Shown here in pieces: positions 1-64,000 of a DNA stretch of 64,000 nucleotides. The DNA comes from Terriglobia bacterium (lineage in GTDB: Bacteria > Acidobacteriota > Terriglobia > Acidiferrales > UBA7541), in contig JAIMAG010000002.1 in assembly GCA_023512135.1 (NCBI GenBank), forward strand, positions 248,001-312,000. Reading direction: 5' to 3'. How positions within the stretch are numbered: the stretch's first letter is position 1; the number at the start of each line of letters is the position of its first letter. The notes beneath the pieces were generated by a model, which saw only the letters and a program-made list of their open reading frames with translations, had not been told where the DNA came from and searched no databases. The position numbers and the translations under genes were made by a program.

Positions 1-1
1 C

Positions 2-319
2 AACGTCCGCGAGCTACAGAACACCATCGAACGAGCAGCCATTCTCGCCCTCGGAGATGAAATCTCGCCGGAGGACCTCCAGCTTCCCGCGCCACGGCCC
101 TCCCCGACGGAACTGCCCGCCGGCATGCTGCCCGCTGAATTCAACTGGGAAGGCTCACTGGAGGAAGTCACCGGCCGGGCGGTCGCACACCTGGAACGGT
201 ACCTGATCGAACGCACCCTGCGCGAGTGTCGGTGGAACAAAACCCGCGCCGCTGAAAAACTCGGAGTCTCCTACAAAACGCTGCTCGCCAAAATCCGCGC
301 CCACGGCCTGGAAAGCTGA
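2..319 (+). CDS. sigma-54 dependent response regulator, C-terminal part (cut by window edge)
   Basis: The reading frame is open from the first bases and ends at 319. It begins with NVRELQNTIERA, the conserved end of a sigma-54 AAA+ domain (usually preceded by WPGN). A variable linker follows, then a Fis-type helix-turn-helix (TLRECRWNKTRAAEKLGVSYKTLLAKI). This is the architecture of NtrC-family activators that remodel sigma-54 RNA polymerase at distant enhancers. The receiver domain and most of the ATPase lie outside the window, so the signal and targets cannot be inferred. It converges with the methyltransferase gene 9 bases further on. Confidence 0.9.
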   Translation, partial: NVRELQNTIERAAILALGDEISPEDLQLPAPRPSPTELPAGMLPAEFNWEGSLEEVTGRAVAHLERYLIERTLRECRWNKTRAAEKLGVSYKTLLAKIRAHGLES

Positions 320-328
320 ACCACCGCT

Positions 329-1165
329 TCAACCGCCTGCACGGTCCGCTTTGCGTGCCGTGTAAAACGCCACCAGGCCGGCGGTCCACCGCTCCACCTG
401 CACGTCAGCAAATCCGCTTTCAGCCAACAACTGTGTGACTGCTTCCGGCGTGGGAAACGCGGCCACCGAAGCCGGCAGGTAGCTGTATGCACCCCGATCC
501 CCCGAAACGGCAGCACCAATCCCGGGAAGCAGGCGCCGCACGTAGAAACGGCACAGGGGTGCTCCCCAGCCGGCCGGCTCGGCAAATTCGAGGATGCCCA
601 GCTCTCCGCCCGGCCGCAACACACGGGCAATTTCCTGCGCACCCCGGAAATAGTTGGCCAAGTTGCGGAATCCGAACGCCGCCGTCACCAGATCGAAACT
701 GTCCTCCGGAAAGGGCAGCGCCAGCGCATCCGCTTCGAGGAAACAAAACACAAGCGAGCCACCCGAAGCCGAGTGGGGACGAAAAGCCGTGCCAACTTTT
801 TCGCGGGCACGCACCAGCATCGGATGTGCGAAATCAGCACACACCAGGGTCGGAACGAGCTCTGTTACGTGAAGCCGCTGGCGTTCGCGCAGTGCTCGCC
901 GCGCCAGTGCCACGGCCAGGTCGCCGGTGCCGCAGCACACATCGAGCACCCGTACACCGGGACGCGCCAGCAGGTGTCGGAACCGCAGCGCGGCACGCCG
1001 CCGCCAAACGACATCCAATCCTAAGGAGAGCAGGTGATTCAGCAGGTCGTAGCGCGGAGCGATCCGGGCAAACATCTCGCGCACCCGGCGCGCTGCGTCG
1101 GATTCATCCTGTGCGCCGGCGGGGCGCGAACCGGCCGGCAACGGCGATGGAGTGCGAGAAGGCAT
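329..1165 (-). CDS. ubiE: UbiE/MenG quinone C-methyltransferase
   Basis: Class I SAM-dependent methyltransferase of 278 residues. The N-terminal MFARIAPRYDLLNHLLSLG and the glycine-rich SAM loop VLDVCCGTGDLAVALA are family signatures. The central AFGFRNLAN motif is typical of UbiE/MenG rather than of general methyltransferases. These enzymes methylate demethylmenaquinone or 2-polyprenyl-6-methoxy-benzoquinol in the last steps of respiratory quinone synthesis at the inner membrane. The start codon overlaps the last base of aroB, so the two are probably co-transcribed. A menaquinone role (menG) is as likely as a ubiquinone role; no other quinone gene is in the window to decide. Confidence 0.92.
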   Translation of the reverse strand: MPSRTPSPLPAGSRPAGAQDESDAARRVREMFARIAPRYDLLNHLLSLGLDVVWRRRAALRFRHLLARPGVRVLDVCCGTGDLAVALARRALRERQRLHVTELVPTLVCADFAHPMLVRAREKVGTAFRPHSASGGSLVFCFLEADALALPFPEDSFDLVTAAFGFRNLANYFRGAQEIARVLRPGGELGILEFAEPAGWGAPLCRFYVRRLLPGIGAAVSGDRGAYSYLPASVAAFPTPEAVTQLLAESGFADVQVERWTAGLVAFYTARKADRAGG

Positions 1166-2337
1166 CAGCGCTCCGGCGGGTGGGTCTGGCGCAGTTGGCG
1201 AAGAATTTCCGGCAGTAGCGCTTCCGGAATATCGTTGCGCACCTCGACGGCACCGATGCGCCGGGGCAGCACGAAGTGGAGCCGCCCGCCGCGGGTTTTC
1301 TTGTCCGCGTACAGTGCGGCTCGCAGCCGGGGCCAGCGCAGGCGCGGCAGCGCGGGCAGAGGTCCCACGCGGCGAATCAGGCGCGCAATGCGTTCACCGT
1401 CGGCGCGACGCAGCAACCCCTGCACCACGGCAATTTCTGATTCGGCCAGCATCCCCCAGGCGACCGCTTCTCCGTGCCGAAACCGCCGGTAGCCGGTCAG
1501 CGATTCCAGCGCATGTCCGATGGTGTGTCCGAAGTTCAGCACGCGTCGTTCACCGCCCGTTTCCCGTTCGTCCCGGCTGACCACTTCGGCTTTTACGCGG
1601 ACCGCACGGGCAATCACCCAGCTCAGTGCTTCGTGCCGCCGGGCCAGCACGGCAGGGAGATGGCGTTCGAGAAAGGCAAACAGCCGCGCGTCCCGAATCA
1701 CCCCGCATTTGATGATCTCATACAATCCCGCACGAAACTCACGGGGCGGAAGCGTGTGCAGTGTAGCTAGCTCGCACAGCACCAGGCGAGGCTGATGGAA
1801 GGCGCCGACCAGATTTTTGCCTTCCGGTAGATTAACGCCGGTCTTGCCGCCGATGGCGGCATCCACCTGCGCCAGCAACGTGGTGGGCACCTGCACCACG
1901 CGCACGCCGCGCAGGTACACAGCGGCGGTGAAACCGGCGACGTCGCCCACCACGCCGCCGCCCAGCGCGACCAGCACGGCATCGCGGTCTGCACCGGCGC
2001 GAGCCAGCGCACGACACAGCCGTTCTACAGTAGTCACCTGCTTGGCAACTTCGCGGTCGTCGAACAGAATCGCGCGGCTCCCACCGAGCGGCTGCAGCAC
2101 CGCCTGCAGTTGCCGGCCCCACCGCCGCCAGACACGCGGCGAGGAAAGAATGAAGAAACCGGAGGGTTTGCCGAGTTCGGCGAGCAGCGCACCGGCACGG
2201 CGCAGCACACCCTGCCCGATGATCACCGTATAGGACCCTGACGGCGCGTTGACCCTCACCCGGTGCATCCCGGGGCAGAACTCTAGCACAACTGCTTTCG
2301 GATTCTGTTGCGCGTTCGCCTGTACCGCTGTCGCCAT
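1165..2337 (-). CDS. aroB: 3-dehydroquinate synthase
   Basis: AroB converts DAHP to 3-dehydroquinate, the second step of the shikimate pathway, using NAD and a divalent metal in the cytoplasm. Visible signatures are the NAD-binding ALGGGVVGDVAGF, the substrate region PTTLLAQVDAAIGGKTGVN, the metal region KCGVIRD, and the histidine ligands in NFGHTIGHALE and RHGEAVAWG. The length of 390 residues is normal. The frame extends upstream to 2394, but that would overlap nadB. The ATG at 2337 lies 6 bases after a TATGTT -10 element, which favours this start and predicts a leaderless message. It leads a two-gene unit with the quinone methyltransferase. Confidence 0.95.
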   Translation of the reverse strand: MATAVQANAQQNPKAVVLEFCPGMHRVRVNAPSGSYTVIIGQGVLRRAGALLAELGKPSGFFILSSPRVWRRWGRQLQAVLQPLGGSRAILFDDREVAKQVTTVERLCRALARAGADRDAVLVALGGGVVGDVAGFTAAVYLRGVRVVQVPTTLLAQVDAAIGGKTGVNLPEGKNLVGAFHQPRLVLCELATLHTLPPREFRAGLYEIIKCGVIRDARLFAFLERHLPAVLARRHEALSWVIARAVRVKAEVVSRDERETGGERRVLNFGHTIGHALESLTGYRRFRHGEAVAWGMLAESEIAVVQGLLRRADGERIARLIRRVGPLPALPRLRWPRLRAALYADKKTRGGRLHFVLPRRIGAVEVRNDIPEALLPEILRQLRQTHPPER

Positions 2338-2339
2338 CG

Positions 2340-2349
2340 TGCTAACATA
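2340..2349. promoter_or_regulatory. shared bidirectional -10 element, aroB/nadB
   Basis: On the + strand TG-C-TAACAT (2340-2348) is an extended -10 for nadB. On the - strand TATGTT (complement of 2344-2349) is a -10 for aroB and ends 6 bases before the aroB ATG. The two hexamers share five positions, so polymerase binding one way should exclude the other. No good -35 is visible for either direction. Confidence 0.55.
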
Positions 2350-2374
2350 GCCGCCGCGGGTGGAACCAGGACGG

Positions 2375-3982
2375 ATGTCCGCCAACGATCCCATTCAGGT
2401 CGACTTTGCCGTGGTCGGCTGCGGCATCGCCGGGTTGCGCGCCGCCATTGCCCTGGGCGAAGCCGGCAGCGTGCTGGTGCTGGCCAAGGACGCGCTGACC
2501 GAATCGGCCACCGAGTATGCTCAAGGCGGCATCGCCGCCGCGCTCAGCGATGACGACGAGGTGACGCTTCACGAACAGGACACGCTGGCGGCGGGCGACG
2601 GGCTCTGCAACCTCGAAGCTGTGCGCGTCCTGGTGCAGGAAGGGCCGCGCTACATTCAGGAACTGATCGACTGGGGCACGCGGTTTGATCGCGCCGGCAC
2701 CCGCCTGGCCTTCACCCGCGAGGGGGCTCACAGCCGTTCGCGCGTGCTCCATGCCCAGGGCGACTCCACCGGTCGCGAAATCAGTCGCGCCCTGTTCGCC
2801 CGCGCCTCGGCCATCCGCAAGATTCGCTTCTGCCCCCATGCGTTCACCACGGAACTGCTCTGCGAAGAAGGCCGGGTGGTGGGGCTGCGCTTCCTCGACG
2901 AAGCCTCCGGCACGCTTCGCACTGTCCGCGCCCGCGCGGTGCTGCTCGCCACGGGCGGCCTGGGGCAGGTCTACAGCGAAACCACCAATCCGGAAGTTGC
3001 CACCGGCGACGGCATGGCCATCGCCTACGATGCCGGCGCCGTACTCAGTGACCTGGAGTTTGTCCAGTTTCACCCCACCGCGCTGGCCGTGAAGGGCGCG
3101 CCGCGGTTTCTCCTCTCGGAGGCGCTGCGGGGCGAAGGCGGTGTGCTGCGCAATGCCGTTCTGGAGCGTTTCATGAAGCGGTATCACGCAGCCCAGGAAC
3201 TGGCCCCGCGCGACATCGTGGCGCGGGCCATTGTTTCCGAGATGCAGCGCACTGGCACCGAGTTCGTCTATCTCGACCTGACCCATCTCGGCTCCAGCTT
3301 TCTGCGCAAGCGGTTCCCGCGCATCTACGAAACCTGCCTGCGCTACGGGCTGGACATCGGCGAGGACCTGGTGCCCGTGCGTCCCGCTGCGCACTACGCC
3401 ATGGGCGGCGTACGCACCGATCTGTGGGGACGCACCAGCCTGCCCGGCCTCTACGCGGCCGGCGAAACAGCGAGTACCGGTGTTCACGGCGCCAACCGCC
3501 TGGCCAGCAACTCCCTGCTCGAAGGGCTGGTGTTCGGCGCACGCGCCGGACAGGCCATGGTCGAAGACGTCTGCTCCCGGAAAAGCTCCATATCCAAACT
3601 CGCCGGCAGCAAACACAAAACAGCCCGAGCCAACCCCGTCAAAGGAAATCCGGCCCGGCATGCGGCGCCGGAGCGCGAGCCGCGTTTCCGAAAAATTCAG
3701 CAGATTCTCTGGCGCCAGGTAGGGATCATCCGCAACGGCACCGATCTCGAACAGGCCATCGCCACGCTGCGCGCCATGGAGATCGAACGTCCCACCGCGC
3801 CTTCCCGCGCCGCCTGCGAGCTCTACAATGTGTGGGTCCTGGGGCAGCTCATTGCGCGCTGCGCGCTGGCCCGGAAGGAAAGCCGCGGCAGCCACTATCG
3901 TTCCGACTATCCCATCCGCAATGACGAGGAATTTGCCCGACACTCGGTCGTGCAGCGGGACCGTGAAGTCGGGTTTGCATAA
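2375..3982 (+). CDS. nadB: L-aspartate oxidase
   Basis: FAD enzyme that oxidises L-aspartate to iminoaspartate, the first step of de novo NAD synthesis; quinolinate synthase (NadA) would use the product. Family motifs are present in order: dinucleotide fold GCGIAGLRAAIALGEAG at the N-terminus, EYAQGGIAAAL, the substrate motif HSRSRVLHAQGDSTG, FHPTAL, and PVRPAAHYAMGG followed by AAGETASTGVHGANRLASNSL near the FAD end. A basic, low-complexity insert (around residues 400-435) separates the FAD domain from the helical C-terminal domain. A GTG at 2360 would add five residues. The ATG at 2375 follows AGGACGG, so either start is possible. nadA is not in the window. Confidence 0.95.
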   Translation: MSANDPIQVDFAVVGCGIAGLRAAIALGEAGSVLVLAKDALTESATEYAQGGIAAALSDDDEVTLHEQDTLAAGDGLCNLEAVRVLVQEGPRYIQELIDWGTRFDRAGTRLAFTREGAHSRSRVLHAQGDSTGREISRALFARASAIRKIRFCPHAFTTELLCEEGRVVGLRFLDEASGTLRTVRARAVLLATGGLGQVYSETTNPEVATGDGMAIAYDAGAVLSDLEFVQFHPTALAVKGAPRFLLSEALRGEGGVLRNAVLERFMKRYHAAQELAPRDIVARAIVSEMQRTGTEFVYLDLTHLGSSFLRKRFPRIYETCLRYGLDIGEDLVPVRPAAHYAMGGVRTDLWGRTSLPGLYAAGETASTGVHGANRLASNSLLEGLVFGARAGQAMVEDVCSRKSSISKLAGSKHKTARANPVKGNPARHAAPEREPRFRKIQQILWRQVGIIRNGTDLEQAIATLRAMEIERPTAPSRAACELYNVWVLGQLIARCALARKESRGSHYRSDYPIRNDEEFARHSVVQRDREVGFA

Positions 3983-3989
3983 GGTCGGT

Positions 3990-4985
3990 CTAGCGCAGCC
4001 GCTGTTCGAGCACCGCCAGCGATTCCAGAATCACATGTCCGGTGATGGCCAGGCTGCGGGCGCTCAGCTTGTCGAGCGTATCTTCGCGGGTGTGCCAGTA
4101 GGGATATTCCCCGACTTCGACGATATCCACCGCCGGAATCCCGCGACGCACAAACGGCAGATGGTCATCTTCGATGGCGTGCGTTTCGTTCACGAAAATG
4201 TGGCCGTAGCCCAGACGCTCGGCCACATCCCAGACCAAATCCACCAGCCAGTCGGTGGAGTTCAGCTCCCGCAGGAACCGCAGCTCGCGGTCGCCGACCA
4301 TGTCGGCCAGAATCACTGCCCGGACGCGTTCCAGCTCGCCACGCAGGGCTAGCCGTGCAGCCAGTTCGCGGCTTCCGTACAGGCTGTCGGATTCCGTCCA
4401 TTCCACCTGGGCTTCTTCGCCGTCGAGAAATGCAATCCACACGCTCAGCGCGCGCGGTGCCGAGCCGGCCGGCTGCGACGTCGGACACAGCAGCCGGGCC
4501 ATCTCCAGCATCAGGCCCGTGGAGCTGCCTCCGTCGTTGGCGCCGAGAAAGCCGGGCGGAGTTCGTTTGGTGTCGTAGTGCGTCAGCAGCAGGAGGGCAT
4601 CCGGTGTGCGGCCGGCAATCCGCACGAGGATGTTCTTCATCGGCACCGGCCCGAGCGGCGTCTGCGCCGTAAAAGGAAATTCCTCGACCGCGCAGCCGTA
4701 ACTTTCGAGCTGCTGACGGATGTAAGCTTGCGCCCGGCGAGCGGCCTCGGTGCCCGGAATCCGCGGTCCGAAGCGGACCAGCTCGGCCACATGGGCCAGC
4801 GCGCGGTTGCCGTCGAAACCACCGGTCTGCTCCGGTGGCGGCGCCTGGTCCGCAGCCGCCGTGACGGGCGCGCCCGAGGCAGGAACGGACTGCGGCTGGC
4901 ATCCCCCGGCCATCAGCACCAGCGTGAGCACCCACGACAACACGCTTGCCCCCCAGCCGGGCTTCCATCGTTCGCGCAGGTTCAC
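3990..4985 (-). CDS. lipoprotein glutaminyl-peptide cyclotransferase (M28-type, animal-like fold)
   Basis: Zinc enzyme of the M28 fold predicted to cyclise N-terminal glutamine to pyroglutamate. A signal peptide ends in the lipobox AGGC (Cys29), so the protein should be lipid-anchored outside the cytoplasm. Matches to the animal-type glutaminyl cyclase family are close: DGEEA followed by WTESDSLYGSREL, and a later IEDDHLPFVRRGIP and YPYWHT. By analogy with human QC, Asp151, Glu191 and His298 would bind zinc, while Glu190 and Asp228 would be catalytic and Trp297 would line the pocket. An M28 aminopeptidase is the alternative, but the single-zinc pattern and DSLYGS favour cyclase. The GTG start overlaps the tatC stop (GTGA), giving a tatA-tatC-QC operon. 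Confidence 0.8.
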   Translation of the reverse strand: MNLRERWKPGWGASVLSWVLTLVLMAGGCQPQSVPASGAPVTAAADQAPPPEQTGGFDGNRALAHVAELVRFGPRIPGTEAARRAQAYIRQQLESYGCAVEEFPFTAQTPLGPVPMKNILVRIAGRTPDALLLLTHYDTKRTPPGFLGANDGGSSTGLMLEMARLLCPTSQPAGSAPRALSVWIAFLDGEEAQVEWTESDSLYGSRELAARLALRGELERVRAVILADMVGDRELRFLRELNSTDWLVDLVWDVAERLGYGHIFVNETHAIEDDHLPFVRRGIPAVDIVEVGEYPYWHTREDTLDKLSARSLAITGHVILESLAVLEQRLR

Positions 4986-5788
4986 CGTCGCGTCCACACC
5001 GCCTCGCGGGCACGGCGACGTCGCACCACCAGATAGGAGACCGCGATGCCGAGCACGTAAAGCCCCAGCATCGGTACCATAAATACGACCATCGTGACGA
5101 TGTCGGTTGTCGGCGTCACCAGGGCTGCCACCAGCGCAATCAACAGCACTGCATACTGAAAATTCCGCCACAGAAACCCCGGGGTCACAATCCCGAACAA
5201 CGACAGGAAAAAAATCAGGATCGGCAACTGAAACACCACGCCGAGCCCCAGCAGAATTACCAGCACCACATCGAAGTATTCATTGATGCTGATCATCGGC
5301 GTGAAGTTTCCCTGCAGACTGATCAAAAAAGTCAACGTCACCGGCAGCAAGACGTAGTACCCGAATGCCGTGCCGGCCAGAAACAGAAAGATCGAAGAGA
5401 ACAAAAACAGGCCAATCGCGCGGCGTTCGTTCCGGTACAGGCCCGGAGCCACAAACCGCCACAACTGGTACAGCACGAACGGCAGCGCGAGCACAATCCC
5501 CAGATACAGCCCCACGGAAATGTACAGGCGCAGCGCGCCGAGCGGGTTGGTGAAAATCATCTGCTGCTGGGAATAGCCGGCCTGCTCGAAGGCGCGCATC
5601 ATTGGCCGGGCGAGAAACGCGAAGGCTTCCTCGGCATAGGCGAAGCCCACTCCGAAGCCCACCCCGATGGCCACCAGCGACCACAGCAGCCGCATCCGCA
5701 GTTCGGCCAGGTGGTCGAAGAACGACATCTTGTCGCTGGAATCCGGGCTCGGCGTGGGAGCGGGTGCGGCTGGTTCGATGCTGGTCAT
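4982..5788 (-). CDS. tatC: Sec-independent protein translocase TatC
   Basis: Polytopic inner-membrane receptor of the twin-arginine translocase, which exports folded proteins. The protein of 268 residues has six hydrophobic segments. It carries the N-terminal family signature FFDHLAELRMRLLWSL, then ALPFVLYQLWRFVAPGLY with the conserved NERR loop, and a later FQLPILIFF. A proline/alanine-rich 20-residue N-terminal extension precedes the conserved part. The start codon overlaps the tatA stop (ATGA) and the stop overlaps the cyclase start, so translation of the three genes is probably coupled. No separate TatB is seen, which suggests a minimal TatAC system unless tatB lies elsewhere. Confidence 0.97.
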   Translation of the reverse strand: MTSIEPAAPAPTPSPDSSDKMSFFDHLAELRMRLLWSLVAIGVGFGVGFAYAEEAFAFLARPMMRAFEQAGYSQQQMIFTNPLGALRLYISVGLYLGIVLALPFVLYQLWRFVAPGLYRNERRAIGLFLFSSIFLFLAGTAFGYYVLLPVTLTFLISLQGNFTPMISINEYFDVVLVILLGLGVVFQLPILIFFLSLFGIVTPGFLWRNFQYAVLLIALVAALVTPTTDIVTMVVFMVPMLGLYVLGIAVSYLVVRRRRAREAVWTRR

Positions 5789-6099
5789 CCGCGGGTTTCC
5801 GCTGAGCCGGTAGTGGGGGAGGATTCTGCCGCGGCCGGTGCGGCCGGGTCTGGACGCGTCGGCGAGTCATCCTGGGCTTCGCGCACGGCCTGGTCGGCTG
5901 CCCGGGTGGCTTCGCGGGCTTGCCGGTCCAGCTCGCGCATCTCTTCTTCGACTGCCAGACGCACTTCTGCCGAAGCTCGCCGAAACTCGGTGAGCGCTTT
6001 GCCCAGCGTGCGGCCCAGCTCGGGCAACTTGCGCGGCCCAAAAATGAGCAGGGCCAGCACAAAGATGAAAATCATCTCGGGAACGCCGAACGGGCCCAC
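5785..6099 (-). CDS. tatA: twin-arginine translocase subunit TatA/TatE
   Basis: Single-span pore-forming subunit of the Tat translocase. It shows the classic GPFGVPEMIFIFVLALLIFGPRKLPELGR: a short periplasmic N-terminus, one membrane helix, the FGPRKLPELG hinge and an amphipathic helix. A charged, proline/alanine-rich tail completes 104 residues. The GTG at 6099 is chosen because GGAGG lies just upstream and a TTGACA-18-TATGAT promoter sits at 6121-6150. The longer frame beginning at 6150 would start inside that promoter. The FGP signature and the short pre-helix fit TatA better than TatB. Confidence 0.92.
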   Translation of the reverse strand: MGPFGVPEMIFIFVLALLIFGPRKLPELGRTLGKALTEFRRASAEVRLAVEEEMRELDRQAREATRAADQAVREAQDDSPTRPDPAAPAAAESSPTTGSAETRG

Positions 6100-6120
6100 A
6101 GCCTCCGTACCTCTTGGTGC

Positions 6121-6150
6121 ATCATATGAAAGGGCTTTGGCAGGTGTCAA
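6121..6150 (-). promoter_or_regulatory. sigma-70-type promoter of tatA-tatC-QC
   Basis: On the - strand TTGACA (6145-6150), an 18-base spacer and TATGAT (6121-6126) form a near-consensus promoter. Transcription should start near 6114, about 15 bases before the tatA GTG, leaving room for the AGAGG/GGAGG ribosome binding region. Confidence 0.7.
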
Positions 6151-6162
6151 ACCCGCCCGCTA

Positions 6163-6171
6163 TGCTATACT
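6163..6171 (+). promoter_or_regulatory. extended -10 promoter of the S41 protease gene
   Basis: TG-C-TATACT at 6163-6171 is an extended -10 without a recognisable -35. The predicted start point near 6178 gives a leader of about 22 bases that contains AGGGAG before the ATG at 6201. It is back-to-back with the tatA promoter. Confidence 0.55.
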
Positions 6172-6200
6172 CGGCTTGGAGTCAGCTCAGGGAGCGCACG

Positions 6201-7829
6201 ATGAATTCCAACACGCGCGGCACCATGCTGGTCACTGCCGTCATTCTGGGAGCGGCCCTGCTGGGGGGCATCTATGGCCCTTCGGTGCGGGCTACCGCCG
6301 GGGGCACCGACGAGCTGCGGGACGCGGTCCGGCAGTTCACCCGGGTGCTGGCCATTGTCGAAGAGAACTACGCCGATCCGGTCAAAGCCGATGAGCTGGT
6401 CTACCAGGGCGCCATCCCGGGCATGCTGCGCGTGCTGGATCCCCATTCGAATTTCTTCGATGCCCGTCAATTCACGCTGATTCGAGAAGACCAGCGGGGC
6501 AAATACTATGGCGTGGGCATGCAGGTGGCACCACGGGAAGGCCGCACGATTGTGCTGGCGCCGTTTGTCGGCTCGCCCGCCTACAACGCCGGCATTCGCC
6601 CGGGCGACGTGATCCTCAAGGTGGACGATACGCCCACCGACGGCCTGAGCACGGCAGAAGTTGCCGACCTGCTGAAAGGTCCCAAGGGCACCGTCGTGCG
6701 CGTGACCGTGGGACGTGAAGGCGAACTGGAGCCGCTCGAATTCACGGTCACACGCGATGAGATTCCGCGGCCGGGCGTGGACCACGTTTTCCAGATTGCG
6801 CCGGGTATCGGCTACATCCGCGTCAATGGGTTCAACGAAACCACCGACCAGCAGCTCCAGCAGGCCCTGCGGAAACTCGACGCGGAGAATCTGAAAGGGC
6901 TGATCCTCGACCTGCGGAACAACCCCGGTGGACTACTGAACGAAGGCGTCGCCGTGGCCGATATGTTCCTGGAGAAAAATCAGCTCATCGTCAGCCACCG
7001 CGGGCGTTCTTCGCCCGAACGGCGCTACTTCGCCATGCGCGGCCACCGCGGTCTTGAAGTGCCTCTGGTCGTGCTGGTCAATTCGGTCAGCGCCTCCGCG
7101 TCGGAAATCGTTGCCGGTGCCATCCAGGATCACGACCGCGGCCTGATTGTCGGAGAAACGACATTCGGCAAGGGCCTGGTGCAGAATCTGTTCAATCTGA
7201 GCGAAAACACCGGCCTGGCCATGACGACCGCCAAGTGGTACACGCCGTCGGGTCGCCTGATCCAGCGGGACTACAAAAGCGTCTCCATCTACGACTACCT
7301 CTACAACCGCAAGAAAACCGTGAACAACGGGAACACCGACGTGCGCCTGACCGACAGCGGCCGCCAAGTGTTCGGCGGCGGTGGCATCACTCCCGACGTT
7401 CTGGTGCCCACCCCGAAACCGAACGAGTTCCAGTCGCTGCTTTATCGCCGAGATGTTTTCTTCCCGCTCGAGGTCGGCGTCGGCGGTTTCACCCGCTATT
7501 ACCTCGGCCTGAAACCGACCCCCAAGGTTACCCGCACCTTCCAGGTTACTGAATCGGTGTTGAGCGAATTCCGCCATTATCTCCAGCAGAAAAACATCCC
7601 GTACACCGAAGCCGACCTGCAAGCGAATCGCGCCTGGATCGAGCAGAAGATCAAAAAAGAGCTTTTCCTTTCTGTCTTCGGGATGGACGAAGCCTTCCGC
7701 CTCGAACTCGACCATGATCCGCAGGTGGCCAAGGCCATCGAAGTGCTCCCGGAAGCGCGCGCGCTGTACGAAAGAGCCAAGCAGGTGATGGCCCAGCGCC
7801 AGGCTGCCGAAGCGGGCAACCGTCCCTGA
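6201..7829 (+). CDS. S41 family carboxy-terminal processing protease (CtpA/Prc type)
   Basis: Periplasmic serine protease of 542 residues with an N-terminal signal anchor (TMLVTAVILGAALLGGIYG). A PDZ domain runs from about residue 104 to 172 (VGSPAYNAGIRPGDVILKVDD). The catalytic core contains LILDLRNNPGGLL and the nucleophile region NSVSASASEIVAG. Using the 25-residue Ser-Lys spacing of the family, the dyad should be Ser299 and Lys324 (TTFGKGL). Such enzymes trim C-termini of secreted or membrane proteins. A C-terminal extension of about 150 residues follows the protease domain. The ATG at 6201 has AGGGAG 7 bases upstream; the longer frame from 6114 includes the promoter and is unlikely. The substrate is unknown. 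Confidence 0.93.
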   Translation: MNSNTRGTMLVTAVILGAALLGGIYGPSVRATAGGTDELRDAVRQFTRVLAIVEENYADPVKADELVYQGAIPGMLRVLDPHSNFFDARQFTLIREDQRGKYYGVGMQVAPREGRTIVLAPFVGSPAYNAGIRPGDVILKVDDTPTDGLSTAEVADLLKGPKGTVVRVTVGREGELEPLEFTVTRDEIPRPGVDHVFQIAPGIGYIRVNGFNETTDQQLQQALRKLDAENLKGLILDLRNNPGGLLNEGVAVADMFLEKNQLIVSHRGRSSPERRYFAMRGHRGLEVPLVVLVNSVSASASEIVAGAIQDHDRGLIVGETTFGKGLVQNLFNLSENTGLAMTTAKWYTPSGRLIQRDYKSVSIYDYLYNRKKTVNNGNTDVRLTDSGRQVFGGGGITPDVLVPTPKPNEFQSLLYRRDVFFPLEVGVGGFTRYYLGLKPTPKVTRTFQVTESVLSEFRHYLQQKNIPYTEADLQANRAWIEQKIKKELFLSVFGMDEAFRLELDHDPQVAKAIEVLPEARALYERAKQVMAQRQAAEAGNRP

Positions 7830-7873
7830 CCTGCCCCCAACCGTGCTGCCATCTAGCCCGACCCGTCGAGCTC

Positions 7874-7882
7874 TGCTAAGAT
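7874..7882 (+). promoter_or_regulatory. extended -10 promoter of tRNA-Ala
   Basis: TG-C-TAAGAT at 7874-7882 lies 54 bases upstream of the tRNA 5' end and places the start point near 7889. No clear -35 is seen. Confidence 0.4.
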
Positions 7883-7936
7883 ATTCTTCTGCGTCGGAAT
7901 CAGCAGCCAACGGCGCAAACAATGTTTTCGACCGGT

Positions 7937-8012
7937 GGGCGGCTAGCTCAGCTGGGAGAGCGCCTCGTTCGCAACGAGGAGGTCGTGGGTTCAAATCCCA
8001 TGCCGTCCACCA
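7937..8012 (+). tRNA. tRNA-Ala, anticodon CGC
   Basis: A full cloverleaf of 76 bases can be folded. The acceptor stem is GGGCGGC with GCCGTCC (one G-T pair). The D stem is GCTC/GAGC and the anticodon stem is CCTCG/CGAGG around the loop TTCGCAA. The T arm is GTGGG-TTCAAAT-CCCAT. The anticodon CGC at 7970-7972 reads the alanine codon GCG. The discriminator A and a genomically encoded CCA end (8010-8012) are present. Confidence 0.97.
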
Positions 8013-8117
8013 GTTCCCTGCCCTGAAAGAAAGTTTCCCTGGTTGGCGCCGAAAGCATCTAAGATTTCTGCGGGGAACAGTGCGGCTCACTGCAGCCGCA
8101 CAGCCCGAGGAGGCACG

Positions 8118-9527
8118 ATGCGTCGCGGACTGGCCGTGTTTCTCAGCGTGTGGCTGGCCTGGCCGGTGTCTGGTTTCGCGGCGGCAGCGCAGCAGACGGG
8201 TTCGCAGGCACCGGCGCTCGCCGAACTGCTGGCGAAGCCCTACCTCTGGCTGTTCGAAAATGCGGCCGAGCTGAATCTGTCGCCTGCGGCCTTGCAGGAG
8301 CACCGGCGGCAGCTCGAGCGGGAAAAACGCCAGGAAAAACAGCAGCTCGAGCAGCAGCGCCGAAACCTCGAAAAGGAAATCCAGCGTGCCCAGCAGACGC
8401 TGCGCGAGTTGAATCGGCAGCCAGCTACGACCGAAAGCGAGAAACGCCGTCACGACCTGCACTGTCACATACAGGAGCTGCGCCGGCAGATCGGTGATCT
8501 CGAACTCGCCCTCCAGCAGGGCGTCAACGTCAAATACGACAACCTGTTCGCCAAGCTACGGCTGCTGGAAGAATGGCCCGCCGCGCAGCGCCAGTGGCTC
8601 GCCCGGATCCAATCCGGGCAGGCCGCCGAGCGCAAATTCGGCGATTTCCGCGACATCGGTTTTCGCAACGGCACTTTCCAGAATCAAGCCGACGATATCG
8701 CCCGCGGCCGCGAAGCCATCGAAGAGCTCCGCCGCAACGGCATCCTGCCGCCCGAAGTCGAAGACGAAGCCATCGTGCGCTACGTTCGCACGCTGGCGCA
8801 GCGGATTGCCCAGAACTCCGATCTCCAGGTGCCGTTGCAAGTTGCCGTGCTGAAGAGCGAAGAAATCAACGCCTTCGCGCTGCCCGGCGGCTTCCTGTTC
8901 GTGAATACCGGACTGATCTTGAAAGCCGAGAAGGAATCCGAACTTGCCGGCGTGCTGGCACACGAAATCGCCCACGTCGCCGCCCGGCACGGCCATCGTC
9001 TGATGAAACGCGCCACGATCGCCAGCCTGATCTATCAGGCTGCGCAGATTGCTGCCCTGGTGCTCACCGGGGGCGTGGCCTCGGTCGGCACCGCGTACGC
9101 GCTGCAGTACGGCTTCTACGGCCTGGGACTGTTCCTGAGCCTGGAGCTGCTCGGCGTCAGCCGCGACTACGAAATCGAAGCGGACATTCTCGGCACGCAG
9201 TATCTGTGGAAAGCCGGCTACAACACGCACGGCTTCATCAGCTTTTTTGACCGCATGGCGCAGGAGAAAGGGTATGCCACCGGCCTGAGCTGGTTTCGCA
9301 CCCATCCGCCTTTCTATGAGCGCATGGCCGTGACCTATTCGGAAATCCTGGCCCTGCCCCGGCAGGAGCAGTCCGTCGACGACACCTCCGAATTTCAGCG
9401 GATCCAGGGTCAGCTCGCGCAGATCGTGCTCGAGATGGAAAAGAAAGATCGAGATGCGCCCACGCTGCGAAAGGTTTACGAGTGCCGCGACAACGAGGAC
9501 CACTCCGGCGCCCTGCGCCGTCCTTGA
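8118..9527 (+). CDS. periplasmic M48 family metalloprotease with N-terminal coiled coil
   Basis: Secreted zinc protease of 469 residues starting with a signal peptide (MRRGLAVFLSVWLAWPVSGF). Residues 55-140 are a Gln/Glu/Arg-rich coiled coil. The M48 domain follows: NAFALPGG, the zinc motif HEIAH at 282-286, and a third ligand expected in EIEAD. This layout resembles BepA/LoiP-like quality-control proteases of the cell envelope, but the coiled coil replaces the TPR region of BepA. The ATG at 8118 has GAGGAGG 6 bases upstream; the longer frame from 8043 is rejected. It stands alone between the tRNA and a convergent operon. A second, shorter M48 enzyme is encoded at 49935-51332. Confidence 0.87.
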   Translation: MRRGLAVFLSVWLAWPVSGFAAAAQQTGSQAPALAELLAKPYLWLFENAAELNLSPAALQEHRRQLEREKRQEKQQLEQQRRNLEKEIQRAQQTLRELNRQPATTESEKRRHDLHCHIQELRRQIGDLELALQQGVNVKYDNLFAKLRLLEEWPAAQRQWLARIQSGQAAERKFGDFRDIGFRNGTFQNQADDIARGREAIEELRRNGILPPEVEDEAIVRYVRTLAQRIAQNSDLQVPLQVAVLKSEEINAFALPGGFLFVNTGLILKAEKESELAGVLAHEIAHVAARHGHRLMKRATIASLIYQAAQIAALVLTGGVASVGTAYALQYGFYGLGLFLSLELLGVSRDYEIEADILGTQYLWKAGYNTHGFISFFDRMAQEKGYATGLSWFRTHPPFYERMAVTYSEILALPRQEQSVDDTSEFQRIQGQLAQIVLEMEKKDRDAPTLRKVYECRDNEDHSGALRRP

Positions 9528-9581
9528 CGCTGCCGCGCCGAGGCTATGGTGCGGCCCACGCAGCAGTGCCACACCCCGCCC

Positions 9582-10649
9582 TTACCGCGACGCGGCGAAC
9601 GGATGCTCGAAGCTGAGATAGAGAAAAATGCCCCACTCGCCGCGGTTCGCGCGCCCCACTTCCACAGGAAAAGCGATGCCGGGCACGATCTGCAAGCCGT
9701 TCGCAAAGTTGTACGCCCAGCGGAACCCCGGGTTGAGGATCACGCTGTTTTCCCACACCGCATCGCCTGGAGCAGCCACACTCTGCTGGCTCGAAAACAA
9801 CACCTCCAACAGCGGGTTGAAACGCGGATGCAGCCGCCAGATGAAACTCTGGCCGACGAAGTATCCGTATGTGGCGGCCTCCTCGCCGGCAGGATTCTTC
9901 GCATTGGGCACAATCGAGCCGCCGGCATTGAAGTGCGTCACCAACTGCTCGTGCAGGGTGATGCTCACCGGCAGATTGAACTCCACGCCGGTGCCGCCGG
10001 CACCACGCCCCTGGCGAGAATCACCCGTAGGCAGCAGCAGGCTGATGCGCGGGGCGATCGCCACCGCTCCACCATCCTGGCCGGCGAGCTGATAGCGGTA
10101 GTTCAACAGCAAATCGCCCAGGCCGCCGCCGGCACCGGGCACCGTTTCGTAGTCGGCTACCGCCAGCGTGTAGCTGAACTGATGTCGCGGCGCCGGCTGC
10201 ACCGGCCATTCCTGTGTGAACGTGAATTCCCAGTCGCCGCGGCGACCGCGCTGGAAGGCGTTGATGTGCTGCACGACCCCGTATTCCTGGTTGTAGGCTT
10301 CTTCGATCAGAAAACTGTTGTCGGCGATATGCGGATCCCCCGCCGTCTGCGCCGGGCGAGCCACACGCGCACGGGCAGCCTCAGTCGGACGCCAGTAGAC
10401 CCGTTCTGGCAGAACACTTCCCGCTTCGACCTCGAGACGAGGCCGGCGCGGTACGGAAAAATCCACAGTTTTGTCCGTACGCTCTGGAGCTGCCATCGCC
10501 GGCGGCTTCCGGCCTGCGTTTGCCGTTGTCGAAGTTTTTCGCTCTTCGAGCTCCTGGCCGCCAGCCAGTGCGGGCAGCAAAATCGTTGTCAGGACAACCG
10601 CACAGGCAGCCAGGACAGAACGGCACACCATCAGCGCCAACCCTTTCAT
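9582..10649 (-). CDS. outer-membrane beta-barrel protein, MetA-pathway transporter-like
   Basis: Protein of 355 residues with a signal peptide ending near LPALAGGQ. After a low-complexity linker (residues 35-100) comes a series of alternating amphipathic strands such as GDWEFTFTQEWPV, GLGDLLLNYRYQL and AIAPRISLLLPTGDSR. The ending FLYLSFEHPFAASR carries aromatic residues, as expected for a barrel. The LPTGDSRQGRG segment recalls the uncharacterised outer-membrane transporters annotated as meta-pathway of phenol degradation (MetA) proteins. It is the third gene after the multicopper oxidase and ZIP genes with a 50-base gap, so it may be the outer-membrane part of that system. The substrate is not known. 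Confidence 0.6.
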   Translation of the reverse strand: MKGLALMVCRSVLAACAVVLTTILLPALAGGQELEERKTSTTANAGRKPPAMAAPERTDKTVDFSVPRRPRLEVEAGSVLPERVYWRPTEAARARVARPAQTAGDPHIADNSFLIEEAYNQEYGVVQHINAFQRGRRGDWEFTFTQEWPVQPAPRHQFSYTLAVADYETVPGAGGGLGDLLLNYRYQLAGQDGGAVAIAPRISLLLPTGDSRQGRGAGGTGVEFNLPVSITLHEQLVTHFNAGGSIVPNAKNPAGEEAATYGYFVGQSFIWRLHPRFNPLLEVLFSSQQSVAAPGDAVWENSVILNPGFRWAYNFANGLQIVPGIAFPVEVGRANRGEWGIFLYLSFEHPFAASR

Positions 10650-10699
10650 GCGTTTTTTCTCCTGGGTGACGGCATTGCGGCGGCGCGGCGCCGCAACGT

Positions 10700-11905
10700 T
10701 CAGACCGTTATGAACAGCCCCGTAGCATACATCACAGCCAGGCCGAGCAAGAAACCCGAGACATTGGCTGGCTGCGCGAACGCCAAGCCGTGCTCGCGTC
10801 GCATCTGGGCTGCGATTTCCAGCACCACCTGAAACACAGCGCCGGCACCGATGGAAATAAACAGCACGGCCAGCAGCGGTGAAGGCGTGAAGGCCCCCAT
10901 CGAAGTTCCCAGAATCGTCGGGAGACCGGCCAGCAGCCCGAGCCAGATCAGATGCCGCCAGCGGCCCGTGCCGAATTCACTGCGGACAATCGGCGCGACG
11001 ATGGCCACGCCCTCCGTCAGATTGTGGATCATGAAGCCGATGATCAGCAGCGCCCCGGTGGCCACCTCACCGAGCGCGTAGGCGCCGCCGATGGCCAATC
11101 CCTCTCCCAGATTGTGGATGCCGATGCCGAAGGCCACCAGATAGGCAATCGTCAGCGACATCTCGCCGCCGCGGGCCTGCTGTCGTGCTTCGATTGTCCG
11201 GGAAAGCGCATACAGCCCCAGCAGGCTCAACGCCACACCGATGGCAATCACCCCTACGCCCTGGTAGGGTCCGGGCAAATGCTGGGCTTCTGCCAGAGCG
11301 TCGGCCAAGGCATCCACACCAATAAACACCAGCAACCCGATGGTCAGGCTGAGCAGGAATCCATACGCCCGCCGGCCGAGCTGGCGCAAAAACGGCAACC
11401 AGAGAATGCCCAAAAACACCGGCAACACGCCCACGTAGATGCCCAGCATGGCAAACTGCCCGAAGCTGCGCGCGCTCCACTGCGGCGTGGCCGTGGCGAT
11501 GGCCACTTCGTGCACAAAGGGAATCCCATTCGAACTGAACAGCACAATCTCGTAGGGTTCGCCCTCCGTCCAGGGATACGGAATGATGACCTGCGCGGTG
11601 CCCAGTCGCGGGATGGTCGGCGAGGGAACGATGGAAAAATCCCAGCTCGCGCGGCTGAACCATCCCACCTGCACGTGTGCGATTGTCACGGGTCCCGGCC
11701 CGACGTTGCGGATGTGCGCCACAATCCGTTCGGGAACTGCCCCACTGGCCGGCAGAAGCACCACGCGTTCATAGGTAACTGCCTCGATAGGCGCGGGAGC
11801 TTCGAACCGCAGCCCGCCGGTCGAGTGCCAGAACCAGACGAGCAGCACCCCGAGCAACAACACCGGCAGCAGAAAACTAGCCCAGACGGTCCATTTGGAT
11901 GACAT
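10700..11905 (-). CDS. ZIP family metal transporter with extracytoplasmic N-terminal domain
   Basis: Membrane protein of 401 residues. One N-terminal span is followed by a beta-rich, probably Ig-like periplasmic domain (about residues 40-145), then eight hydrophobic segments. The two metal-site helices of ZIP transporters are clear: HNLGEGLAIGG and HNLTEGVAIV, each with the conserved His/Glu ligands. ZIP proteins move Zn, Mn or Fe into the cytoplasm. The start lies 3 bases after the multicopper oxidase stop, so the pair is tightly coupled. The extra soluble domain is unusual for ZIP and could dock the oxidase or a metal chaperone; this is inference. Metal specificity cannot be read from the sequence. 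Confidence 0.85.
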   Translation of the reverse strand: MSSKWTVWASFLLPVLLLGVLLVWFWHSTGGLRFEAPAPIEAVTYERVVLLPASGAVPERIVAHIRNVGPGPVTIAHVQVGWFSRASWDFSIVPSPTIPRLGTAQVIIPYPWTEGEPYEIVLFSSNGIPFVHEVAIATATPQWSARSFGQFAMLGIYVGVLPVFLGILWLPFLRQLGRRAYGFLLSLTIGLLVFIGVDALADALAEAQHLPGPYQGVGVIAIGVALSLLGLYALSRTIEARQQARGGEMSLTIAYLVAFGIGIHNLGEGLAIGGAYALGEVATGALLIIGFMIHNLTEGVAIVAPIVRSEFGTGRWRHLIWLGLLAGLPTILGTSMGAFTPSPLLAVLFISIGAGAVFQVVLEIAAQMRREHGLAFAQPANVSGFLLGLAVMYATGLFITV

Positions 11906-11908
11906 GGA

Positions 11909-13015
11909 TCAGTTCCCTGCCCCGGCCGCGGGGTGCGCATGAGAGGCGGGCTGTGCAGCGCGGTCCGCTTTCGGTTTCACCTGAAACCAGCCCATCAGGC
12001 CCAGCTCCATGTGCTCGGTCAGATGGCACTGGAACATGTACGGTCCGGGCGAATCGTACTGGAATTCCAGGATGGCGCGCTCGGCAATGCCCAGCGTCAG
12101 CACGTCGGTCAGCTCCTGTGGCTTGAGCGACGTTCCGGAGCGGATCAAGTGAAACATATTGCCGTGGATGTGCGGGGCCATCGGCTCTTCAAAAATGTTC
12201 ATCACGTACATGCGTACCTTTTCTCCCACCGTCAGCTCGATCGGATGATCGGCGTACTGGAACGCTTTACCATTCCAAGCATAGAAATCGGCTTCCCCGT
12301 CGCGATCCAGGTCAAATGCACTCATCACCATGGCCAGTTCGCGCATCGGGGGCCGGTCTTCGCGTGGATCGATGATCATCATCCCGTACAGGCCGTTGTG
12401 GATGTGCTGATTGGTGGGCATCGAATGACAGTGATACGGAAACACACCGTAGGGCCGGGCGACGAATTCGTAGGTGAATTCCCCGCCGGGTGGTACCAGC
12501 TCGAACACACCGTCCATCTCCGCCGGGTGGATTCCGTGGAAGTGGATCGTGTGCGGCAGCTTGCCGCGGTTGATCAATTTGATGCGCATCAGGTCGCCCT
12601 CGCGACCGCGCAGCACGGGCCCGGGGACTGTGCCGTTGAACGCCCAGGCGGGCATGTGCACACCGGGAGCGACTTCGTGCACGACGTCCTCGGTGATCAC
12701 CAGCTCGTACTCGTGCACGCGGCGGTCGCGCGGCGGCGGAGGTGGCGGCGTCGGATCGTAGACCGCTTCCGCCGGCAGGCGTCGTGCCGGATAGGCGTAC
12801 TGGTAGGTTTCGCTGCCCTTGGTCGGTGGACGATGATGACCAAACCTGTGCTCCGCGTCCTGGGCAACTTCTAGGGCGGCGCGCACCCCCGCGTGCGCGC
12901 CGCCCCACCGGAACAGTGCGACCGCCACAACGGCAGTCAGCACGCCCAGACCCAGAATCCCTTTCCACAAGAGCTGTCTTCCTAACACTGGCTTACTGTC
13001 TTTATTAATTCGCAT
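11909..13015 (-). CDS. membrane-anchored two-domain multicopper oxidase
   Basis: Cupredoxin-type oxidase of 368 residues with an N-terminal membrane anchor (ILGLGVLTAVVAVALF) and a proline-rich linker. Copper motifs are HTIHFHG (155-161) and YHCHSMPTNQHIHNG (194-208) in domain 1, then PHIHGNMFH (281-289) and FQCHLTEHMELG (328-339) in domain 2. The last motif has Gln329 where canonical oxidases have a type 3 copper histidine. Possible roles are metal-ion oxidation or reductive metal handling with the adjacent ZIP transporter. The ATG at 13015 lies 9 bases after a TAGTAT -10. A TTG at 12970 preceded by AGGA at about 9 bases is an alternative start just before the membrane helix. Confidence 0.85.
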   Translation of the reverse strand: MRINKDSKPVLGRQLLWKGILGLGVLTAVVAVALFRWGGAHAGVRAALEVAQDAEHRFGHHRPPTKGSETYQYAYPARRLPAEAVYDPTPPPPPPRDRRVHEYELVITEDVVHEVAPGVHMPAWAFNGTVPGPVLRGREGDLMRIKLINRGKLPHTIHFHGIHPAEMDGVFELVPPGGEFTYEFVARPYGVFPYHCHSMPTNQHIHNGLYGMMIIDPREDRPPMRELAMVMSAFDLDRDGEADFYAWNGKAFQYADHPIELTVGEKVRMYVMNIFEEPMAPHIHGNMFHLIRSGTSLKPQELTDVLTLGIAERAILEFQYDSPGPYMFQCHLTEHMELGLMGWFQVKPKADRAAQPASHAHPAAGAGN

Positions 13016-13024
13016 TAACACTGA

Positions 13025-13053
13025 ATACTAAATGAAGTTAATACACTTGTCAA
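13025..13053 (-). promoter_or_regulatory. sigma-70-type promoter of the multicopper oxidase operon
   Basis: On the - strand TTGACA (13048-13053), 17 bases, TAGTAT (13025-13030). The surrounding 50 bases are AT-rich compared with the neighbourhood. Transcription would begin at or just before the ATG at 13015. Confidence 0.65.
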
Positions 13054-13160
13054 GCCCAAATGACATGCCTCGATGCTTCGGATCGCTGCTGCTTCCACAG
13101 CACAATTGGCCAACCTGCCTGGATACTCGATGTTCGGAGTGGAAGGCTGGAGGTCCTGGT

Positions 13161-14360
13161 CTAACCCAGGAGGTTGCGGGCTGTCTCGAGGAATGCTTCC
13201 AGCCGGGCCGCTTCGGGCACGAGACCCTGAGCAAACTGCGGAGTACCTCCGCCGCGACCGCCTGCTGCGGCCAGGGCCTGCTGGAGCAACACGTTCATGT
13301 CTCCCTGCAGTCCACGTGACTGCGCAAAGATGACGTGGCCACCGAGCCGCGTGCCCACCAGGACACGCACCCGGTCTTCGGCGATCATCTTGTTCACCAG
13401 CAGCCGCAGATAGCCGGGCTCGAGATGCTCGAAGACATGGACGAGCTGCCGGATGCCGTCGGAGCGCGTTTCGGCCCGGGTGGCCAGCAGCGACAGCGCT
13501 TCGAGCTCAGCCAGATGTTCCTGCAGTCGTTGCCGCTCCCGGTAGAGGGCCTGCCGTTCCTCCAGCGCACGCGTCACCAGGGTGGGCACCTCGGCCGGGT
13601 TGCAGCTCAACCGTCGCGCCACTTCGCCGAGCGCTTCGAAATCGGCGCGCGCTGCGGTCACCGCACGCTGCCCGCAGAGGAACTCGACGCGCCAGTGGCC
13701 GCGCACCTTTTCGCACCGGCGCAACAGAATGCAGCCGATCTGGCCGGTGCGCGCCACGTGGGTGCCACCGCACGGCTGCCGGTCGCAGCCTTCGATTTCC
13801 ACGATCCGCAACAGACCGGTGCGTGCCACCGGCCGGCGTACGTCCAGCTCCGCGAGCTCTTCGGCGCGTGCCCAGCGAATCTCCACAGGTCGGTCTTCGG
13901 TGACGATCGCGTTGGCATACTGCTCGGCTTCGGCCAGCTGCTGCGGCAGCACGGCCCGCGCTTCCAGATCGATTGTCGAAGCATTGCGGCCCAGATGAAA
14001 CGACACAGTGGGCAGCCCGAAGTGTTCCACGAACACAGCCGAGAGCAGATGCTGGCCGGTGTGCTGCTGCATGTGGTCCCAGCGGCGCGGCCAGTCGATG
14101 GCCCCGTGCACCGGCCCGGGCGCAAGCGCGCGGTCGGTCACATGCACCACCGTACCATCCTCGGTTTCGTACACGTCCAGCACGCGCGCATCGGCAAGCC
14201 TGCCGGTGTCGTGCGGCTGGCCTCCTGAAGTGGGATAGAACGCGGTGCAGTCGAGCACCACCTGCCAGCGCTCTGGCTCTCCGGGCATCGGCGCACAGGA
14301 CATCACGTGCGCAGCAAACTCTCGCAGGAAGGCATCGTGGTAGTAGAGCCGTTCCGTCAT
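13161..14360 (-). CDS. AlaX-like alanyl-tRNA editing protein (AlaX-L)
   Basis: Trans-editing factor that hydrolyses mischarged Ser- or Gly-tRNA(Ala). It resembles the second half of alanyl-tRNA synthetase: FYPTSGGQPHDTG in the beta-barrel, then the zinc/catalytic motifs HTGQH (100-104) and CGGTH (197-201). The C-terminal part (GGRGGGTPQFAQG) is the DHHA1 domain, so this is the long form of the family. There is no aminoacylation domain. At 399 residues the size fits. The start ATG overlaps the threonine synthase stop (ATGA), so a frame extension to 14495 is rejected. The pair thrC-alaX is transcribed leftward. Confidence 0.9.
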   Translation of the reverse strand: MTERLYYHDAFLREFAAHVMSCAPMPGEPERWQVVLDCTAFYPTSGGQPHDTGRLADARVLDVYETEDGTVVHVTDRALAPGPVHGAIDWPRRWDHMQQHTGQHLLSAVFVEHFGLPTVSFHLGRNASTIDLEARAVLPQQLAEAEQYANAIVTEDRPVEIRWARAEELAELDVRRPVARTGLLRIVEIEGCDRQPCGGTHVARTGQIGCILLRRCEKVRGHWRVEFLCGQRAVTAARADFEALGEVARRLSCNPAEVPTLVTRALEERQALYRERQRLQEHLAELEALSLLATRAETRSDGIRQLVHVFEHLEPGYLRLLVNKMIAEDRVRVLVGTRLGGHVIFAQSRGLQGDMNVLLQQALAAAGGRGGGTPQFAQGLVPEAARLEAFLETARNLLG

Positions 14361-15598
14361 GGTTCTCGGCGATTCGACGTGCGCGCTGTGGGCGGCTCGG
14401 CCGGACGCGCTCGCAACGCCTCTGCCCAGGCTTCCGCATATTTGTAACCGCTGCCGGTGTTGAACAGCACCACGGTTTCCTCGGCGCGAAGCCAACCCTG
14501 CTCCCGCAGGCGACGCGCAGCCGCCACCGTGGCAGCACCCTCGGGTGCGGCGTAGATGCCTTCCCTGGCGGCCAGTTCGCGTCCCGCTTCGAGCATGGCT
14601 TCGTCCGGCACAGCCACGGCGGTTCCCGAGCTGCTGCGAATCGCTGCGAGCATCAAGAAATCGCCCAGCGGTTTGGGCACGCGCAGGCCAGACGCTATCG
14701 TGCGCGCGTCTTCCCAGAATTCACAGGATTCTCCGCCCTTTTCGAAGGCCTCCACGACCGGCGCGCAGCCGGCTGCCTGCACCGCCACCATCCGAGGCCG
14801 TTCCGGTCCGATGCAGCCGATCGCTTCCAGTTCGTCGAATGCTTTCCACATGCCGATCAGGCCCACACCGCCACCGGCCGGATAGAGAATCACGTCGGGG
14901 AGTCGTCCGAGCTGCTCGAACAGTTCCAGACCCATCGTCTTCTTGCCCTCGATCCGGTAAGGCTCTTTCAGCGTGGTGACTTCAAACCAGCCGCGGTGCT
15001 GCTTCTGCTCGGCCACATACCGGGCACAGTCGCTGATCAAACCGTCCAGTTGGACCACTTCCGCGCCAAATGCGCGGCATTCCAGCACGTTGGCGGCGGG
15101 CGTATCGGCGGGCATCACCACCACGCAGCGCAGTCCGGCGCGCGCCGCATAGGCGGCCAGTGCGCCGCCGGCATTGCCCGCCGTCGGTATCGCCAGCGTT
15201 TGCGCGCCGAGCGCTTTGGCTCGCGTAACCGCGGCTGAAAGTCCGCGGGCTTTGAACGAACCGGTGGGATTCAAACCCTCGTCCTTGATGAACAGATTCG
15301 GCAGCCCGAGCCCTTCGCCCAGCCGGCGCGTGTGCAGCAACGGGGTGAATCCTTCGCCCAGGGAGACCGGCTCGCCCGGTGGCAGCAGTTCGCAGTAGCG
15401 CCACATCGAAGCCGGCCGAGGCGGCCGCGACGGCTCGCCGCCATTCGGGCGAAGCCACGGCGCGAGCGTCCGTGCGGCGGCGCGCAGGTCATACCGCGCC
15501 AGCAACGGTCCGCCACAGGAACAGAGGTTGATCAACTGCTCGTGCGGGTACAGTCGCCGGCAGCGCGAGCATTCCAGATGGGTCAGCGCGCTCTGCAT
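14357..15598 (-). CDS. thrC: threonine synthase
   Basis: PLP enzyme converting O-phosphohomoserine to threonine. The N-terminus carries a small Cys cluster (LECSRCRRLY and NLCSCGG), common in the compact class of bacterial threonine synthases. The PLP lysine lies in NPTGSFKARG. The GNAGGALAAYAARAG and PAGGGVGLIGMWKAF loops bind the cofactor phosphate and ring. At 413 residues the size is normal. The ATG at 15598 is chosen because it starts the zinc-ribbon region and lies 9 bases after a TG-C-TACACT -10. The same frame runs on to 15985 but overlaps the divergent HAD gene. Homoserine kinase is not nearby. Confidence 0.92.
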   Translation of the reverse strand: MQSALTHLECSRCRRLYPHEQLINLCSCGGPLLARYDLRAAARTLAPWLRPNGGEPSRPPRPASMWRYCELLPPGEPVSLGEGFTPLLHTRRLGEGLGLPNLFIKDEGLNPTGSFKARGLSAAVTRAKALGAQTLAIPTAGNAGGALAAYAARAGLRCVVVMPADTPAANVLECRAFGAEVVQLDGLISDCARYVAEQKQHRGWFEVTTLKEPYRIEGKKTMGLELFEQLGRLPDVILYPAGGGVGLIGMWKAFDELEAIGCIGPERPRMVAVQAAGCAPVVEAFEKGGESCEFWEDARTIASGLRVPKPLGDFLMLAAIRSSSGTAVAVPDEAMLEAGRELAAREGIYAAPEGAATVAAARRLREQGWLRAEETVVLFNTGSGYKYAEAWAEALRARPAEPPTARTSNRREP

Positions 15599-15607
15599 CG
15601 CCGCAGA

Positions 15608-15618
15608 AGTGTAGCATG
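15608..15618 (-). promoter_or_regulatory. extended -10 promoter of thrC-alaX
   Basis: On the - strand TG-C-TACACT ends at 15608, 9 bases before the thrC ATG. This predicts a leaderless or nearly leaderless message. Confidence 0.45.
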
Positions 15619-15684
15619 CCCGCCCGCTCCGCACGCCCGGGGGCGAGCCGGCCCAGCGCACTGTTCTGCCGTGAGCCACCGCGG

Positions 15685-15690
15685 TAGAAT
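15685..15690 (+). promoter_or_regulatory. -10 element of the HAD hydrolase gene
   Basis: TAGAAT (5 of 6 consensus bases) ends 8 bases before the ATG at 15699. No ribosome binding site fits between them, so a leaderless transcript is likely. No good -35 is seen. Confidence 0.5.
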
Positions 15691-15698
15691 GACGACGG

Positions 15699-16547
15699 AT
15701 GCCGATCCGCCTGATTGCGATCGATATCGACGGGACGCTGCTCGATTCGCGCTGGGAGCTGCCCGAAGCAAACCGCAAGGCCATCGCCGAGGCCGTTGCC
15801 CGGGGCATGGAAATTGTCCTCGTCACCGGTCGCCGGTTCGACTTTGCCCTGCCGATCGCCCGTCTGCTGGCCGCTCCAGTCGTCCTCGTGGTGAACAACG
15901 GCGCACTGATCAAAGCCGTAGACGGCACCACGCATCTGCGGCGACTTCTTCCGCGGGACCTGGCACGCGCCGTGCTGGAGGCCACGCCCGAGTTTCGTGC
16001 CGGCGCCGCGGTAATGTTCGACCGTCCTCGAGAGAATCAGGTCATTTTTGAACAGATCGACTGGGAAGACGCCCAGCGTCGCGAGTATTTCGAACGCAAT
16101 CGCAGCTTTCTGGCGGAAATCGCCCCGCTGGAATCCTGCCTGACCGAAGATCCGATTCAGGTCCTGTTTACTGGACCGGTCGAGCGCATGCGCGAGCTCG
16201 CCGGCCGGCTGAACCATCTGCCGCAGCGGGACCAGTTTTCCCTGGCGCTGACCGAATACGCCGCGCGCAACTTTGCCCTGGTGGACGTTGTGCACCGCGA
16301 CGCCTCGAAAGGCTCGGCACTGCAGGAATGGGCAGCGCGAAGGAAAATTTCCCGCGACGAAATTCTCGCCATCGGCGATAATCTGAACGATCGCGAAATG
16401 CTGGAATTTGCCGGTACCCGGGTGCTGATGGGGAACTGCGTGCCGGAGCTGCGCCAACTGGGCTGGCCGATCACGATGACCAACGACGAAGCCGGTGTGG
16501 CTGCCGCCATCGAAGCCTTTGCCCTGTGCCCGGACGGACGCTGTTAG
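15699..16547 (+). CDS. Cof-type HAD-IIB family hydrolase
   Basis: Haloacid-dehalogenase-type phosphatase of 282 residues. Motif I is DIDGTLLD at residues 8-15 (nucleophile Asp8). Motif II/III regions are LVTGRRFDF and the Lys in ASKGSALQEWA. Motif IV is AIGDNLNDREMLEFAG. A Cof-type cap domain lies between motifs I and III. Enzymes of this class dephosphorylate sugar phosphates or cofactor precursors; the substrate here cannot be told. The following lytic transglycosylase starts 5 bases after the stop, so the two are probably one operon. Confidence 0.88.
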   Translation: MPIRLIAIDIDGTLLDSRWELPEANRKAIAEAVARGMEIVLVTGRRFDFALPIARLLAAPVVLVVNNGALIKAVDGTTHLRRLLPRDLARAVLEATPEFRAGAAVMFDRPRENQVIFEQIDWEDAQRREYFERNRSFLAEIAPLESCLTEDPIQVLFTGPVERMRELAGRLNHLPQRDQFSLALTEYAARNFALVDVVHRDASKGSALQEWAARRKISRDEILAIGDNLNDREMLEFAGTRVLMGNCVPELRQLGWPITMTNDEAGVAAAIEAFALCPDGRC

Positions 16548-16552
16548 CCGAC

Positions 16553-17230
16553 ATGGATGGCTTCCACCCAGTCAGACTTCGCACTGTGCTTCTTGCCGCC
16601 GCGCTGCTGCTTCCCGCGGGTACGCATGCGGACTACGCTGTACTCCGCAACGGGCAACGGCTGCACATCACCGGCCACGAACGCATCGGGGATCAGGTCA
16701 AGCTGCATCTGCACGGTGGGTATGCGCTGATTGCGGCCGCAGAGCTGGTGCGCATCGAGCCGGAAGATTTCCGGAACGCGCCGGCCGTTGCGCCGCAGCC
16801 GCCTGTTTCCGAGCCCTTCGGCGAATGGATCGCGGAAGCCGCGCGCAGCCATGGTCTCGATCCCGCCCTGGTGGCCAGTGTGATTGCGGTCGAGTCGGGT
16901 TTCGATCCCCGTGCCGTTTCGCGCCGCAATGCACAGGGACTGATGCAACTGCTGCCGAGTACCGCCGCCCAGCTCGGCGTGCAAGACAACTTCAACCCTC
17001 GCGAAAACATTCTGGCCGGCACGCGTTACCTGGCCGAGCTGCTGGCCCGTTTTGCCGGCGACCTGCGCCTGGCGCTGGCAGCCTACAATGCCGGCCCGGG
17101 GCGCGTCGTCGAGCACGGCGGTATCCCGCCGATTGCGGAAACGCGCAGCTATGTCGAGCGCGTGCTCAACGAATACCACCGACGCGCAGGAGTCCTGCCT
17201 GACCGCTCCGGCAACCCGTTATCGAGGTGA
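16553..17230 (+). CDS. soluble lytic transglycosylase, Slt/GEWL type
   Basis: Secreted peptidoglycan lyase of 225 residues. A signal peptide (RTVLLAAALLLPAGTHA) is followed by a short beta domain (residues 28-75) and an SLT domain. The catalytic glutamate lies in SVIAVESGFDPRAVS, followed by GLMQLLPSTA and the late ALAAYNAGPGRV motif, both family signatures. Such enzymes cleave glycan strands and often open the wall for envelope machines such as pili or secretion systems; the pilus/secretion operon begins directly downstream on the other strand. The last 12 bases overlap the convergent pseudopilin gene. Confidence 0.93.
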   Translation: MDGFHPVRLRTVLLAAALLLPAGTHADYAVLRNGQRLHITGHERIGDQVKLHLHGGYALIAAAELVRIEPEDFRNAPAVAPQPPVSEPFGEWIAEAARSHGLDPALVASVIAVESGFDPRAVSRRNAQGLMQLLPSTAAQLGVQDNFNPRENILAGTRYLAELLARFAGDLRLALAAYNAGPGRVVEHGGIPPIAETRSYVERVLNEYHRRAGVLPDRSGNPLSR

Positions 17231-17938
17231 TTGGGGCTGGGTGGGCGGCTGCGGCGCCTTGCCCGGCTGCGGACGGCCGGCGCCGTGTGGCCCCGGTGGC
17301 GTCGTCCCGATGACCGCCTGATCTTCGGTGGGGTCCCAGATGAACTCCCACTGCTGGTAGGTCCCAAAGCCTTTGTAGTACTTGATCGAAGGTCTCTGGA
17401 TTTTGCTGGCCACGCCGATGATGTTCCCGCCGATGATGGGTCGGCTGGCATCGGGCAGGTTCTGCGACGCCGACTCGGGTGGCTGCTGCGGAGGCGCTGC
17501 CCCGGCCGGGGCCGGCTGACCGGCGCCCGGGCTGCTGCCGGACGCCTGTGCCTGTCCGGGTGGCTGCGGCAGACGAATCAAGCCGGTGCGCGTGATGCTG
17601 CCGATCAACTGCCCGTTGGGCGCCATGTAGATCAGTCGCCAGGAGCCGTCCTCGCGATTCATCGGGTCCGGATACGCTTTGCGCATGAACCGGATGTTGT
17701 TCTGCGGCTCCGTCAGGTCCTCGAGCTTCTGGGGGAACCGTCCATTTTTGCGGAAGTAGAGTTTCACGGCGCGGGCGTACTGCTGGCCGCGCCAGATCAG
17801 CTCTTCTTCCCGGTCGCGCAGGCCCTGAGTGAGCAGGTCGGGAACGGCGGCGCTGACGGCAATGATCAGCAGCGCCACCAGAAACACCGCGCTCAGCAGC
17901 GCGTAACCGGCCTGTGCGGTGCGTGGCAGTGGATGCAT
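17219..17938 (-). CDS. type II secretion/type IV pilus pseudopilin-like protein
   Basis: Protein of 239 residues with a type III signal sequence: short basic leader, cleavage site expected in QAG-YALLS, then the hydrophobic helix AVFLVALLIIAVSAAVP. The canonical Glu at position +5 of the mature protein is replaced by Ser. The globular part (RGQQYARAVKLYFRKNGRFPQKLEDL) is like GspG-type pseudopilins. A long proline/glycine/glutamine-rich region (about residues 120-165) and tail are unusual. It is the last gene of the seven-gene operon starting at 23540. The missing Glu5 suggests a minor or tip pseudopilin rather than a major one. Confidence 0.75.
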   Translation of the reverse strand: MHPLPRTAQAGYALLSAVFLVALLIIAVSAAVPDLLTQGLRDREEELIWRGQQYARAVKLYFRKNGRFPQKLEDLTEPQNNIRFMRKAYPDPMNREDGSWRLIYMAPNGQLIGSITRTGLIRLPQPPGQAQASGSSPGAGQPAPAGAAPPQQPPESASQNLPDASRPIIGGNIIGVASKIQRPSIKYYKGFGTYQQWEFIWDPTEDQAVIGTTPPGPHGAGRPQPGKAPQPPTQPQSPR

Positions 17939-17941
17939 GGC

Positions 17942-18472
17942 TCACCCCTGCGGCGGCTGCTCCAGCAGCAGCGTGGCGCGCCGTCCGCTGGAAACTTCCT
18001 CGATCACCGCGTTGGCGCTCCCCAACTGCACGACACGAAAGCGCGTCATCACCGTCTCGCCCTCCGCAGCAATCCAGACCTCCTCCCCGTTCGTAAATGC
18101 GCCCCGGCGCCGGCCCGAGCGCGGGTCTTCTACATAGCCGAAATAGGTAAACGGGATCGCCAGCGGCGGCGGCCCGGCCGGCACGGGGGGCGGCGGTACC
18201 GACTGGGCCACCGGCACGGCAGCAGCCGGCGGGGGCGGCAGCGACGCACTGAAGATATTCCGATGGGTGCCCGTATACTCGATCTGTCGCTTGCGCTCCT
18301 GCAGGTCCAGCCGCAGCGTCGGGTCCGGCACCTGCAACGGTGTGTACTGCGCCGGCGCACTGAACACGCGCACCAGTGGACCCGCCTGGTTCTGCCGCAG
18401 ATAGAGTACCCCGAGCAGGACCAGCACCAGCAATAGAGCGATCAGGACGTAGATGCGCAGTCGCTTCCACAT
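17942..18472 (-). CDS. PilP/GspC-like inner-membrane protein
   Basis: Protein of 176 residues with one N-terminal membrane helix (VLIALLLVLVLLGVLYL). A region ending in a proline/alanine-rich linker (to about 110) follows, then a small beta domain (FTYFGYVEDPRSGRR to RATLLLEQ). Topology and position next to PilO match PilP or GspC-type connectors, which link the inner-membrane platform to the secretin. Sequence similarity alone is weak, so the call rests largely on gene order. The pseudopilin starts 3 bases later. Confidence 0.6.
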   Translation of the reverse strand: MWKRLRIYVLIALLLVLVLLGVLYLRQNQAGPLVRVFSAPAQYTPLQVPDPTLRLDLQERKRQIEYTGTHRNIFSASLPPPPAAAVPVAQSVPPPPVPAGPPPLAIPFTYFGYVEDPRSGRRRGAFTNGEEVWIAAEGETVMTRFRVVQLGSANAVIEEVSSGRRATLLLEQPPQG

Positions 18473-18488
18473 CGCGCGTGCACCCGAA

Positions 18489-19058
18489 TCAACCGCCCGC
18501 TACCGCCTGCGGCGGTGCATTGCGGAAATAGGTCTTCACTTCCAGAGTCAGTTTGATGCGCCCGGCCGCGCTTGAGGCCAGCGCCAGGCTGTTCATCAGA
18601 TAGAAATGCTCGCTGCGTTCCAATCCGTTGATGAACCGCACCAGTGCCGGATAATCGCCCTCGACGTTCACCTCAATGTGCACTTCCGTCAGTTCGCGTT
18701 CGGGCACGGCGTTTTGTCGAAAGCCGATCCGCTGCACTTCGAGACCGGCCTGTTGTGCAAGTCGAGTGAAATCAGCCAGCACAACCGAGTAGCCGCGGCT
18801 GGCCTCGAGGAACTGCTGCGCAAAGAAGTTCTCACACTGCCGGGCCACTTCGGGCAGGTTGCTGCGGATGGCCTGCGCTTTGACCACGTCTTCGCTCAGC
18901 CGGCGGAACTGCATCACCAGCCGGTCGCGCTCTTCGCGCAACGCGGTCGGCTGTGCCCCGGATTGAACGACCATCCCGAGCAGCACCAGGTCAGCCAGCA
19001 CGATCACACCGAGGGCAGCACTCACACGGCGCTTCCAGTGTCGCGCAGCTCGTTTCAT
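18489..19058 (-). CDS. pilO: type IV pilus inner-membrane assembly protein PilO
   Basis: Bitopic membrane protein of 189 residues: basic N-terminus, one helix (AALGVIVLADLVLLGMVV), a coiled coil (residues 38-60) and a ferredoxin-like periplasmic domain. The domain contains FTRLAQQAGLEVQRIGF and GDYPALVRFINGLERSEHFYLMNSL, the typical PilO pattern. PilO pairs with PilN to form the alignment complex. The start overlaps the pilN stop by 4 bases. Confidence 0.85.
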   Translation of the reverse strand: MKRAARHWKRRVSAALGVIVLADLVLLGMVVQSGAQPTALREERDRLVMQFRRLSEDVVKAQAIRSNLPEVARQCENFFAQQFLEASRGYSVVLADFTRLAQQAGLEVQRIGFRQNAVPERELTEVHIEVNVEGDYPALVRFINGLERSEHFYLMNSLALASSAAGRIKLTLEVKTYFRNAPPQAVAGG

Positions 19059-19627
19059 GGCACCCTCGAAACGTACCAGGCCACCAGCTCTACCTGCACC
19101 TGGTCGGTGTCCCGCCCGCTCCGTGGCCGCGTCTCCGCCAGCAGGTGGTAGCGTTCGAACTCCTGCGCCTGATCCAGCGTTTGCAGAAACTTCAGTTTGG
19201 CCTCGTCACTGCTGGCGCCGATCACCAGACGCACTTCCACGCGTCCTTCGACCAACTGCGGGGCGATGCTGATCACCCGCACGCCCGCTGGCAGCAGCCG
19301 CTCCAAATCCATGAACAGTTGGGTCCAGGAAAAGCTGCGCTGGGCAATCAGGGTGTTCAGGTACGCTGCCTGTTCCGTGACCCGACGTGTTTCGGGTCGG
19401 CTGAAGAATTGTTCCAGCTCGCGCCGTTGTTGTTGCAGCGTGTTCAGTTTGGCTTCCAGCTGGATTCGCTCATCCCGCAGCGCGCGGGTTTCCCGCCAGG
19501 CCTGATAACTCTGCAAGGCCAGCCACACCAGCGCTGTCAGGCTCACCAGCCCCACCAGTCCGGCGGCAGTCAGAAACTGGCGGTTGTTTTCGAGCGGCGT
19601 CGTCGCGAGATTGAGTCGAACCTTCAT
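19055..19627 (-). CDS. pilN: type IV pilus inner-membrane assembly protein PilN
   Basis: Protein of 190 residues. A short cytoplasmic tail (MKVRLNLATTPLEN) carries the conserved RLNLA-type motif by which PilN binds PilM. One helix, a heptad coiled coil (about 45-75) and a small periplasmic alpha/beta domain (DLERLLPAGVRVISIAPQ) follow. The ATG at 19627 is preferred because family members start immediately before RxNL; a GTG at 19636 would add three residues. Confidence 0.85.
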   Translation of the reverse strand: MKVRLNLATTPLENNRQFLTAAGLVGLVSLTALVWLALQSYQAWRETRALRDERIQLEAKLNTLQQQRRELEQFFSRPETRRVTEQAAYLNTLIAQRSFSWTQLFMDLERLLPAGVRVISIAPQLVEGRVEVRLVIGASSDEAKLKFLQTLDQAQEFERYHLLAETRPRSGRDTDQVQVELVAWYVSRVP

Positions 19628-19696
19628 TCCCTTCACCCAGCCGAAAAGCGTTTTCCTTCCGGCGTGAACCCTCCGCCGGGTGGACCGTTCTACGGC

Positions 19697-20656
19697 TCAG
19701 GCGCCGCGGTTCGCCATCCAGCCGACCAGAGCTTCCAAACTGCGCTCGGCCAGTGCGCGGGCTTCGGCCGCTGCTTCGGTCGGCACGGCCGAAGAAGACA
19801 GCAGTGTCAGCACCCGCGCCGGAACTTCGGCGGCCAGCGCATCGCGGAATTCCGCCCAGCGCGGCCCGAAACCGGCCAGATAGATCTGCTGCACCTCGGC
19901 GTGGTGCGCATCGTGGAAGTAGGCCAGAGCTGGAAACACCTCGTCGAGCAGCACCTGTGGTGCCAGGCGGGCCGGCTCGGCGCCCACTTCGGTCGAGCGG
20001 TACATCACCACCCGCTCGCCCCAGACAATGACGAGCGTCAGCGTTGTGCCCGCGAGCCGCACGAGCAACGAGGGTCGGTCATCTTCCAGCAACGGCAGGG
20101 CCGCCAGGGAGGCACCCAGCACCACGCCCGGCATCATTCCGGCCGCTTCCACCAGCTCTTCGTACTGTCGAAGAATGCGGGTACGGGCCAGCGCCACCAA
20201 AACCTCCACGCCCGACTTTGCCGCAGGCTGCTGCATCCAGGAAACGACAGTCTCTTCCACATCAAAGGGCACGCTCTTCTTCAGTCGCCAGCGCAGCAGC
20301 GGCACGGCTTCGTCAGCCCGTCGCGGAAATTTTTCAAACGGCAGCACAAACACGCGTACCGCCGGATCCGGGATCAGCAAGGCGATGGACTCGCCGCGGG
20401 CGTCCAGTCGGCCCAGCGCTGCCCGCAGGGCGGCTCGCACGGGTTCGACCTGAACCACGTTCGGCTCCACGGCCGATGGCACCAGGGCACCGGCCGGCAA
20501 CGGCTCGGCGAAAAACCCGGCGGCGCGGAATTGACCGGAGCGCGCCGCCACGACCCGATCCGGCGCAATTTCGCACACCCAGCGCGGATGCGGCATGGCG
20601 CGCAACCAGCGGCCCAGCGCTCCGAGCCAGCTCCGTTGTGCGACCGGGCTATTCAA
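19697..20656 (-). CDS. pilM: PilM-like actin-fold pilus assembly protein
   Basis: Cytoplasmic protein of 319 residues related to PilM, the actin-like ATP-binding protein that links the assembly ATPase to PilN. Supporting segments are IALLIPDPAVRVFVLPFEKFP, LLRWRLKKSVPFDVEETVVSW and the later IYLAGFGPRWAEF. The first 25 residues are an extra N-terminal stretch. Sequence is divergent from proteobacterial PilM, and the call is strengthened by its position between gspE and pilN. The start lies 8 bases inside the end of the ATPase gene. Confidence 0.78.
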   Translation of the reverse strand: MNSPVAQRSWLGALGRWLRAMPHPRWVCEIAPDRVVAARSGQFRAAGFFAEPLPAGALVPSAVEPNVVQVEPVRAALRAALGRLDARGESIALLIPDPAVRVFVLPFEKFPRRADEAVPLLRWRLKKSVPFDVEETVVSWMQQPAAKSGVEVLVALARTRILRQYEELVEAAGMMPGVVLGASLAALPLLEDDRPSLLVRLAGTTLTLVIVWGERVVMYRSTEVGAEPARLAPQVLLDEVFPALAYFHDAHHAEVQQIYLAGFGPRWAEFRDALAAEVPARVLTLLSSSAVPTEAAAEARALAERSLEALVGWMANRGA

Positions 20657-22298
20657 TGAACGTCACCTTGTTGATTTCGCGCAGTGTGGTGATGCCGGCG
20701 CGGACCTTCCGCAGGCCGGCATCGCGCAGAAACGTCATGCCCTCCTCCCGCGCCACTCGCTTGATTTCCGAGGTTGGCCGTCGCGAAATAATCATTTCGC
20801 GGATGCGATCCGAGAGGTCGATCAGCTCGTGAATCGCGGTGCGTCCGCGGAAACCGGTGCCGGAGCACTCGATGCAGCCGGCACCTTCATAAAAAGGCAC
20901 CTCGCGCCAGACCGCTGGATCCAGCCCCGATTCCAGCAAATACTCGTCGTCGTAGCGTACCGGTCGCTTGCAGTTTTCACAAATCACGCGCACCAGCCGT
21001 TGGGCGAGCACGCAGTTCAGCGCCGAGACAAAGTTGTAGGGCTCCACGCCCATGTTGATGAACCGGCCGATGACGTCCGTCACGTTGTTTGCGTGCACGG
21101 TGGTGAACACCAGGTGTCCGGTCAGAGCGGCCTGAATCGCAATCTGGGCCGTTTCGAGGTCGCGGATCTCGCCGACCATGATTTTGTCCGGGTCGTGCCG
21201 CAGGATCGAACGCAGGCCGCGCGCGAACGTCAGCCCCTTCTTCTCGTTCACCGGGATCTGCGTCACGCCGCGAATCTGGTATTCCACCGGGTCTTCGATG
21301 GTGACGATTTTGTCCTCGTCGGTTTTGATTTCGTTGATGGCGGCGTACAGCGTGGTGGTCTTGCCCGATCCGGTCGGACCGGTGACCAGAACCATGCCGT
21401 AGGGCTCGCGAATGTAGCGGCGAAACTTGCGCAGGTCTTCTTCGTCGAAGCCCACCACATCGAGCGTCAGCGTGCGGAACTTTTCGCTCAGTGTTTCTTT
21501 GTCCAGCACGCGGAGCACGGCATCTTCCCCGTGGATCGAGGGCATGATGGAAACTCGAAAGTCAATGAACCGGCCCTTGTAGCGCACGCGGAAGCGGCCG
21601 TCCTGCGGGATACGCCGTTCGGCGATGTCGAGCTCGCTCATCACCTTGATGCGCGACAGGATGGTCGAATGCCACTCCTTGGCCAGCGGCTGCATGGCGT
21701 ACTGGAGCACGCCGTCGATGCGATACTTCACCGCCACTTCGTTGTCCCGTGTCTCGATGTGGATGTCCGAAGCGCGGCGCTCCAGCGCGGTAAAGATGAT
21801 CGTGTTCACCAGGCGGACCACCGGGCTGGCGTCGGTTTCCCGGGTCAGCCGCTCCATGGAGATGGTTTCTTCGTCTTCTTCCTCTTCGTGGACCACCTGG
21901 ATCGTGAAACTTTCGGTGGCCTGCTCGAGCACGCGCTGCGACTGTTCGGTGCGTTTCAGCAGGTCGCTGATCTGCGACGGCGGCGCCACCTTGAGCACCA
22001 GCTTGCGGCCGAGCAGCAGGGCCAGCTCGTCGCTGGCGATGACCGGCCCGGGATCGGCCACGGCGATCACCATGGCGTTGTTGTGCATCTCCAGAGGCAC
22101 AAAGTTGTACCGGAACATCAATTCGGCCGGCACCGAACGGAACAGCTCCGGATCAATCCGCTGCTGCCGCAGCTCGATGAACGGACAGCGATACCGCGCG
22201 GCCAGTTGCTGGGCGTGCTCGCGTTCCTGCTGCTCGTCGATGCGCGCCTCCGCTTCGGACGTTCGCGGAAGGTTGCCCGTATTTCCCGTGCTCGCCAT
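20649..22298 (-). CDS. GspE/PilB-type assembly ATPase
   Basis: Hexameric motor ATPase of 549 residues that powers pseudopilus or pilus assembly from the cytoplasmic face. An N1E-like domain comes first. An acidic stretch EEEEDEE lies at about 138-144. The ATPase core has ASDIHIE, Walker A GPTGSGKT at 307-314, the Asp box TIEDPVEYQI, Walker B IMVGEIRD and the His box TGHLVFTTVHANN. A zinc tetra-cysteine (CENCKRP and CIECSGTG) follows, as in GspE and PilB. Compared with the PilB at 31992-33707 it is shorter at the N-terminus. AGGAAAGGGAACG precedes the ATG. Confidence 0.92.
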   Translation of the reverse strand: MASTGNTGNLPRTSEAEARIDEQQEREHAQQLAARYRCPFIELRQQRIDPELFRSVPAELMFRYNFVPLEMHNNAMVIAVADPGPVIASDELALLLGRKLVLKVAPPSQISDLLKRTEQSQRVLEQATESFTIQVVHEEEEDEETISMERLTRETDASPVVRLVNTIIFTALERRASDIHIETRDNEVAVKYRIDGVLQYAMQPLAKEWHSTILSRIKVMSELDIAERRIPQDGRFRVRYKGRFIDFRVSIMPSIHGEDAVLRVLDKETLSEKFRTLTLDVVGFDEEDLRKFRRYIREPYGMVLVTGPTGSGKTTTLYAAINEIKTDEDKIVTIEDPVEYQIRGVTQIPVNEKKGLTFARGLRSILRHDPDKIMVGEIRDLETAQIAIQAALTGHLVFTTVHANNVTDVIGRFINMGVEPYNFVSALNCVLAQRLVRVICENCKRPVRYDDEYLLESGLDPAVWREVPFYEGAGCIECSGTGFRGRTAIHELIDLSDRIREMIISRRPTSEIKRVAREEGMTFLRDAGLRKVRAGITTLREINKVTFIE

Positions 22299-22328
22299 CG
22301 TTCCCTTTCCTCGCCGCCCTTGCGCCGG

Positions 22329-23540
22329 CTAGCCGATGCGGCCCAGCGCAAACGTGAAAATCGGCAAATAGAGCGACACCAGGATGAAGCCCACCACGAA
22401 GGCGGTTCCTACCAGAATCGTCGGCTCGACCACGCTGACGATCATCGCCATGCGCAGATTCACTTCTTCCTCGTAAAACTCGGCCACGCTGGTCAGCATC
22501 GGGGCCAGCGCGCCGGTGGCTTCGCCGACTTCGATCATCTCCAGCGCCAGCGGCGGCACCAGGCCGGTTTCCTGCAAACTGTCGTGGAGCGATTTCCCTT
22601 CCCGCACCCGTGCGGCAGCCTGCAGAATCATCTGCTGCAGCAGCCGGCTGGAAGCAGCCCCGGCCGAAGTTTCCAGGGCCTGCACCAGGGGCGTGCCGCC
22701 GGTCAGCAACGTGGCCAGGGTCCGCGCCAACTGCGCCGTCTGGAATTTCAGCCAGGTGTCGCCCGCCAGCGGCAGCCGCAGTATGAGCCGGTCCAGCGCC
22801 CGCCCGCCCGCTTCGGTCCGGGTCCACAGAAATCCCGCGAAAGCCGCCACCGCAAGCAGCAGAAAACCGGTGAGCACGAAAGGACGAAATTCGAGCGCCA
22901 GCGCAATCAACACCTGCGTCACCGCGGGCATTTCGATGTGCAGCTCGGCAAACAGCCCGGCGAACCGCGGGATTACATACGTCGTGACCGCCACGAGAAT
23001 CATCGTGGAAACGACCACCAGAATGGCCGGATAGATCAGCGACGCCAGCAGGCGCCGCCGGAAGCTGGTGGTCATCCGCTGGTAGCTGATGTACTGGTCG
23101 AGCACGCCGGGCAGGTTGCCGCTCTTTTCGCCCGCTAGGACCGAAGTCACATACACCCGCGGGAAAATTTCCTGCTCGGCCAGAGCCTCCGAGAGCAGCG
23201 CGCCGCCCCGCACCCGTTCGCGCACTTCATCCAGAATCGGTCGCAGCGCGGGTGCCGCTGCGCGCTCCGCCAGCAGGTCGAGCGCGCGCAGGATGGGCAG
23301 GCCGGCTTTGATCAACGTGTTGAACTGCTGGTTGAAAATCAGAAATTCCGCGCTGCGCACGGCCCGCGCCCGCGGCTTCGGCAGCGCAACGGCCAGCAGG
23401 CCCCGGTGCGGTTTCACCGCATAGACGTACAGCCCGCGCTCGGCCAGCTTCTGGCGCGCTTCGACCTCATTCGCGGCCGCTTCCACCTGCTCGAAGACGC
23501 GACCGGTGGCATCGGCGACTTTGCAGAGAAATTCCGCCAT
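22329..23540 (-). CDS. GspF/PilC-type inner-membrane platform protein
   Basis: Polytopic platform protein of 403 residues. It has two repeated T2SSF domains, each with a cytoplasmic helical bundle: the first contains FNQQFNTLIKAGLPILRALDLLA, the second FQTAQLARTLATLLTGGTPLVQALE. Each ends with the conserved GE(K/A) region (VLAGEKSGNLPGVLDQ and MIEVGEATGALAPMLTSVAEFYEEEV). Three membrane helices are visible. The ATG at 23540 begins the conserved AEFLCKVADATG start; the frame runs open much further upstream without family similarity. It is the first gene of the seven-gene operon. Confidence 0.9.
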   Translation of the reverse strand: MAEFLCKVADATGRVFEQVEAAANEVEARQKLAERGLYVYAVKPHRGLLAVALPKPRARAVRSAEFLIFNQQFNTLIKAGLPILRALDLLAERAAAPALRPILDEVRERVRGGALLSEALAEQEIFPRVYVTSVLAGEKSGNLPGVLDQYISYQRMTTSFRRRLLASLIYPAILVVVSTMILVAVTTYVIPRFAGLFAELHIEMPAVTQVLIALALEFRPFVLTGFLLLAVAAFAGFLWTRTEAGGRALDRLILRLPLAGDTWLKFQTAQLARTLATLLTGGTPLVQALETSAGAASSRLLQQMILQAAARVREGKSLHDSLQETGLVPPLALEMIEVGEATGALAPMLTSVAEFYEEEVNLRMAMIVSVVEPTILVGTAFVVGFILVSLYLPIFTFALGRIG

Positions 23541-23933
23541 GGCTACTGGCACAAGGCCTTCCGCGCGGCCCACCGGGGGCCGCTGCTCCGCCGCCAGTCT
23601 AGCACCTTCGCCCGCGCCGGGAAATGCTCGTCGAAAGCCTGGCCCCCGTCTAGGATAAACCCGGCAAGTGCCTGCAGGTCTTATATTTTCCGGGGCAGGA
23701 ACCTGTTCGCGCGGACAGGCCCGGAGCAGAGCACTTGGGTTCGGCAGGGGTAGATGCCCAGCCTCGCAAGCAGGATGCCGGAAACAGCAAAAGGTAGAGG
23801 GGCAGCAGAAAAAGTAGGGCGCAGCACACCGGCGACGGGAAGATGCAGGGCACCGGAGCGGCCAGCAAAGACGTCGCTGCCGCGCACGCAGCCACCATTT
23901 CGTGCGCGGCGGCATCCTGTTAGACTGGCACGG
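23541..23933. other. 393-base intergenic region between divergent gspF-type gene and lolA
   Basis: I see no convincing gene here. The frames that remain open are extensions of the flanking genes. A TAGACT -10 for lolA lies at 23921-23926. AT-rich TTATATTTTCC (around 23680) could hold a leftward -10 (AATATAAG) for the operon, without a clear -35. A short CCTGT/ACAGG hairpin is near 23702-23720. Confidence 0.5.
23921..23926 (+). promoter_or_regulatory. -10 element of lolA
   Basis: TAGACT (with TG two bases earlier) ends exactly 7 bases before the lolA ATG. The spacing predicts a leaderless transcript; no good -35 is visible. Confidence 0.4.
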
Positions 23934-24638
23934 ATGAGAGCTCCCCAGGCACTGCTGCTCGCACTGCTGCTCGCGCTGCTGCTCGGCAGCGGTGCGGCAG
24001 CCCAGACGCGCGAGGTGCGCGAGCTGGTGCGCGCCATCGAACGCCACTATCAGTCCGTGCGCACCGCCCGGGCAATTTTCCTCGAACGCTACAGCGAAGG
24101 CCCGGGGCATCTGCGCGCCGAGTCCGGCACCGTCTATTTCAGCCGCCCGGGACGCATGCGCTGGGAGTATGAATCTCCCGAAGAAAAACTGTTCCTGGTG
24201 GACGGCAAGCAGGTGTGGTTCTACGTGCCCGCCGACCGCACGGTCACTCGGGCCGAGCTGAGCGAGGCGGCGCAGTGGCAGACGCCGTTTGCCATGCTGA
24301 CGCGCCGTCCGGAGTTCCGCCGTTTCTGCGGACGTGTAGAGCTAGTGCCCGCCGACGCAGCCGACCCGGCCGCACGCCCTTCCGAAGCCGGCAATCCGGT
24401 ATTGCGCTGCCTGCCCCGTGGAGACGATGCTCCCTTCCGCGAAGTGCTGCTCGAAGTGAACCGCAAGCACCAGATTGTCCGCGCGCTGGTGCGCGAGCCC
24501 GCCGGCATCGAAACGGAATTTCGCTTTGCGCGCTGGGAAGAAAACCTGCCCCTGCGCGAAGTGCTGTTTCATCTGGATGTGCCGCCCGGAGTGGCCATTG
24601 TGGAACAATCGGAAATTGCCGGCCCCCTCCGCGAATAA
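23934..24638 (+). CDS. lolA: outer-membrane lipoprotein carrier protein LolA
   Basis: Periplasmic chaperone that carries lipoproteins from the LolCDE complex to the outer membrane. The protein of 234 residues starts with a signal peptide (ALLLALLLALLLGSGAAA). The mature part has the LolA core: ARAIFLERYSE, GTVYFSRPGRMRWEYESPEEKLFLVDGKQVWFY and the later DVPPGVAI end. The gene supports a diderm envelope and fits the predicted lipoprotein cyclase at 3990. The ATG at 23934 begins the signal peptide. Confidence 0.85.
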   Translation: MRAPQALLLALLLALLLGSGAAAQTREVRELVRAIERHYQSVRTARAIFLERYSEGPGHLRAESGTVYFSRPGRMRWEYESPEEKLFLVDGKQVWFYVPADRTVTRAELSEAAQWQTPFAMLTRRPEFRRFCGRVELVPADAADPAARPSEAGNPVLRCLPRGDDAPFREVLLEVNRKHQIVRALVREPAGIETEFRFARWEENLPLREVLFHLDVPPGVAIVEQSEIAGPLRE

Positions 24639-24829
24639 TGCGACGCCGCTCGCCTGTCGAAAATCTGCGGAACAACTTCGTGCAGCGCTGCGCCCGGGCC
24701 GCAGTCGGGCCGGCCAGCAAATCCTGCGGGTGTGAACTGCCCAAATCCCGGGTTCGGTACACAACACGGACAGGCCACGCACAGGCGGCGCGGCCTGCCT
24801 CTCGATCCGACAAAATTTGAATGGGATCT

Positions 24830-25345
24830 CTATCCGATCGGGGGGTCGCTGGCTTCGGCGGGACCGGTGCGGCGGGCGCGAATCACGCCGCTCTGGTCGG
24901 TGAAGAAATATCGTTCTCCGGTGAAACCCGGATTGAGTGGTTCCGCATTGAGAGTAAACGCTTCGTTGATGCCGTCTCCATTGTTATCCACCGGAGCGTA
25001 AAAGAATTTGTAGCCGTGTTTCAAACCGTCCGCCAGCACATCGTCGATCAGGCCGGCGTTGCTGGCCGTTGCCGGACCGCCGCCGGGGGCTGGCCCCAGT
25101 TCGGCAAGAGTATCGGAATAGCCGATGCCGTACGTCGAAGAATAAACAACTTGCGCAGTTACGATGTTCCGGCAGGAAGCCACCGCGGCCGATTCATTGG
25201 CGGCGATGCGCGAACGCAAGAAATTTGGAATGGCAATCGCTGCGATGATCAGGATGATGGCCACGACGATCAGCAACTCGATGAGCGAGAATCCGGCTTG
25301 CGTCGTCCATCCTGTTCGCCGCAGCCTTGTTTTTTGTGCGTTCAT
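24830..25345 (-). CDS. type IV pilin-like protein (second pilin)
   Basis: Prepilin of 171 residues. The leader ends in QAG and is followed by FSLIELLIVVAIILIIAAIAIP, with Glu at mature position 5. The globular domain is rich in Gly/Ala and ends GERYFFTDQSGVIRA. It is a clear paralogue of the pilin just upstream (25472-25951): the N-terminal helix and the FFTDQSGVIR ending are nearly the same, while the middle differs. The second ATG (25345) is preferred because AAGGAG lies 7 bases before it. It may be a minor pilin or alternative major subunit. Confidence 0.9.
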   Translation of the reverse strand: MNAQKTRLRRTGWTTQAGFSLIELLIVVAIILIIAAIAIPNFLRSRIAANESAAVASCRNIVTAQVVYSSTYGIGYSDTLAELGPAPGGGPATASNAGLIDDVLADGLKHGYKFFYAPVDNNGDGINEAFTLNAEPLNPGFTGERYFFTDQSGVIRARRTGPAEASDPPIG

Positions 25346-25424
25346 GGCCATACTCCTTGTCTCGTTTCCCGAGCTCGTTCATCCTGCTCTGCAAATTCTG
25401 TACTCCTCCATGTGTCCTCTAACG

Positions 25425-25455
25425 AAAAAGGGGGAGGAAGAGGCCTTCCTCCCCC
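25425..25455 (-). terminator. intrinsic terminator downstream of pilA
   Basis: On the - strand an 11-base-pair perfect stem (GGGGGAGGAAG with CTTCCTCCCCC, 25430-25455) with a 4-base loop is followed by TTTTT. It ends the pilA transcript 17 bases after the stop codon and separates the two pilins, so the second pilin is likely expressed less or from its own promoter. Confidence 0.85.
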
Positions 25456-25471
25456 GCTAATCGGTTAGAGG

Positions 25472-25951
25472 TTAGCTGATCGGTGGACTGGTCTGATCTG
25501 CGGCACCGGTCAGGCTCTGCCGAATCACACCGGACTGGTCGGTAAAGAAGTGCCGCGTACCCGTTGTACCGGGCGTGATCGGGTCGGCGTTGATGGTGTA
25601 GGTATCCATGTTGCCATCACTATTGGCGTCGGCCGCGTTGTAGAGAAAGTCGTAGCCGCTCTTGCTGCCGCTCGCCAGAACTTCGTCAATCAAGTCAGCC
25701 CTCGTGCAGTCGGGATTGCCGCCGCTCGCCGGCGGACCCAGTGCCGCCAAGTTCGCCGGGAAACCACCGCACTGGCTCGCGTAGGTCACCGCAGCCGTGT
25801 TCAGCGTGCGGAGCGAACCTACTGCCGAGGCCTCGTTGGCCGCCATCCGCGAACGCAGCAGGTTCGGGATAGCAATCGCCGCGATGATCAGAATGATCGC
25901 CACGACGATCAACAGCTCGATCAACGAAAAACCTTTCTGTTTGTTGCGCAT
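25472..25951 (-). CDS. pilA: type IV major pilin PilA
   Basis: Prepilin of 159 residues. A short basic leader (MRNKQKG) is cut before FSLIELLIVVAIILIIAAIAIP, with the conserved Glu5. The N-terminal helix continues as NLLRSRMAANEASAVGSLRTLNTA, a pattern I associate with pilins of Acidobacteriota and Deltaproteobacteria. A Cys pair (residues 70 and 92) may close a loop. The ATG at 25951 has GGAG 6 bases upstream. Immediate downstream terminator, position after pilSR and the strong ribosome binding site all point to the major subunit. Confidence 0.93.
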   Translation of the reverse strand: MRNKQKGFSLIELLIVVAIILIIAAIAIPNLLRSRMAANEASAVGSLRTLNTAAVTYASQCGGFPANLAALGPPASGGNPDCTRADLIDEVLASGSKSGYDFLYNAADANSDGNMDTYTINADPITPGTTGTRHFFTDQSGVIRQSLTGAADQTSPPIS

Positions 25952-26339
25952 GTTGTCTCCTTCTCGGAATCTTGGACTCCCATCCGGGAAAGCCGTCCTG
26001 GAAAAGGGCACGCCGGCAACCAGAGCCAGCCCGGGAGGTAACCGATAGAGCAAATCTCGTCTAACCTGCTGCCTGTCAGCATTTTGCCGGATGGGGTACC
26101 TCCGCCAAGGCAGATTTTACCATGCTTGTGTACTGCCTTTGCGTGACGGAAATGGCAGTTTCCACCACATCGCCGCGGTGAAAAACACCAGCCGCAGGCG
26201 CCATGATGGACGCCGCTACCTATTTTTGTCGAGCTGGTGCGGCCAGAGCAGTCTTCCCGCATGCCGTGGATTGCGCCGGGCACCGATACGGCCCGGCCCA
26301 GGCAGAAACCAGTGCTACTGGTCTGCACCGAAGGCGAGG
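25952..26339. other. 388-base regulatory region upstream of pilA
   Basis: No gene is visible between the pilR stop and pilA. The region holds a sigma-54-like site at 26123-26137, which would give a leader of about 160 bases. PilR-binding sites are expected upstream of it but I cannot identify them by eye. Confidence 0.5.
26123..26137 (-). promoter_or_regulatory. candidate sigma-54 promoter of pilA
   Basis: On the - strand GGCAG-N5-AAGCA has the obligatory GG and GC separated by 10 bases (consensus TGGCAC-N5-TTGCA). The -24 half matches well and the -12 half less well. The gene upstream encodes a PilR-type sigma-54 activator with an intact GAFTGA loop, so such a site is expected here. Confidence 0.45.
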
Positions 26340-27791
26340 CTATTCGATGCGGTGTTTTTTCAGGTAGTGCCGGAAGCTGTCGTAGCTCATCTTCAGCAGC
26401 CGGGCTGCCTGCCGCTGCACGCCGCCGGATTTTTCGAGTGCCGCCAGGATGAGCATGCGTTCGCGGTCTTCGATCCAGGCCTTGAAGTCGAGCCCGTCGT
26501 CGGGAATTTCCATTGCAAGGTCCGGCTCGGCGGGCCCGGTGGCTTCCGCCTGCGGCGCGCCGTGGAAACGGATTTTCTCTGGCAGCGATTCGGGACGAAT
26601 CATCGGGCTGGCTTCTAGGGCCACGGCGCGTTCGATGGTGTTTTCGAGCTCCCGCACATTCCCGGGCCAGTCATAGGCTTCCAGCAGCGTCTGGGCTTCC
26701 GGCGTGATTCCTTCGACCGGCTTGTTCATCTTCTGCCGGAAGCGGTCCAGAAAATGCCGGGCCAGCAACGGGATGTCTTCGCGACGTTCGCGCAGCGGGG
26801 GCAGATGGATGGGGATGACACCGATGCGGTAGTAGAGGTCTTCGCGGAAACGTCCCTCGGCGATTTCCCGCTCCAGGTCTTTGTTCGTCGCGGCGATGAC
26901 GCGGACGTCCACTTCCACTTCCTGCGTCGAGCCGACCGGCCGCACGCGGCCCTCCTGCAGCACCCGGAACAGCTTCACCTGCATCGCCTGGCTCATATCG
27001 GCGATTTCGTCCAGAAACAACGTGCCGCCGTGCGCCGCCTGGAACAATCCGATGCGGTTTTCCAGCGCTCCGGTGAAAGCGCCGCGCACGTAGCCGAACA
27101 GTTCCGATTCGAGCAGCGTTTCGGGAAACGCGCCGCAGTTGATCGTGACGAAGGGGGCCTTTCGCCGCGGCGAATTTTCGTGAATGGCGCGCGCGACGAG
27201 TTCTTTGCCGGTGCCGCTTTCGCCCGTGATCAGCACGCGGGAATCCTGCGGCGCGATCGTCTGGACGAGATCGAACAGCGCGCGCATCTGCGGGCTGCGG
27301 CCGATGATGTTGTCCAGCCCGGTCAGCCGGCGCAGCTCGCGGCGCAGATATCCGGCCTCGCGGCGCAGCGCGATGTGTTCGGCGGCCTGGCGAACCACCT
27401 GGCGCAGCTCATCGGTCAGTTTGTCGCCTTTGATGACGTACCGATCGGCGCCGAAGTTCAGGGCATCGATCGCTGTTTCCACGCGGGGCACACCGGTGAT
27501 CAGGATGAAGGTGCAGTCCGGCGCGACTTCCTTGGCGAACTGCAGCAGCTCGACGCCGGTGGCGTCAGCAGCCGCGCCGCGCAGGCGAATGTCGCTGATG
27601 ATGATGTCGAAGACCTGCGATTCGATCTTCCGCCGCGCCGTTTCCACATCGGTAGCTGTTTCGACCCGATAGCCTTCTTTGCGAAAGGTGATTTCGAGCA
27701 GCTCGCAGATGGACCGTTCATCGTCCACCACGAGCACATGAACGTTCGTCTCCGCGGCGGCAGCCTTCAGGTTCTGTGTTCCAATGGCCAT
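26340..27791 (-). CDS. pilR: sigma-54 response regulator PilR
   Basis: Protein of 483 residues with receiver, AAA+ and Fis-type DNA-binding domains. The receiver has VVDDERSICELLE and the phosphoacceptor in IIISDIRL. The ATPase has Walker A GESGTGKE, the sigma-54 contact loop GAFTGA, Walker B GTLFLDEIADM and the WPGNVRELENTIERA ending. The C-terminal helix-turn-helix is LEKSGGVQRQAARLLKMSYDSFRHYL. By position next to pilS and pilA it should activate pilin transcription. The ATG at 27791 has GGAG 6 bases upstream; longer in-frame starts up to 27884 lack this. Confidence 0.93.
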   Translation of the reverse strand: MAIGTQNLKAAAAETNVHVLVVDDERSICELLEITFRKEGYRVETATDVETARRKIESQVFDIIISDIRLRGAAADATGVELLQFAKEVAPDCTFILITGVPRVETAIDALNFGADRYVIKGDKLTDELRQVVRQAAEHIALRREAGYLRRELRRLTGLDNIIGRSPQMRALFDLVQTIAPQDSRVLITGESGTGKELVARAIHENSPRRKAPFVTINCGAFPETLLESELFGYVRGAFTGALENRIGLFQAAHGGTLFLDEIADMSQAMQVKLFRVLQEGRVRPVGSTQEVEVDVRVIAATNKDLEREIAEGRFREDLYYRIGVIPIHLPPLRERREDIPLLARHFLDRFRQKMNKPVEGITPEAQTLLEAYDWPGNVRELENTIERAVALEASPMIRPESLPEKIRFHGAPQAEATGPAEPDLAMEIPDDGLDFKAWIEDRERMLILAALEKSGGVQRQAARLLKMSYDSFRHYLKKHRIE

Positions 27792-27905
27792 GGACAGCTC
27801 CGGCGCGTAGCCGGCCGGTTCGCATTCTGACATGCTTGCGGCGCATGCGGGTGGCCGCCGGGCGCGCTGTTGCGTGCCCTGCAACGGGGCGACGGCGCGG
27901 CGCGC

Positions 27906-29522
27906 CTACGCCGCCCGGGGCAGTTCGACGGAAAATTCTGCGCCCCGGCCGGGCACCGAACTCACCCGCAGCCGCCCCCGATGCGCCTGCACAATCTGGT
28001 AGACAATCGCCAGCCCCAGGCCCGTACCCCCGGCGAAACCGGACTGGAACGGCTCAAACAGTTTTTCGGCCACGGCCGGATCGATCCCGGGGCCGGTATC
28101 GCGAAACCGGATGCGCACCCAGAAGGGGTCCACTTCCACGCTGACGCGCAGCGTGCCGCCGTTGGGCATGGCGCGCAGGGCGTTGTCGCACAGATTCCAG
28201 AACACCTGCTGGAGCCGGTTCCGATCGATTCGAGCGCGCGCCGGCACGTTGCCGAAGATGCGTTCGATGCGATAGTTTCCGTTCAGGTTCGGCTTCTGCT
28301 CGAGCAGGGTCAGGGTATCGTCGAGCAGGCTGCGCACATCTTCGACTGCAAACGCGTAGCTTTTCTCGCGGGCATACTGCAGGAAGTCGCTGATGATGTG
28401 ATTCAGGCGCTCCGATTCGCGGCTGACGATGTTCACCAGATGCTTCTCGTCTTCCTCCATCGGTACAAGCCGCGCCAGCTCGCGCACGGCCCCGGCTACC
28501 GCCGTCAACGGCTGGCGAATTTCGTGCGCAATGGCCGAAGCCAGCCGGCCGACTGCCGCCATCCGTTCTTTTGTGGCCACTTCCTCTTCCAGACGCTTCA
28601 GTTCGGTCAGGTCTTGAAAATTGAACACGTAGCCGGTGCGGCGTCCGTCGGCCGTGCGCAGCGGGGAAATGGAAACGCCGAGGTAGCGCAGCTCGCCGCT
28701 GGCGGTGCGGAACTCGAGTTCTTTGCGCGGGGGCACGGCATCCAACGGCACGTCGCTGCCGTCCGGCGCAAACAGACCCGGAAACAGCTCGGCCACGCGC
28801 CGGCCCCGCACGTCTTCCATGCGGTAGCCGGTGATCTCTTCGCCCGCGCGGTTCAGGCGGCGAATGGTGCCATCGAGGTCCGTGGTCAGCAGGCCGCCGC
28901 GCATCGACTGGATGATGTCTTCGGCGAAGGCGTGCAGGTCTTTCAACTGCTCATGCTTCTGCTCCAGCTCCAGGCCCTTGCGCCGCAGGCTCTGGGTGAG
29001 CTGGCTGGCCAGATAGCCGACCGAGAAGAACGCGAAGAAGTTGCCGATCAGCCAGAGCTGCAACGCCTCCTGGGTGGGTCGCTGCAACGCGAAGCTGGGG
29101 ATCTTCTCGAAGTGGGCCAGCTCGACGACCACCGCCAGTACCAGAAAACTGCTCAGCGCCGTCAGATAGGCTCCCGGCCGAGTGAACAGAATCCCGCCGA
29201 CGATGATGACCAGCAGATACAGAGAGACAAAAAAACTTTCGTAGCCACCGCTGATGTACACCAGCGAAGTGACCAGACCGATGTCGCAGCCGAGCTGCAG
29301 CACGGCCTGCCAGCGCGCATCCGCGACCCATCGCAGCAGAATGGCAAAGAACAGAGCGAGGACATACCAGAGCAACAACAGCGGCAGGAAGAGCCGCGGG
29401 GGCAGGGCGAGCAGTTCGAAATCGCGCAGGACCAGAATGATGGCCAGCAGCAGCGTGATCGCGAGAAACCGCACGCGCACCAGCCACCCGAGCCAGTCGC
29501 GCACGTTTTGCGTACTGTCCAT
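27906..29522 (-). CDS. pilS: sensor histidine kinase PilS
   Basis: Membrane kinase of 538 residues. Six hydrophobic segments in the first 200 residues are typical of PilS, which in other species senses pilin levels in the membrane. A PAS domain follows (about 230-335). The HisKA box is [13 protein letters not shown], with Gln where Asn is usual. N, G1 and G2 boxes are [17 protein letters not shown] and [10 protein letters not shown]. The ATG at 29522 starts just before the first helix; no strong ribosome binding site is visible. The frame overlaps the pilC end if extended, which argues for the shorter form. Confidence 0.9.
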
Positions 29523-29592
29523 CGCGAGTTGCCCGCCGGCGTCTGTGCCGGGCTGTTCTCGGTGACCGGCCCGGTGGGCCGGCCGCGGCCGG

Positions 29593-30804
29593 TTATCCAC
29601 CACCGAGCTTGGCGATCAGTTCGAACAGCGGCAGGTACATGGAGATGACGATGCCGCCGACCACGATGCCCAGAAAGACAATCATGATCGGTTCCATCGC
29701 CGCCAGCAGGTCCTTGACGGCGGCATCGACTTCGTCTTCGTAGAAGTCGGCAATTTTCTGGAGCATGGCGTCCATGGCACCGGTCTGTTCGCCGACGCCG
29801 ATCATCTGGGCCACCATGCTCGGGAAGACTTCCGTTTCGCGCAGCGGGTCCACCAGCGTGCGGCCGGCTTCGACCGCCTTGCGCACATGCAGGATCGCTT
29901 TTTCGAGGACGGCATTGCCCGCGGTGCGCGCCGTGATGTCCAGGCCCTCCAGGATGGGCACGCCGCTGGTGATCAGCGTGCCGAGCGTGCGCGTGAAACG
30001 CGCCACCGCAATCTTCCGCAGCAGCATGCCCACCAGCGGCAGCCGGAGCAGCATCGCGTCGATGGCATAGCGCCCCTGCGGCGTGCCGTACCAAAGCTTG
30101 ATGCTCACTGCCAGCGCTGCAAAGAACACCAGAATGAGCAGCCCGTAGATGCTCCCCACAAAGTTGGATATGGCAATCACGGTGCGGGTGGGCAGGGGCA
30201 GGTCCACGTTCAGGCCCGCGAACAGTTGCGCAAAGATCGGCACCACCTTCCACAACAGCAGCACGATCACACCCACGGCCACCAGCAGCACCGCCACCGG
30301 ATAGACCAGCGCCGATTTCACCGCCCGCTTCAGTTTGACGTTCTTCTCGATGTAGGTAGACAGCCGCTGCAGAATCGTGTCCAGGATACCGCCGGTTTCC
30401 CCGGCCTCGACCATGTTCACGTAGAGATCGTCGAAGACCTTTGGAAAGCGGCGCATCGCTGCCGAAAGTGTGCTGCCCCCTTCGACCGAGCCGCGCACCC
30501 CGCTCAGCACCTTCTTGAACGTCTTGTTTTCCTGCTGCCCGGCGAGGATTTCCAAGCACTGCACCAGGGGCAGACCGGCATCGATCATCACGCTGAACTG
30601 ACGCGTGAAAATGGCCAGTTCTTTCGTGCTGACTCCGCCGCCCACCGTCGGCAGGGCGAATTCCTTGCCCTTCTCTTTCACCCGACTGACGCTGATCATT
30701 TCGCGGCGCAGCATGTCGGTCAGCTCGGCTTTGCTGTTGGCGACCCGCTCGCCCGAGACTTTGATCCCGGCGCGGTTGGTTCCGACGTAGGTGTAAACCG
30801 GCAT
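29593..30804 (-). CDS. pilC: type IV pilus inner-membrane platform protein PilC
   Basis: Platform protein of 403 residues around which the pilus polymerises. Two T2SSF domains are seen: [23 protein letters not shown] with [22 protein letters not shown], and [22 protein letters not shown] with [24 protein letters not shown]. Three membrane helices separate and end them. It is closer to canonical PilC than the GspF-type paralogue at 22329-23540. It follows pilT by about 40 bases in the pilB-pilT-pilC-pilS-pilR cluster. Confidence 0.95.
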
Positions 30805-30846
30805 GGCAACTGCCTCCTGCCTGACTGGCTTGGGCCGTGCGCGGCT

Positions 30847-31980
30847 TTACCGCTTCACGGGCTGATAGGAATTCGATGTTCGGGCCGCACCGCTCGGCGG
30901 CGGCGTGGCCACCCCTCGATTGATCATATCCTGCAGCTCATCCGGATTCGACGACCGCGAAAGCGCAGTTTCCAGAGTAATCAACTTCTGGAAGTACGCA
31001 TTGGCCAGCCCCTGGTTGAACGTCTGCATGCCGGTCTGGCCGGTGCCGGTCTGCATCGCGGAATAGATCTGGTGAATTTTGTCTTCGCGGATCAGGTTCC
31101 GGATCGCGGCATTGGGAATCAGAATCTCCATCACCATGACGCGCCCGCGGCCGTCGGCCCGCGGCAGCAGCGCCTGACACAAGATCCCCTCGAGCACCAT
31201 GGAGAGCTGCGCGCGAATCTGCGGCTGCTGGTGGGCGGGAAAGACGTCCACGATGCGGTTGATCGTCGAAACCGCCGAATTCGTGTGCAGGGTCGCGAAG
31301 GTCAGGTGGCCGGTTTCGGCAATGCGCAGGGCCGATTCGATCGTTTCCAGGTCGCGCATCTCGCCGATCAGCACCACGTCCGGGTCCTCGCGCAGAGCAG
31401 CGCGCAGCGAATTTGCAAACGAGTGGGTATCCGAGTGCACCTCCCGCTGGTTCACAAGACACTTCTTGTGCGTGTGCAGAAATTCGATCGGGTCTTCGAT
31501 CGTGATCATGTGCTCTTCGCGCTCGCTGTTGATTTTGTCCAGCATGGCGGCCAGCGTCGTGGACTTGCCCGAGCCGGTCGGCCCGGTCACGAGAATCAGT
31601 CCCCGCGGGCGGTCGCACAGCGTTTTCACCACGGGGGGCAATCCCAGCGCTTCGAAGCTTTTGATCTCCCAGGGAATCATCCGGAACACCGCCGCCACGG
31701 CACCGCGCTGATGGAAGATGTTGCCCCGGAAGCGGGCCAGGTCCTTCAGCCCGAAGGAAAAATCCAGCTCCAGGTTCTCTTCGAGCCGATGCTTCTGGGC
31801 ATCGGTCAGCACACTGTAGGCGAGGGCCTTTGTGTCCGACGCGGTCAACGGCGGCAGGTCGAGCGGACGCAGCTTGCCGTGGATGCGCACGCGGGGCGGT
31901 GAGTTCGTGGTGATGTGCAGGTCGCTGCCGCCCAGCTCGATCATGCGCTTCAGCAGCTCGCTCAACGATGGCACAGCCAT
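30847..31980 (-). CDS. pilT: type IV pilus retraction ATPase PilT
   Basis: Hexameric ATPase of 377 residues that disassembles pilin to drive twitching. Walker A GPTGSGKS is at 133-140, the Asp box MITIEDPIEFLH, Walker B VLIGEMRDLETI and the His box TGHLTFATLHTNSA. The PilT-specific AIRNLIRE motif, required for retraction in studied homologues, is intact in NAAIRNLIREDKIHQIY. This makes it the principal retraction motor; the PilT-like protein at 61262 lacks that motif. It lies 11 bases after pilB. Confidence 0.96.
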   Translation of the reverse strand: MAVPSLSELLKRMIELGGSDLHITTNSPPRVRIHGKLRPLDLPPLTASDTKALAYSVLTDAQKHRLEENLELDFSFGLKDLARFRGNIFHQRGAVAAVFRMIPWEIKSFEALGLPPVVKTLCDRPRGLILVTGPTGSGKSTTLAAMLDKINSEREEHMITIEDPIEFLHTHKKCLVNQREVHSDTHSFANSLRAALREDPDVVLIGEMRDLETIESALRIAETGHLTFATLHTNSAVSTINRIVDVFPAHQQPQIRAQLSMVLEGILCQALLPRADGRGRVMVMEILIPNAAIRNLIREDKIHQIYSAMQTGTGQTGMQTFNQGLANAYFQKLITLETALSRSSNPDELQDMINRGVATPPPSGAARTSNSYQPVKR

Positions 31981-31991
31981 AGCCCCCTCCC

Positions 31992-33707
31992 TTACAGCAC
32001 GGTTTCGCGCAGAACTTCTTCCAGGGTCGTAATTCCATTTTTGATCTTGATCAGGCCGCTGCGGCGCAGGGTGATCATGCCCATCTCGATCGCTTTCTTC
32101 TTCAGCTCCAGCGCCGAGGCGCCGACCAGGATCAGCTCGCGCAGCTCATCGGTGATTTCCATCACTTCGTACAGACCCACGCGTCCCTTGTATCCGGTGT
32201 TGTTGCAGATGCCGCAGCCGCGCCCGTGCATCACCTTGACGGTTTTAGCCTCTTCGGGTGAAAAGCCGGCGTCGAGCAGGGCCTGCTCGGGCACTTCCAG
32301 CACCTCTTTGCAGTTCGTGCAGATGCGCCGCACCAGGCGTTGCGCGCAGATCAAATTCACCGATGTCGCCACCAGGAATGGCTCGATCCCCATGTTCATC
32401 AGTCGGCTGATCGTCGAGGGCGCGTCGTTCGTATGCAGCGTGGAAAGCACCAGGTGGCCCGTCAGAGCCGCCTTGACGGCAATCTCTGCGGTCTCGAAAT
32501 CGCGAATCTCGCCGACCAAGATGATGTTCGGGTCCTGGCGCAGGAAGGCGCGCAGCGCCGCAGCGAAATTCAGCCCGATCTGCTCCTTCATCTGCACCTG
32601 GTTGATGCCCGGCAACTGAAACTCCACCGGGTCTTCGGCGGTCATGATGTTGGTGTCCGGCTGATTCAGCCGCGCAATCGAGCTGTACAGCGTGTTCGTC
32701 TTTCCCGAACCGGTAGGTCCCGTCACCAAGACCATGCCGTAGGGTTTCAGAATGTTCCGCTCGAATTTGGCCAGCGATTCCGGTTCGAAGCCGAGCTTGG
32801 TCATATCCAGCCGAAGGTTTTCCTTGTCCAGCAGCCGGAGCACAATCTTTTCGCCAAACAGAGTCGGCACGGTGGAAACGCGGAAATCGAGCTCTTTCCG
32901 TCTGCCGTCTTTCGAGTACTTCAGCATGATGCGGCCGTCCTGCGGCAGCCGCTTCTCGCTGATATCGAGGCGCGCCATGATCTTGATGCGGCTGGTGATG
33001 GCATCTTTCAAGCGGAGCGGGGGCGTCATCACCGTCTGCAGCACCCCGTCAATCCGAAACCGCACCCGATATTCTTTCTCGTAGGGTTCGATGTGGATGT
33101 CGCTGGCGCCGCGCTTGACGGCATCGGTCAGGATCAGGTTCACCAGTTTGATGATCGGGGCTTCTTCGGCCGCACGCTCGAGCGAGGCCAGATCCATCTC
33201 CTGCTCTTCCGCAGCCAGTTCCAGGTCGGCCTCTTCGCCGGCCAGCTCTTTCATAACATTGTCGAGCGCTTCCTCGGAGGAGGAGTTGCTGTAGAACTTC
33301 TGAATGGCCTCGCTGATGGCGGATTCCGAAGCCACCACGGGTTCCACGTTGAACCCGGTCATGAACTTGATGTCGTCCATCGCGAAGACGTTCGTGGGAT
33401 CGGTCATCGCGATGGTCAGCGTGGAACCCACGCGCGACAGCGGCACAATCTGGTACTGCACCGCCTTGTCCTGCGGCACCAGTTTGATGACGTTCGGATC
33501 GACTTCGTAGAATTTCAGATTGATGGAGGGCACACCGTACTGGCGCGAGAGCACCGACGTGATTTCTTCGTCGGTGACAAATCCCAATTTCACCAGCGCC
33601 GCCCCGAGGCGCCCGCCGTGCCGTTTCTGATATTCGGTCGCCTGCTGAAGTTGCTCCGGTGAAATCAGCTTTTCTTTGATCAGGATTTCGCCCAGACGGG
33701 CCGACAT
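31992..33707 (-). CDS. pilB: type IV pilus extension ATPase PilB
   Basis: Extension motor of 571 residues. The N-terminal MshEN/GspE-N domain (LGEILIKEKLISPEQLQQA and LSRQYGVPSINL) is followed by an acidic linker. The ATPase core carries ASDIHIEPYE, Walker A GPTGSGKT at 330-337, the Asp box TAEDPVEFQL, Walker B ILVGEIRD and LTGHLVLSTLHTND. The zinc cluster is CTNCKEV and CGICNNTGYKG. The ATG at 33707 has AGGAGAAGGT directly upstream; the in-frame extension to 33875 is rejected. A TGT-TAGGTT -10-like element lies about 50 bases upstream. It starts the pilBTCSR cluster. Confidence 0.95.
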   Translation of the reverse strand: MSARLGEILIKEKLISPEQLQQATEYQKRHGGRLGAALVKLGFVTDEEITSVLSRQYGVPSINLKFYEVDPNVIKLVPQDKAVQYQIVPLSRVGSTLTIAMTDPTNVFAMDDIKFMTGFNVEPVVASESAISEAIQKFYSNSSSEEALDNVMKELAGEEADLELAAEEQEMDLASLERAAEEAPIIKLVNLILTDAVKRGASDIHIEPYEKEYRVRFRIDGVLQTVMTPPLRLKDAITSRIKIMARLDISEKRLPQDGRIMLKYSKDGRRKELDFRVSTVPTLFGEKIVLRLLDKENLRLDMTKLGFEPESLAKFERNILKPYGMVLVTGPTGSGKTNTLYSSIARLNQPDTNIMTAEDPVEFQLPGINQVQMKEQIGLNFAAALRAFLRQDPNIILVGEIRDFETAEIAVKAALTGHLVLSTLHTNDAPSTISRLMNMGIEPFLVATSVNLICAQRLVRRICTNCKEVLEVPEQALLDAGFSPEEAKTVKVMHGRGCGICNNTGYKGRVGLYEVMEITDELRELILVGASALELKKKAIEMGMITLRRSGLIKIKNGITTLEEVLRETVL

Positions 33708-33898
33708 ACCTTCTCCTACACCACCCTCTGCCCTCACCCCGCGAGGGAATCCCAACCTAACACAGCCGTCCGTCCCGGCACCTTGGCCGAAAGTACAGGG
33801 GTTTTGAAAGCAGCAACAGTGCTGGAATCGCCGTCGCGCCCGGCAGGGTGTGCACCCGGCTGGCCACACGACCACCTCGGGACCCGGCGAGGCGTGGC

Positions 33899-33928
33899 TT
33901 GACTTGCCCTTCCGCGCGCCTCTATCTT
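33899..33928 (+). promoter_or_regulatory. sigma-70-type promoter of the nth-like/ntrY/ntrX operon
   Basis: TTGACT (33899-33904), 18 bases, TATCTT (33923-33928), then exactly 7 bases to the ATG at 33936. The arrangement predicts a leaderless message. Confidence 0.6.
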
Positions 33929-33935
33929 GTCTGCA

Positions 33936-34670
33936 ATGCGGCCAGCACTTGACTCGGCCCGCCGGCTCGTCGTGCGGGCAGGGGCCGGCGGAACGACGCC
34001 AGCCGATTCATCGCGCCTGCTGCGGCGCTACTATCGCGCGCTCCATGCAGCGCTGGGCCCGCAACACTGGTGGCCGGCGCGCACACCGTTCGAAGTCATC
34101 GTCGGCGCAATCCTCACCCAGTCCACAGCTTGGACGAACGTGGAACGGGCCATCGCCAATCTGCGACGCGCGCGACTACTCACGCCCCGTGCCCTGCTGC
34201 GGGTGCCCCGGGCACGGCTGGCCCGGCTGATTCGTCCTGCAGGGTATTTCCGTCAGAAAGCAAAAAAACTGAAGGCGTTTGTGCGTTTCCTCGATGCCGA
34301 GTACAGCGGGTCGCTGCGACGCATGTTCGCTACGCCCACCGAGGAGTTGCGCGCGCAACTGCTCCAGGTCCACGGGATCGGGCCGGAAACGGCTGACTCG
34401 ATCCTTCTGTATGCGGGCGGCCACCCGGTCTTTGTCGTGGACGCCTACACAAAGCGGATTCTGGTGCGTCACGGCCTGCTCGACGAGCGGGCCGACTACG
34501 AGCAGACGCGCCGCTGGTTGGAAGCGGCCCTGCCGCGCAACGTGCAACTGTTCAACGAATACCACGCCCTGCTGGTCGCGGTGGGCAAGCGCTGGTGCCG
34601 GCCGCAGCAACCGCGCTGCGAAACCTGCCCGCTCGGAAGATTCCTGCCCGCGGCGCACGCACCCGTATGA
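33936..34670 (+). CDS. endonuclease III-related HhH-GPD protein (COG2231 type)
   Basis: DNA glycosylase-like protein of 244 residues. The helix-hairpin-helix is LQVHGIGPETADSILLYA (about 143-160) and the catalytic Asp is Asp169 in VFVVDAYTKRIL. The lysine that makes endonuclease III bifunctional is replaced by Glu (GPETAD in place of GRKTAN). The iron-sulphur ligands are incomplete: Cys-X6-Cys-X2-Cys is present but the fourth Cys is missing. These features fit the uncharacterised endonuclease III relatives with a monofunctional or unknown activity. The ATG of the following kinase overlaps its stop (ATGA), so a repair-like gene is translationally coupled to a two-component system. Confidence 0.82.
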   Translation: MRPALDSARRLVVRAGAGGTTPADSSRLLRRYYRALHAALGPQHWWPARTPFEVIVGAILTQSTAWTNVERAIANLRRARLLTPRALLRVPRARLARLIRPAGYFRQKAKKLKAFVRFLDAEYSGSLRRMFATPTEELRAQLLQVHGIGPETADSILLYAGGHPVFVVDAYTKRILVRHGLLDERADYEQTRRWLEAALPRNVQLFNEYHALLVAVGKRWCRPQQPRCETCPLGRFLPAAHAPV

Positions 34671-36555
34671 CTCCGCTGTCCCAGGACGAACGTAGCCGTC
34701 AGCGCAAGCTCCGCCTGACGATGATCGGCATTCTGGTCACCCTGCTGGCCGCTGCTGTGTTCACGCTCGGGTCGCTGAACGTACCGCTGCAGCCGGAAAG
34801 CCGCACAGAAACGATCGTTCTGTTTGCGCTGTCTACGTTCATCGTCGCGGCATTCCTGGTTTTTCTGGTGATTTTCGGCCGCAGCCTGCTGCGCACCTGG
34901 GCCGAACGGCAGGCCGGGCGCCCGGGCTCACGCTTCAAGTGGAAGATGGTGATGGGGGCACTGGCCATCTCCTTGTTGCCCATCGTGTTCATGTTCTGGA
35001 TCAGCTACGGCCTGGTGAATCGCACGCTGGCGAAGTGGTTTCCCGGGTCGCTGGAAGCCGCCGTGCAGGAAAGCCGCACCCTGCTCGATCAGCTCGCCCC
35101 GCACGTACCGGAAACCGACCGGGACGCGTTTGCTGCGCGCCGCCAAGCCATCGCCGAGCAGGTGGCCAACTACGAAGCCCAGAAACAGGATTACCGCGCC
35201 TTCAAAACCCAACTGCTGCTCGCGCTCGGCCTGTTCACCATCGTCCTGCTCGTGTCGGTCACCTGGTTCGCCCTGTTCCTGGCGAAGCTGGTGACCACGC
35301 CGATCGAAGCCCTGGCGCACGCCACGACCGAGGTCGCCCGCGGCAATTTCGATCATCGTGTCGAAGTGCAGGCGCACGACGAGCTCGGCGTGCTCGTGGA
35401 AAGTTTCAACCAGATGACCGCGGAACTGGCCGACAACCGCCGTCGGCTCGAAGCGTCGAACCGCAATCTCCAGAGTGCGCTCGATGAAATCGAGCGCCGC
35501 CGAAAATTCACGGAAGCGATTCTGGAAAATGTTCCGGCCGGTGTACTCTCCCTCGATGCCACCGGCCGGATCCTGCGCGGCAATCGCGCGCTGGAAAGCA
35601 TCTTCGGCCCCGAGGCCGGCCGGGCCGAAACGCTCGAGGCACTGTTCGGCGAAGCGGCCCGCAGCGTTCGCCAGCTCCTGGAGCGGGCGCTGCGGATGGG
35701 CATGGCCACACGCGAGCTGGAAATTCCCCGCGCCGACCGCGTGCTGCACGTCGCGGTGACCGTCAGCGCGCTCGGTCCGCGCACGTCGAATCCGGGTTTT
35801 CTGGTGGTGATCGACGATTTGACCGAACTGCTCCGTGCCCAGCGCGCTGCGGCCTGGCAGGAAGTAGCCCAGCGCATCGCGCACGAAATCAAAAATCCGC
35901 TCACGCCGATCCAACTCTCCGCCGAGCGATTGCAGCGCTACCTGGGAAAACCTGCCGGCACAGCCCGCGACACCGAGTTCGAACGGATGGTTCGCGAGTG
36001 CGCTGCGCTGATCGAGCGCGAAGTGTCCACCCTGAAAACTATGGTGGACGAGTTCAGCCGTTTTGCTCGCTTCCCCAAGCCGAAGCCGCAGCCCGTAGAT
36101 CTGAACGCGGTCGTGTGCGCCGCCCTAGACGTTTTCGCGGGCCGGCTGAACGGCATCACGCTGCATACGGAGCTGGATCCGGCCCTGCCGCTCGTGCGTG
36201 CCGACGCCGAGCTGCTTCGCCACGTCCTGGTGAATCTGATCGACAACGCCGCCGCCGCACTCGAACACGCTCCGGCCAAACGGATCGAGATCGTCACCCG
36301 TGTGGCCGCCACCGCCGAAGCCGTAGAAATCGTCGTGGCCGACACCGGGCCGGGCATCCCGGCAGAAGAAAAGGATCTACTCTTCCTGCCCCACTTTTCG
36401 AAGAAGGAGCACGGCACCGGCCTCGGCCTGGCCATCGCCAGCCGGGTGGTGGCGGACCACGGCGGCACGATTGCAGTCGAAGACAATCAACCTTGCGGCG
36501 CCCGGTTCGTCATCCGGTTGCCGCGGGTGGAAGTCGCCGCTCCGCAGGCACAATC

Positions 36556-36559
<4 letters not shown>
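34667..36559 (+). CDS. NtrY-type sensor histidine kinase
   Basis: Membrane kinase of 630 residues. Hydrophobic segments at the N-terminus enclose a short periplasmic region, followed by HAMP (VTTPIEALAHATTEVARGNFDHRV), PAS (ILENVPAGVLSLDATGRIL) and kinase domains. The H box is IAHEIKNPLTPIQLSAERLQR, which is the NtrY-type pattern. N and G boxes are NLIDNAAAAL, DTGPGIPAEE and GTGLGLAIA. The cognate regulator begins inside its stop codon. In other bacteria NtrY/NtrX controls nitrogen, redox or envelope functions; the role here is open. Confidence 0.92.
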
Positions 36560-37920
<1,361 letters not shown>

Positions 37921-37935
37921 TAAACAGCCCCAGGA

Positions 37936-38019
37936 CCGTTTCGAATATCCCGCTTGCTCCTGTCTCCCTGCCCCCGGCGCAGGCAGTGCCCACAGCACTC
38001 TGCCAGGATTCCGAAACGG
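37936..38019. repeat. imperfect long inverted repeat between convergent ntrX-type gene and era
   Basis: CCGTTTCG (37936-37943) pairs with CGAAACGG (38012-38019). Inside, GGCAGTGC and GCACTCTGCC form a second stem with a 5-base loop. There is no T tract on either side, so a transcription terminator is possible but not typical. Confidence 0.4.
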
Positions 38020-38077
38020 GCGAAGACTGCTGTAGCCGCGGCAGGTGCCGGCGCAGCCCACGCAAAGGAGTATCCAT

Positions 38078-38980
38078 CTAGCTGAGTCGTTCGAGCTGAC
38101 GGCGCCAGTCGAGCTGGCGGACGATTTCCGGGCGGTCACGCCAGTTCGGCTGCACTTTGACATACAGTTCCAGGAACACTTTCCGGCCGAGCAGCCATTC
38201 GAGTTCTTCGCGAGCCAGCGTGCCGATGCGTTTCAGCATCTGGCCGCCCTTGCCGATCAGGATGCCCTTCTGCCCGTCGCGTTCCACGTAAATCGTGGCG
38301 TAGATGCGCACGAGTTTTTCGCCTTCTTCGTAGCGATCCACCAGGACCGCCAGCGCATGGGGCACTTCCTGCCGTGTGGCCTGCATGGCCTTTTCGCGAA
38401 TGATTTCCGCAGCCAGAAAGCGTTCCGGTGCATCGCTCACCTGATCCGGGGGGAAGTACGGCGGGCCTTCCGGCAGATACTCGAGCAGTTTCTGTCGCAG
38501 TCGGTCGAGTCCGTCGCCGGTGAGCGCCGAGATCGGGATGATTTCCGCGAAGGAATACACCTGGCTGTACCGCTCGATCAGCGGCAGCAGCTTCTGTTTT
38601 TCGATCAGGTCGATTTTGTTGAGCAGCAGAAACTGCGGACAACGCACCTGTCGGACGCGCTCCAGCGCATGCTGGTCGCCGGGACCAAATTCGGCGGTGG
38701 CGTCTACGACCAAGCAGAGCAGATCGATTCCTTCGAGCGCCTGCGCGATCTCATCGGTCATCTGCCGTTCGAGCGCGGTGCGCGGCGCCAGCAGGCCCGG
38801 GGTATCGATCAGCACGATTTGCCCTTCTTCGCTGTGCACGATGCCGTGGATGCGGTTTCGCGTGGTCTGCGGCTTCGGTGTGACGATGGCCACCTTGCGC
38901 CCGACCAGTGCATTCACCAGCGTCGACTTGCCGGCATTGGGTCGTCCGACCACAGCCACGAATCCGCTCTTGAACGCCAT
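38078..38980 (-). CDS. era: GTPase Era
   Basis: Essential GTPase for 16S rRNA maturation and 30S assembly. The protein of 300 residues has G1 GRPNAGKST, the switch-I region TTRNRIHG, G3 DTPG, G4 NKID and G5 SAL. The C-terminal KH domain contains GQKGILIGKGGQMLKRIG. The order and length are typical. It lies 48 bases downstream of the repeat protein gene on the same strand. ybeY, phoH and the corC-like gene, common neighbours of era, are 3.4 kb upstream. Confidence 0.97.
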   Translation of the reverse strand: MAFKSGFVAVVGRPNAGKSTLVNALVGRKVAIVTPKPQTTRNRIHGIVHSEEGQIVLIDTPGLLAPRTALERQMTDEIAQALEGIDLLCLVVDATAEFGPGDQHALERVRQVRCPQFLLLNKIDLIEKQKLLPLIERYSQVYSFAEIIPISALTGDGLDRLRQKLLEYLPEGPPYFPPDQVSDAPERFLAAEIIREKAMQATRQEVPHALAVLVDRYEEGEKLVRIYATIYVERDGQKGILIGKGGQMLKRIGTLAREELEWLLGRKVFLELYVKVQPNWRDRPEIVRQLDWRRQLERLS

Positions 38981-39028
38981 CAGCTCGCACCCTCACAGGA
39001 ATCCCAGTGCACGACTTGGCCGGGCCGA

Positions 39029-40738
39029 TCAGCGACCCGTGCCACTCGGGATCAGCTTCAGCTCAAACGAGTGGCGACTGTTCTCGCGGACCGTCACCGC
39101 CGTGCCCTGCGCCTCGTACGGCAGCAGAAACTGCGGATCCTGCCAGATGCCCGGCTCCAGATCATCGAAGGCGAACAGCTTGTAGGTGCCCGGGGCGATG
39201 CCGGACAACACGAAACGTCCCTGCGTGTCGGTCACGGTGCTGTGGAACAGCCGGAGCAGGTGACGGCGGCTCGGTTCCGGTGCCAGCACCACCGTCACAC
39301 CTGCCAGCGGCAACAGTTCGGCATCGAGCACTCGACCTTCGACGCTGCCCCCGTTCGGGCTCAAAACAATTTCCAGTGGTGCCGAGGGCGCGCTGGCCGG
39401 ATCGAAACCGACGTCGAGCACTTCCTGCGAGCCGTGCTGCACCGATTTCACGTAGTAGCCGGCCGGCATGCCGGTCACCGTGACCTCGAAGGTGAGGCCC
39501 GGCAGAAGGTTCGTTGTGAACGTACCGTCCGGGTCGACGCGGGTTCCGCCGCTGCCCAGCGCAAACGGCAGCTCGCGCGGGCGCAGATTCACCCGCACCC
39601 CCTCAAGTGTGGCGTTCGGTTGCCCTTCGACGCGCACCCGCCCACTCAGCGTACCAGTGGCAGACAGCCGCAGCGCGAGACCTTCCCGGTCGGTGCGTCC
39701 CACTTCCAACGGCAGCCGGGCCGCCCGCGCCGCACCCTGTTGTGCCGCAATCGCCACAAGCTGGTAAGACCCCGGCGGAACATTGCGAATAGTAAACGTC
39801 CCGTCCATTGCGGTGGTCTCGCGCCGTGCTGTAACCAGGTCGCGCACCAATCCCTGCGCCGCCAGCACCATCACCAAGGCGCCCGGCACCGGATCGCTGG
39901 TGGTGGCGTCCATCACAACGCCACTCAGGCGCACACCTTCGACGGGCTCCACGGTCAAATCTACCCCGGGCAATTCGTCGCCGGCTTTCACCTCCAGCGG
40001 AATCGCCCGCGAGGGGTCGGTCGTGCCCGGGTAGTACGTCGGGACGTAATTTTCGGTTTCCCCTGATGTGGCGAAAACGCCGAAACGGCCTGCCGACGGC
40101 GTCGCACTCAGAAAATATCGTCCCGGACTCAACCCGTAGACGCGATACTGACCGCGGTCGTCGGTCTGGCTGGAGCCCGCCGGCACCAGTTGCGGCTGAC
40201 CATTCACGTACGCCATGCGGCTGGCCTGCACCTGCACGCCCGCCATCGGCTCGCCCTCGCGGTCATAGACCCGTCCGGTAATCACCGCAGCGCGTTCCAG
40301 GCGGAACAACAGGTCCCGTATCTGCTGGCCCGGCCGCAGTTCGAGTACCGTGCCCGGCCGGTTGGCAGAGCGCTGCCCGTACTCACGGCGGACGTAGCCG
40401 GTGCGCTCGACCACCAGCCGGTAGGCGCCCGGCTCGACATTTTCCAGCCGGAACCTTCCGGTCTCATCGGTGCGCGCGACCATCGGCCTTGTGCGTCCGC
40501 GGCGCACGGCCTGTCCCAGAGGGTTCAGTGGGACCCCTCCGGGCGGGCCGCCGCGCTCGCCGGCATTCATCAAAATTACGCTGGCTTTGCGCAACGGCTC
40601 GCCTGTATCCTGCGCCAGCACCACGCCTTCGACCACACAGGTCGCGGTAGCTTTGGCCGCTTCCGCCGGTACCGGCGCTTGCTGCACTCCCATCAAAAAA
40701 TGAAAAAGTAGCAGTGTCAGAAAACCTGTGCTCATCAT
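39029..40738 (-). CDS. secreted protein with multiple carboxypeptidase-regulatory-like (transthyretin-like) domains
   Basis: Protein of 569 residues with a signal peptide (MMSTGFLTLLLFHFLMGVQQA). At least four beta-sandwich repeats share the pattern ATCVVEGVVLAQDTGEPLRKASV ... TDETGRFRLENVEPGAYRL. Examples are ITGRVYDREGEPMAGVQV ... TDDRGQYRVYGLSPGRYFL near residues 150-215, and VEGRVLDAELLPLAGVTVV ... TDTQGRFVLSGIAPGTYKL near the C-terminus. Unlike the large TonB-dependent oar-type proteins of Acidobacteriota, it has no plug or barrel. It may bind carbohydrates or proteins at the surface; function is unknown. The segment AGERGGPPGGVPLNPLGQAVRRG is an unusual insert in the first repeat. Confidence 0.8.
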   Translation of the reverse strand: MMSTGFLTLLLFHFLMGVQQAPVPAEAAKATATCVVEGVVLAQDTGEPLRKASVILMNAGERGGPPGGVPLNPLGQAVRRGRTRPMVARTDETGRFRLENVEPGAYRLVVERTGYVRREYGQRSANRPGTVLELRPGQQIRDLLFRLERAAVITGRVYDREGEPMAGVQVQASRMAYVNGQPQLVPAGSSQTDDRGQYRVYGLSPGRYFLSATPSAGRFGVFATSGETENYVPTYYPGTTDPSRAIPLEVKAGDELPGVDLTVEPVEGVRLSGVVMDATTSDPVPGALVMVLAAQGLVRDLVTARRETTAMDGTFTIRNVPPGSYQLVAIAAQQGAARAARLPLEVGRTDREGLALRLSATGTLSGRVRVEGQPNATLEGVRVNLRPRELPFALGSGGTRVDPDGTFTTNLLPGLTFEVTVTGMPAGYYVKSVQHGSQEVLDVGFDPASAPSAPLEIVLSPNGGSVEGRVLDAELLPLAGVTVVLAPEPSRRHLLRLFHSTVTDTQGRFVLSGIAPGTYKLFAFDDLEPGIWQDPQFLLPYEAQGTAVTVRENSRHSFELKLIPSGTGR

Positions 40739-40885
40739 CGTTCACCGCCCTGCACAGAATAGGACGCACCGGCAGCGGCCAGGGTAACAACGCACAGGGT
40801 CGAAATCATGACCATGACGAAGATGGGCGCGGCCGAGGTCTGACGAACACAGCCAGCCTACCCGAAGCCAAGGAAAAAAAGAAAA

Positions 40886-40915
40886 GGCGGAGACCCCTTC
40901 TGCGGGGTCTCCGCC
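40886..40915 (-). terminator. intrinsic terminator of the subtilase gene
   Basis: A perfect 12-base-pair stem (GGCGGAGACCCC with GGGGTCTCCGCC) has a 6-base loop. On the - strand it is followed by TTTTCTTTTTTT. It lies 22 bases after the subtilase stop. Confidence 0.92.
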
Positions 40916-40937
40916 AAACGCCAGGACAGCGGTGTAG

Positions 40938-42155
40938 TTAAAATCGGCCGGCGTAGACGAGCTGGATGGCTCGCCCGTCTTTGCTGGTCGTGCCGGTCGA
41001 AACGGCGTTGTTCTTGATGGCGGCTTCGACGTTGGCCGCCGTCTGTTGGCCCGCGCCGGCCTGATAGAGCGCACCGGTACCCGCCACGTGCGGCGAAGCC
41101 ATCGAGGTGCCCGAGAGCGTTTGAGTGCCGTTGCGCAGCCAGGTGGAAAGAATACTTACACCTGGCGCCCAGATGTCCACGCAAGTGCCGAAGTTGCTGA
41201 AGGAGGCCTCGCGATCGTTGCTGTCGGTGGCGGCGACTGTCGCCACTCCGTTGTGCGTGCCCGCGCGCGCCGGCGAAGAGTTGCAGGCGTTCGTTCCTTC
41301 GTTGCCCGCAGCCACTGCATAGAAAACGCCGCTGTCGGCCGAACGCTTGACGGCATCGTCCAGCGCCTGGCTGGCGCCGCCGCCCAGGCTCATATTGGCC
41401 ACCGCAGGCTTGATGGCGTTGGCGGTGACGAAGTCCACGCCCTTGATCACCCCGGAAGTGGTGCCGCTGCCGGCGCAGTTCAGCACCTTGACGCCATGCA
41501 GACGGACGTCGGGCAGCACGCCGACCACATGGCTGGTGTTGTCGCGCGCACCGGCCGTGCCTGCCACGTGCGTGCCGTGACCGTTGCAGTCGCGGTTGGA
41601 CCCGCCGGCAAAATTCACGTGTTCGACGACGAACAGGTCGCTGTGGGTCGTGTCAATGCCGGTATCGATGATGTAGACGTGAACGGTGCCCGCGCGGGGA
41701 TCGGCCGCGCCGTCACCGGCCCGGGTCGAACTGATGTCGGCGTCGATGCGGTTGATGCCCCAGGGCAACGTCTGTGCGGTGATGGTCATCACCCCGTCCG
41801 GCTCCACATATTTGACGTACGGCAGCGCTTCGATCGCCTGGATCTGCGCTGCGGTCAGCCGCGCGGAGAACCCGCGGATGGCAGCGCTGTAGACGTGTTC
41901 GGCGCGGAAACCGTGGCGCCGCTCCAGGTTCTGCACCGCACCGATGACCCGCCGGTCCAGATAGTCCCACGCAGCCGGTGCCTCCACCATGCGCTCATCG
42001 GCGCGGAAGGCGCCTTGAAAACTGTCGAAAGGAGCTGTGTCCGAGAAAACTACAATGACAGGAAACGTGGCGGCAGGGCGTTGCGAATGCAGTGAGCCCG
42101 CCACAACACCCAAAAGCAAAACCAACCACAGGGTTCGCATGGAGAGTCGTTTCAT
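40938..42155 (-). CDS. secreted subtilisin-like serine protease (S8, proteinase K-like)
   Basis: Protein of 405 residues: signal peptide, I9-type inhibitor prodomain (about 30-120, ending [13 protein letters not shown]) and a catalytic S8 domain. The triad is Asp164 (IIDTGID), His193 ([10 protein letters not shown]) and Ser351 ([11 protein letters not shown]). Asn285 in AAGNEG is the oxyanion residue. The mature core has several cysteines ([26 protein letters not shown]), as in the proteinase K branch. It stands as a single-gene unit with its own strong promoter and terminator, suggesting regulated, abundant secretion for extracellular protein degradation. AGGAG lies 11 bases before the ATG. 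Confidence 0.95.
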
Positions 42156-42228
42156 TTTGTTCTGTTCTCCTGGGTCTCCCTCGCGGGAAAATAGCCGGCA
42201 AGACCACTCGCCGGTTTCCTTCGTCCGT

Positions 42229-42257
42229 ACAATAAAGACCTTTTATTTACTTGTCAA
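42229..42257 (-). promoter_or_regulatory. sigma-70-type promoter of the subtilase gene
   Basis: On the - strand TTGACA (42252-42257), 17 bases of AT-rich spacer, TATTGT (42229-42234). The expected start point near 42222 gives a leader of about 67 bases. Confidence 0.75.
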
Positions 42258-42420
42258 TAAACAAATGCAGTCCCGGGAAAACTTGTGCAGAACTGTCCAC
42301 CGGGCTGCGACGATCCCGACACCGCTCATCGGAGCAAATCGAAAGCGGCACCGAACAGCTTCCGGAATGGCCTGGCTCACGCGCACCGCCCGTCCGCAAA
42401 GGTGGACGGAACCGACCGGA

Positions 42421-43719
42421 CTAGTTCACCTCGGCGGCCTGCGCTGCCGGAGCAGTTTTCCGCACGCGCAGGCGCAGCACTTTGCGCTGATTGGCTTCGA
42501 GCACCTCGAAGCGCAGGCCGGCGTATTCGATGGCTTCGCCGGGCAGGGGAACGTGTCCGGCAATGTGGTTCAGCAGACCGGCCACCGTGGTTACCCCCGA
42601 AGGCACTTCGCTCAGTTCCACGCCCACCAGCTCAGCGAGTTTTTCTACGGGCACGCTGCCGCGCACGAGCAGCGTGCCTTCTGCGTCGCGTGCCACGTCG
42701 GGCATCGGCGCGCGGTCTTCTTCCCCGATTTCGCCCACAATCTCTTCGACCAGGTCTTCGGCCGTCACCAATCCGGCTACCGAACCGTACTCGTCGACAA
42801 CGATGGCGAGCTGCTGGTGTTTCTGCTGCAGTTCCTTGAGCAGTTGCGACCCCGGTTTCGTTTCCGGAACAAACAGCACCGGCCGCATCAGCTCGCGCAC
42901 GCGCCGCTGGGCCGCTTCGCGTTCCGGTACCTGGAGCACGTCGCGAGCGTACACCACGCCGACAATGTCATCTACGGTCCCTTCGTAGACCGGAATTCGC
43001 GAATACTTCGTCTCCACAATCAGGCGGCGGAGCTGCTCGACGGTCGCATCGGCCGGGATGGCCACGATGTCCGGGCGGGGGGTCATCAGCTCGCGCACGC
43101 GCTTGTCGCTGAATTCCACTACCTGCTCGATCAAGTCCGCTTCGTCGGGCTTCAGGATGCCCTCTTCTTCGGCTGCTTCGACCAGGGCTTCGATCCCGTT
43201 TGCGGTGTGCTTGCCGTTTTCCGATTCGGCCGGCTCGCCCAGACGCATCAACGAATCCAGCAATTCCATGCTGGCGCGCAGCGGCCAGGTCAACCACAGC
43301 AGCACGCGCAGCAAAGGCACCAGCGGAAGCACCCAGCGGCCGGTCGAACGGGTCAGCAGCACGTAAGGCACGAAATGCAATCCCAGCACCACTTCCAGCG
43401 TCAGGAAAAACACCGCCTCGGCCAGCGCCCGCCAGGTTTCCGCGACAAACAGCGAAACTCCGCCGGCGGTGACCACGGCCACGAGCACGAGCCACAGATG
43501 CGTCAACAGGGCAAAGCTGGTGGCGGCGCTGCGCCGGTCCAGTCCGATGCGCGGTTCCACTTCCGCTTCGAACACTTCCAGGTTGCGCCGCACCCGGCCG
43601 ACTGTGACCCGGCCCAGCTCGCGATAGACGCGGTCCAGATAAGCGACCACGCAGAGCCCGGCGCCCAGCGCCACGACCCCGAGCGTGTACAGGCTGTACC
43701 AGAGCACGTTGGAGCTCAT
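42421..43719 (-). CDS. CorC/HlyC family membrane protein with CNNM, CBS and transporter-associated domains
   Basis: Protein of 432 residues with four hydrophobic segments in the first 150 residues (DUF21/CNNM-like). Two CBS domains follow (ELMTPRPDIVAIPADATVEQLRRL and ELMRPVLFVPETKPGSQLLKELQQ ... VVDEYGSVAGLVTAEDLVEEIVGEI). The C-terminal CorC_HlyC domain (GSVPVEKLAELVGVELSEVPSGVTTVAGLLNHIAGHVP) completes it. Family members affect magnesium or cobalt efflux; the old haemolysin name is misleading. It is translationally coupled to ybeY (4-base overlap), the usual ybeY-corC arrangement. Confidence 0.9.
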   Translation of the reverse strand: MSSNVLWYSLYTLGVVALGAGLCVVAYLDRVYRELGRVTVGRVRRNLEVFEAEVEPRIGLDRRSAATSFALLTHLWLVLVAVVTAGGVSLFVAETWRALAEAVFFLTLEVVLGLHFVPYVLLTRSTGRWVLPLVPLLRVLLWLTWPLRASMELLDSLMRLGEPAESENGKHTANGIEALVEAAEEEGILKPDEADLIEQVVEFSDKRVRELMTPRPDIVAIPADATVEQLRRLIVETKYSRIPVYEGTVDDIVGVVYARDVLQVPEREAAQRRVRELMRPVLFVPETKPGSQLLKELQQKHQQLAIVVDEYGSVAGLVTAEDLVEEIVGEIGEEDRAPMPDVARDAEGTLLVRGSVPVEKLAELVGVELSEVPSGVTTVAGLLNHIAGHVPLPGEAIEYAGLRFEVLEANQRKVLRLRVRKTAPAAQAAEVN

Positions 43720-44135
43720 CGCCGTATCAATCCCAGCCGACGGCGCAACCGGCCTTCCAACCGGTTCATCTCGCCTCGGTCGGTTTCATGGTCATAGCCG
43801 AGCAGGTGCAACACGCCGTGCAGAATCAGCACACACAGCTCTTCCTCCAAACGGTGACCGGCTCGTCGGGCATGGCGACGGGCGACCGCCGGCGCAATGG
43901 CGATATCACCCAGATACCCGTCGCGTTTCCCGTTCTTGGTCATGGGGAACGAAAGGACGTCGGTCGGGCCGGACTTGCCGCGAAATTGCCGGTTCAGGCG
44001 GGCGATGGCCGCCGGGCTGACCAGGGCTACGGTGACCGAGTCCGGCCCCAGACCGCACAGTTGCTGCACGCGCGCCAGAAAGGCGTCCAGCGCCGCGCGG
44101 CGCACCCGGACAGCGCGTTGGCGGTTGATTACCAT
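43716..44135 (-). CDS. ybeY: endoribonuclease YbeY (rRNA maturation factor)
   Basis: Single-strand RNase of 139 residues involved in 16S rRNA 3' maturation and ribosome quality control. The zinc motif HGVLHLLGYDHETD (H-x3-H-x5-H) is intact. Upstream is NRQFRGKSGPTDVLSFP, the conserved N-terminal signature. It lies 54 bases after phoH and overlaps the corC-like gene. Confidence 0.95.
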   Translation of the reverse strand: MVINRQRAVRVRRAALDAFLARVQQLCGLGPDSVTVALVSPAAIARLNRQFRGKSGPTDVLSFPMTKNGKRDGYLGDIAIAPAVARRHARRAGHRLEEELCVLILHGVLHLLGYDHETDRGEMNRLEGRLRRRLGLIRR

Positions 44136-44189
44136 GCTGGCAGAGCAGTCCCCGCCCGAGCCCTTGGCTGAGCGCGGCTTCGCGGAAGA

Positions 44190-45218
44190 TCACTGGTTGG
44201 AGGATTCGTCTCCACCGTTTTCTGCAGCGGAGCTGGCGCGGCTGGCTGCCACCGGCACAGTGGCGTTGCGGGCAGACTGCGCCGCGAATTCGTCGTAGGC
44301 TTTGATGATCTGCTGCACCAGGTTGTGCCGCACCACGTCCCGTTCGTTGAAGTAGATAAAGGCAATGCCTTCGATCCGGCCAACCACGTCGATGGCCTCG
44401 ACCAACCCGGACCGGCGCCCGCTGGGCAGATCGATCTGCGTGATGTCGCCGGTGATGACTGCCTTGGAACCAAATCCCAGCCGCGTCAGGAACATTTTCA
44501 TCTGCTCGCTGGTGGTGTTCTGGGCCTCGTCCAGGATGACAAAGGAATCGTTCAGCGTGCGACCGCGCATGAACGCCAGCGGTGCAATTTCGATGATGCC
44601 CTTCTCCAGCAGACGCTCCAGCTTATCGGCATCCAGCATGTCGTAGAGCGCGTCGTAGAGCGGTCGCATATAAGGATCGACTTTCTGCTGCAGGGTGCCG
44701 GGCAGAAACCCCAACCGTTCGCCTGCCTCGACGGCCGGCCGCGCCAGGATGATGCGGCTCACCTGCTTGGTCAGCAGCGCGGAAACAGCCATGGCCACGG
44801 CCAGATACGTTTTGCCTGTGCCTCCCGGGCCGATGGCAAACACTATGTCGTACTTTTCAATGCATTCCATGTAGCGCCGCTGGTTCGGACTTTTCGGCTG
44901 GATCGTCTTTTTGCCGAACGCCCGCGGCCGCGGAGGCACCAGCAGCGACCGCAGCGTCACATTCGGCTCCTGAGTGGCCACGCGCAGCAGCGACTTCACC
45001 TCGCCGTTGCTCAGCACGCGTCCCTCGCGCACCAGATCGCTGTACTCTTCGATGATTCGAGCGGCACGCTCGACTTGGGCGGGTTCGCCTTCGATTTCAA
45101 TCCGGTCCTGTTGCAACTGGGTGCTCACGCGCAGTGCGGATTCCAGCAGCTTGAGGTTTTCGTCCAGAGTGCCGAACAGGGCCTCGACCCCGCCGGCCAA
45201 TTGCACCGTGCGCTTCAT
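44190..45218 (-). CDS. PhoH family ATPase
   Basis: P-loop protein of 342 residues related to the C-terminal half of RecD/helicase folds. Walker A is GPGGTGKT, followed by [34 protein letters not shown] and [10 protein letters not shown], the standard PhoH (PhoL) signature. A KH-like N-terminal part (residues 1-100) is typical. Family members cluster with ybeY and are thought to act in RNA metabolism. The C-terminal 30 residues are Ser/Ala-rich and variable. A TTGACC-17-TAGGCT promoter lies at 45264-45292. Confidence 0.92.
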
Positions 45219-45263
45219 TCTGCCTGGACGACGATCCCTCCCGGAACGGAATGGCTCCGCAAA

Positions 45264-45292
45264 AGCCTAACGCAACCGCCCGGCAGGGTCAA
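45264..45292 (-). promoter_or_regulatory. sigma-70-type promoter of phoH-ybeY-corC
   Basis: On the - strand TTGACC (45287-45292), 17 bases, TAGGCT (45264-45269). Start point near 45257, leader about 38 bases with GGGAGGGA. It is divergent from the gcv promoter about 30 bases away. Confidence 0.6.
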
Positions 45293-45318
45293 GCCAGCCG
45301 CCCAAACCGCGCCGTTTC

Positions 45319-45347
45319 TTGACACCCCTCTGCACGCATGTTAGTTT
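45319..45347 (+). promoter_or_regulatory. sigma-70-type promoter of the gcv operon
   Basis: TTGACA (45319-45324), 17 bases, TAGTTT (45342-45347), with TG one base before the hexamer. It covers the ATG at 45338, so translation must start downstream, at the GTG at 45380. No glycine riboswitch fold is visible in the short leader. Confidence 0.65.
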
Positions 45348-45379
45348 CGTTTGCTTTTCGCAGCTTTCGAGACACCGCA

Positions 45380-46489
45380 GTGAGTCCGCCGGCCACGGAA
45401 ACGCTTCGCAAAACCGCTCTGCATGCGACCCACCGCCGACTGGGCGCCCGCATGGTGGCTTTTGGCGGGTGGGAGATGCCGGTTGAATACTCCGGCATCA
45501 TCGCCGAACACCTGGCCGTGCGCACCGCCGCCGGCCTGTTCGACGTCAGCCACATGGGCGAGATCGAAATTCGCGGTCCGCACGCGCTCGAGCTCGTCCA
45601 GTGGGTCACCTGCAACGATGCGGCGCGGCTCAGCGAGGGACAGGCGCAGTATTCCGGGCTGATGACCGGGCAGGGCACGTTTGTCGACGACCTGCTCGTG
45701 CACAAAATCTCCGCCGCGCACTATCTGCTCTGCGTGAACGCGGCCAATCAGGACACCGACTTCGAACACATCTGTGCGCAGAACCGTTTCGGCGCGACGG
45801 TGGAAAACGCCGGGGCGCGCTACACGCAACTGGCGCTGCAGGGGCCGAAGGCTGCAGACATCCTGGCGCGGCTGACCAGAACCGAACTGGCGGCGCTGCG
45901 CTACTACCGATTCACGTTCGGCGAGGTGAGCGGCGTGTCCTGCCTGATTGCGCGCACCGGCTACACCGGCGAGGATGGCTTCGAGCTGTACTTCGCTCCC
46001 GAACACAGCGAGCGCATCTGGAACGATTTGCTGGATGCCGGCCAGCGCGACGGGCTGCTGCCCTGCGGACTCGGCGCACGGAACACCTTGCGGCTGGAAG
46101 CGGGCATGTGCCTGTACGGACACGAGCTGGATCAGACGACCACGCCGTGGGAAGCACGGCTGGACTGGATCTGCAAACTCGACAAAGGCGATTTCCTCGG
46201 CCGCGAGCGCCTGGTGCAGCAGAAGCAACAGGGACTGCAGCGGATTCTGGTGGGTTTCGAAATGGTGGACAACCGCATCGCCCGCGACGGCTATCCGGTG
46301 CTCTCCGGTGAGCGCGAAATCGGACGCGTAACCAGCGGATCGCCCGCTCCGTTCCTGAAAAAAAATATCGGCATGGCTTACGTGCCGCCGGAGCATAGCT
46401 CTCCCGGCACCGTGCTGCGTATCGCCATCCGCGGCCAGCCCGCCGCCGCGCGCGTGGTGCCGCTGCCGTTCTACAAACGGCCCAAGTGA
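45380..46489 (+). CDS. gcvT: glycine cleavage system T protein (aminomethyltransferase)
   Basis: Transfers the aminomethyl group from lipoyl-GcvH to tetrahydrofolate, releasing ammonia. The protein of 369 residues has the conserved start LRKTALHATHRRLGARMVAFGGWEMPVEY, then LFDVSHMGEI, RTGYTGEDGFELY and the folate-domain ending around GYPVLSGEREIGRVTSGS. The GTG start is set by the promoter, which overlaps the earlier ATG at 45338. It is the first gene of gcvT-gcvH-gcvPA-gcvPB, so the whole decarboxylating system except the shared lipoamide dehydrogenase is encoded here. Confidence 0.95.
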   Translation: MSPPATETLRKTALHATHRRLGARMVAFGGWEMPVEYSGIIAEHLAVRTAAGLFDVSHMGEIEIRGPHALELVQWVTCNDAARLSEGQAQYSGLMTGQGTFVDDLLVHKISAAHYLLCVNAANQDTDFEHICAQNRFGATVENAGARYTQLALQGPKAADILARLTRTELAALRYYRFTFGEVSGVSCLIARTGYTGEDGFELYFAPEHSERIWNDLLDAGQRDGLLPCGLGARNTLRLEAGMCLYGHELDQTTTPWEARLDWICKLDKGDFLGRERLVQQKQQGLQRILVGFEMVDNRIARDGYPVLSGEREIGRVTSGSPAPFLKKNIGMAYVPPEHSSPGTVLRIAIRGQPAAARVVPLPFYKRPK

Positions 46490-46538
46490 AGCTGCGCCAA
46501 CGCGCCGCCGGATGAACACCGCAACGAAGGAGCCGACC

Positions 46539-46937
46539 ATGTACCCGAGCGACTACCGCTACACGCGCGAGCACGAATGGATCAAGCTGGAGGGCGACAC
46601 CGGCATCATCGGCATCACCGACTATGCGCAGCGCGCGCTGGGCGATATCGTCTATGTCGAACTGCCCAAGCCGGGCACCAAGCTGGAAGCCAACCAGTCG
46701 TTCGGCACCGTAGAATCGGTCAAGGCCGTCAGCGACATCTACTGTCCGGTGGCCGGCGAGGTCATCGAAGTGAACGAAACCCTGCACCGCGCACCCGAAA
46801 CCATCAACCAGGATCCGCACGGCGCGGCCTGGATCATCAAGATCCGGGTGGCGGACCCGAGCCAGGTGCAGAACCTGATGGACGCGGCTGCCTACCAGGC
46901 CTACGTGGCGGAAAAAGAAAAGGAAGCGGGACACTGA
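46539..46937 (+). CDS. gcvH: glycine cleavage system H protein
   Basis: Lipoyl carrier of 132 residues that shuttles the aminomethyl intermediate between P, T and L proteins. The lipoylated lysine lies in [18 protein letters not shown]. The N-terminus [14 protein letters not shown] and the later [10 protein letters not shown] are typical. GGAG is 6 bases before the ATG at 46539. An upstream in-frame ATG at 46512 adds nine residues that family members lack. Confidence 0.96.
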
Positions 46938-48286
46938 TGCGTTACCTGCCGAAGTCGGCTGCCGAGCGCCAGCAGATGCTCGCCGCGCTTGGCCTGCACG
47001 AGATCGAAGATCTGTTTGCCGCCATTCCGGAAGCGTTCCGCCTGCGCGAGCCGCTGAATCTGCCCGGGCCGCTCTCCGAATTCGAAATTATCGAATACTT
47101 CCGGGCGCGCGCCGCCGAAAACGCGCGGGGGTACACGCGCTTTCTCGGCGCGGGCGTTTACGATCACCTGACCAGCGTGGTGGCCGATGCGCTGATCCAG
47201 CGGGGCGAATTTCTCACCTCGTACACCCCCTATCAGGCCGAAATCAGCCAGGGGACGCTGCAGGCCATCTTCGAGTTTCAGACGCTGATGTGCCAGCTCA
47301 CCGCGCAGCAGGTGGCGAATGCCTCGATGTACGACGGCTCAACAGCAACGGCCGAGGCGGCGCTGATGGCCGAGCGCGTGACGGGCCGGCACCGCGTTGT
47401 CGTGGCGCGCTCGGTGCATCCCGAATACCGCCAGGTGACCGCCACCTACGCGCGCAATCACGGACTGGCCATTGCCGAAATTCCCTTCTCGGCCGAAACG
47501 GGCCAGGTGGACCGGGACGCCGCGCGTGCAGCGCTCGACACAGAAACAGCCGCGCTCATCGTGCAGTCGCCGAATTTCTTCGGCGTGCTCGAACCGGTGC
47601 CGCAACTGGCCGAGCTGGCTCATGCGCACGGCGCGCTGCTCGTGGTGGCGATTGCCGAAGGGCTGTCGCTGGGCATTGTGCGGCCGCCGGCCGAAGCCGA
47701 TATCGTTGCCCTGGAAGCGCAATCGTTCGGCATCCCGCCAAGCTTCGGCGGCCCTTCGGTGGGGGTGCTGGCCACGCGGGAAGAGTTCGTGCGTCAGATG
47801 CCCGGACGGCTGGCCGGCCAGACAACCGACCGGGAAGGGCGCCGCGGCTTCGTGCTCACGCTGGCAACACGCGAACAGCACATCCGGCGCGAAAAGGCCA
47901 CCTCCAACATCTGCACGAATCAGGCGCTGTACGCGCTGGCCGCGACCATCTTCCTCTGCCAGGCGGGCAAGCAGGGACTGCGCGAGCTGGCGCTGCAGAA
48001 TCTGGCGAAGGCACGGTTTGCGCGGGAGCAACTCGAGTCGGTGGCTGGCGTGCGCTGCCGGTTCCGCGGCCCGGTTTTCAACGAATTTGTCATCGAGCTG
48101 CCGCGGGCGACCCGGTGGGTGAACCGCGCGCTGCTGGCCGAACGCATCATCGGCCCGCTTCCGCTCGGACCGTTCTACCCGGAGCTGACCAAGCATGCGC
48201 TGGTCTGTGTGACGGAAAAGACGCCACGGGCAGAAATCGAGCGGCTGGCCGATGCGCTGCGCCGCATTCTGGCGCAACCCGCATAG
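46937..48286 (+). CDS. gcvPA: glycine dehydrogenase (decarboxylating) subunit 1
   Basis: N-terminal half of the split P protein, 449 residues. Signatures are [54 protein letters not shown] and [13 protein letters not shown]. It pairs with the PLP-bearing subunit encoded next to decarboxylate glycine and load GcvH. The ATG shares one base with the gcvH stop (TGATG), so translation is coupled. The two-subunit form is found in many Gram-positive, thermophilic and deep-branching bacteria; E. coli has a single fused GcvP. Confidence 0.96.
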
Positions 48287-48348
48287 TCAAACACTGAACA
48301 CGCGGGCAGTTGGCTGGGGCCCAAGCAAAACCACCGCAAGGGGAGTGC

Positions 48349-49857
48349 ATGACAACAGCGATCAAAAAAGCCGGACGCCACGTCTCGCAGAGCGAAGGGC
48401 TGATTTTCGAAAAGTCTGCGCCGGGCAAGCGCGGCATGGAGCTGCCGGCCCTGGACGTCCGGCCCGTCGAACCCGCCGAGGCTCTGCCCGAGGAATATCT
48501 GCGCGACGAAATTGCAGGCTTTCCCGAAGTCAGCGAAATCGAAATCGTCCGCCACTTCACGCGGCTTTCCACCTGGAACTACGCGATCGACCTGGGCATG
48601 TATCCGCTCGGGTCCTGCACGATGAAATACAATCCGCGGGTGAACGAGTACGTGGCCCGACTGGATGGCATCGCCACCGAACATCCCTATCAGCCGGTCG
48701 AGCTCGCCCAGGGCTGCCTCCGGATCCTGAAGACGCTGGAAAAATGCCTGCTCGAGATCACCGGCATGGACGCGGCCACGCTGCAACCCGCCGCCGGCGC
48801 GCAAGGGGAGCTGACCGGTCTGCTGCTGATTCGCGCCTATCTCACCAGCCAGGGCCATCCGCGCAAGGTGGTCTTGATCCCCGATTCGGCACACGGCACC
48901 AACCCGGCCACGGTGACCATCGCCGGCTATGAGGTCCGCAACATCAAAAGCGACGCGCGCGGACAGATCGATGTGGCGCAACTGAAGCAGATCGTCAACG
49001 AGGATGTGGCCGCGCTGATGGTCACCAACCCGAACACGCTCGGCATCTTCGAAAGCAACATCGCCGAAGTGGCTGACGTGCTCCACGCGGCCGGCGCGCA
49101 GCTCTACATGGACGGTGCGAACATGAATGCCCTGGCAGGCATTGCCCGGCCGGCCAGCTTCGGCGTGGACGTCATGCACCTGAACCTGCACAAGACCTTT
49201 TCCACTCCGCACGGCGGCGGCGGCCCCGGCGCCGGCCCGGTGGTGGTGCGGAAACACCTGGAGCCGTTCCTGCCGGTGCCGGTCGTGGTGGAAAAGCCGG
49301 ACGGAACCCTAGTGCTCGACGACCAGCGCCCGCAGAGCATCGGACGGGTGCGTGCCTTCTTCGGGAACTTCGGGGTGCTGGTGCGCGCACTCGCCTACAC
49401 GCTGGCCTACGGACCCCGAATTCGACAGGCCACCGAAGACGCCGTGCTGAACGCAAACTACATCCGGCACGGCCTGGAACCGTACTACGAACTGCCCTAC
49501 AAGCTGCCCTCGATGCATGAGGTAGTCTTCAGCGATGCCCGTCAGCGGAAATACGGCGTCACCACCATGGACATCGCCAAGCGGCTGATCGACTACGGCT
49601 TTCATCCGTACACAACCGCGTTTCCGCTGATCGTGCCCGGGGCGCTGATGATCGAGCCGACCGAGTCGGAATCCAAGGAAGAATGCGACCTGTTCATCGA
49701 CGCGATGCGCGCTATCGCAGAAGAAGCAGCCACGAACCCGGAGCTGGTCAAGACGGCACCTCATTCGACCCGCATCAGCCGGCTCGACGAGGTCGCCGCC
49801 GCGCGCAAACCCATCCTGCGCTGGAAACCTGCAGAGAGCAGTGAAGCCGCCGACTGA
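48349..49857 (+). CDS. gcvPB: glycine dehydrogenase (decarboxylating) subunit 2
   Basis: PLP-binding half of the split P protein, 502 residues. The Schiff-base lysine lies in HLNLHKTFSTPHGGGGPG. Other conserved parts are YPLGSCTMKYNPRVNE, LQPAAGAQGELTGLL, PDSAHGTNPATV and YMDGANMNALAG. GGGGAG lies 4 bases before the ATG at 48349; the in-frame ATG at 48310 is unlikely. It ends the gcv operon and converges on an M48 protease gene after 77 bases. Confidence 0.96.
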   Translation: MTTAIKKAGRHVSQSEGLIFEKSAPGKRGMELPALDVRPVEPAEALPEEYLRDEIAGFPEVSEIEIVRHFTRLSTWNYAIDLGMYPLGSCTMKYNPRVNEYVARLDGIATEHPYQPVELAQGCLRILKTLEKCLLEITGMDAATLQPAAGAQGELTGLLLIRAYLTSQGHPRKVVLIPDSAHGTNPATVTIAGYEVRNIKSDARGQIDVAQLKQIVNEDVAALMVTNPNTLGIFESNIAEVADVLHAAGAQLYMDGANMNALAGIARPASFGVDVMHLNLHKTFSTPHGGGGPGAGPVVVRKHLEPFLPVPVVVEKPDGTLVLDDQRPQSIGRVRAFFGNFGVLVRALAYTLAYGPRIRQATEDAVLNANYIRHGLEPYYELPYKLPSMHEVVFSDARQRKYGVTTMDIAKRLIDYGFHPYTTAFPLIVPGALMIEPTESESKEECDLFIDAMRAIAEEAATNPELVKTAPHSTRISRLDEVAAARKPILRWKPAESSEAAD

Positions 49858-49934
49858 AGCAGCTCTGGCGCATCACACTGCCCTTCCATCTCCATCGAAA
49901 CCTGAACGCAGAAGGCGCGCCGGGCAGGCGGGGG

Positions 49935-51332
49935 TCAGCGAAACCGGATGGAGGCGAGCATCTGCTCGAAGACGCGTTCGTACTGCGGGTAATCGCGCTC
50001 GGGCGCAACGCCCAGGAAGTAGACCAGCTCGCGGTCGCGCAGCACAGTAACCAGCCAGTCGTATTCGCGCCCGCCCAGCGGCGAAGCATTTTCCAGCAGA
50101 GTGGAAAGTCCGGCGCGGCCATCCACGCGCACGCTGCGGGCCCGGCGGGCAATGCGGAGTTCCGGGTTCGACTGACGCAGCGAGGCATAGAGCTGCTCGG
50201 TGGCGTCTTCCAGCGTGTAGCGACCTCGACGGTCCGGCCGCGGTGTGAATACGCCGAGAAGTGCTCCGTAGGCAAAGGCGGTTTGGCCGCTGTCGGCCTG
50301 CACGATTCCGCCGTCCGGGGCCAAGGCGACGTCGCGGCCCTCGCCATAAACGCGCCAGTTTTCGGGATGGCGGATGCGTAACACCGGGTGTTCGAACGTC
50401 ACCAGGCGCGAGGCTGGCGGCTCAGGGGAACGCGGGCTGGTCGCGCCGGCGGCGGGCTGGCCGCGCTTGGGCGGCGGAGGCAGCGAGAGCACCAGCCGCT
50501 TCACTTCTTGAAACTCGGGGGAATCGCGCCGGTAGCTGCGCGGCAGCCCGCCGAGCTTTTCGATTTCTTCGTTCACGCGTTCGATGCGGTTCTCCGGCTT
50601 GGGATGCGAGGAGAAAAATTCCGGCGGGCCACCGCCCTTGCGTTCGGCTTCGATCTTTTCGAAGAACTGCACCATGGCCCGCGGGTCGTAGCCCGCATCG
50701 TAGAGGATTTGGGTGCCGAGCACATCGGCCTGGCGTTCGGCGTCCCGCGAGTACTTCAACAGCACGGAATTGGCCGCGAACCCTGCACCGAGCTGGGCGA
50801 GCACGGCCCCCACCGAATCGCTGCCGATGACCCCGCCGAACAGTCCCAGACCGAGCTGCCAGGCGTACGCTTTGCTGGCCTGATTGGTGCCGTGGCGCAG
50901 GGCCACATGAGCAATTTCGTGCGCCAGCACGCCGGCCAGTTGCGCTTCATTGTCGGCGGCTTCCAGCACACCGCGGTGGATGTAGATCGGCCCACCGGGC
51001 AGCGCGAAAGCATTGATCGAAGCTTCGTTTACGGCCTTAAAGGTATAAGGATAGCTATAGAACGGGGCCTTGGCGGCGAGGTTTCTGCCGAGCCGCTGCA
51101 GGTAGCTGTCCACGCGTGTGTGGTTCAGCAGCGGAAGCTTGCGTTCGGCATCCTGAGCCACCTGGCGGCCGAGCTGAATATCCTGTTCTTCGCTGAACAG
51201 ATTCCATCCCGGTTTCAGTGCGGTGCGGGTGGCCGCGGCGACCGATGTCAGCAGAAGCGACACCGCCACCAGCAGCACCGTCGCTGCCCGCCATCGCTGG
51301 CCCAGCGAACCCATCTGACTGCGCTTGCTCAT
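49935..51332 (-). CDS. M48 family metalloprotease (BepA/YfgC-like core)
   Basis: Exported zinc protease of 465 residues. A signal peptide (AATVLLVAVSLLLTSVAAA) precedes FSEEQDIQLGRQVAQ, the family start. The zinc site is HEIAH at 138-142 with EASINAFALPGG before it, and a third ligand in RDAERQADVLG. A proline-rich linker (about 315-340) joins a C-terminal domain of about 125 residues, rich in strands, with no family I recognise. BepA has TPR repeats at that place. AGGGAAGG lies before the ATG at 51332. A TACAAT -10 is at 51415-51420. Role is probably envelope protein quality control. Confidence 0.88.
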   Translation of the reverse strand: MSKRSQMGSLGQRWRAATVLLVAVSLLLTSVAAATRTALKPGWNLFSEEQDIQLGRQVAQDAERKLPLLNHTRVDSYLQRLGRNLAAKAPFYSYPYTFKAVNEASINAFALPGGPIYIHRGVLEAADNEAQLAGVLAHEIAHVALRHGTNQASKAYAWQLGLGLFGGVIGSDSVGAVLAQLGAGFAANSVLLKYSRDAERQADVLGTQILYDAGYDPRAMVQFFEKIEAERKGGGPPEFFSSHPKPENRIERVNEEIEKLGGLPRSYRRDSPEFQEVKRLVLSLPPPPKRGQPAAGATSPRSPEPPASRLVTFEHPVLRIRHPENWRVYGEGRDVALAPDGGIVQADSGQTAFAYGALLGVFTPRPDRRGRYTLEDATEQLYASLRQSNPELRIARRARSVRVDGRAGLSTLLENASPLGGREYDWLVTVLRDRELVYFLGVAPERDYPQYERVFEQMLASIRFR

Positions 51333-51504
51333 GACCTTCCCTCGTCTCGAGGTGTACGCTGCTCCCCTGCTCCGTGCGCGCCCGGGTATCGGGCTGGAGA
51401 ACGAAATCCCCCGAATTGTACCGCGAACGATCCACACACTCGATTAGATGTGGAAGGGAGCAAACTGGTTCGACCAGCCACACCGCACCGGCGTCCGGTT
51501 GCGC

Positions 51505-52725
51505 TCAGCGTTCGCGGTCGCGATTGCGTTTGGCCGGTGCAACCTGCGGCGTATTGTTGCCGTTGGAGCTTTTCGCTTCGCCGGCTGCCGCCGCCGCGGG
51601 AATTTCCACCGTGCGCCCGCCCGAAACTGCAGCGGCGGGCGCCGGCGAACTCGCCAGCGGCAACTCGACCGGCAGGACGGCCCCTTCGGCTTCTTTGCGG
51701 AAAATCAGTCCTTCGCCGCTCGAGTCAATGGCCAGCACGTCTCCCAGGCGAATCTGTTCCGTAGCCAGCAGGTTCGCCAGCGGATAGACGATGTGGCGCT
51801 CGATCGCGCGTTTCAGGTGTCGGGCCCCGTACTTGATGTCGGTACCTTCGCGCAGCAGGAAGGCGCGGGCTTCCGGGGTGACGCGGAACAGGAACTGTTT
51901 GCCGGCGGTCTCCAGCACGCGTTGCTGCACCATTTCGAGCTCGATGTCAAGAATCTTTTCGAGCTGCTCGGGACGCAGCGGGTGGAAGACGACCACCTTG
52001 TCGATCCGGTTCATGAACTCGGGCGAGAATTTCCGGCGGGCGGCTTCGGCGGCGGTGCGCTCGATTTTCTCATCCAACCGTGACTCGCGCTTGTCCGCCG
52101 GCTGCACGAAGCCCAGGCCGCCGGTGAGCAATTCGGTGATCTCGCTCCCGCCCAGGTTCGAGGTCATGAAGATCATCGTCTGGGAGAGGTCCACACGGCG
52201 GTTGTCGCCCAGCGTCAGCGTCGCTTTGTCCAGGATGCCGAGCAGAAGCTGCCAGAGCGCATCGGAGGCCTTTTCAATTTCGTCAAACAGCAGGAAGCTG
52301 AGCTTCAGTTTTTCGGTGTGGTACTGCGCCAGAGCTTCCTGAGTGATCAGCGGGTGCGTTTCCCGATGACCGAGATAGCCGGGAGGCGAGCCAATCAACT
52401 TGGCAATTTCGTGCGAGTGCTGGAATTCGGCGCAGTCCACCTTGATGACGGCGCGAGCATCGCCGAACAGAATCTCCGCTGCCGCTTCGACAATCCGGGT
52501 CTTGCCCGAGCCGGTCGGCCCCAGGAAGAGCAGATTGGCCACCGGCCGGCCGGGAGGATTCAGTCCGGCGCGAAAGACCTGGTACATTTCCACCAGGGCC
52601 TGCACGGCTTCGTCCTGGCCGACAATCTTGCGCCGCAGGGCCGCTTCGAATTCGCGGGATTCGACGCTGCGGCGCGTGGGATCGAGTTGTTCGATACGTT
52701 CCTTCACAGCCATGCCCCGGCTCAT
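51505..52725 (-). CDS. ClpB/ClpA D2-like single-ring AAA+ ATPase
   Basis: ATPase of 406 residues resembling only the second AAA+ module of ClpB/ClpA. Motifs are the VGQDEAVQAL box, Walker A GPTGSGKT, SPPGYLGH pore loop, Walker B LLFDEIEKA, sensor 1 TSNLGG, Arg finger region FMNRID and sensor 2 YGARHLKRAIE. There is no N-domain, first AAA ring, middle domain, or ClpP-binding IGF/IGL loop that I can recognise. The last 70 residues are a Pro/Ala/Ser-rich tail ending in basic RNRDRER. A small protein gene upstream overlaps its start (ATGA). A protein remodelling role is inferred; the client is unknown. Confidence 0.8.
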   Translation of the reverse strand: MSRGMAVKERIEQLDPTRRSVESREFEAALRRKIVGQDEAVQALVEMYQVFRAGLNPPGRPVANLLFLGPTGSGKTRIVEAAAEILFGDARAVIKVDCAEFQHSHEIAKLIGSPPGYLGHRETHPLITQEALAQYHTEKLKLSFLLFDEIEKASDALWQLLLGILDKATLTLGDNRRVDLSQTMIFMTSNLGGSEITELLTGGLGFVQPADKRESRLDEKIERTAAEAARRKFSPEFMNRIDKVVVFHPLRPEQLEKILDIELEMVQQRVLETAGKQFLFRVTPEARAFLLREGTDIKYGARHLKRAIERHIVYPLANLLATEQIRLGDVLAIDSSGEGLIFRKEAEGAVLPVELPLASSPAPAAAVSGGRTVEIPAAAAAGEAKSSNGNNTPQVAPAKRNRDRER

Positions 52726-53156
52726 GAGTACCTCCGGCGGGCCAGCAGTTCGATGTCGCGGCCCAGCTCGAACTGATTCAGCTTGACCTCGACAGTCGAG
52801 CGGAGCAGTCGCAGCAGCGCGACCATTTCGCGGCGCGTGTCCGGCGAGGCGGTGGCGTGCACCACTGCCGGTGCCAGACCGGCGAGGTCCAGGTTCAGCT
52901 CCCGAATCGACTGCAGGAGCTTGCGGGCATAGTCGGAGTCCCAGTCGAACAACTCGACGCGGCTGTTGACCTGCTCACGCAGCCGTGTCCAGTCCACCGC
53001 CAGGAACGGGTGCCGGCGGGAAACCTGACGGACGACATCGTCGGTGATGCGCGGCGTCTCCCCGAGCCGGGCCAGGTGCAACTGCTTCACCTTGCCCTGC
53101 CGGCGCACGTTGTGCACCAGATAGAACGAATTGCCCTTGCGACGGACGAAGGCCAT
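52722..53156 (-). CDS. uncharacterised 144-residue protein paired with the AAA+ ATPase
   Basis: I do not recognise a characterised family. The N-terminus MAFVRRKGNSFYLVHNVRR is a basic beta-hairpin type sequence, similar in style to short segments that open some nucleic-acid-binding proteins. The rest is predicted helical, with an aromatic/acidic RVELFDWDSDYARKLLQSIRELN segment and a C-terminal amphipathic region (LLRLLRSTVEVKLNQFELGRDIELLARR). No cysteines, signal peptide or membrane span are present. GGGGG lies 4 bases before the ATG. Tight coupling with the ClpB-D2-like gene suggests an adaptor or regulator of that ATPase. The frame extends to 53507 but crosses the promoter. Confidence 0.7.
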   Translation of the reverse strand: MAFVRRKGNSFYLVHNVRRQGKVKQLHLARLGETPRITDDVVRQVSRRHPFLAVDWTRLREQVNSRVELFDWDSDYARKLLQSIRELNLDLAGLAPAVVHATASPDTRREMVALLRLLRSTVEVKLNQFELGRDIELLARRRYS

Positions 53157-53212
53157 GATTCCCCCCGTGCGGCTGGCATCCCCCAGAGCGGCCCCCAGAG
53201 TGGAAGGTGAGG

Positions 53213-53245
53213 CGTAGTGTACGGAGCGTCCACTACGGCTGTCAA
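53213..53245 (-). promoter_or_regulatory. promoter with embedded operator-like repeat for the AAA+ module
   Basis: On the - strand TTGACA (53240-53245), 18 bases, TACACT (53216-53221). A perfect inverted repeat CGTAGTG-N11-CACTACG (53213-53237) covers the -10 and the spacer. It does not match the CIRCE or HAIR heat-shock operators. A repressor bound here would block transcription. Confidence 0.65.
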
Positions 53246-53366
53246 TCGAGAACTGCCGCTTTGTTGCCGCATGCTGCCAATCCATCAACCCCGGCTCGCT
53301 GCAGCCGGAATGCCAGGAGTGCTGCGCGACACCTGTTGGCTCCGAAGTTCTCAAGGCCTCAAACAT

Positions 53367-53395
53367 TTCAGAGAATTTTCCTGCTCCACTATGAT
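53367..53395 (+). promoter_or_regulatory. candidate promoter upstream of the alkyltransferase-like gene
   Basis: TTCAGA (53367-53372), 17 bases, TATGAT (53390-53395). It would give a leader of about 127 bases before the GTG at 53530. Confidence 0.4.
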
Positions 53396-53529
53396 TAGAT
53401 GCATTGGCCGGCTGGCTGTTCCGTTCCGCAGCAGCCTGTGCCAACCTGCCGCGGAACTTGGAACAGGCTTCGGCAGGCAACCAAAATGAAACCGGAACCA
53501 TCGCCACGACGCGCGCAGCGGAGCGAGAC

Positions 53530-53865
53530 GTGTCCTGGGAAGCGGTTTATCGCTGGGTGCAACAAATTCCGCGCGGTCGCGTAGTCACCTACGGGCAGTT
53601 GGCGCGCGCACTGCGCTTGCGGGGCGGGGCCCGCACGGCGGGACGCGCCCTGGCCGCCTGTCCGCGGGGCCGCGGCATCCCCTGGCAGCGCGTGGTCGGC
53701 GCCGAGGGAAAACTACTGCTCCGTGAACCGCTGGCGCAACTGCAGCGTCGCCTGCTCGAAGCCGAAGGCGTGCACTTCGCCGGCGACCGCGTGGATCTGA
53801 CCCGCCATCGGTGGCGGCCGGACCGCGCACGCCGCCGCAGACGGTCGCGTGGAGCTGTGCTATAG
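53530..53865 (+). CDS. alkyltransferase-like protein (ATL), MGMT-like DNA-binding domain
   Basis: DNA-damage recognition protein of 111 residues related to the C-terminal domain of O6-alkylguanine transferases. The family segments IPRGRVVTYGQLARAL and GRALAACPRGRGIPWQRVVGAEGKL are clear. The active-site PCHR motif reads PWQR: Trp replaces the alkyl-acceptor Cys. Such proteins bind O6-alkylguanine, flip it and hand it to nucleotide excision repair. The GTG at 53530 has GGAG 6 bases upstream. The C-terminus is very Arg-rich. It precedes the ABC genes by 11 bases, but those have their own -10. Confidence 0.9.
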   Translation: MSWEAVYRWVQQIPRGRVVTYGQLARALRLRGGARTAGRALAACPRGRGIPWQRVVGAEGKLLLREPLAQLQRRLLEAEGVHFAGDRVDLTRHRWRPDRARRRRRSRGAVL

Positions 53866-53866
53866 A
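53858..53866 (+). promoter_or_regulatory. extended -10 in front of the ABC transporter genes
   Basis: TG-C-TATAGA at 53858-53866 overlaps the end of the alkyltransferase-like gene. The start point near 53873 is only a few bases before the GTG at 53877. Confidence 0.4.
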
Positions 53867-53876
53867 TGGTGCTTCG

Positions 53877-54797
53877 GTGAGCGAGCCAGTCATCCGCGTC
53901 GAGCAGCTCCGCAAACGCTACGGCAGCGTCGAAGCCCTGCGTGGCGTCAGCTTTCAGGTTCAGGAGGGTGAGGTGTTCGGGCTGCTCGGCCCGAACGGCG
54001 CCGGCAAAACCACCACGGTAGAAATCCTCGAAGGGATGCGCACGGCCGATGCAGGCCTGGCGCAGGTCTGCGGCCTGGACCCACGCCGCGGCGGCGCTGC
54101 CTTTCAACGGCAAATTGGCGCCGTGCTGCAACACACCGCACTGCCTGACAAGCTGCGTGTGGGCGAAGCCGTCGAGCTGTTCGCCAACCTCTATGGCCGG
54201 CGGCGAAACCTGGACGCACTGCTCGAGCGGCTCGGGTTGGCCGACAAGCAACGCGCCTTCTACGACGAGCTGTCCGGCGGTCAGCGACAGCGGCTGGCCC
54301 TGGCCCTGGCTCTGGTGCACGAGCCGCGCGTGCTGTTTCTCGACGAACCGACCGCGGGGCTGGACCCGCAGGTGCGCCGCGAAATCTACGAAATCATCGA
54401 GGAACTGCGACGGGAAGGAAAAACGATCCTGCTGACCACGCATTACATCGAGGAAGCCGAGCGGCTGTGCGACCGCGTGGCCATCATGGACTACGGGAAA
54501 CTGATTGCGCTCGGCACACCGGCGGAACTGCGGCAGCGGTCGGCCAACACGACACGGATTGCTGTGCGACTGGCGCAACCCATCGAAGACGGACGGCTGC
54601 GACAGCTCGATGGGGTGGTCGATTGCCGGCCAATCTCGGACGGCTACCTGCTGCACTCGCAGCGGCCGCCGCAGACCATCGTCGCACTGGTCAAGGAACT
54701 GGAAGCCCTGGGCAATGAGCTGCAGAGTCTGGAAATTTCGGCACCTACCCTGGAAGATGTGTTCATCGAACTGACCGGACGCTCCCTGCGCGACTAG
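53877..54797 (+). CDS. ABC transporter ATP-binding protein (DrrA/ABC-2 type)
   Basis: ATPase subunit of 306 residues. Walker A GPNGAGKT, Q-loop AVLQHTALP, signature ELSGGQRQRLALA, Walker B VLFLDEPTAGLDP and H-loop LTTHYIEEAE are all intact. The C-terminal 80 residues form the small domain seen in drug- or polysaccharide-exporting ABC-2 systems (LEISAPTLEDVFIELTGRSL). The GTG at 53877 fits the conserved start VIRVEQLRKRYG. The permease follows after 22 bases. Substrate is unknown; DrrAB-like efflux is a reasonable guess. Confidence 0.93.
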   Translation: MSEPVIRVEQLRKRYGSVEALRGVSFQVQEGEVFGLLGPNGAGKTTTVEILEGMRTADAGLAQVCGLDPRRGGAAFQRQIGAVLQHTALPDKLRVGEAVELFANLYGRRRNLDALLERLGLADKQRAFYDELSGGQRQRLALALALVHEPRVLFLDEPTAGLDPQVRREIYEIIEELRREGKTILLTTHYIEEAERLCDRVAIMDYGKLIALGTPAELRQRSANTTRIAVRLAQPIEDGRLRQLDGVVDCRPISDGYLLHSQRPPQTIVALVKELEALGNELQSLEISAPTLEDVFIELTGRSLRD

Positions 54798-54819
54798 AGA
54801 GCCTCCGGACGAGCGAACG

Positions 54820-55710
54820 ATGCGGACGACCTGGACGCTGACGAAAATGCGCATGCGACTGGCGCTGCGCAACCGGGCCTTTCTGTTTTTCAGCCTGCTG
54901 ATGCCGCTCGCGTTTCTGTTCCTCTACGCGAGCCTGTTTGCCAAGGGCGAGCCGCGCGCGGTGGGTTATCTGTTTCCCTCGGTCCTGGCCCTGACGGTGA
55001 TGGGCAGCTTCTGGGGCCTGAGCATTCAACTGGTGATGTTCCGCGAGCACGGCATTCTGCGACGGTTCCGTCTGACGCCGGTGGGACCCGCCGCGCTGCT
55101 GGCCTCGAGCATCCTGTCCAATTACGTCCTGACGCTGCCCACTGTGGCGCTGGAATTCGTGCTCGTGCGTGCGGTCTACGGCGTCACGACGTTCGGCAAC
55201 CTGTGGGGCGCGTGGCTTTTCATCACGCTCGGCATTGTGACGTTTGCCGCTTTCGGTCTGATCGTGGCCAGTCTGACGAACACGATGCAGGAAACCCAGG
55301 TGCTGAACAACGCGATCTGGTTCCTGTTCCTGTTTTTCTCCGGGGCCACGCTCCCGCTGGTGTTCTTCCCGGAGTGGCTGCAGCGGCTGAGCATGTTTCT
55401 GCCGGCAACGCATCTGGTGGTGGGACTGCAGTTCACGCTGATCGGCGCGGTGCCGGTTCGCTCGCTCGGGCCGGAAGTGGTCGCACTGGTCGGCGGCGCC
55501 GCACTGGCGTTTGCTCTTTCCTGGAAACTGTTCCGCTGGGAGCCGGGGGAAAAAATTTCGCGGTCGGCCAAGGCCTGGGCCGCTGCCGTGATCATTCCGT
55601 TCCTGTTGCTGGGCGTGTGGGAAAACGCCCTGGACGCCCGACGCATCGAATTGCAGAAAATCTACCGGTCGCTCGGGGAACGCACGAGTCCGCTGCCGGA
55701 GCAACGCTGA
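54820..55710 (+). CDS. ABC-2 type transporter permease
   Basis: Integral membrane protein of 296 residues with six hydrophobic segments. An amphipathic N-terminal helix (LTKMRMRLALRNRAFLFFS) and the central motif IVASLTNTMQETQVLNNAIWFLFLFFSGATLP followed by LSMFLPATHLV are the ABC-2 membrane signature. It partners the ATPase encoded just upstream. The C-terminal tail has an extra helix and a polar 25-residue end. No periplasmic adaptor or outer-membrane factor is adjacent. Confidence 0.9.
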   Translation: MRTTWTLTKMRMRLALRNRAFLFFSLLMPLAFLFLYASLFAKGEPRAVGYLFPSVLALTVMGSFWGLSIQLVMFREHGILRRFRLTPVGPAALLASSILSNYVLTLPTVALEFVLVRAVYGVTTFGNLWGAWLFITLGIVTFAAFGLIVASLTNTMQETQVLNNAIWFLFLFFSGATLPLVFFPEWLQRLSMFLPATHLVVGLQFTLIGAVPVRSLGPEVVALVGGAALAFALSWKLFRWEPGEKISRSAKAWAAAVIIPFLLLGVWENALDARRIELQKIYRSLGERTSPLPEQR

Positions 55711-55827
55711 TCCCGACGCAGCCGCATCGGCGCCCTCCGTGGCACACACACATCGCCGACGCGGAACAACACGCGCGTTGCCGCGTTGGCTGCGGCGGGC
55801 GCCAGACGCCGGTCGTGACAGAATTGC

Positions 55828-55855
55828 TTGGACAGCAGAGACCGTGTGCTATAAT
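55828..55855 (+). promoter_or_regulatory. strong extended -10 promoter of ilvE
   Basis: TG-C-TATAAT (55847-55855) is a perfect extended -10. TTGGAC (55828-55833) at 16 bases is a modest -35. The start point is predicted at about 55862. Confidence 0.7.
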
Positions 55856-55860
55856 CCGCG

Positions 55861-55920
55861 CCTGGCGCATCGGAGCGCGGCTCCGCAGCAGAACGTCCCC
55901 GCCCCGACGTGTGCGCCAGG
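55861..55920 (+). ncRNA. candidate three-way-junction leader RNA of ilvE
   Basis: Closing stem of 9 perfect pairs: CCTGGCGCA (55861-55869) with TGCGCCAGG (55912-55920). Within it are CGGAGC-GCG-GCTCCG (55871-55885) and ACGTC-CCCGCCCC-GACGT (55893-55910). The closing stem begins at the predicted transcription start. It matches no riboswitch class I know, and no leader peptide or T-box element is evident. It could instead be a chance fold in GC-rich DNA. Confidence 0.4.
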
Positions 55921-56047
55921 GCTGGAAGTTCGGGCCAGCGCGAGCAAGGCCAAGTCATCCCATCCGCATGACCGGCTGCGGAGTCTCGGAAGCACTCCTG
56001 CACGCCGGTGCACGACGCAGACTGAAACGGAGGCGCCGGAGACCGCG

Positions 56048-56995
56048 ATGACCATCAAAAAAACCGAAAAAATCTGGCACAACGGAAAGCTGATTCCCTG
56101 GGATGAGGCCACCATCCACGTTACTGCGCACGTCATCAGCTACGGCTCGGCGGTTTTCGAAGGCATTCGCTGCTATCAGACCCAGCAGGGACCGGCGGTG
56201 TTCCGGCTGCGGGAGCACCTCCAGCGGCTGATTCATTCGGCACGCATCTACCGGATGGAATTTCCCTACACTCTGGAACAACTGATGGCGGCCTCGCTCG
56301 AAGTGGTGCGCGTGAACAAACTGGCCGCCTGTTACCTGCGGCCGATTGTGTTGCGCGGCTACGGCGAGGTGGGGGTGAATCCCTTCCCCTCGCCGGTCGA
56401 GGTCTACATCGCCTGCTGGGAGTGGGGCAAGTATCTGGGCAACGAGGCCATCGAACAGGGCGTGGACGTCTGCGTCAGCTCGTGGGCCCGCATGGCGCCG
56501 AACACGCTGCCGGCGATGTCGAAGGCCGCAGCGAACTACATGAACTCACAGCTGATTCGCATGGAGGCGATGCTGAACGGCTACGTGGAAGGCATCGCGC
56601 TCGACCCCAACGGCTACGTCAGCGAAGGCTCGGGTGAAAATCTGTTTCTGGTCTACGAAGGCACCGTGCTCACGCCGCCACTGGCCAACTCGATCCTGCC
56701 CGGCATCACTCGCAACACGGTGATGACGTTGTGTCAGGACCTGGGCATCCCGGTCCGCGAACAGATGATCCCGCGCGAAATGCTCTACGTGGCCGAGGAG
56801 GTCTTCTTCTGCGGCACGGCGGCCGAAATCACGCCGATCCGTTCGGTGGACAAGATTCCCATCGGCAAGGGCAGTCGCGGCCCGATCACAAAAAAGCTGC
56901 AGGAGGAATTCTTCGGCATCACCAGCGGCACCAAAGCCGACCGCCACGGCTGGCTCACACCGGTGAATGTGCCGGTGGCCGCTGGCTCCCGGTGA
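56048..56995 (+). CDS. ilvE: branched-chain amino acid aminotransferase
   Basis: PLP class IV aminotransferase of 315 residues that makes or degrades Leu, Ile and Val. The start IWHNGKLIPWDEATIHVTAHVISYGSAVFEGIR is characteristic. The PLP lysine is in AMSKAAANYMNSQL, and SEGSGENLFLV and GITRNTVM are conserved cofactor or phosphate contacts. EVFFCGTAAEITPI near the end is also family-specific. GGAG precedes the ATG at 56048. It is a single-gene unit with a long leader; no other ilv or leu genes are nearby. Confidence 0.96.
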   Translation: MTIKKTEKIWHNGKLIPWDEATIHVTAHVISYGSAVFEGIRCYQTQQGPAVFRLREHLQRLIHSARIYRMEFPYTLEQLMAASLEVVRVNKLAACYLRPIVLRGYGEVGVNPFPSPVEVYIACWEWGKYLGNEAIEQGVDVCVSSWARMAPNTLPAMSKAAANYMNSQLIRMEAMLNGYVEGIALDPNGYVSEGSGENLFLVYEGTVLTPPLANSILPGITRNTVMTLCQDLGIPVREQMIPREMLYVAEEVFFCGTAAEITPIRSVDKIPIGKGSRGPITKKLQEEFFGITSGTKADRHGWLTPVNVPVAAGSR

Positions 56996-57122
56996 CACCA
57001 GCAACCGGGCCAGTTCCTTCCGGCAGTGTTGTTGTCCGCGGAATCCGGTTCGTTCCCTGTCCTTTCAGGCGATCGGACAAAATCAGAAAACGCCGGAAAA
57101 TCTCTGTGGCTGCTGCGATGCG

Positions 57123-57473
57123 CTACAGGCGAACGAAGATGAGGCCGTCGCGGACCTGCACGGGGAGACAGGTAGCGGCCCGCAACTGGTCGCGGAGCTG
57201 CGGCATATCGTCGGGATAGACGTTGGCGGGGAAAACGTTCTCGCCGGTGCGCGGGTCGTAGCGGAAGTTGTGCCAGGGACAAACCAGCGCACCCAGATAG
57301 ATTTCGCCCTCATCCAGCGGACCGCCCTGGTGCGGACAACGAGCATCCAAGGCATAAACCTGACCATCGAGGTGCACCAGAACGATGCGTCGCCCGGCCG
57401 CGTCCACACCGCGCACGCGGCCTGACGGCAGCTCTTCCAGTCGAGCAACGGCAATCCAGCCGTTCCCTTGCAT
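57123..57473 (-). CDS. Rieske [2Fe-2S] ferredoxin-like protein
   Basis: Small protein of 116 residues with one Rieske domain. Cluster ligands are Cys46-Pro-His48 (ARCPHQGGPL) and Cys65-Pro-Trp-His68 (VCPWHNFRYD). The RTGENV and C-terminal LPVQVRDGLIFV segments are typical of NirD- or BphF-type ferredoxins. There is no signal peptide, so it is probably cytoplasmic. It lies 110 bases downstream of a diheme cytochrome gene; the gap contains a perfect 16-base palindrome (57514-57529). GGAGG lies 5 bases before the ATG. The partner oxygenase or reductase is not in the window. Confidence 0.93.
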   Translation of the reverse strand: MQGNGWIAVARLEELPSGRVRGVDAAGRRIVLVHLDGQVYALDARCPHQGGPLDEGEIYLGALVCPWHNFRYDPRTGENVFPANVYPDDMPQLRDQLRAATCLPVQVRDGLIFVRL

Positions 57474-57583
57474 CGGTTCCTCCGGCTTCTACTCTGCGAT
57501 GAAGGCCGCGCGATCCCGGCCGGCCGGGACCCTGTTCACGACCCGCCGGCCGGCCGGGGTCATCGCGCCGGACCCTGGCGGCC

Positions 57584-58987
57584 TCAGAGCACGCGCAAGA
57601 AGGCCACCAGGTCTTTCTTTTCCTGCTCGGTCAGCTTCAGACCCAGTACCAGGTTGAAGAATTCCACCGTATCTTCCAGCGTGAGCAGGCGCCCGTCGTG
57701 CAGATACGGGGGCGAGTCTTTGATGCCGCGCAGCGGGAAGGTCTTGATGGGCCCATCCGCGCTGGCGTAGCGACCGTTGATCATCTGCGGCGTGTAGAAG
57801 CGTTCCACGCGCAGGTTGTGCATCAGGTTGTCGGTGTAGTACGGCGGAATGTGGCAGACGCTGCACTGCGCCTTGCCAAAGAAAAGCTCCTCGCCGCGAA
57901 TCTCCTCCGGCGTAGCTTTGCTGCGGTCGAGCCGACCGAACAGGTTCAGCTTTGGCGCCGGCGGAAAATCCAGCAGGGCCTGAAACTCCGCCATGAAATG
58001 CACCTGGCTGCCGCGCTCGAGGATGTTCACTCCCTTCTTCTGCGCCATCACCGGGTCGCCGTCGAAATAAGCGGCGCGCTGCTCGAACTCGGTGAAATCC
58101 TCGATCGATTTCAGCGCCCGCTGCGAGCCGAACAGCCGCTGCACATTCACGCCGCGCAGGCTGGGCGTGTCGATGCGGTGGCGGAACGGTTGTGGCCGGA
58201 TGTCGCCCACCAGATGGGTGGCGGCGTTCGTGTGTCCATTCACATGACAATCAAAACACGCCACGCCCAGGCTGGGCTTTTCCGAACGACGATCCTCGGT
58301 CTGGTTGAACTGCTGTTGTGGAAACGGAGTCAACAGCAGTCGCAGGCCCTCAAGCTGTTTGGGATTCAGGATGCCGTTGAACAGCTCGTAGTAGTTGCTC
58401 AGCGTGACGACCTGACCCTGGGAGACGTCCCCGAGATCGGGCCGGGTGGTCAGGTAGATGGGAGGCGGAAATTCCGGCAGCAGGTGGTCCGGGAGATCAT
58501 AGTCGAGATCGAACCGCGTCAGGTCGCGGCCTTCCTGTCGCAGGATCGCGTCGATGTGGAATTTCGGGAACAACATGCCGCCCTCGGGATGATTCGGGTG
58601 CGGCAGCGGCAGAAAGCCTTTCGGGAAAAGATTGCGCGCCCGAATCTCCTCCGGCGACATCGCGGCCAGCTGCTCCCAGGTGACGCCCGCAGGCAGGCGG
58701 ACACGCACGCCGGCCTGTACCGGTTTGCCGCGGCTCATTGTCACACCCGGCGCCGGACGATTGCTGAGGTCATACCGTTCCTCGAGCAATTGCCGGTGCC
58801 GGGCCATCACCTCGTCTTTGCTTGCTTTCAGGCGGTTCAGAATACTGGCAAAGCTTTCCTGGATGGCGACGGGGCCGTAGCTGGTCTGGCCTCGCTCCTG
58901 AGCGAATGCCACTCCCAGGAGCAGCACAAGCAGGGTGCCTGCGGCCAAGACAAGGCCCGACCCTCGGGTGAACTTTGTTTTCACCAT
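57584..58987 (-). CDS. secreted diheme cytochrome c, cytochrome c peroxidase/MauG-related
   Basis: Protein of 467 residues with a signal peptide (VLAAGTLLVLLLGVAFA). Two haem motifs are CFDCH (244-248) and CSVCH (375-379). After each haem the pattern resembles bacterial cytochrome c peroxidases: TPSLRGV after the first and FPLRGIKDSPPYLHDGRLLTLEDTVEFFN after the second. An N-terminal region of about 200 residues before the first haem has no similarity I recognise and is unusual for the family. AGGAGG precedes the ATG. Possible roles are peroxide reduction or oxidation of an exported substrate. Confidence 0.87.
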   Translation of the reverse strand: MVKTKFTRGSGLVLAAGTLLVLLLGVAFAQERGQTSYGPVAIQESFASILNRLKASKDEVMARHRQLLEERYDLSNRPAPGVTMSRGKPVQAGVRVRLPAGVTWEQLAAMSPEEIRARNLFPKGFLPLPHPNHPEGGMLFPKFHIDAILRQEGRDLTRFDLDYDLPDHLLPEFPPPIYLTTRPDLGDVSQGQVVTLSNYYELFNGILNPKQLEGLRLLLTPFPQQQFNQTEDRRSEKPSLGVACFDCHVNGHTNAATHLVGDIRPQPFRHRIDTPSLRGVNVQRLFGSQRALKSIEDFTEFEQRAAYFDGDPVMAQKKGVNILERGSQVHFMAEFQALLDFPPAPKLNLFGRLDRSKATPEEIRGEELFFGKAQCSVCHIPPYYTDNLMHNLRVERFYTPQMINGRYASADGPIKTFPLRGIKDSPPYLHDGRLLTLEDTVEFFNLVLGLKLTEQEKKDLVAFLRVL

Positions 58988-59036
58988 GGCCTTTCCTCCT
59001 CTATGCTCGGGTGCGACGTTGTGAGCTTGCTTTGTG

Positions 59037-59052
59037 GGCGGTCCGGACCGCC
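59037..59052. promoter_or_regulatory. 16-base perfect palindrome upstream of the diheme cytochrome gene
   Basis: GGCGGTCCGGACCGCC at 59037-59052 lies 50-65 bases before the cytochrome start. Its size and position fit a dimeric regulator site. A second repeat, GGTCACCC/GGGTGACC (59100-59127), lies between it and the ferritin gene and could be a weak terminator. Confidence 0.4.
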
Positions 59053-59199
59053 GACCTATCCCGGCACAGCTTCCCGGCTCGGTGAGAAACTGGTTGCGAG
59101 GTCACCCGGCCGCAGCTCTGGGTGACCCCTGCCCAGGCCGGCGCCTTGACCGGAAAGGTCACCGGCAGGCGTGCTGACTGTGCCGTTACGGCGTCCGGC

Positions 59200-59766
59200 T
59201 CAGCCCTTCGGCACGACCAGGAAGCGCGAGGTGTAGGGCGATTCGCCCGGCGCACCCCGACGGAAGTGGCCCGAAGGACCTTCGCCGAGATACTCGCTGA
59301 ACCACGACTCGTGCTCGACTTCCTCGTGCAGGATGGCGAGCGAGAGGTCGTAGGTGCGGGGGTCTTTCCCGGCCGTCATCTGACAGATTTCGGTGTAGAC
59401 GCGAATCGCGCAGCGCTCGGCCTCCACCAGCACGGTCAGCATCTCTTTCATGTTCGTGGGATCTTTGGGCAGGTAAGCATCGGGGCACGCGGCATCGTTG
59501 GCGAAATCGCGGATGTCGCGTGGCAGCGCCCCGCCGAGCTCATAGATCCGGGGAGTGAGCGCTTCGAAGTGATTGCGATCTTCGATTCGCGCGTCCTCGA
59601 TGATCTCTTTCAGGCCTTCGCCGTCAAAACCGATCGAGTTCACGCGCAGGATGGTGTAGTAGTAGTAGGTGGTGAATTCCGCCGCGGCGGCCCGGACGAG
59701 TTTCTTTACCAGCTCGTCCACGTTGATGCCGGCCTTGGCGACAACCTCTCGGGCAACCTTCCCCAT
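59200..59766 (-). CDS. Dps-like (DpsL) ferritin-family protein
   Basis: Four-helix-bundle protein of 188 residues with two carboxylate/histidine pairs for a di-iron centre: [35 protein letters not shown] and [10 protein letters not shown]. The [13 protein letters not shown] loop and the Cys residues in helix D match the DpsL (thioferritin) type known from thermophilic archaea and bacteria. Such proteins use hydrogen peroxide to oxidise and store iron. AAGGAG precedes the ATG. It follows the Fur-family gene by 21 bases, so the regulator and storage protein are co-transcribed. Confidence 0.87.
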
Positions 59767-59787
59767 GGTTCTTTCTCCTTTCGTGCG

Positions 59788-60255
59788 TCAGGATTTTGCC
59801 GTGCGTTTCGACGGCTTCGGCCGACGCTGCTGCCTCCGCAGGCGCGCGCGACAGGCGCGGCAGTAGCCGCAGATGCGGAACAGCAGGTGCTCGGCCGCAA
59901 AACCCTGCTTGCGTCGCACCTGTTCGGGCAGGTGAAGCAGCAGGGGCAGCGGGTAGTCGCTCAGGCGGCCGCAGCCCAGACAGTACAGGTGGGCGTGCGG
60001 CGCGCGGTTGTGGATGATTTCGTAACGCGCGCCCCCGGCGTCCAGGTGCACGCGCTGCAGGAAACCTTGCTCGACCAGCAGGTCGAGCGTGCGATAGACC
60101 GTGGCCCGCGAGACGCCGTGACGCCGCAGGGCATAGACGACGTCGTCGGCACTGAAGTGGCCGGGTAGCGTCGGCAACCGGTCCAGGATCAGCTCGCGTT
60201 CCCGGGTGCGCCGGGGTAGGCGGCGCCATTTTTTGCTTGTGAGACTCAGTCTCAT
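59788..60255 (-). CDS. Fur-family transcriptional regulator (Fur or PerR type)
   Basis: Metal-dependent repressor of 155 residues. The winged-helix part has LPTLPGHFSADDVVYALRRHGVSRATVYRTLDLLVEQGFLQRV. The dimerisation part has HNRAPHAHLYCLGCGRLSDYP with a CxxC, and a second CGYCRAC near the basic C-terminus, both expected to bind structural zinc. Whether it senses iron or peroxide cannot be decided, but its link to a Dps-like ferritin favours PerR-like stress control. The ATG at 60255 is 7 bases after a TAGCCT -10, so the message is probably leaderless. Confidence 0.88.
   Translation of the reverse strand: MRLSLTSKKWRRLPRRTRERELILDRLPTLPGHFSADDVVYALRRHGVSRATVYRTLDLLVEQGFLQRVHLDAGGARYEIIHNRAPHAHLYCLGCGRLSDYPLPLLLHLPEQVRRKQGFAAEHLLFRICGYCRACRARLRRQQRRPKPSKRTAKS
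60240..60254. promoter_or_regulatory. 7-1-7 palindrome, candidate Fur-family operator
   Basis: TGAGACT-C-AGTCTCA is a perfect 15-base palindrome with the TGA...TCA frame of Fur/PerR boxes (TGATAAT-N-ATTATCA). It covers the predicted start point and the first codons of the fur-family gene, as expected for autoregulation. Confidence 0.6.
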
Positions 60256-60262
60256 TTTCAAC

Positions 60263-60291
60263 AGGCTACGCGGGCGGCCCCGACCTGTCAA
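60263..60291 (-). promoter_or_regulatory. sigma-70-type promoter of the fur-ferritin operon
   Basis: On the - strand TTGACA (60286-60291), 17 bases, TAGCCT (60263-60268), then 7 bases to the ATG. Confidence 0.6.
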
Positions 60292-60369
60292 GAGAAAACT
60301 GCAGGGCGGCAGTGGAAAACTGTGGCCGGCAGCGTCTCCTCGAGCTTTCCGACATTCCCCGGCAAAACC

Positions 60370-60378
60370 TGCTAGAAT
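60370..60378 (+). promoter_or_regulatory. extended -10 promoter of the aquaporin gene
   Basis: TG-C-TAGAAT (5 of 6 in the hexamer) at 60370-60378. The start point near 60385 leaves a leader of about 30 bases. Confidence 0.5.
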
Positions 60379-60414
60379 CCCCGTCGGCTTGATCGACAGA
60401 GCCCTGGGACGACA

Positions 60415-61101
60415 ATGGCTTCCCTGCCTCGACGCCTGCTGGCGGAATTCCTCGGCAGCTTCGCCTGGGTGTTTGTCGCGATCGGGGCAATCTGTGCGGT
60501 GCAGTTGCGCCCGGGCAGCGAAACCGAAGCGGCGCGCCTGCTGGCTGTTGCGGCGGCGCAGGCCGGCATGGTGGCGGCGATGGTCACCCTGCTGGCGCCG
60601 GTCAGCGGGGCACACCTGAATCCGGCGGTGACGATAGCCTTCTGGGTCACCCGCCGGATGAATACGCTGGAGGCGCTGGCGTACTGGCTGGTGCAGTTTC
60701 TGGGCGGCTACGCCGCAGCCGCGGCAATAAAGACGATTCTGCCAGCCGGTATCTGGCGCCCGGTGCTGCTGGGCGCGCCGTGGCTGGCCACCGACCTGCT
60801 GCGCGTGCAGGGAATGCTGCTCGAGGGCGTGTCAACTTTTCTGGTCGTGTTTGTCTTCTTGGCGCTGGCTGCGGATGCCAGTCGCCTGAACCCGGGACAA
60901 GGTCTGGCCACCGGTCTGGCGGTGGGAGCCGCGGTGCTGGTAGCCATTCCCTACACGGGCGCGGCACTGAACCCGGCCCGGGCGCTGGGTCCGGCGGTTG
61001 CCGGTGGTTTCTGGGCAGCGCACGGAGTCTTCTGGGTAGGCCCGCTGGCCGGCGGGGTGCTGGCTGGCTGGTTGCACGACATACTCTTCCCCCGTCGATA
61101 G
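60415..61101 (+). CDS. MIP family aquaporin
   Basis: Channel protein of 228 residues with six membrane spans and two half-helices. The NPA motifs are both intact: GAHLNPAVT (Asn69) and ALNPARALGP (Asn186). The Arg after the second NPA (Arg189) belongs to the selectivity filter. The short loops favour a water channel (AqpZ-like) over the longer glycerol facilitators, but substrate is not certain. It is divergent from the fur-ferritin operon and is not obviously linked to the following PilT-type gene. Confidence 0.92.
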   Translation: MASLPRRLLAEFLGSFAWVFVAIGAICAVQLRPGSETEAARLLAVAAAQAGMVAAMVTLLAPVSGAHLNPAVTIAFWVTRRMNTLEALAYWLVQFLGGYAAAAAIKTILPAGIWRPVLLGAPWLATDLLRVQGMLLEGVSTFLVVFVFLALAADASRLNPGQGLATGLAVGAAVLVAIPYTGAALNPARALGPAVAGGFWAAHGVFWVGPLAGGVLAGWLHDILFPRR

Positions 61102-61202
61102 GCTCTGCGGAGCGCAACCCGCGACGCGGCTGCGCGTTGCTTGCCAAGCCGCCCGGGTGGCGGGATTTGTTGCTCCGGCGGAAACACGGAGCGGCTGGTT
61201 TC

Positions 61203-61231
61203 TTGCCGGCATCCGGTACGCGTGCTAGCTT
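61203..61231 (+). promoter_or_regulatory. promoter of the second PilT-type gene
   Basis: TTGCCG (61203-61208), 17 bases, TAGCTT (61226-61231) with TG-C immediately before the hexamer. Confidence 0.5.
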
Positions 61232-61261
61232 GCGAGAAGGAGTTTGCCGGAGCAATCGGCC

Positions 61262-62404
61262 ATGGCCCTGAGCATCGACGACCTGCTGCGCCGCGCGGTG
61301 GAATCGCGCGCCTCGGACTTACATCTGAAGGTCGGCAACCACCCCTACCTGCGCATCGACGGCGTGCTGCACCCGATGAACGACGTGCCGCGCATCACTC
61401 CGGAAGAGATGCTCTCGATGGCCTTCAGCATGATGACCAACCGGCAGAAACAGAAGTTCAAGGAATCGGCGGAGCTGGATATGGCCTACGGGGTGGCCGG
61501 GCTGGGCCGGTTCCGCGTCAACGTATTTCAGCAGCGCGGCAACGTAGGCATGGTGCTGCGCGTCATCCCCACAAAAATCCGCACGATCGACGAGCTGAAT
61601 CTACCGGCGGTAATCGAAAAAATCTGCGAGGAGCAGCGCGGACTGGTGTTGGTGACCGGCACGACCGGTTCCGGCAAATCCACCACGCTGGCGGCGATGA
61701 TCGACCGCATCAATTCCACCCGCTCGGACCACATCATCACGATCGAAGACCCGATCGAGTTCCTGCACCGGGACAAGAAGGGCTTTGTGAACCAGCGCGA
61801 AGTCGAAGTGGATACAGCGAGCTTTTCCACCGCGCTGCGCGCCGCGTTGCGTCAGGACCCGGACGTGATCCTGGTGGGCGAAATGCGCGACCTGGAAACG
61901 ATCTCGACGGCCCTGCTCGCCGCCGAAACCGGCCACCTGGTGCTCTCGACCCTGCACACGCTGGATGCGACGGAGACCATCCAGCGCATCATCGCCGTCT
62001 TCCCGCCTCCGGAGCAGAAGCAGATTCGGCTGCAACTGGCCTCGACGCTGAAAGCGGTGATCTCCCAGCGGCTGGTGCGCCGGGCCGATGGCATCGGCCG
62101 CGTGCCTGCCGTCGAAGTGATGATCGCCACGGCCTATATCCGCGATTGCATCATCAACCCCGACAAAACCCGTCTGATTCGCGACGCGATTGCAGCCGGA
62201 ACCAGCCAGTACGGCATGCAGACGTTCGATCAGTCGCTCTACGAGCTGTACAACCGCGGCCTGATCACCTATGAAGAAGCTCTGCTGCGGGCCTCCAACC
62301 CGGACGATTTCCGTCTGCGTGTGCAGGGCATCCGTTCGGCCGCCGATGCGGCCCGGGAAGAAATGGAGCGCGCGATTTCGGAATTCGAGCGCTTCCGACG
62401 CTGA
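61262..62404 (+). CDS. PilT/PilU-like ATPase, second copy
   Basis: Retraction-type ATPase of 380 residues, separate from the pil cluster. Walker A GTTGSGKS, Asp box TIEDPIEFLH, Walker B ILVGEMRDLET and His box TGHLVLSTLHTLDA are intact. The PilT-specific AIRNLIRE motif is replaced by TAYIRDCIINPDK. That and the longer acidic C-terminus suggest a PilU-like auxiliary motor or one serving the second (T2SS-like) assembly system. The ATG at 61262 has GGAG 9 bases upstream; a TTG at 61244 would add six residues. Confidence 0.9.
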   Translation: MALSIDDLLRRAVESRASDLHLKVGNHPYLRIDGVLHPMNDVPRITPEEMLSMAFSMMTNRQKQKFKESAELDMAYGVAGLGRFRVNVFQQRGNVGMVLRVIPTKIRTIDELNLPAVIEKICEEQRGLVLVTGTTGSGKSTTLAAMIDRINSTRSDHIITIEDPIEFLHRDKKGFVNQREVEVDTASFSTALRAALRQDPDVILVGEMRDLETISTALLAAETGHLVLSTLHTLDATETIQRIIAVFPPPEQKQIRLQLASTLKAVISQRLVRRADGIGRVPAVEVMIATAYIRDCIINPDKTRLIRDAIAAGTSQYGMQTFDQSLYELYNRGLITYEEALLRASNPDDFRLRVQGIRSAADAAREEMERAISEFERFRR

Positions 62405-62460
62405 ACCACCGCCGCCGCTGCTCGTTCTGCTCCCGCCGCCTTCGCGCTTGGAATGCCAGG

Positions 62461-62637
62461 CTACTCGTCGTGAATGGCAGCTAACACTTTGGCCGCAAGC
62501 GCAGCGGGAATTTCTTCCATGCCGTGGATCCGGCGGGCATGTTCCCGCGTCTTTTCGAGGATTTCATCCTCGTTTACACCGCGTGCCTCGAAGTCGCAGT
62601 CGATACCGACGTCCCGGCACCGCAACACTTTGGCCAT
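62461..62637 (-). CDS. DUF1059 family small protein
   Basis: Short gene of 58 residues. The protein begins MAKVLRCRDVGIDCDFEARG and continues with the conserved helix EDEILEKTREHARRIHGMEEIP. This is the complete pattern of DUF1059: two cysteines in the first 15 residues, then an amphipathic helix with a His pair. GGGGGG lies 4 bases before the ATG. The function of the family is unknown. It is convergent with the PilT-type gene and divergent from the DUF2062 gene. Confidence 0.9.
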   Translation of the reverse strand: MAKVLRCRDVGIDCDFEARGVNEDEILEKTREHARRIHGMEEIPAALAAKVLAAIHDE

Positions 62638-62722
62638 AGTTCCCCCCTCACCGGCTCCAGCGTTCCCGGGAAGCAGGGAGAAACCTATGCAAGCGGCCGC
62701 GGAATGTCAATCCGGCCTGCGG

Positions 62723-62751
62723 TTGGTGCCTGCCGCAGGTTCGGCTATGCT
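62723..62751 (+). promoter_or_regulatory. candidate promoter of the DUF2062 gene
   Basis: TTGGTG (62723-62728), 17 bases, TATGCT (62746-62751), 11 bases before the ATG at 62763. Confidence 0.45.
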
Positions 62752-62762
62752 GGAACGGGACA

Positions 62763-63260
62763 ATGACCCAAGCCCGCAGAATTCCCGGACGCCGCCGCGG
62801 CCGGCTCGCCCGCATCTATCGCTACGCCTACCTGAAACTGGTTCGCGAGAACGATTCCCCGGACCGGATCGGGCGCGGCGCAGGGTTGGGTGTGTTCATT
62901 GGCATCCTGCCGACCCTCTGGTTTGGACCGCTGCTCGCGCTGTTGCTGGCCGGTCCGTTGCGGGCCAATCGCGCGGCGGCACTCGCCGCAATGGCCGCCA
63001 CCGGCCCGCTGATGCCCTTGCTGTGGACCGCAGCGGTAGTCGTGGGCAACACACTGGTCGCCGAAGAACGGCGCATCGCACCGGGCTTGATCGAACAGGG
63101 TCTGGCCGCCATACTCAGCAATTTTCTGGGAACCTTCCTGATGGGCGTAACGCTGGTGGGAACAGCCCTGGCCGTGCTGGCTTACGCACTGGGGCGGTGG
63201 CTGGCCACGCGATTCCGGCAGCCAAGTTCCCGGCTCCGGAATGCCCGGCCAGCGGGATGA
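62763..63260 (+). CDS. DUF2062 domain membrane protein
   Basis: Protein of 165 residues. A basic N-terminus precedes the DUF2062 core SPDRIGRGAGLGVFIGILPTLWFGPLLALLLA. Three to four hydrophobic segments follow, with NRAAALAAMAATGPLMPLLWTAAVVVG and a late helix (FLGTFLMGVTLVGTALAVLAYALG). The family is common in the inner membrane of diderms but has no defined activity. The recX gene starts 80 bases later from its own promoter. Confidence 0.85.
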   Translation: MTQARRIPGRRRGRLARIYRYAYLKLVRENDSPDRIGRGAGLGVFIGILPTLWFGPLLALLLAGPLRANRAAALAAMAATGPLMPLLWTAAVVVGNTLVAEERRIAPGLIEQGLAAILSNFLGTFLMGVTLVGTALAVLAYALGRWLATRFRQPSSRLRNARPAG

Positions 63261-63315
63261 CCCGTTCGCGCCTTCCCGCCGGAGCATCCCCACCAGGCAG
63301 AACGCAGCGCTTCCC

Positions 63316-63324
63316 TGCTATGCT
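63316..63324 (+). promoter_or_regulatory. extended -10 promoter of recX
   Basis: TG-C-TATGCT at 63316-63324. It contains the in-frame ATG at 63320, so the start must be the ATG at 63341. Confidence 0.5.
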
Positions 63325-63340
63325 GACTGGGAACCGGCCC

Positions 63341-63841
63341 ATGCGCAGATACAACACCGAACCGGAACTGTTCGCCGCCGCGCTGCGTGCGCTGGCGCGT
63401 CGCAGCTATTCGGTGCACGAGATGCGGCAGTATCTGGAAGCCCGCACCGAACACAAAGCAGCGGTGCGCGTCGTGCTGGCGCGGCTGCGTCAGCAAGCCT
63501 TGCTCGACGATGCCCGCTACGCCCGCCAGTTTGCTCGCTACCGCGCCGAAGCGCGCCGCCAGGGTCGCTACCGCATCGCACAAGAGCTGCGTGCGCGGGG
63601 TGTGGCCGAGCGGCACATCGAGGCTGCGCTAAAAGAAATTTTCACTGAAGCCGAGGAAGCCACACTGCTCCGCGCGCGCATCGAGCGGCGATTGCGCGGG
63701 ATACGATCCCCGCTGGACAGGAAACGATTGGCGGCGCTCTACCGCAGTCTGCTCCGCGCTGGCTTCCCGGCTGAGCTGATCCGCAACGAGCTGCGCAGGG
63801 TAGCCCAGGAGCGCACCGCAGTCCCGGGAGACGAAAACTGA
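63341..63841 (+). CDS. recX: recombination regulatory protein RecX
   Basis: All-helical protein of 166 residues that modulates RecA filaments. The three RecX three-helix repeats can be followed: AALRALARRSYSVHEMRQYLEAR, LARLRQQALLDDARYARQFARYR ... GRYRIAQELRARGVAERHIEAAL, and LYRSLLRAGFPAELIRNELRRVA. The SYS-E-R-L pattern and LDDARYA are family signatures. The longer in-frame region back to 62474 is not coding. recA is not in the window. No gene is visible from 63842 to the window end, except a possible start at 63977 that runs off the edge. Confidence 0.85.
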   Translation: MRRYNTEPELFAAALRALARRSYSVHEMRQYLEARTEHKAAVRVVLARLRQQALLDDARYARQFARYRAEARRQGRYRIAQELRARGVAERHIEAALKEIFTEAEEATLLRARIERRLRGIRSPLDRKRLAALYRSLLRAGFPAELIRNELRRVAQERTAVPGDEN

Positions 63842-64000
63842 AAATAGCTGCGCGACTCCGCTGAAGGCAAAGCGCGATCCTTCCCCAGTTTCATTCTGGA
63901 AGGCCCGGAAGGACAGTGGGCCGCCTGTACTCCGTTTGTTCCCTTCACCAGTCGCGCGCAGTGCCGGAACCTCCGTATGCTCTTGCCGCTCAGTCGCCCC

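Follow-up and report, generated by a model that had tools for sequence, protein, structure and literature searches.

Three adjacent genes, encoding a multicopper oxidase (MCO), a ZIP transporter with an extra domain and an outer-membrane barrel, raise the question of whether they form one metal route across a two-membrane envelope, and if so for which metal and in which direction. The genes were described in an earlier note on the window (the whole stretch of 64,000 nucleotides of Terriglobia bacterium DNA that was analysed) as contiguous, with gaps of 3 bases between the oxidase and the ZIP and 50 bases between the ZIP and the barrel. The three open reading frames (ORFs) and both gaps were confirmed on the minus strand (Table 1), and the identity of each part was borne out by profile matches and structure models.

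Table 1. Features of the oxidase-ZIP-barrel locus (positions within the window)
Feature	Position	Strand	Length or basis
Oxidase (P0001) gene	13021-11909	minus	370 aa as listed ORF
ZIP (P0002) gene	11905-10700	minus	401 aa
Barrel (P0003) gene	10649-9582	minus	355 aa
ZIP beta-sandwich, residues 40-137	11495-11788	minus	structure model, FlaG/FlaF-like (immunoglobulin-like) fold
EF-hand-like loop DLDRDGEAD, oxidase residues 237-245	12287-12313	minus	sequence
Sigma-70-like promoter TTGACA-17-TAGTAT	13053-13025	minus	sequence; well placed
Palindrome TTAAT-GCGA-ATTAA	13005-13018	minus	seen in sequence, just downstream of promoter-like site

The oxidase was found to contain an N-terminal membrane anchor and two cupredoxin domains, with Pfam matches to Cu-oxidase_3 (85.5 bits, cut-off 21) and Cu-oxidase_2 (104.5 bits, cut-off 20.4). 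The alignment and known MCO chemistry predicted H157, C198, H206 and L211 in domain 1 as type-1 copper ligands, of which H157, C198 and H206 were kept in 79-80 of the 80 aligned relatives, and H160, H162, H197, H199, H284, H286 and H333 as ligands of the trinuclear site. Seven histidines of the full trinuclear set of eight were thus predicted, with Q331 in place of the eighth, and this Gln was common to the window oxidase, its genus, the sister family and one Neomarinimicrobiota relative. The closest solved sequences, the two-domain MCOs 3gdc and 7rab (E 4e-68 and 3e-58), share the type-1 Cys of domain 1, whereas the window oxidase lacks one type-3 His (Q331) and carries C332, H337 and L342 in domain 2. 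Residues 331-333 read QCH in the window oxidase, against HAH in the normal form. In its subclade, to judge from the sequences, a type-3 copper ligand appears to have disappeared (His to Gln) and domain 2 to have acquired a Cys and a His. Membership in the two-domain MCOs holds at the sequence level and normal catalysis need not follow; oxygen reduction may be abnormal in the subclade because a predicted type-3 ligand is missing, an observation that runs against the import reading preferred below. The D237, D/N239, D241 and D/E245 residues of the EF-hand-like loop were retained in all 80 oxidase relatives.

The ZIP protein scored 31.2 bits against Zip (PF02535), under the curated cut-off of 35.1, and a DNA-level search gave 32.6 bits. 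Its model (pLDDT 86.9) was found to contain the eight-helix ZIP fold and superposed on the solved BbZIP (5tsa) with Z 20.8 and 3.0 A over 222 residues. The metal motifs HNLGEG (264-269) and HNLTEG (294-299) were present in helices 4 and 5, with H264, N265, E268, N295 and E298 invariant among 80 relatives and position 294 occupied by H or Q. The eight-helix core and the conserved HN..EG motifs are common to BbZIP, whereas the window ZIP differs from it in an additional N-terminal helix, in a FlaG-like beta-sandwich and in being always encoded next to an oxidase. The helix and the sandwich (residues about 40-137) make up the extra domain that had been noticed earlier, which proved real in the model. 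The sandwich was closest to the archaellum stator proteins FlaG and FlaF (FlaG: Z 11.8, 1.5 A, 89 residues), a modelled likeness that is a match of fold only and from which no function follows, and it is predicted to lie on the periplasmic side of the inner membrane.

The window barrel had no Pfam or NCBIfam family match of its own, although PF13557 was matched by 10 of the 15 members of the barrel alignment (best E 7e-25). It was found to contain a signal helix and a disordered N-terminal stretch (residues 30-106), followed by the DNSFLIEEAYNQE motif (residues 110-122), conserved in the barrel family, and 12 predicted strands. The model reached a mean pLDDT of 68 overall and 80-90 across most of the barrel. 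Foldseek matches to FapF (E 2e-9) and the COG4313 channel 4rl8 (E 6e-6) came from this moderate-confidence model and a 10-sequence alignment. The 12-strand barrel is shared with FapF and the PF13557/COG4313 channels, whereas the conserved motif and the genomic linkage to DtxR, NRAMP and oxidase-ZIP genes belong to the window barrel and its family.

The oxidase gene was found directly upstream of a long ZIP gene in 80 of 80 loci from many phyla of Bacteria and Archaea; the 80 score highest among at least 589 loci and, not being a random census, lean towards the query. The same adjacency was found in 9 of 9 cases in the Acidobacteriota sample and in 30 of 30 in Gemmatimonadota. The distance matrices of oxidase and ZIP were correlated (r = 0.76, shuffled maximum 0.10), to which shared descent contributes too. 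The barrel was present as a third gene in the window genus, several Gemmatimonadota and a few other diderm phyla, and is an add-on to the oxidase-ZIP pair, seen only where the phylum has an outer membrane. Of 14 Gemmatimonadota genomes with both barrel and pair, 13 had the two at most 1.3 kb apart (co-occurrence p = 0.0006). A chance grouping of the three genes is ruled out by this conserved adjacency of pair and barrel. The earlier note had made its proposal depend on a conserved order, and since the three-gene order was kept in the neighbourhood comparison, that ground for rejecting the proposal falls away.

The one good promoter claimed for the module is well placed and is the sole match in 4 kb; it was dropped as evidence because shuffled sequence averages 0.8 matches, which makes the site no better than chance. 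If used, it would start transcription at about 13018, inside the listed oxidase ORF; the oxidase would then more likely begin at a TTG at 12970, which follows AGGAAG. The palindrome downstream of it is a possible operator. No terminator-like site was found between the ZIP and the barrel in a terminator scan, and a GC-rich hairpin there contained no T run and folded no better than shuffles; a transcript break after the ZIP was rejected on these grounds.

Among the best 80 of at least 589 oxidase-ZIP loci, 50 had a DtxR/MntR-type repressor gene no more than about 6 kb away, directly adjoining the pair in about 37 of those 50, and an NRAMP transporter gene was found near 17 of the same 80. No DtxR or NRAMP gene was present in 760 kb of control sequence. 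One sampled DtxR neighbour contained the Fe_dep_repress, Fe_dep_repr_C and FeoA domains, and one sampled NRAMP neighbour was full length. Both families are known for Mn and Fe, and DtxR-family proteins are mostly repressors of uptake genes. Barrels lacking the oxidase-ZIP pair had DtxR nearby at 8 of 40 loci and NRAMP at 4 of 40. The window module itself was found to contain no adjacent DtxR or NRAMP gene, single copies of which were located elsewhere in the genome by a genome search; this observation runs against Mn/Fe import.

Given the order and conservation of the genes, the domains of their products, the intact metal motifs of the ZIP and the DtxR/NRAMP linkage among relatives, all of them observed, the module is on balance probably an operon that imports a Mn/Fe-type divalent metal across the two-membrane envelope. 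The barrel would admit the metal to the periplasm, where the membrane-anchored oxidase, at the outer face of the inner membrane, would act on the metal ion or on oxygen. The ZIP beta-sandwich would lie in the same compartment as the oxidase, and the long ZIP would carry the divalent metal into the cell. A DtxR/MntR-type repressor stands over or beside the pair in most relatives, so scarcity of Mn or Fe would induce the pair. The metal, its inward direction, the oxidase substrate and a contact between the oxidase and the ZIP domain are what we infer here. The conserved gene order supports the earlier proposal of a metal route in three parts through a diderm envelope; of its two versions, acquisition or oxidation, the neighbourhood favours acquisition of a Mn/Fe-type divalent metal, and we infer a role for the oxidase.

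The pairing of a copper oxidase with a metal permease is shared with the yeast ferroxidase-permease Fet3-Ftr1, in which the permease is FTR1 whereas that of the window is a ZIP (only Zip in a Pfam scan). Oxidation of Fe or Mn ahead of a ZIP would be chemically odd, because ZIPs carry divalent ions, and this counts against Mn/Fe import. Precedents for the parts speak in its favour. In Pseudomonas putida GB-1, Mn oxidation increased the Mn level inside the cells (PMC3798386). ZIP proteins import Mn, as does the Bradyrhizobium outer-membrane channel MnoP (PMC9334652), whose passage of divalent metal resembles, by role alone, that proposed for the barrel.

An archaeal precedent for the pair, mentioned in the earlier note for ammonia-oxidising archaea, was found to be correct: a zinc/iron permease gene adjoins MCO1 in Nitrososphaera viennensis (NVIE_000590 and NVIE_000600; PMC7785015), so that a two-domain oxidase gene stands beside a ZIP-type permease gene as it does here. 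The published description gives the type-1 site of MCO1 a Leu axial residue, like L211 (PMC7785015). Unlike the window module, the archaeal pair has no outer membrane and no barrel, and its metal was assigned as copper from expression. Under copper limitation the pair was induced, with log2 changes of 0.81 and 1.33 (PMC7785015), an observation that runs against Mn/Fe import. In the model proposed for this pair the oxidase converts Cu(I) to Cu(II), which the ZIP imports; a later paper likewise makes the case for a copper-acquisition role of MCO1 (PMC12448741), and small cupredoxins were found near 11 of the best 80 of at least 589 loci. For the present family such a copper role is unlikely, as DtxR-family repressors and NRAMP (Mn/Fe) dominate the neighbourhood across phyla and the archaeal changes were modest; the oxidase being itself a copper protein, its induction may be indirect, as PMC7785015 allows.

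The pair is widespread and plasmid-borne in cultured bacteria and haloarchaea (147 plasmid records), and the regulator-oxidase-ZIP arrangement was found on annotated plasmids of Haloprofundus, Halobaculum, Salinigranum, Deinococcus, Rubrobacter and Paenarthrobacter. Certain plasmid copies are surrounded by copper, mercury or cobalt genes, an observation counting against Mn/Fe import. The many plasmid copies, some of which adjoin P-type ATPases, ArsR regulators, CopZ, MerF or CbtAB, would suit a defence against excess Mn, Fe, Co or Cu, which the module would oxidise or remove, with the ZIP serving overflow or export. This is quite improbable, as the ZIP metal motifs are fully intact and known ZIPs import, DtxR-family proteins chiefly repress uptake genes, and a barrel beside NRAMP fits uptake.

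A passenger role for the barrel, as a general channel picked up by chance beside a cooperating oxidase and ZIP, would agree with the absence of the barrel from most oxidase-ZIP loci, its other contexts in many genomes and the different, poorly similar barrel upstream of the oxidase in the sister family. Such a role is very improbable given the adjacency in 13 of 14 Gemmatimonadota genomes. Placement of barrels on either side of the pair, and also next to NRAMP/DtxR genes, is hard to reconcile with drift. The barrel tree, built rapidly and weak at many of its forks, needs at least 8 linkage changes, and since well supported branches force 3 of them, linkage arose more than once.

No description of an MCO-ZIP-DtxR or MCO-ZIP-barrel system was found in the open-access literature, subscription papers lying outside the search, and no paper on the structures 3gdc and 7rab turned up there. 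We tentatively suggest an undescribed mobile system for Mn/Fe import that is spread over Bacteria and Archaea. A copper oxidase would cooperate in it with a ZIP at the membrane, usually beside a DtxR-type repressor, and diderms would have added outer-membrane channels on several occasions. The archaeal MCO1 pair, for which copper uptake is the current reading, would be a member. The role of the conserved oxidase in the ammonia-oxidising archaeal pair has been called unclear; the wide spread of the pair, mostly beside DtxR-type repressors, makes this question testable in cultivable organisms. A candidate job is also provided for a family of outer-membrane barrels that had none assigned. The familiar scheme in eukaryotes is a reductase with a ZIP. 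An oxidase with a ZIP is the chemical reverse of that scheme, and, should import prove correct, would represent a new mechanism.

The three genes of the module, a two-domain multicopper oxidase, a long ZIP transporter and an outer-membrane barrel, were found to be contiguous, as the earlier note had claimed, all on the minus strand and with gaps of 3 bases between oxidase and ZIP and 50 bases between ZIP and barrel. The base composition of the three-gene region was that of the remaining window. The genome comprised 51 contigs totalling 2.83 Mb, of which the window corresponded to C6:248001-312000. The gene upstream of the oxidase, resembling a DHHA1/AlaX-type alanyl-tRNA editing protein, had no evident metal connection. 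Elsewhere in the genome, a Cas12g locus was found on contig C29 (about 183955-187000), where a 774 aa Cas12g protein (PADLOC Cas12g, 1189 bits; 9956-12280 of locus L034) was followed by a CRISPR-like array (12471-12971) of 66-base spacing and at least 7 units.

Features of the module and its upstream neighbour in the window
Feature	Position	Strand	Basis or remark
Barrel ORF	9582-10649	minus	ORF reading in window
ZIP ORF	10700-11905	minus	ORF reading in window
Oxidase ORF	11909-13021	minus	ORF reading in window
Gln-331 subclade motif FQCH...EHME.GLMGWF	12026-12046		oxidase residues 326-332 region; also in loci L119-L124 and L156
DHHA1/AlaX-type gene	13161-14495	minus	

In the sample of 297 Acidobacteriota genomes, strong ZIP matches were found in 9 genomes outside the close kin, each with the oxidase directly upstream (9/9). 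When 84,980 species were scanned, at least 589 stretches were confirmed, and the best 80 of them were contributed by Acidobacteria, Gemmatimonadota, Chloroflexi, Bacillota, NC10, Woesearchaeota and others, the oxidase being directly upstream of the ZIP on the same strand in all 80. The ZIP was present in 47 of 249 Gemmatimonadota genomes, with the oxidase in 30 of the 30 loci read. Plasmid matches comprised 147 records, including cyanobacteria, Deinococcus, haloarchaea and actinobacteria. Within the order of the window, the pair was found in the window's genus and in 5/5 sampled genomes of family f83, and was absent from the other sampled members of the window's own family; this distribution fits horizontal transfer or loss.

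An iterated profile placed a barrel directly downstream of the ZIP in L039, L041, L042, L045, L053, L076 and L105; in L111 it was the second gene past the ZIP, and in L040 it preceded the oxidase; the profile broadens with each round, and the distant L041, L042, L045, L076 and L111 are weaker assignments, while L039, L053 and L105 were matched by plain phmmer as well. A barrel was found in 0/45 loci of groups that lack an outer membrane vs 9/35 others (p = 0.0003; grouping by record title, with Chloroflexi placed among the monoderms). Among the 249 Gemmatimonadota genomes, 33 contained a DNSF-type barrel (a relative of the window's barrel, named for a conserved motif) and 14 contained both barrel and ZIP, vs about 6 expected (p = 0.0006). 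Barrel and pair shared one contig in 13 of these 14, separated by 9-120 bases or, if the barrel lay upstream of the oxidase, by about 1.2 kb. The tree of the barrels requires linkage to the pair to have changed 8 times, and strong branches force at least 3 of these changes.

In the sister family f83 (L120-L124, L040), at least 3 of 5 genomes had a barrel upstream of the oxidase; since these barrels were only about 25% like that of the window, the barrel seems, from sequence, to have been exchanged for another. A second stable context was observed in the Acidobacteriota family f24 (L197, L198, L200, L207, L214, L215), where DNSF-type barrels stood alone, adjoining S46-like peptidase and TonB-type receptor genes.

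Both DtxR-family proteins and NRAMP transporters have established roles in the homeostasis of Mn and Fe. By BLAST seeds, 50 of the best 80 loci had a DtxR/MntR-family gene at a distance of up to about 6 kb, and 17 had an NRAMP gene; in control stretches of 13 genomes, 760 kb in all, the same seeds detected neither. By our reading of the listed distances, about 27 of the 50 DtxR-family genes immediately preceded the oxidase and about 10 immediately followed the ZIP. A DtxR-family neighbour that was inspected had all the domains of an iron-dependent repressor as well as FeoA, and an inspected NRAMP neighbour was full length. Barrels without the pair had DtxR nearby in 8/40 and NRAMP in 4/40, and a 'metal-dependent transcriptional regulator' adjoined oxidase and ZIP in 6 of 9 annotated plasmids read. 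Neither gene was found near the module in the window; in the genome, a single DtxR match lay on contig C13 and a single NRAMP at C6:86 kb.

The Woesearchaeota loci (L061, L068, L081-L083, L086, L102) showed a near-constant regulator-oxidase-ZIP-NRAMP order, with ZIP-NRAMP gaps of 2 to 99 bases. The haloarchaeal plasmids L160, L297 and L298 contained a constant cluster of metal-dependent regulator, oxidase, ZIP and plastocyanin-like protein, followed by a gene for a Tat-signal protein and by two more that are annotated as iron transporter.

The ZIP model (mean pLDDT 86.9) contained one N-terminal helix and a beta-sandwich ahead of an eight-helix core, which bears out the extra N-terminal domain proposed earlier. 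In this predicted model the core superposed on BbZIP (Z 20.8) and the beta-sandwich resembled the archaellum stator proteins FlaG/FlaF (Z 11.8). The HN..EG metal motifs were essentially invariant among the 80 aligned relatives, and two more ZIP genes, of ordinary type, were found at other places in the genome. The barrel was found to contain a signal helix, a disordered stretch and the motif DNSFLIEEAYNQE, followed by 12 strands in the model (mean pLDDT 68, with 80-90 over the larger part of the barrel). Its closest folds were FapF and the COG4313 channel, and related proteins matched PF13557.

Both cupredoxin halves of the oxidase were detected by Pfam, and the closest solved chains were 3gdc and 7rab. 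In the alignment of 80 relatives, the type-1 copper set H157, C198, H206 and axial L211 lay entirely in domain 1, and 7 of the 8 trinuclear-site histidines were present in the window's oxidase. Residue 331 was His in 77 of the 80, but the oxidases of the window, of its genus and of the sister family carry Gln there. In these Gln-331 oxidases the domain-2 motif carries C332, H337 and L342, whose spacing matches the domain-2 type-1 motif of laccases, whereas the third position of a laccase-like site (281) was Met, not His. As one Neomarinimicrobiota relative (L156) contained QCH too, the alignment indicates that the Gln-331 oxidases are a subclade rather than the product of a sequencing error. 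An EF-hand-like loop, D-x-D/N-x-D-x-x-x-D/E (residues 237-245), was retained in 80/80 relatives.

The oxidase-ZIP pair is already known from ammonia-oxidising archaea; no description of the barrel as third partner, or of the DtxR/NRAMP linkage of the pair, was found in the open-access literature searched. A copper-linked reading of the archaeal pair counts against a metal of the Mn/Fe kind: copper limitation induced that pair, modestly (PMC7785015), and the reading was upheld later (PMC12448741). For manganese, import has been shown for ZIP proteins and outer-membrane channels of other bacteria, and the homeostatic role of DtxR-family proteins and NRAMP is also described (PMC9334652); in P. 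putida, intracellular Mn rose as a result of Mn oxidation (PMC3798386). The role of the oxidase is the weakest step of the interpretation: it could oxidise Cu(I), keeping it away from the importer, could be a metal oxidase, or could bind the metal and hand it on. Because DtxR and NRAMP genes were linked to both halves of the module, the analysis suggests transport of a metal of the Mn/Fe kind and a response of the genes when that metal is scarce.
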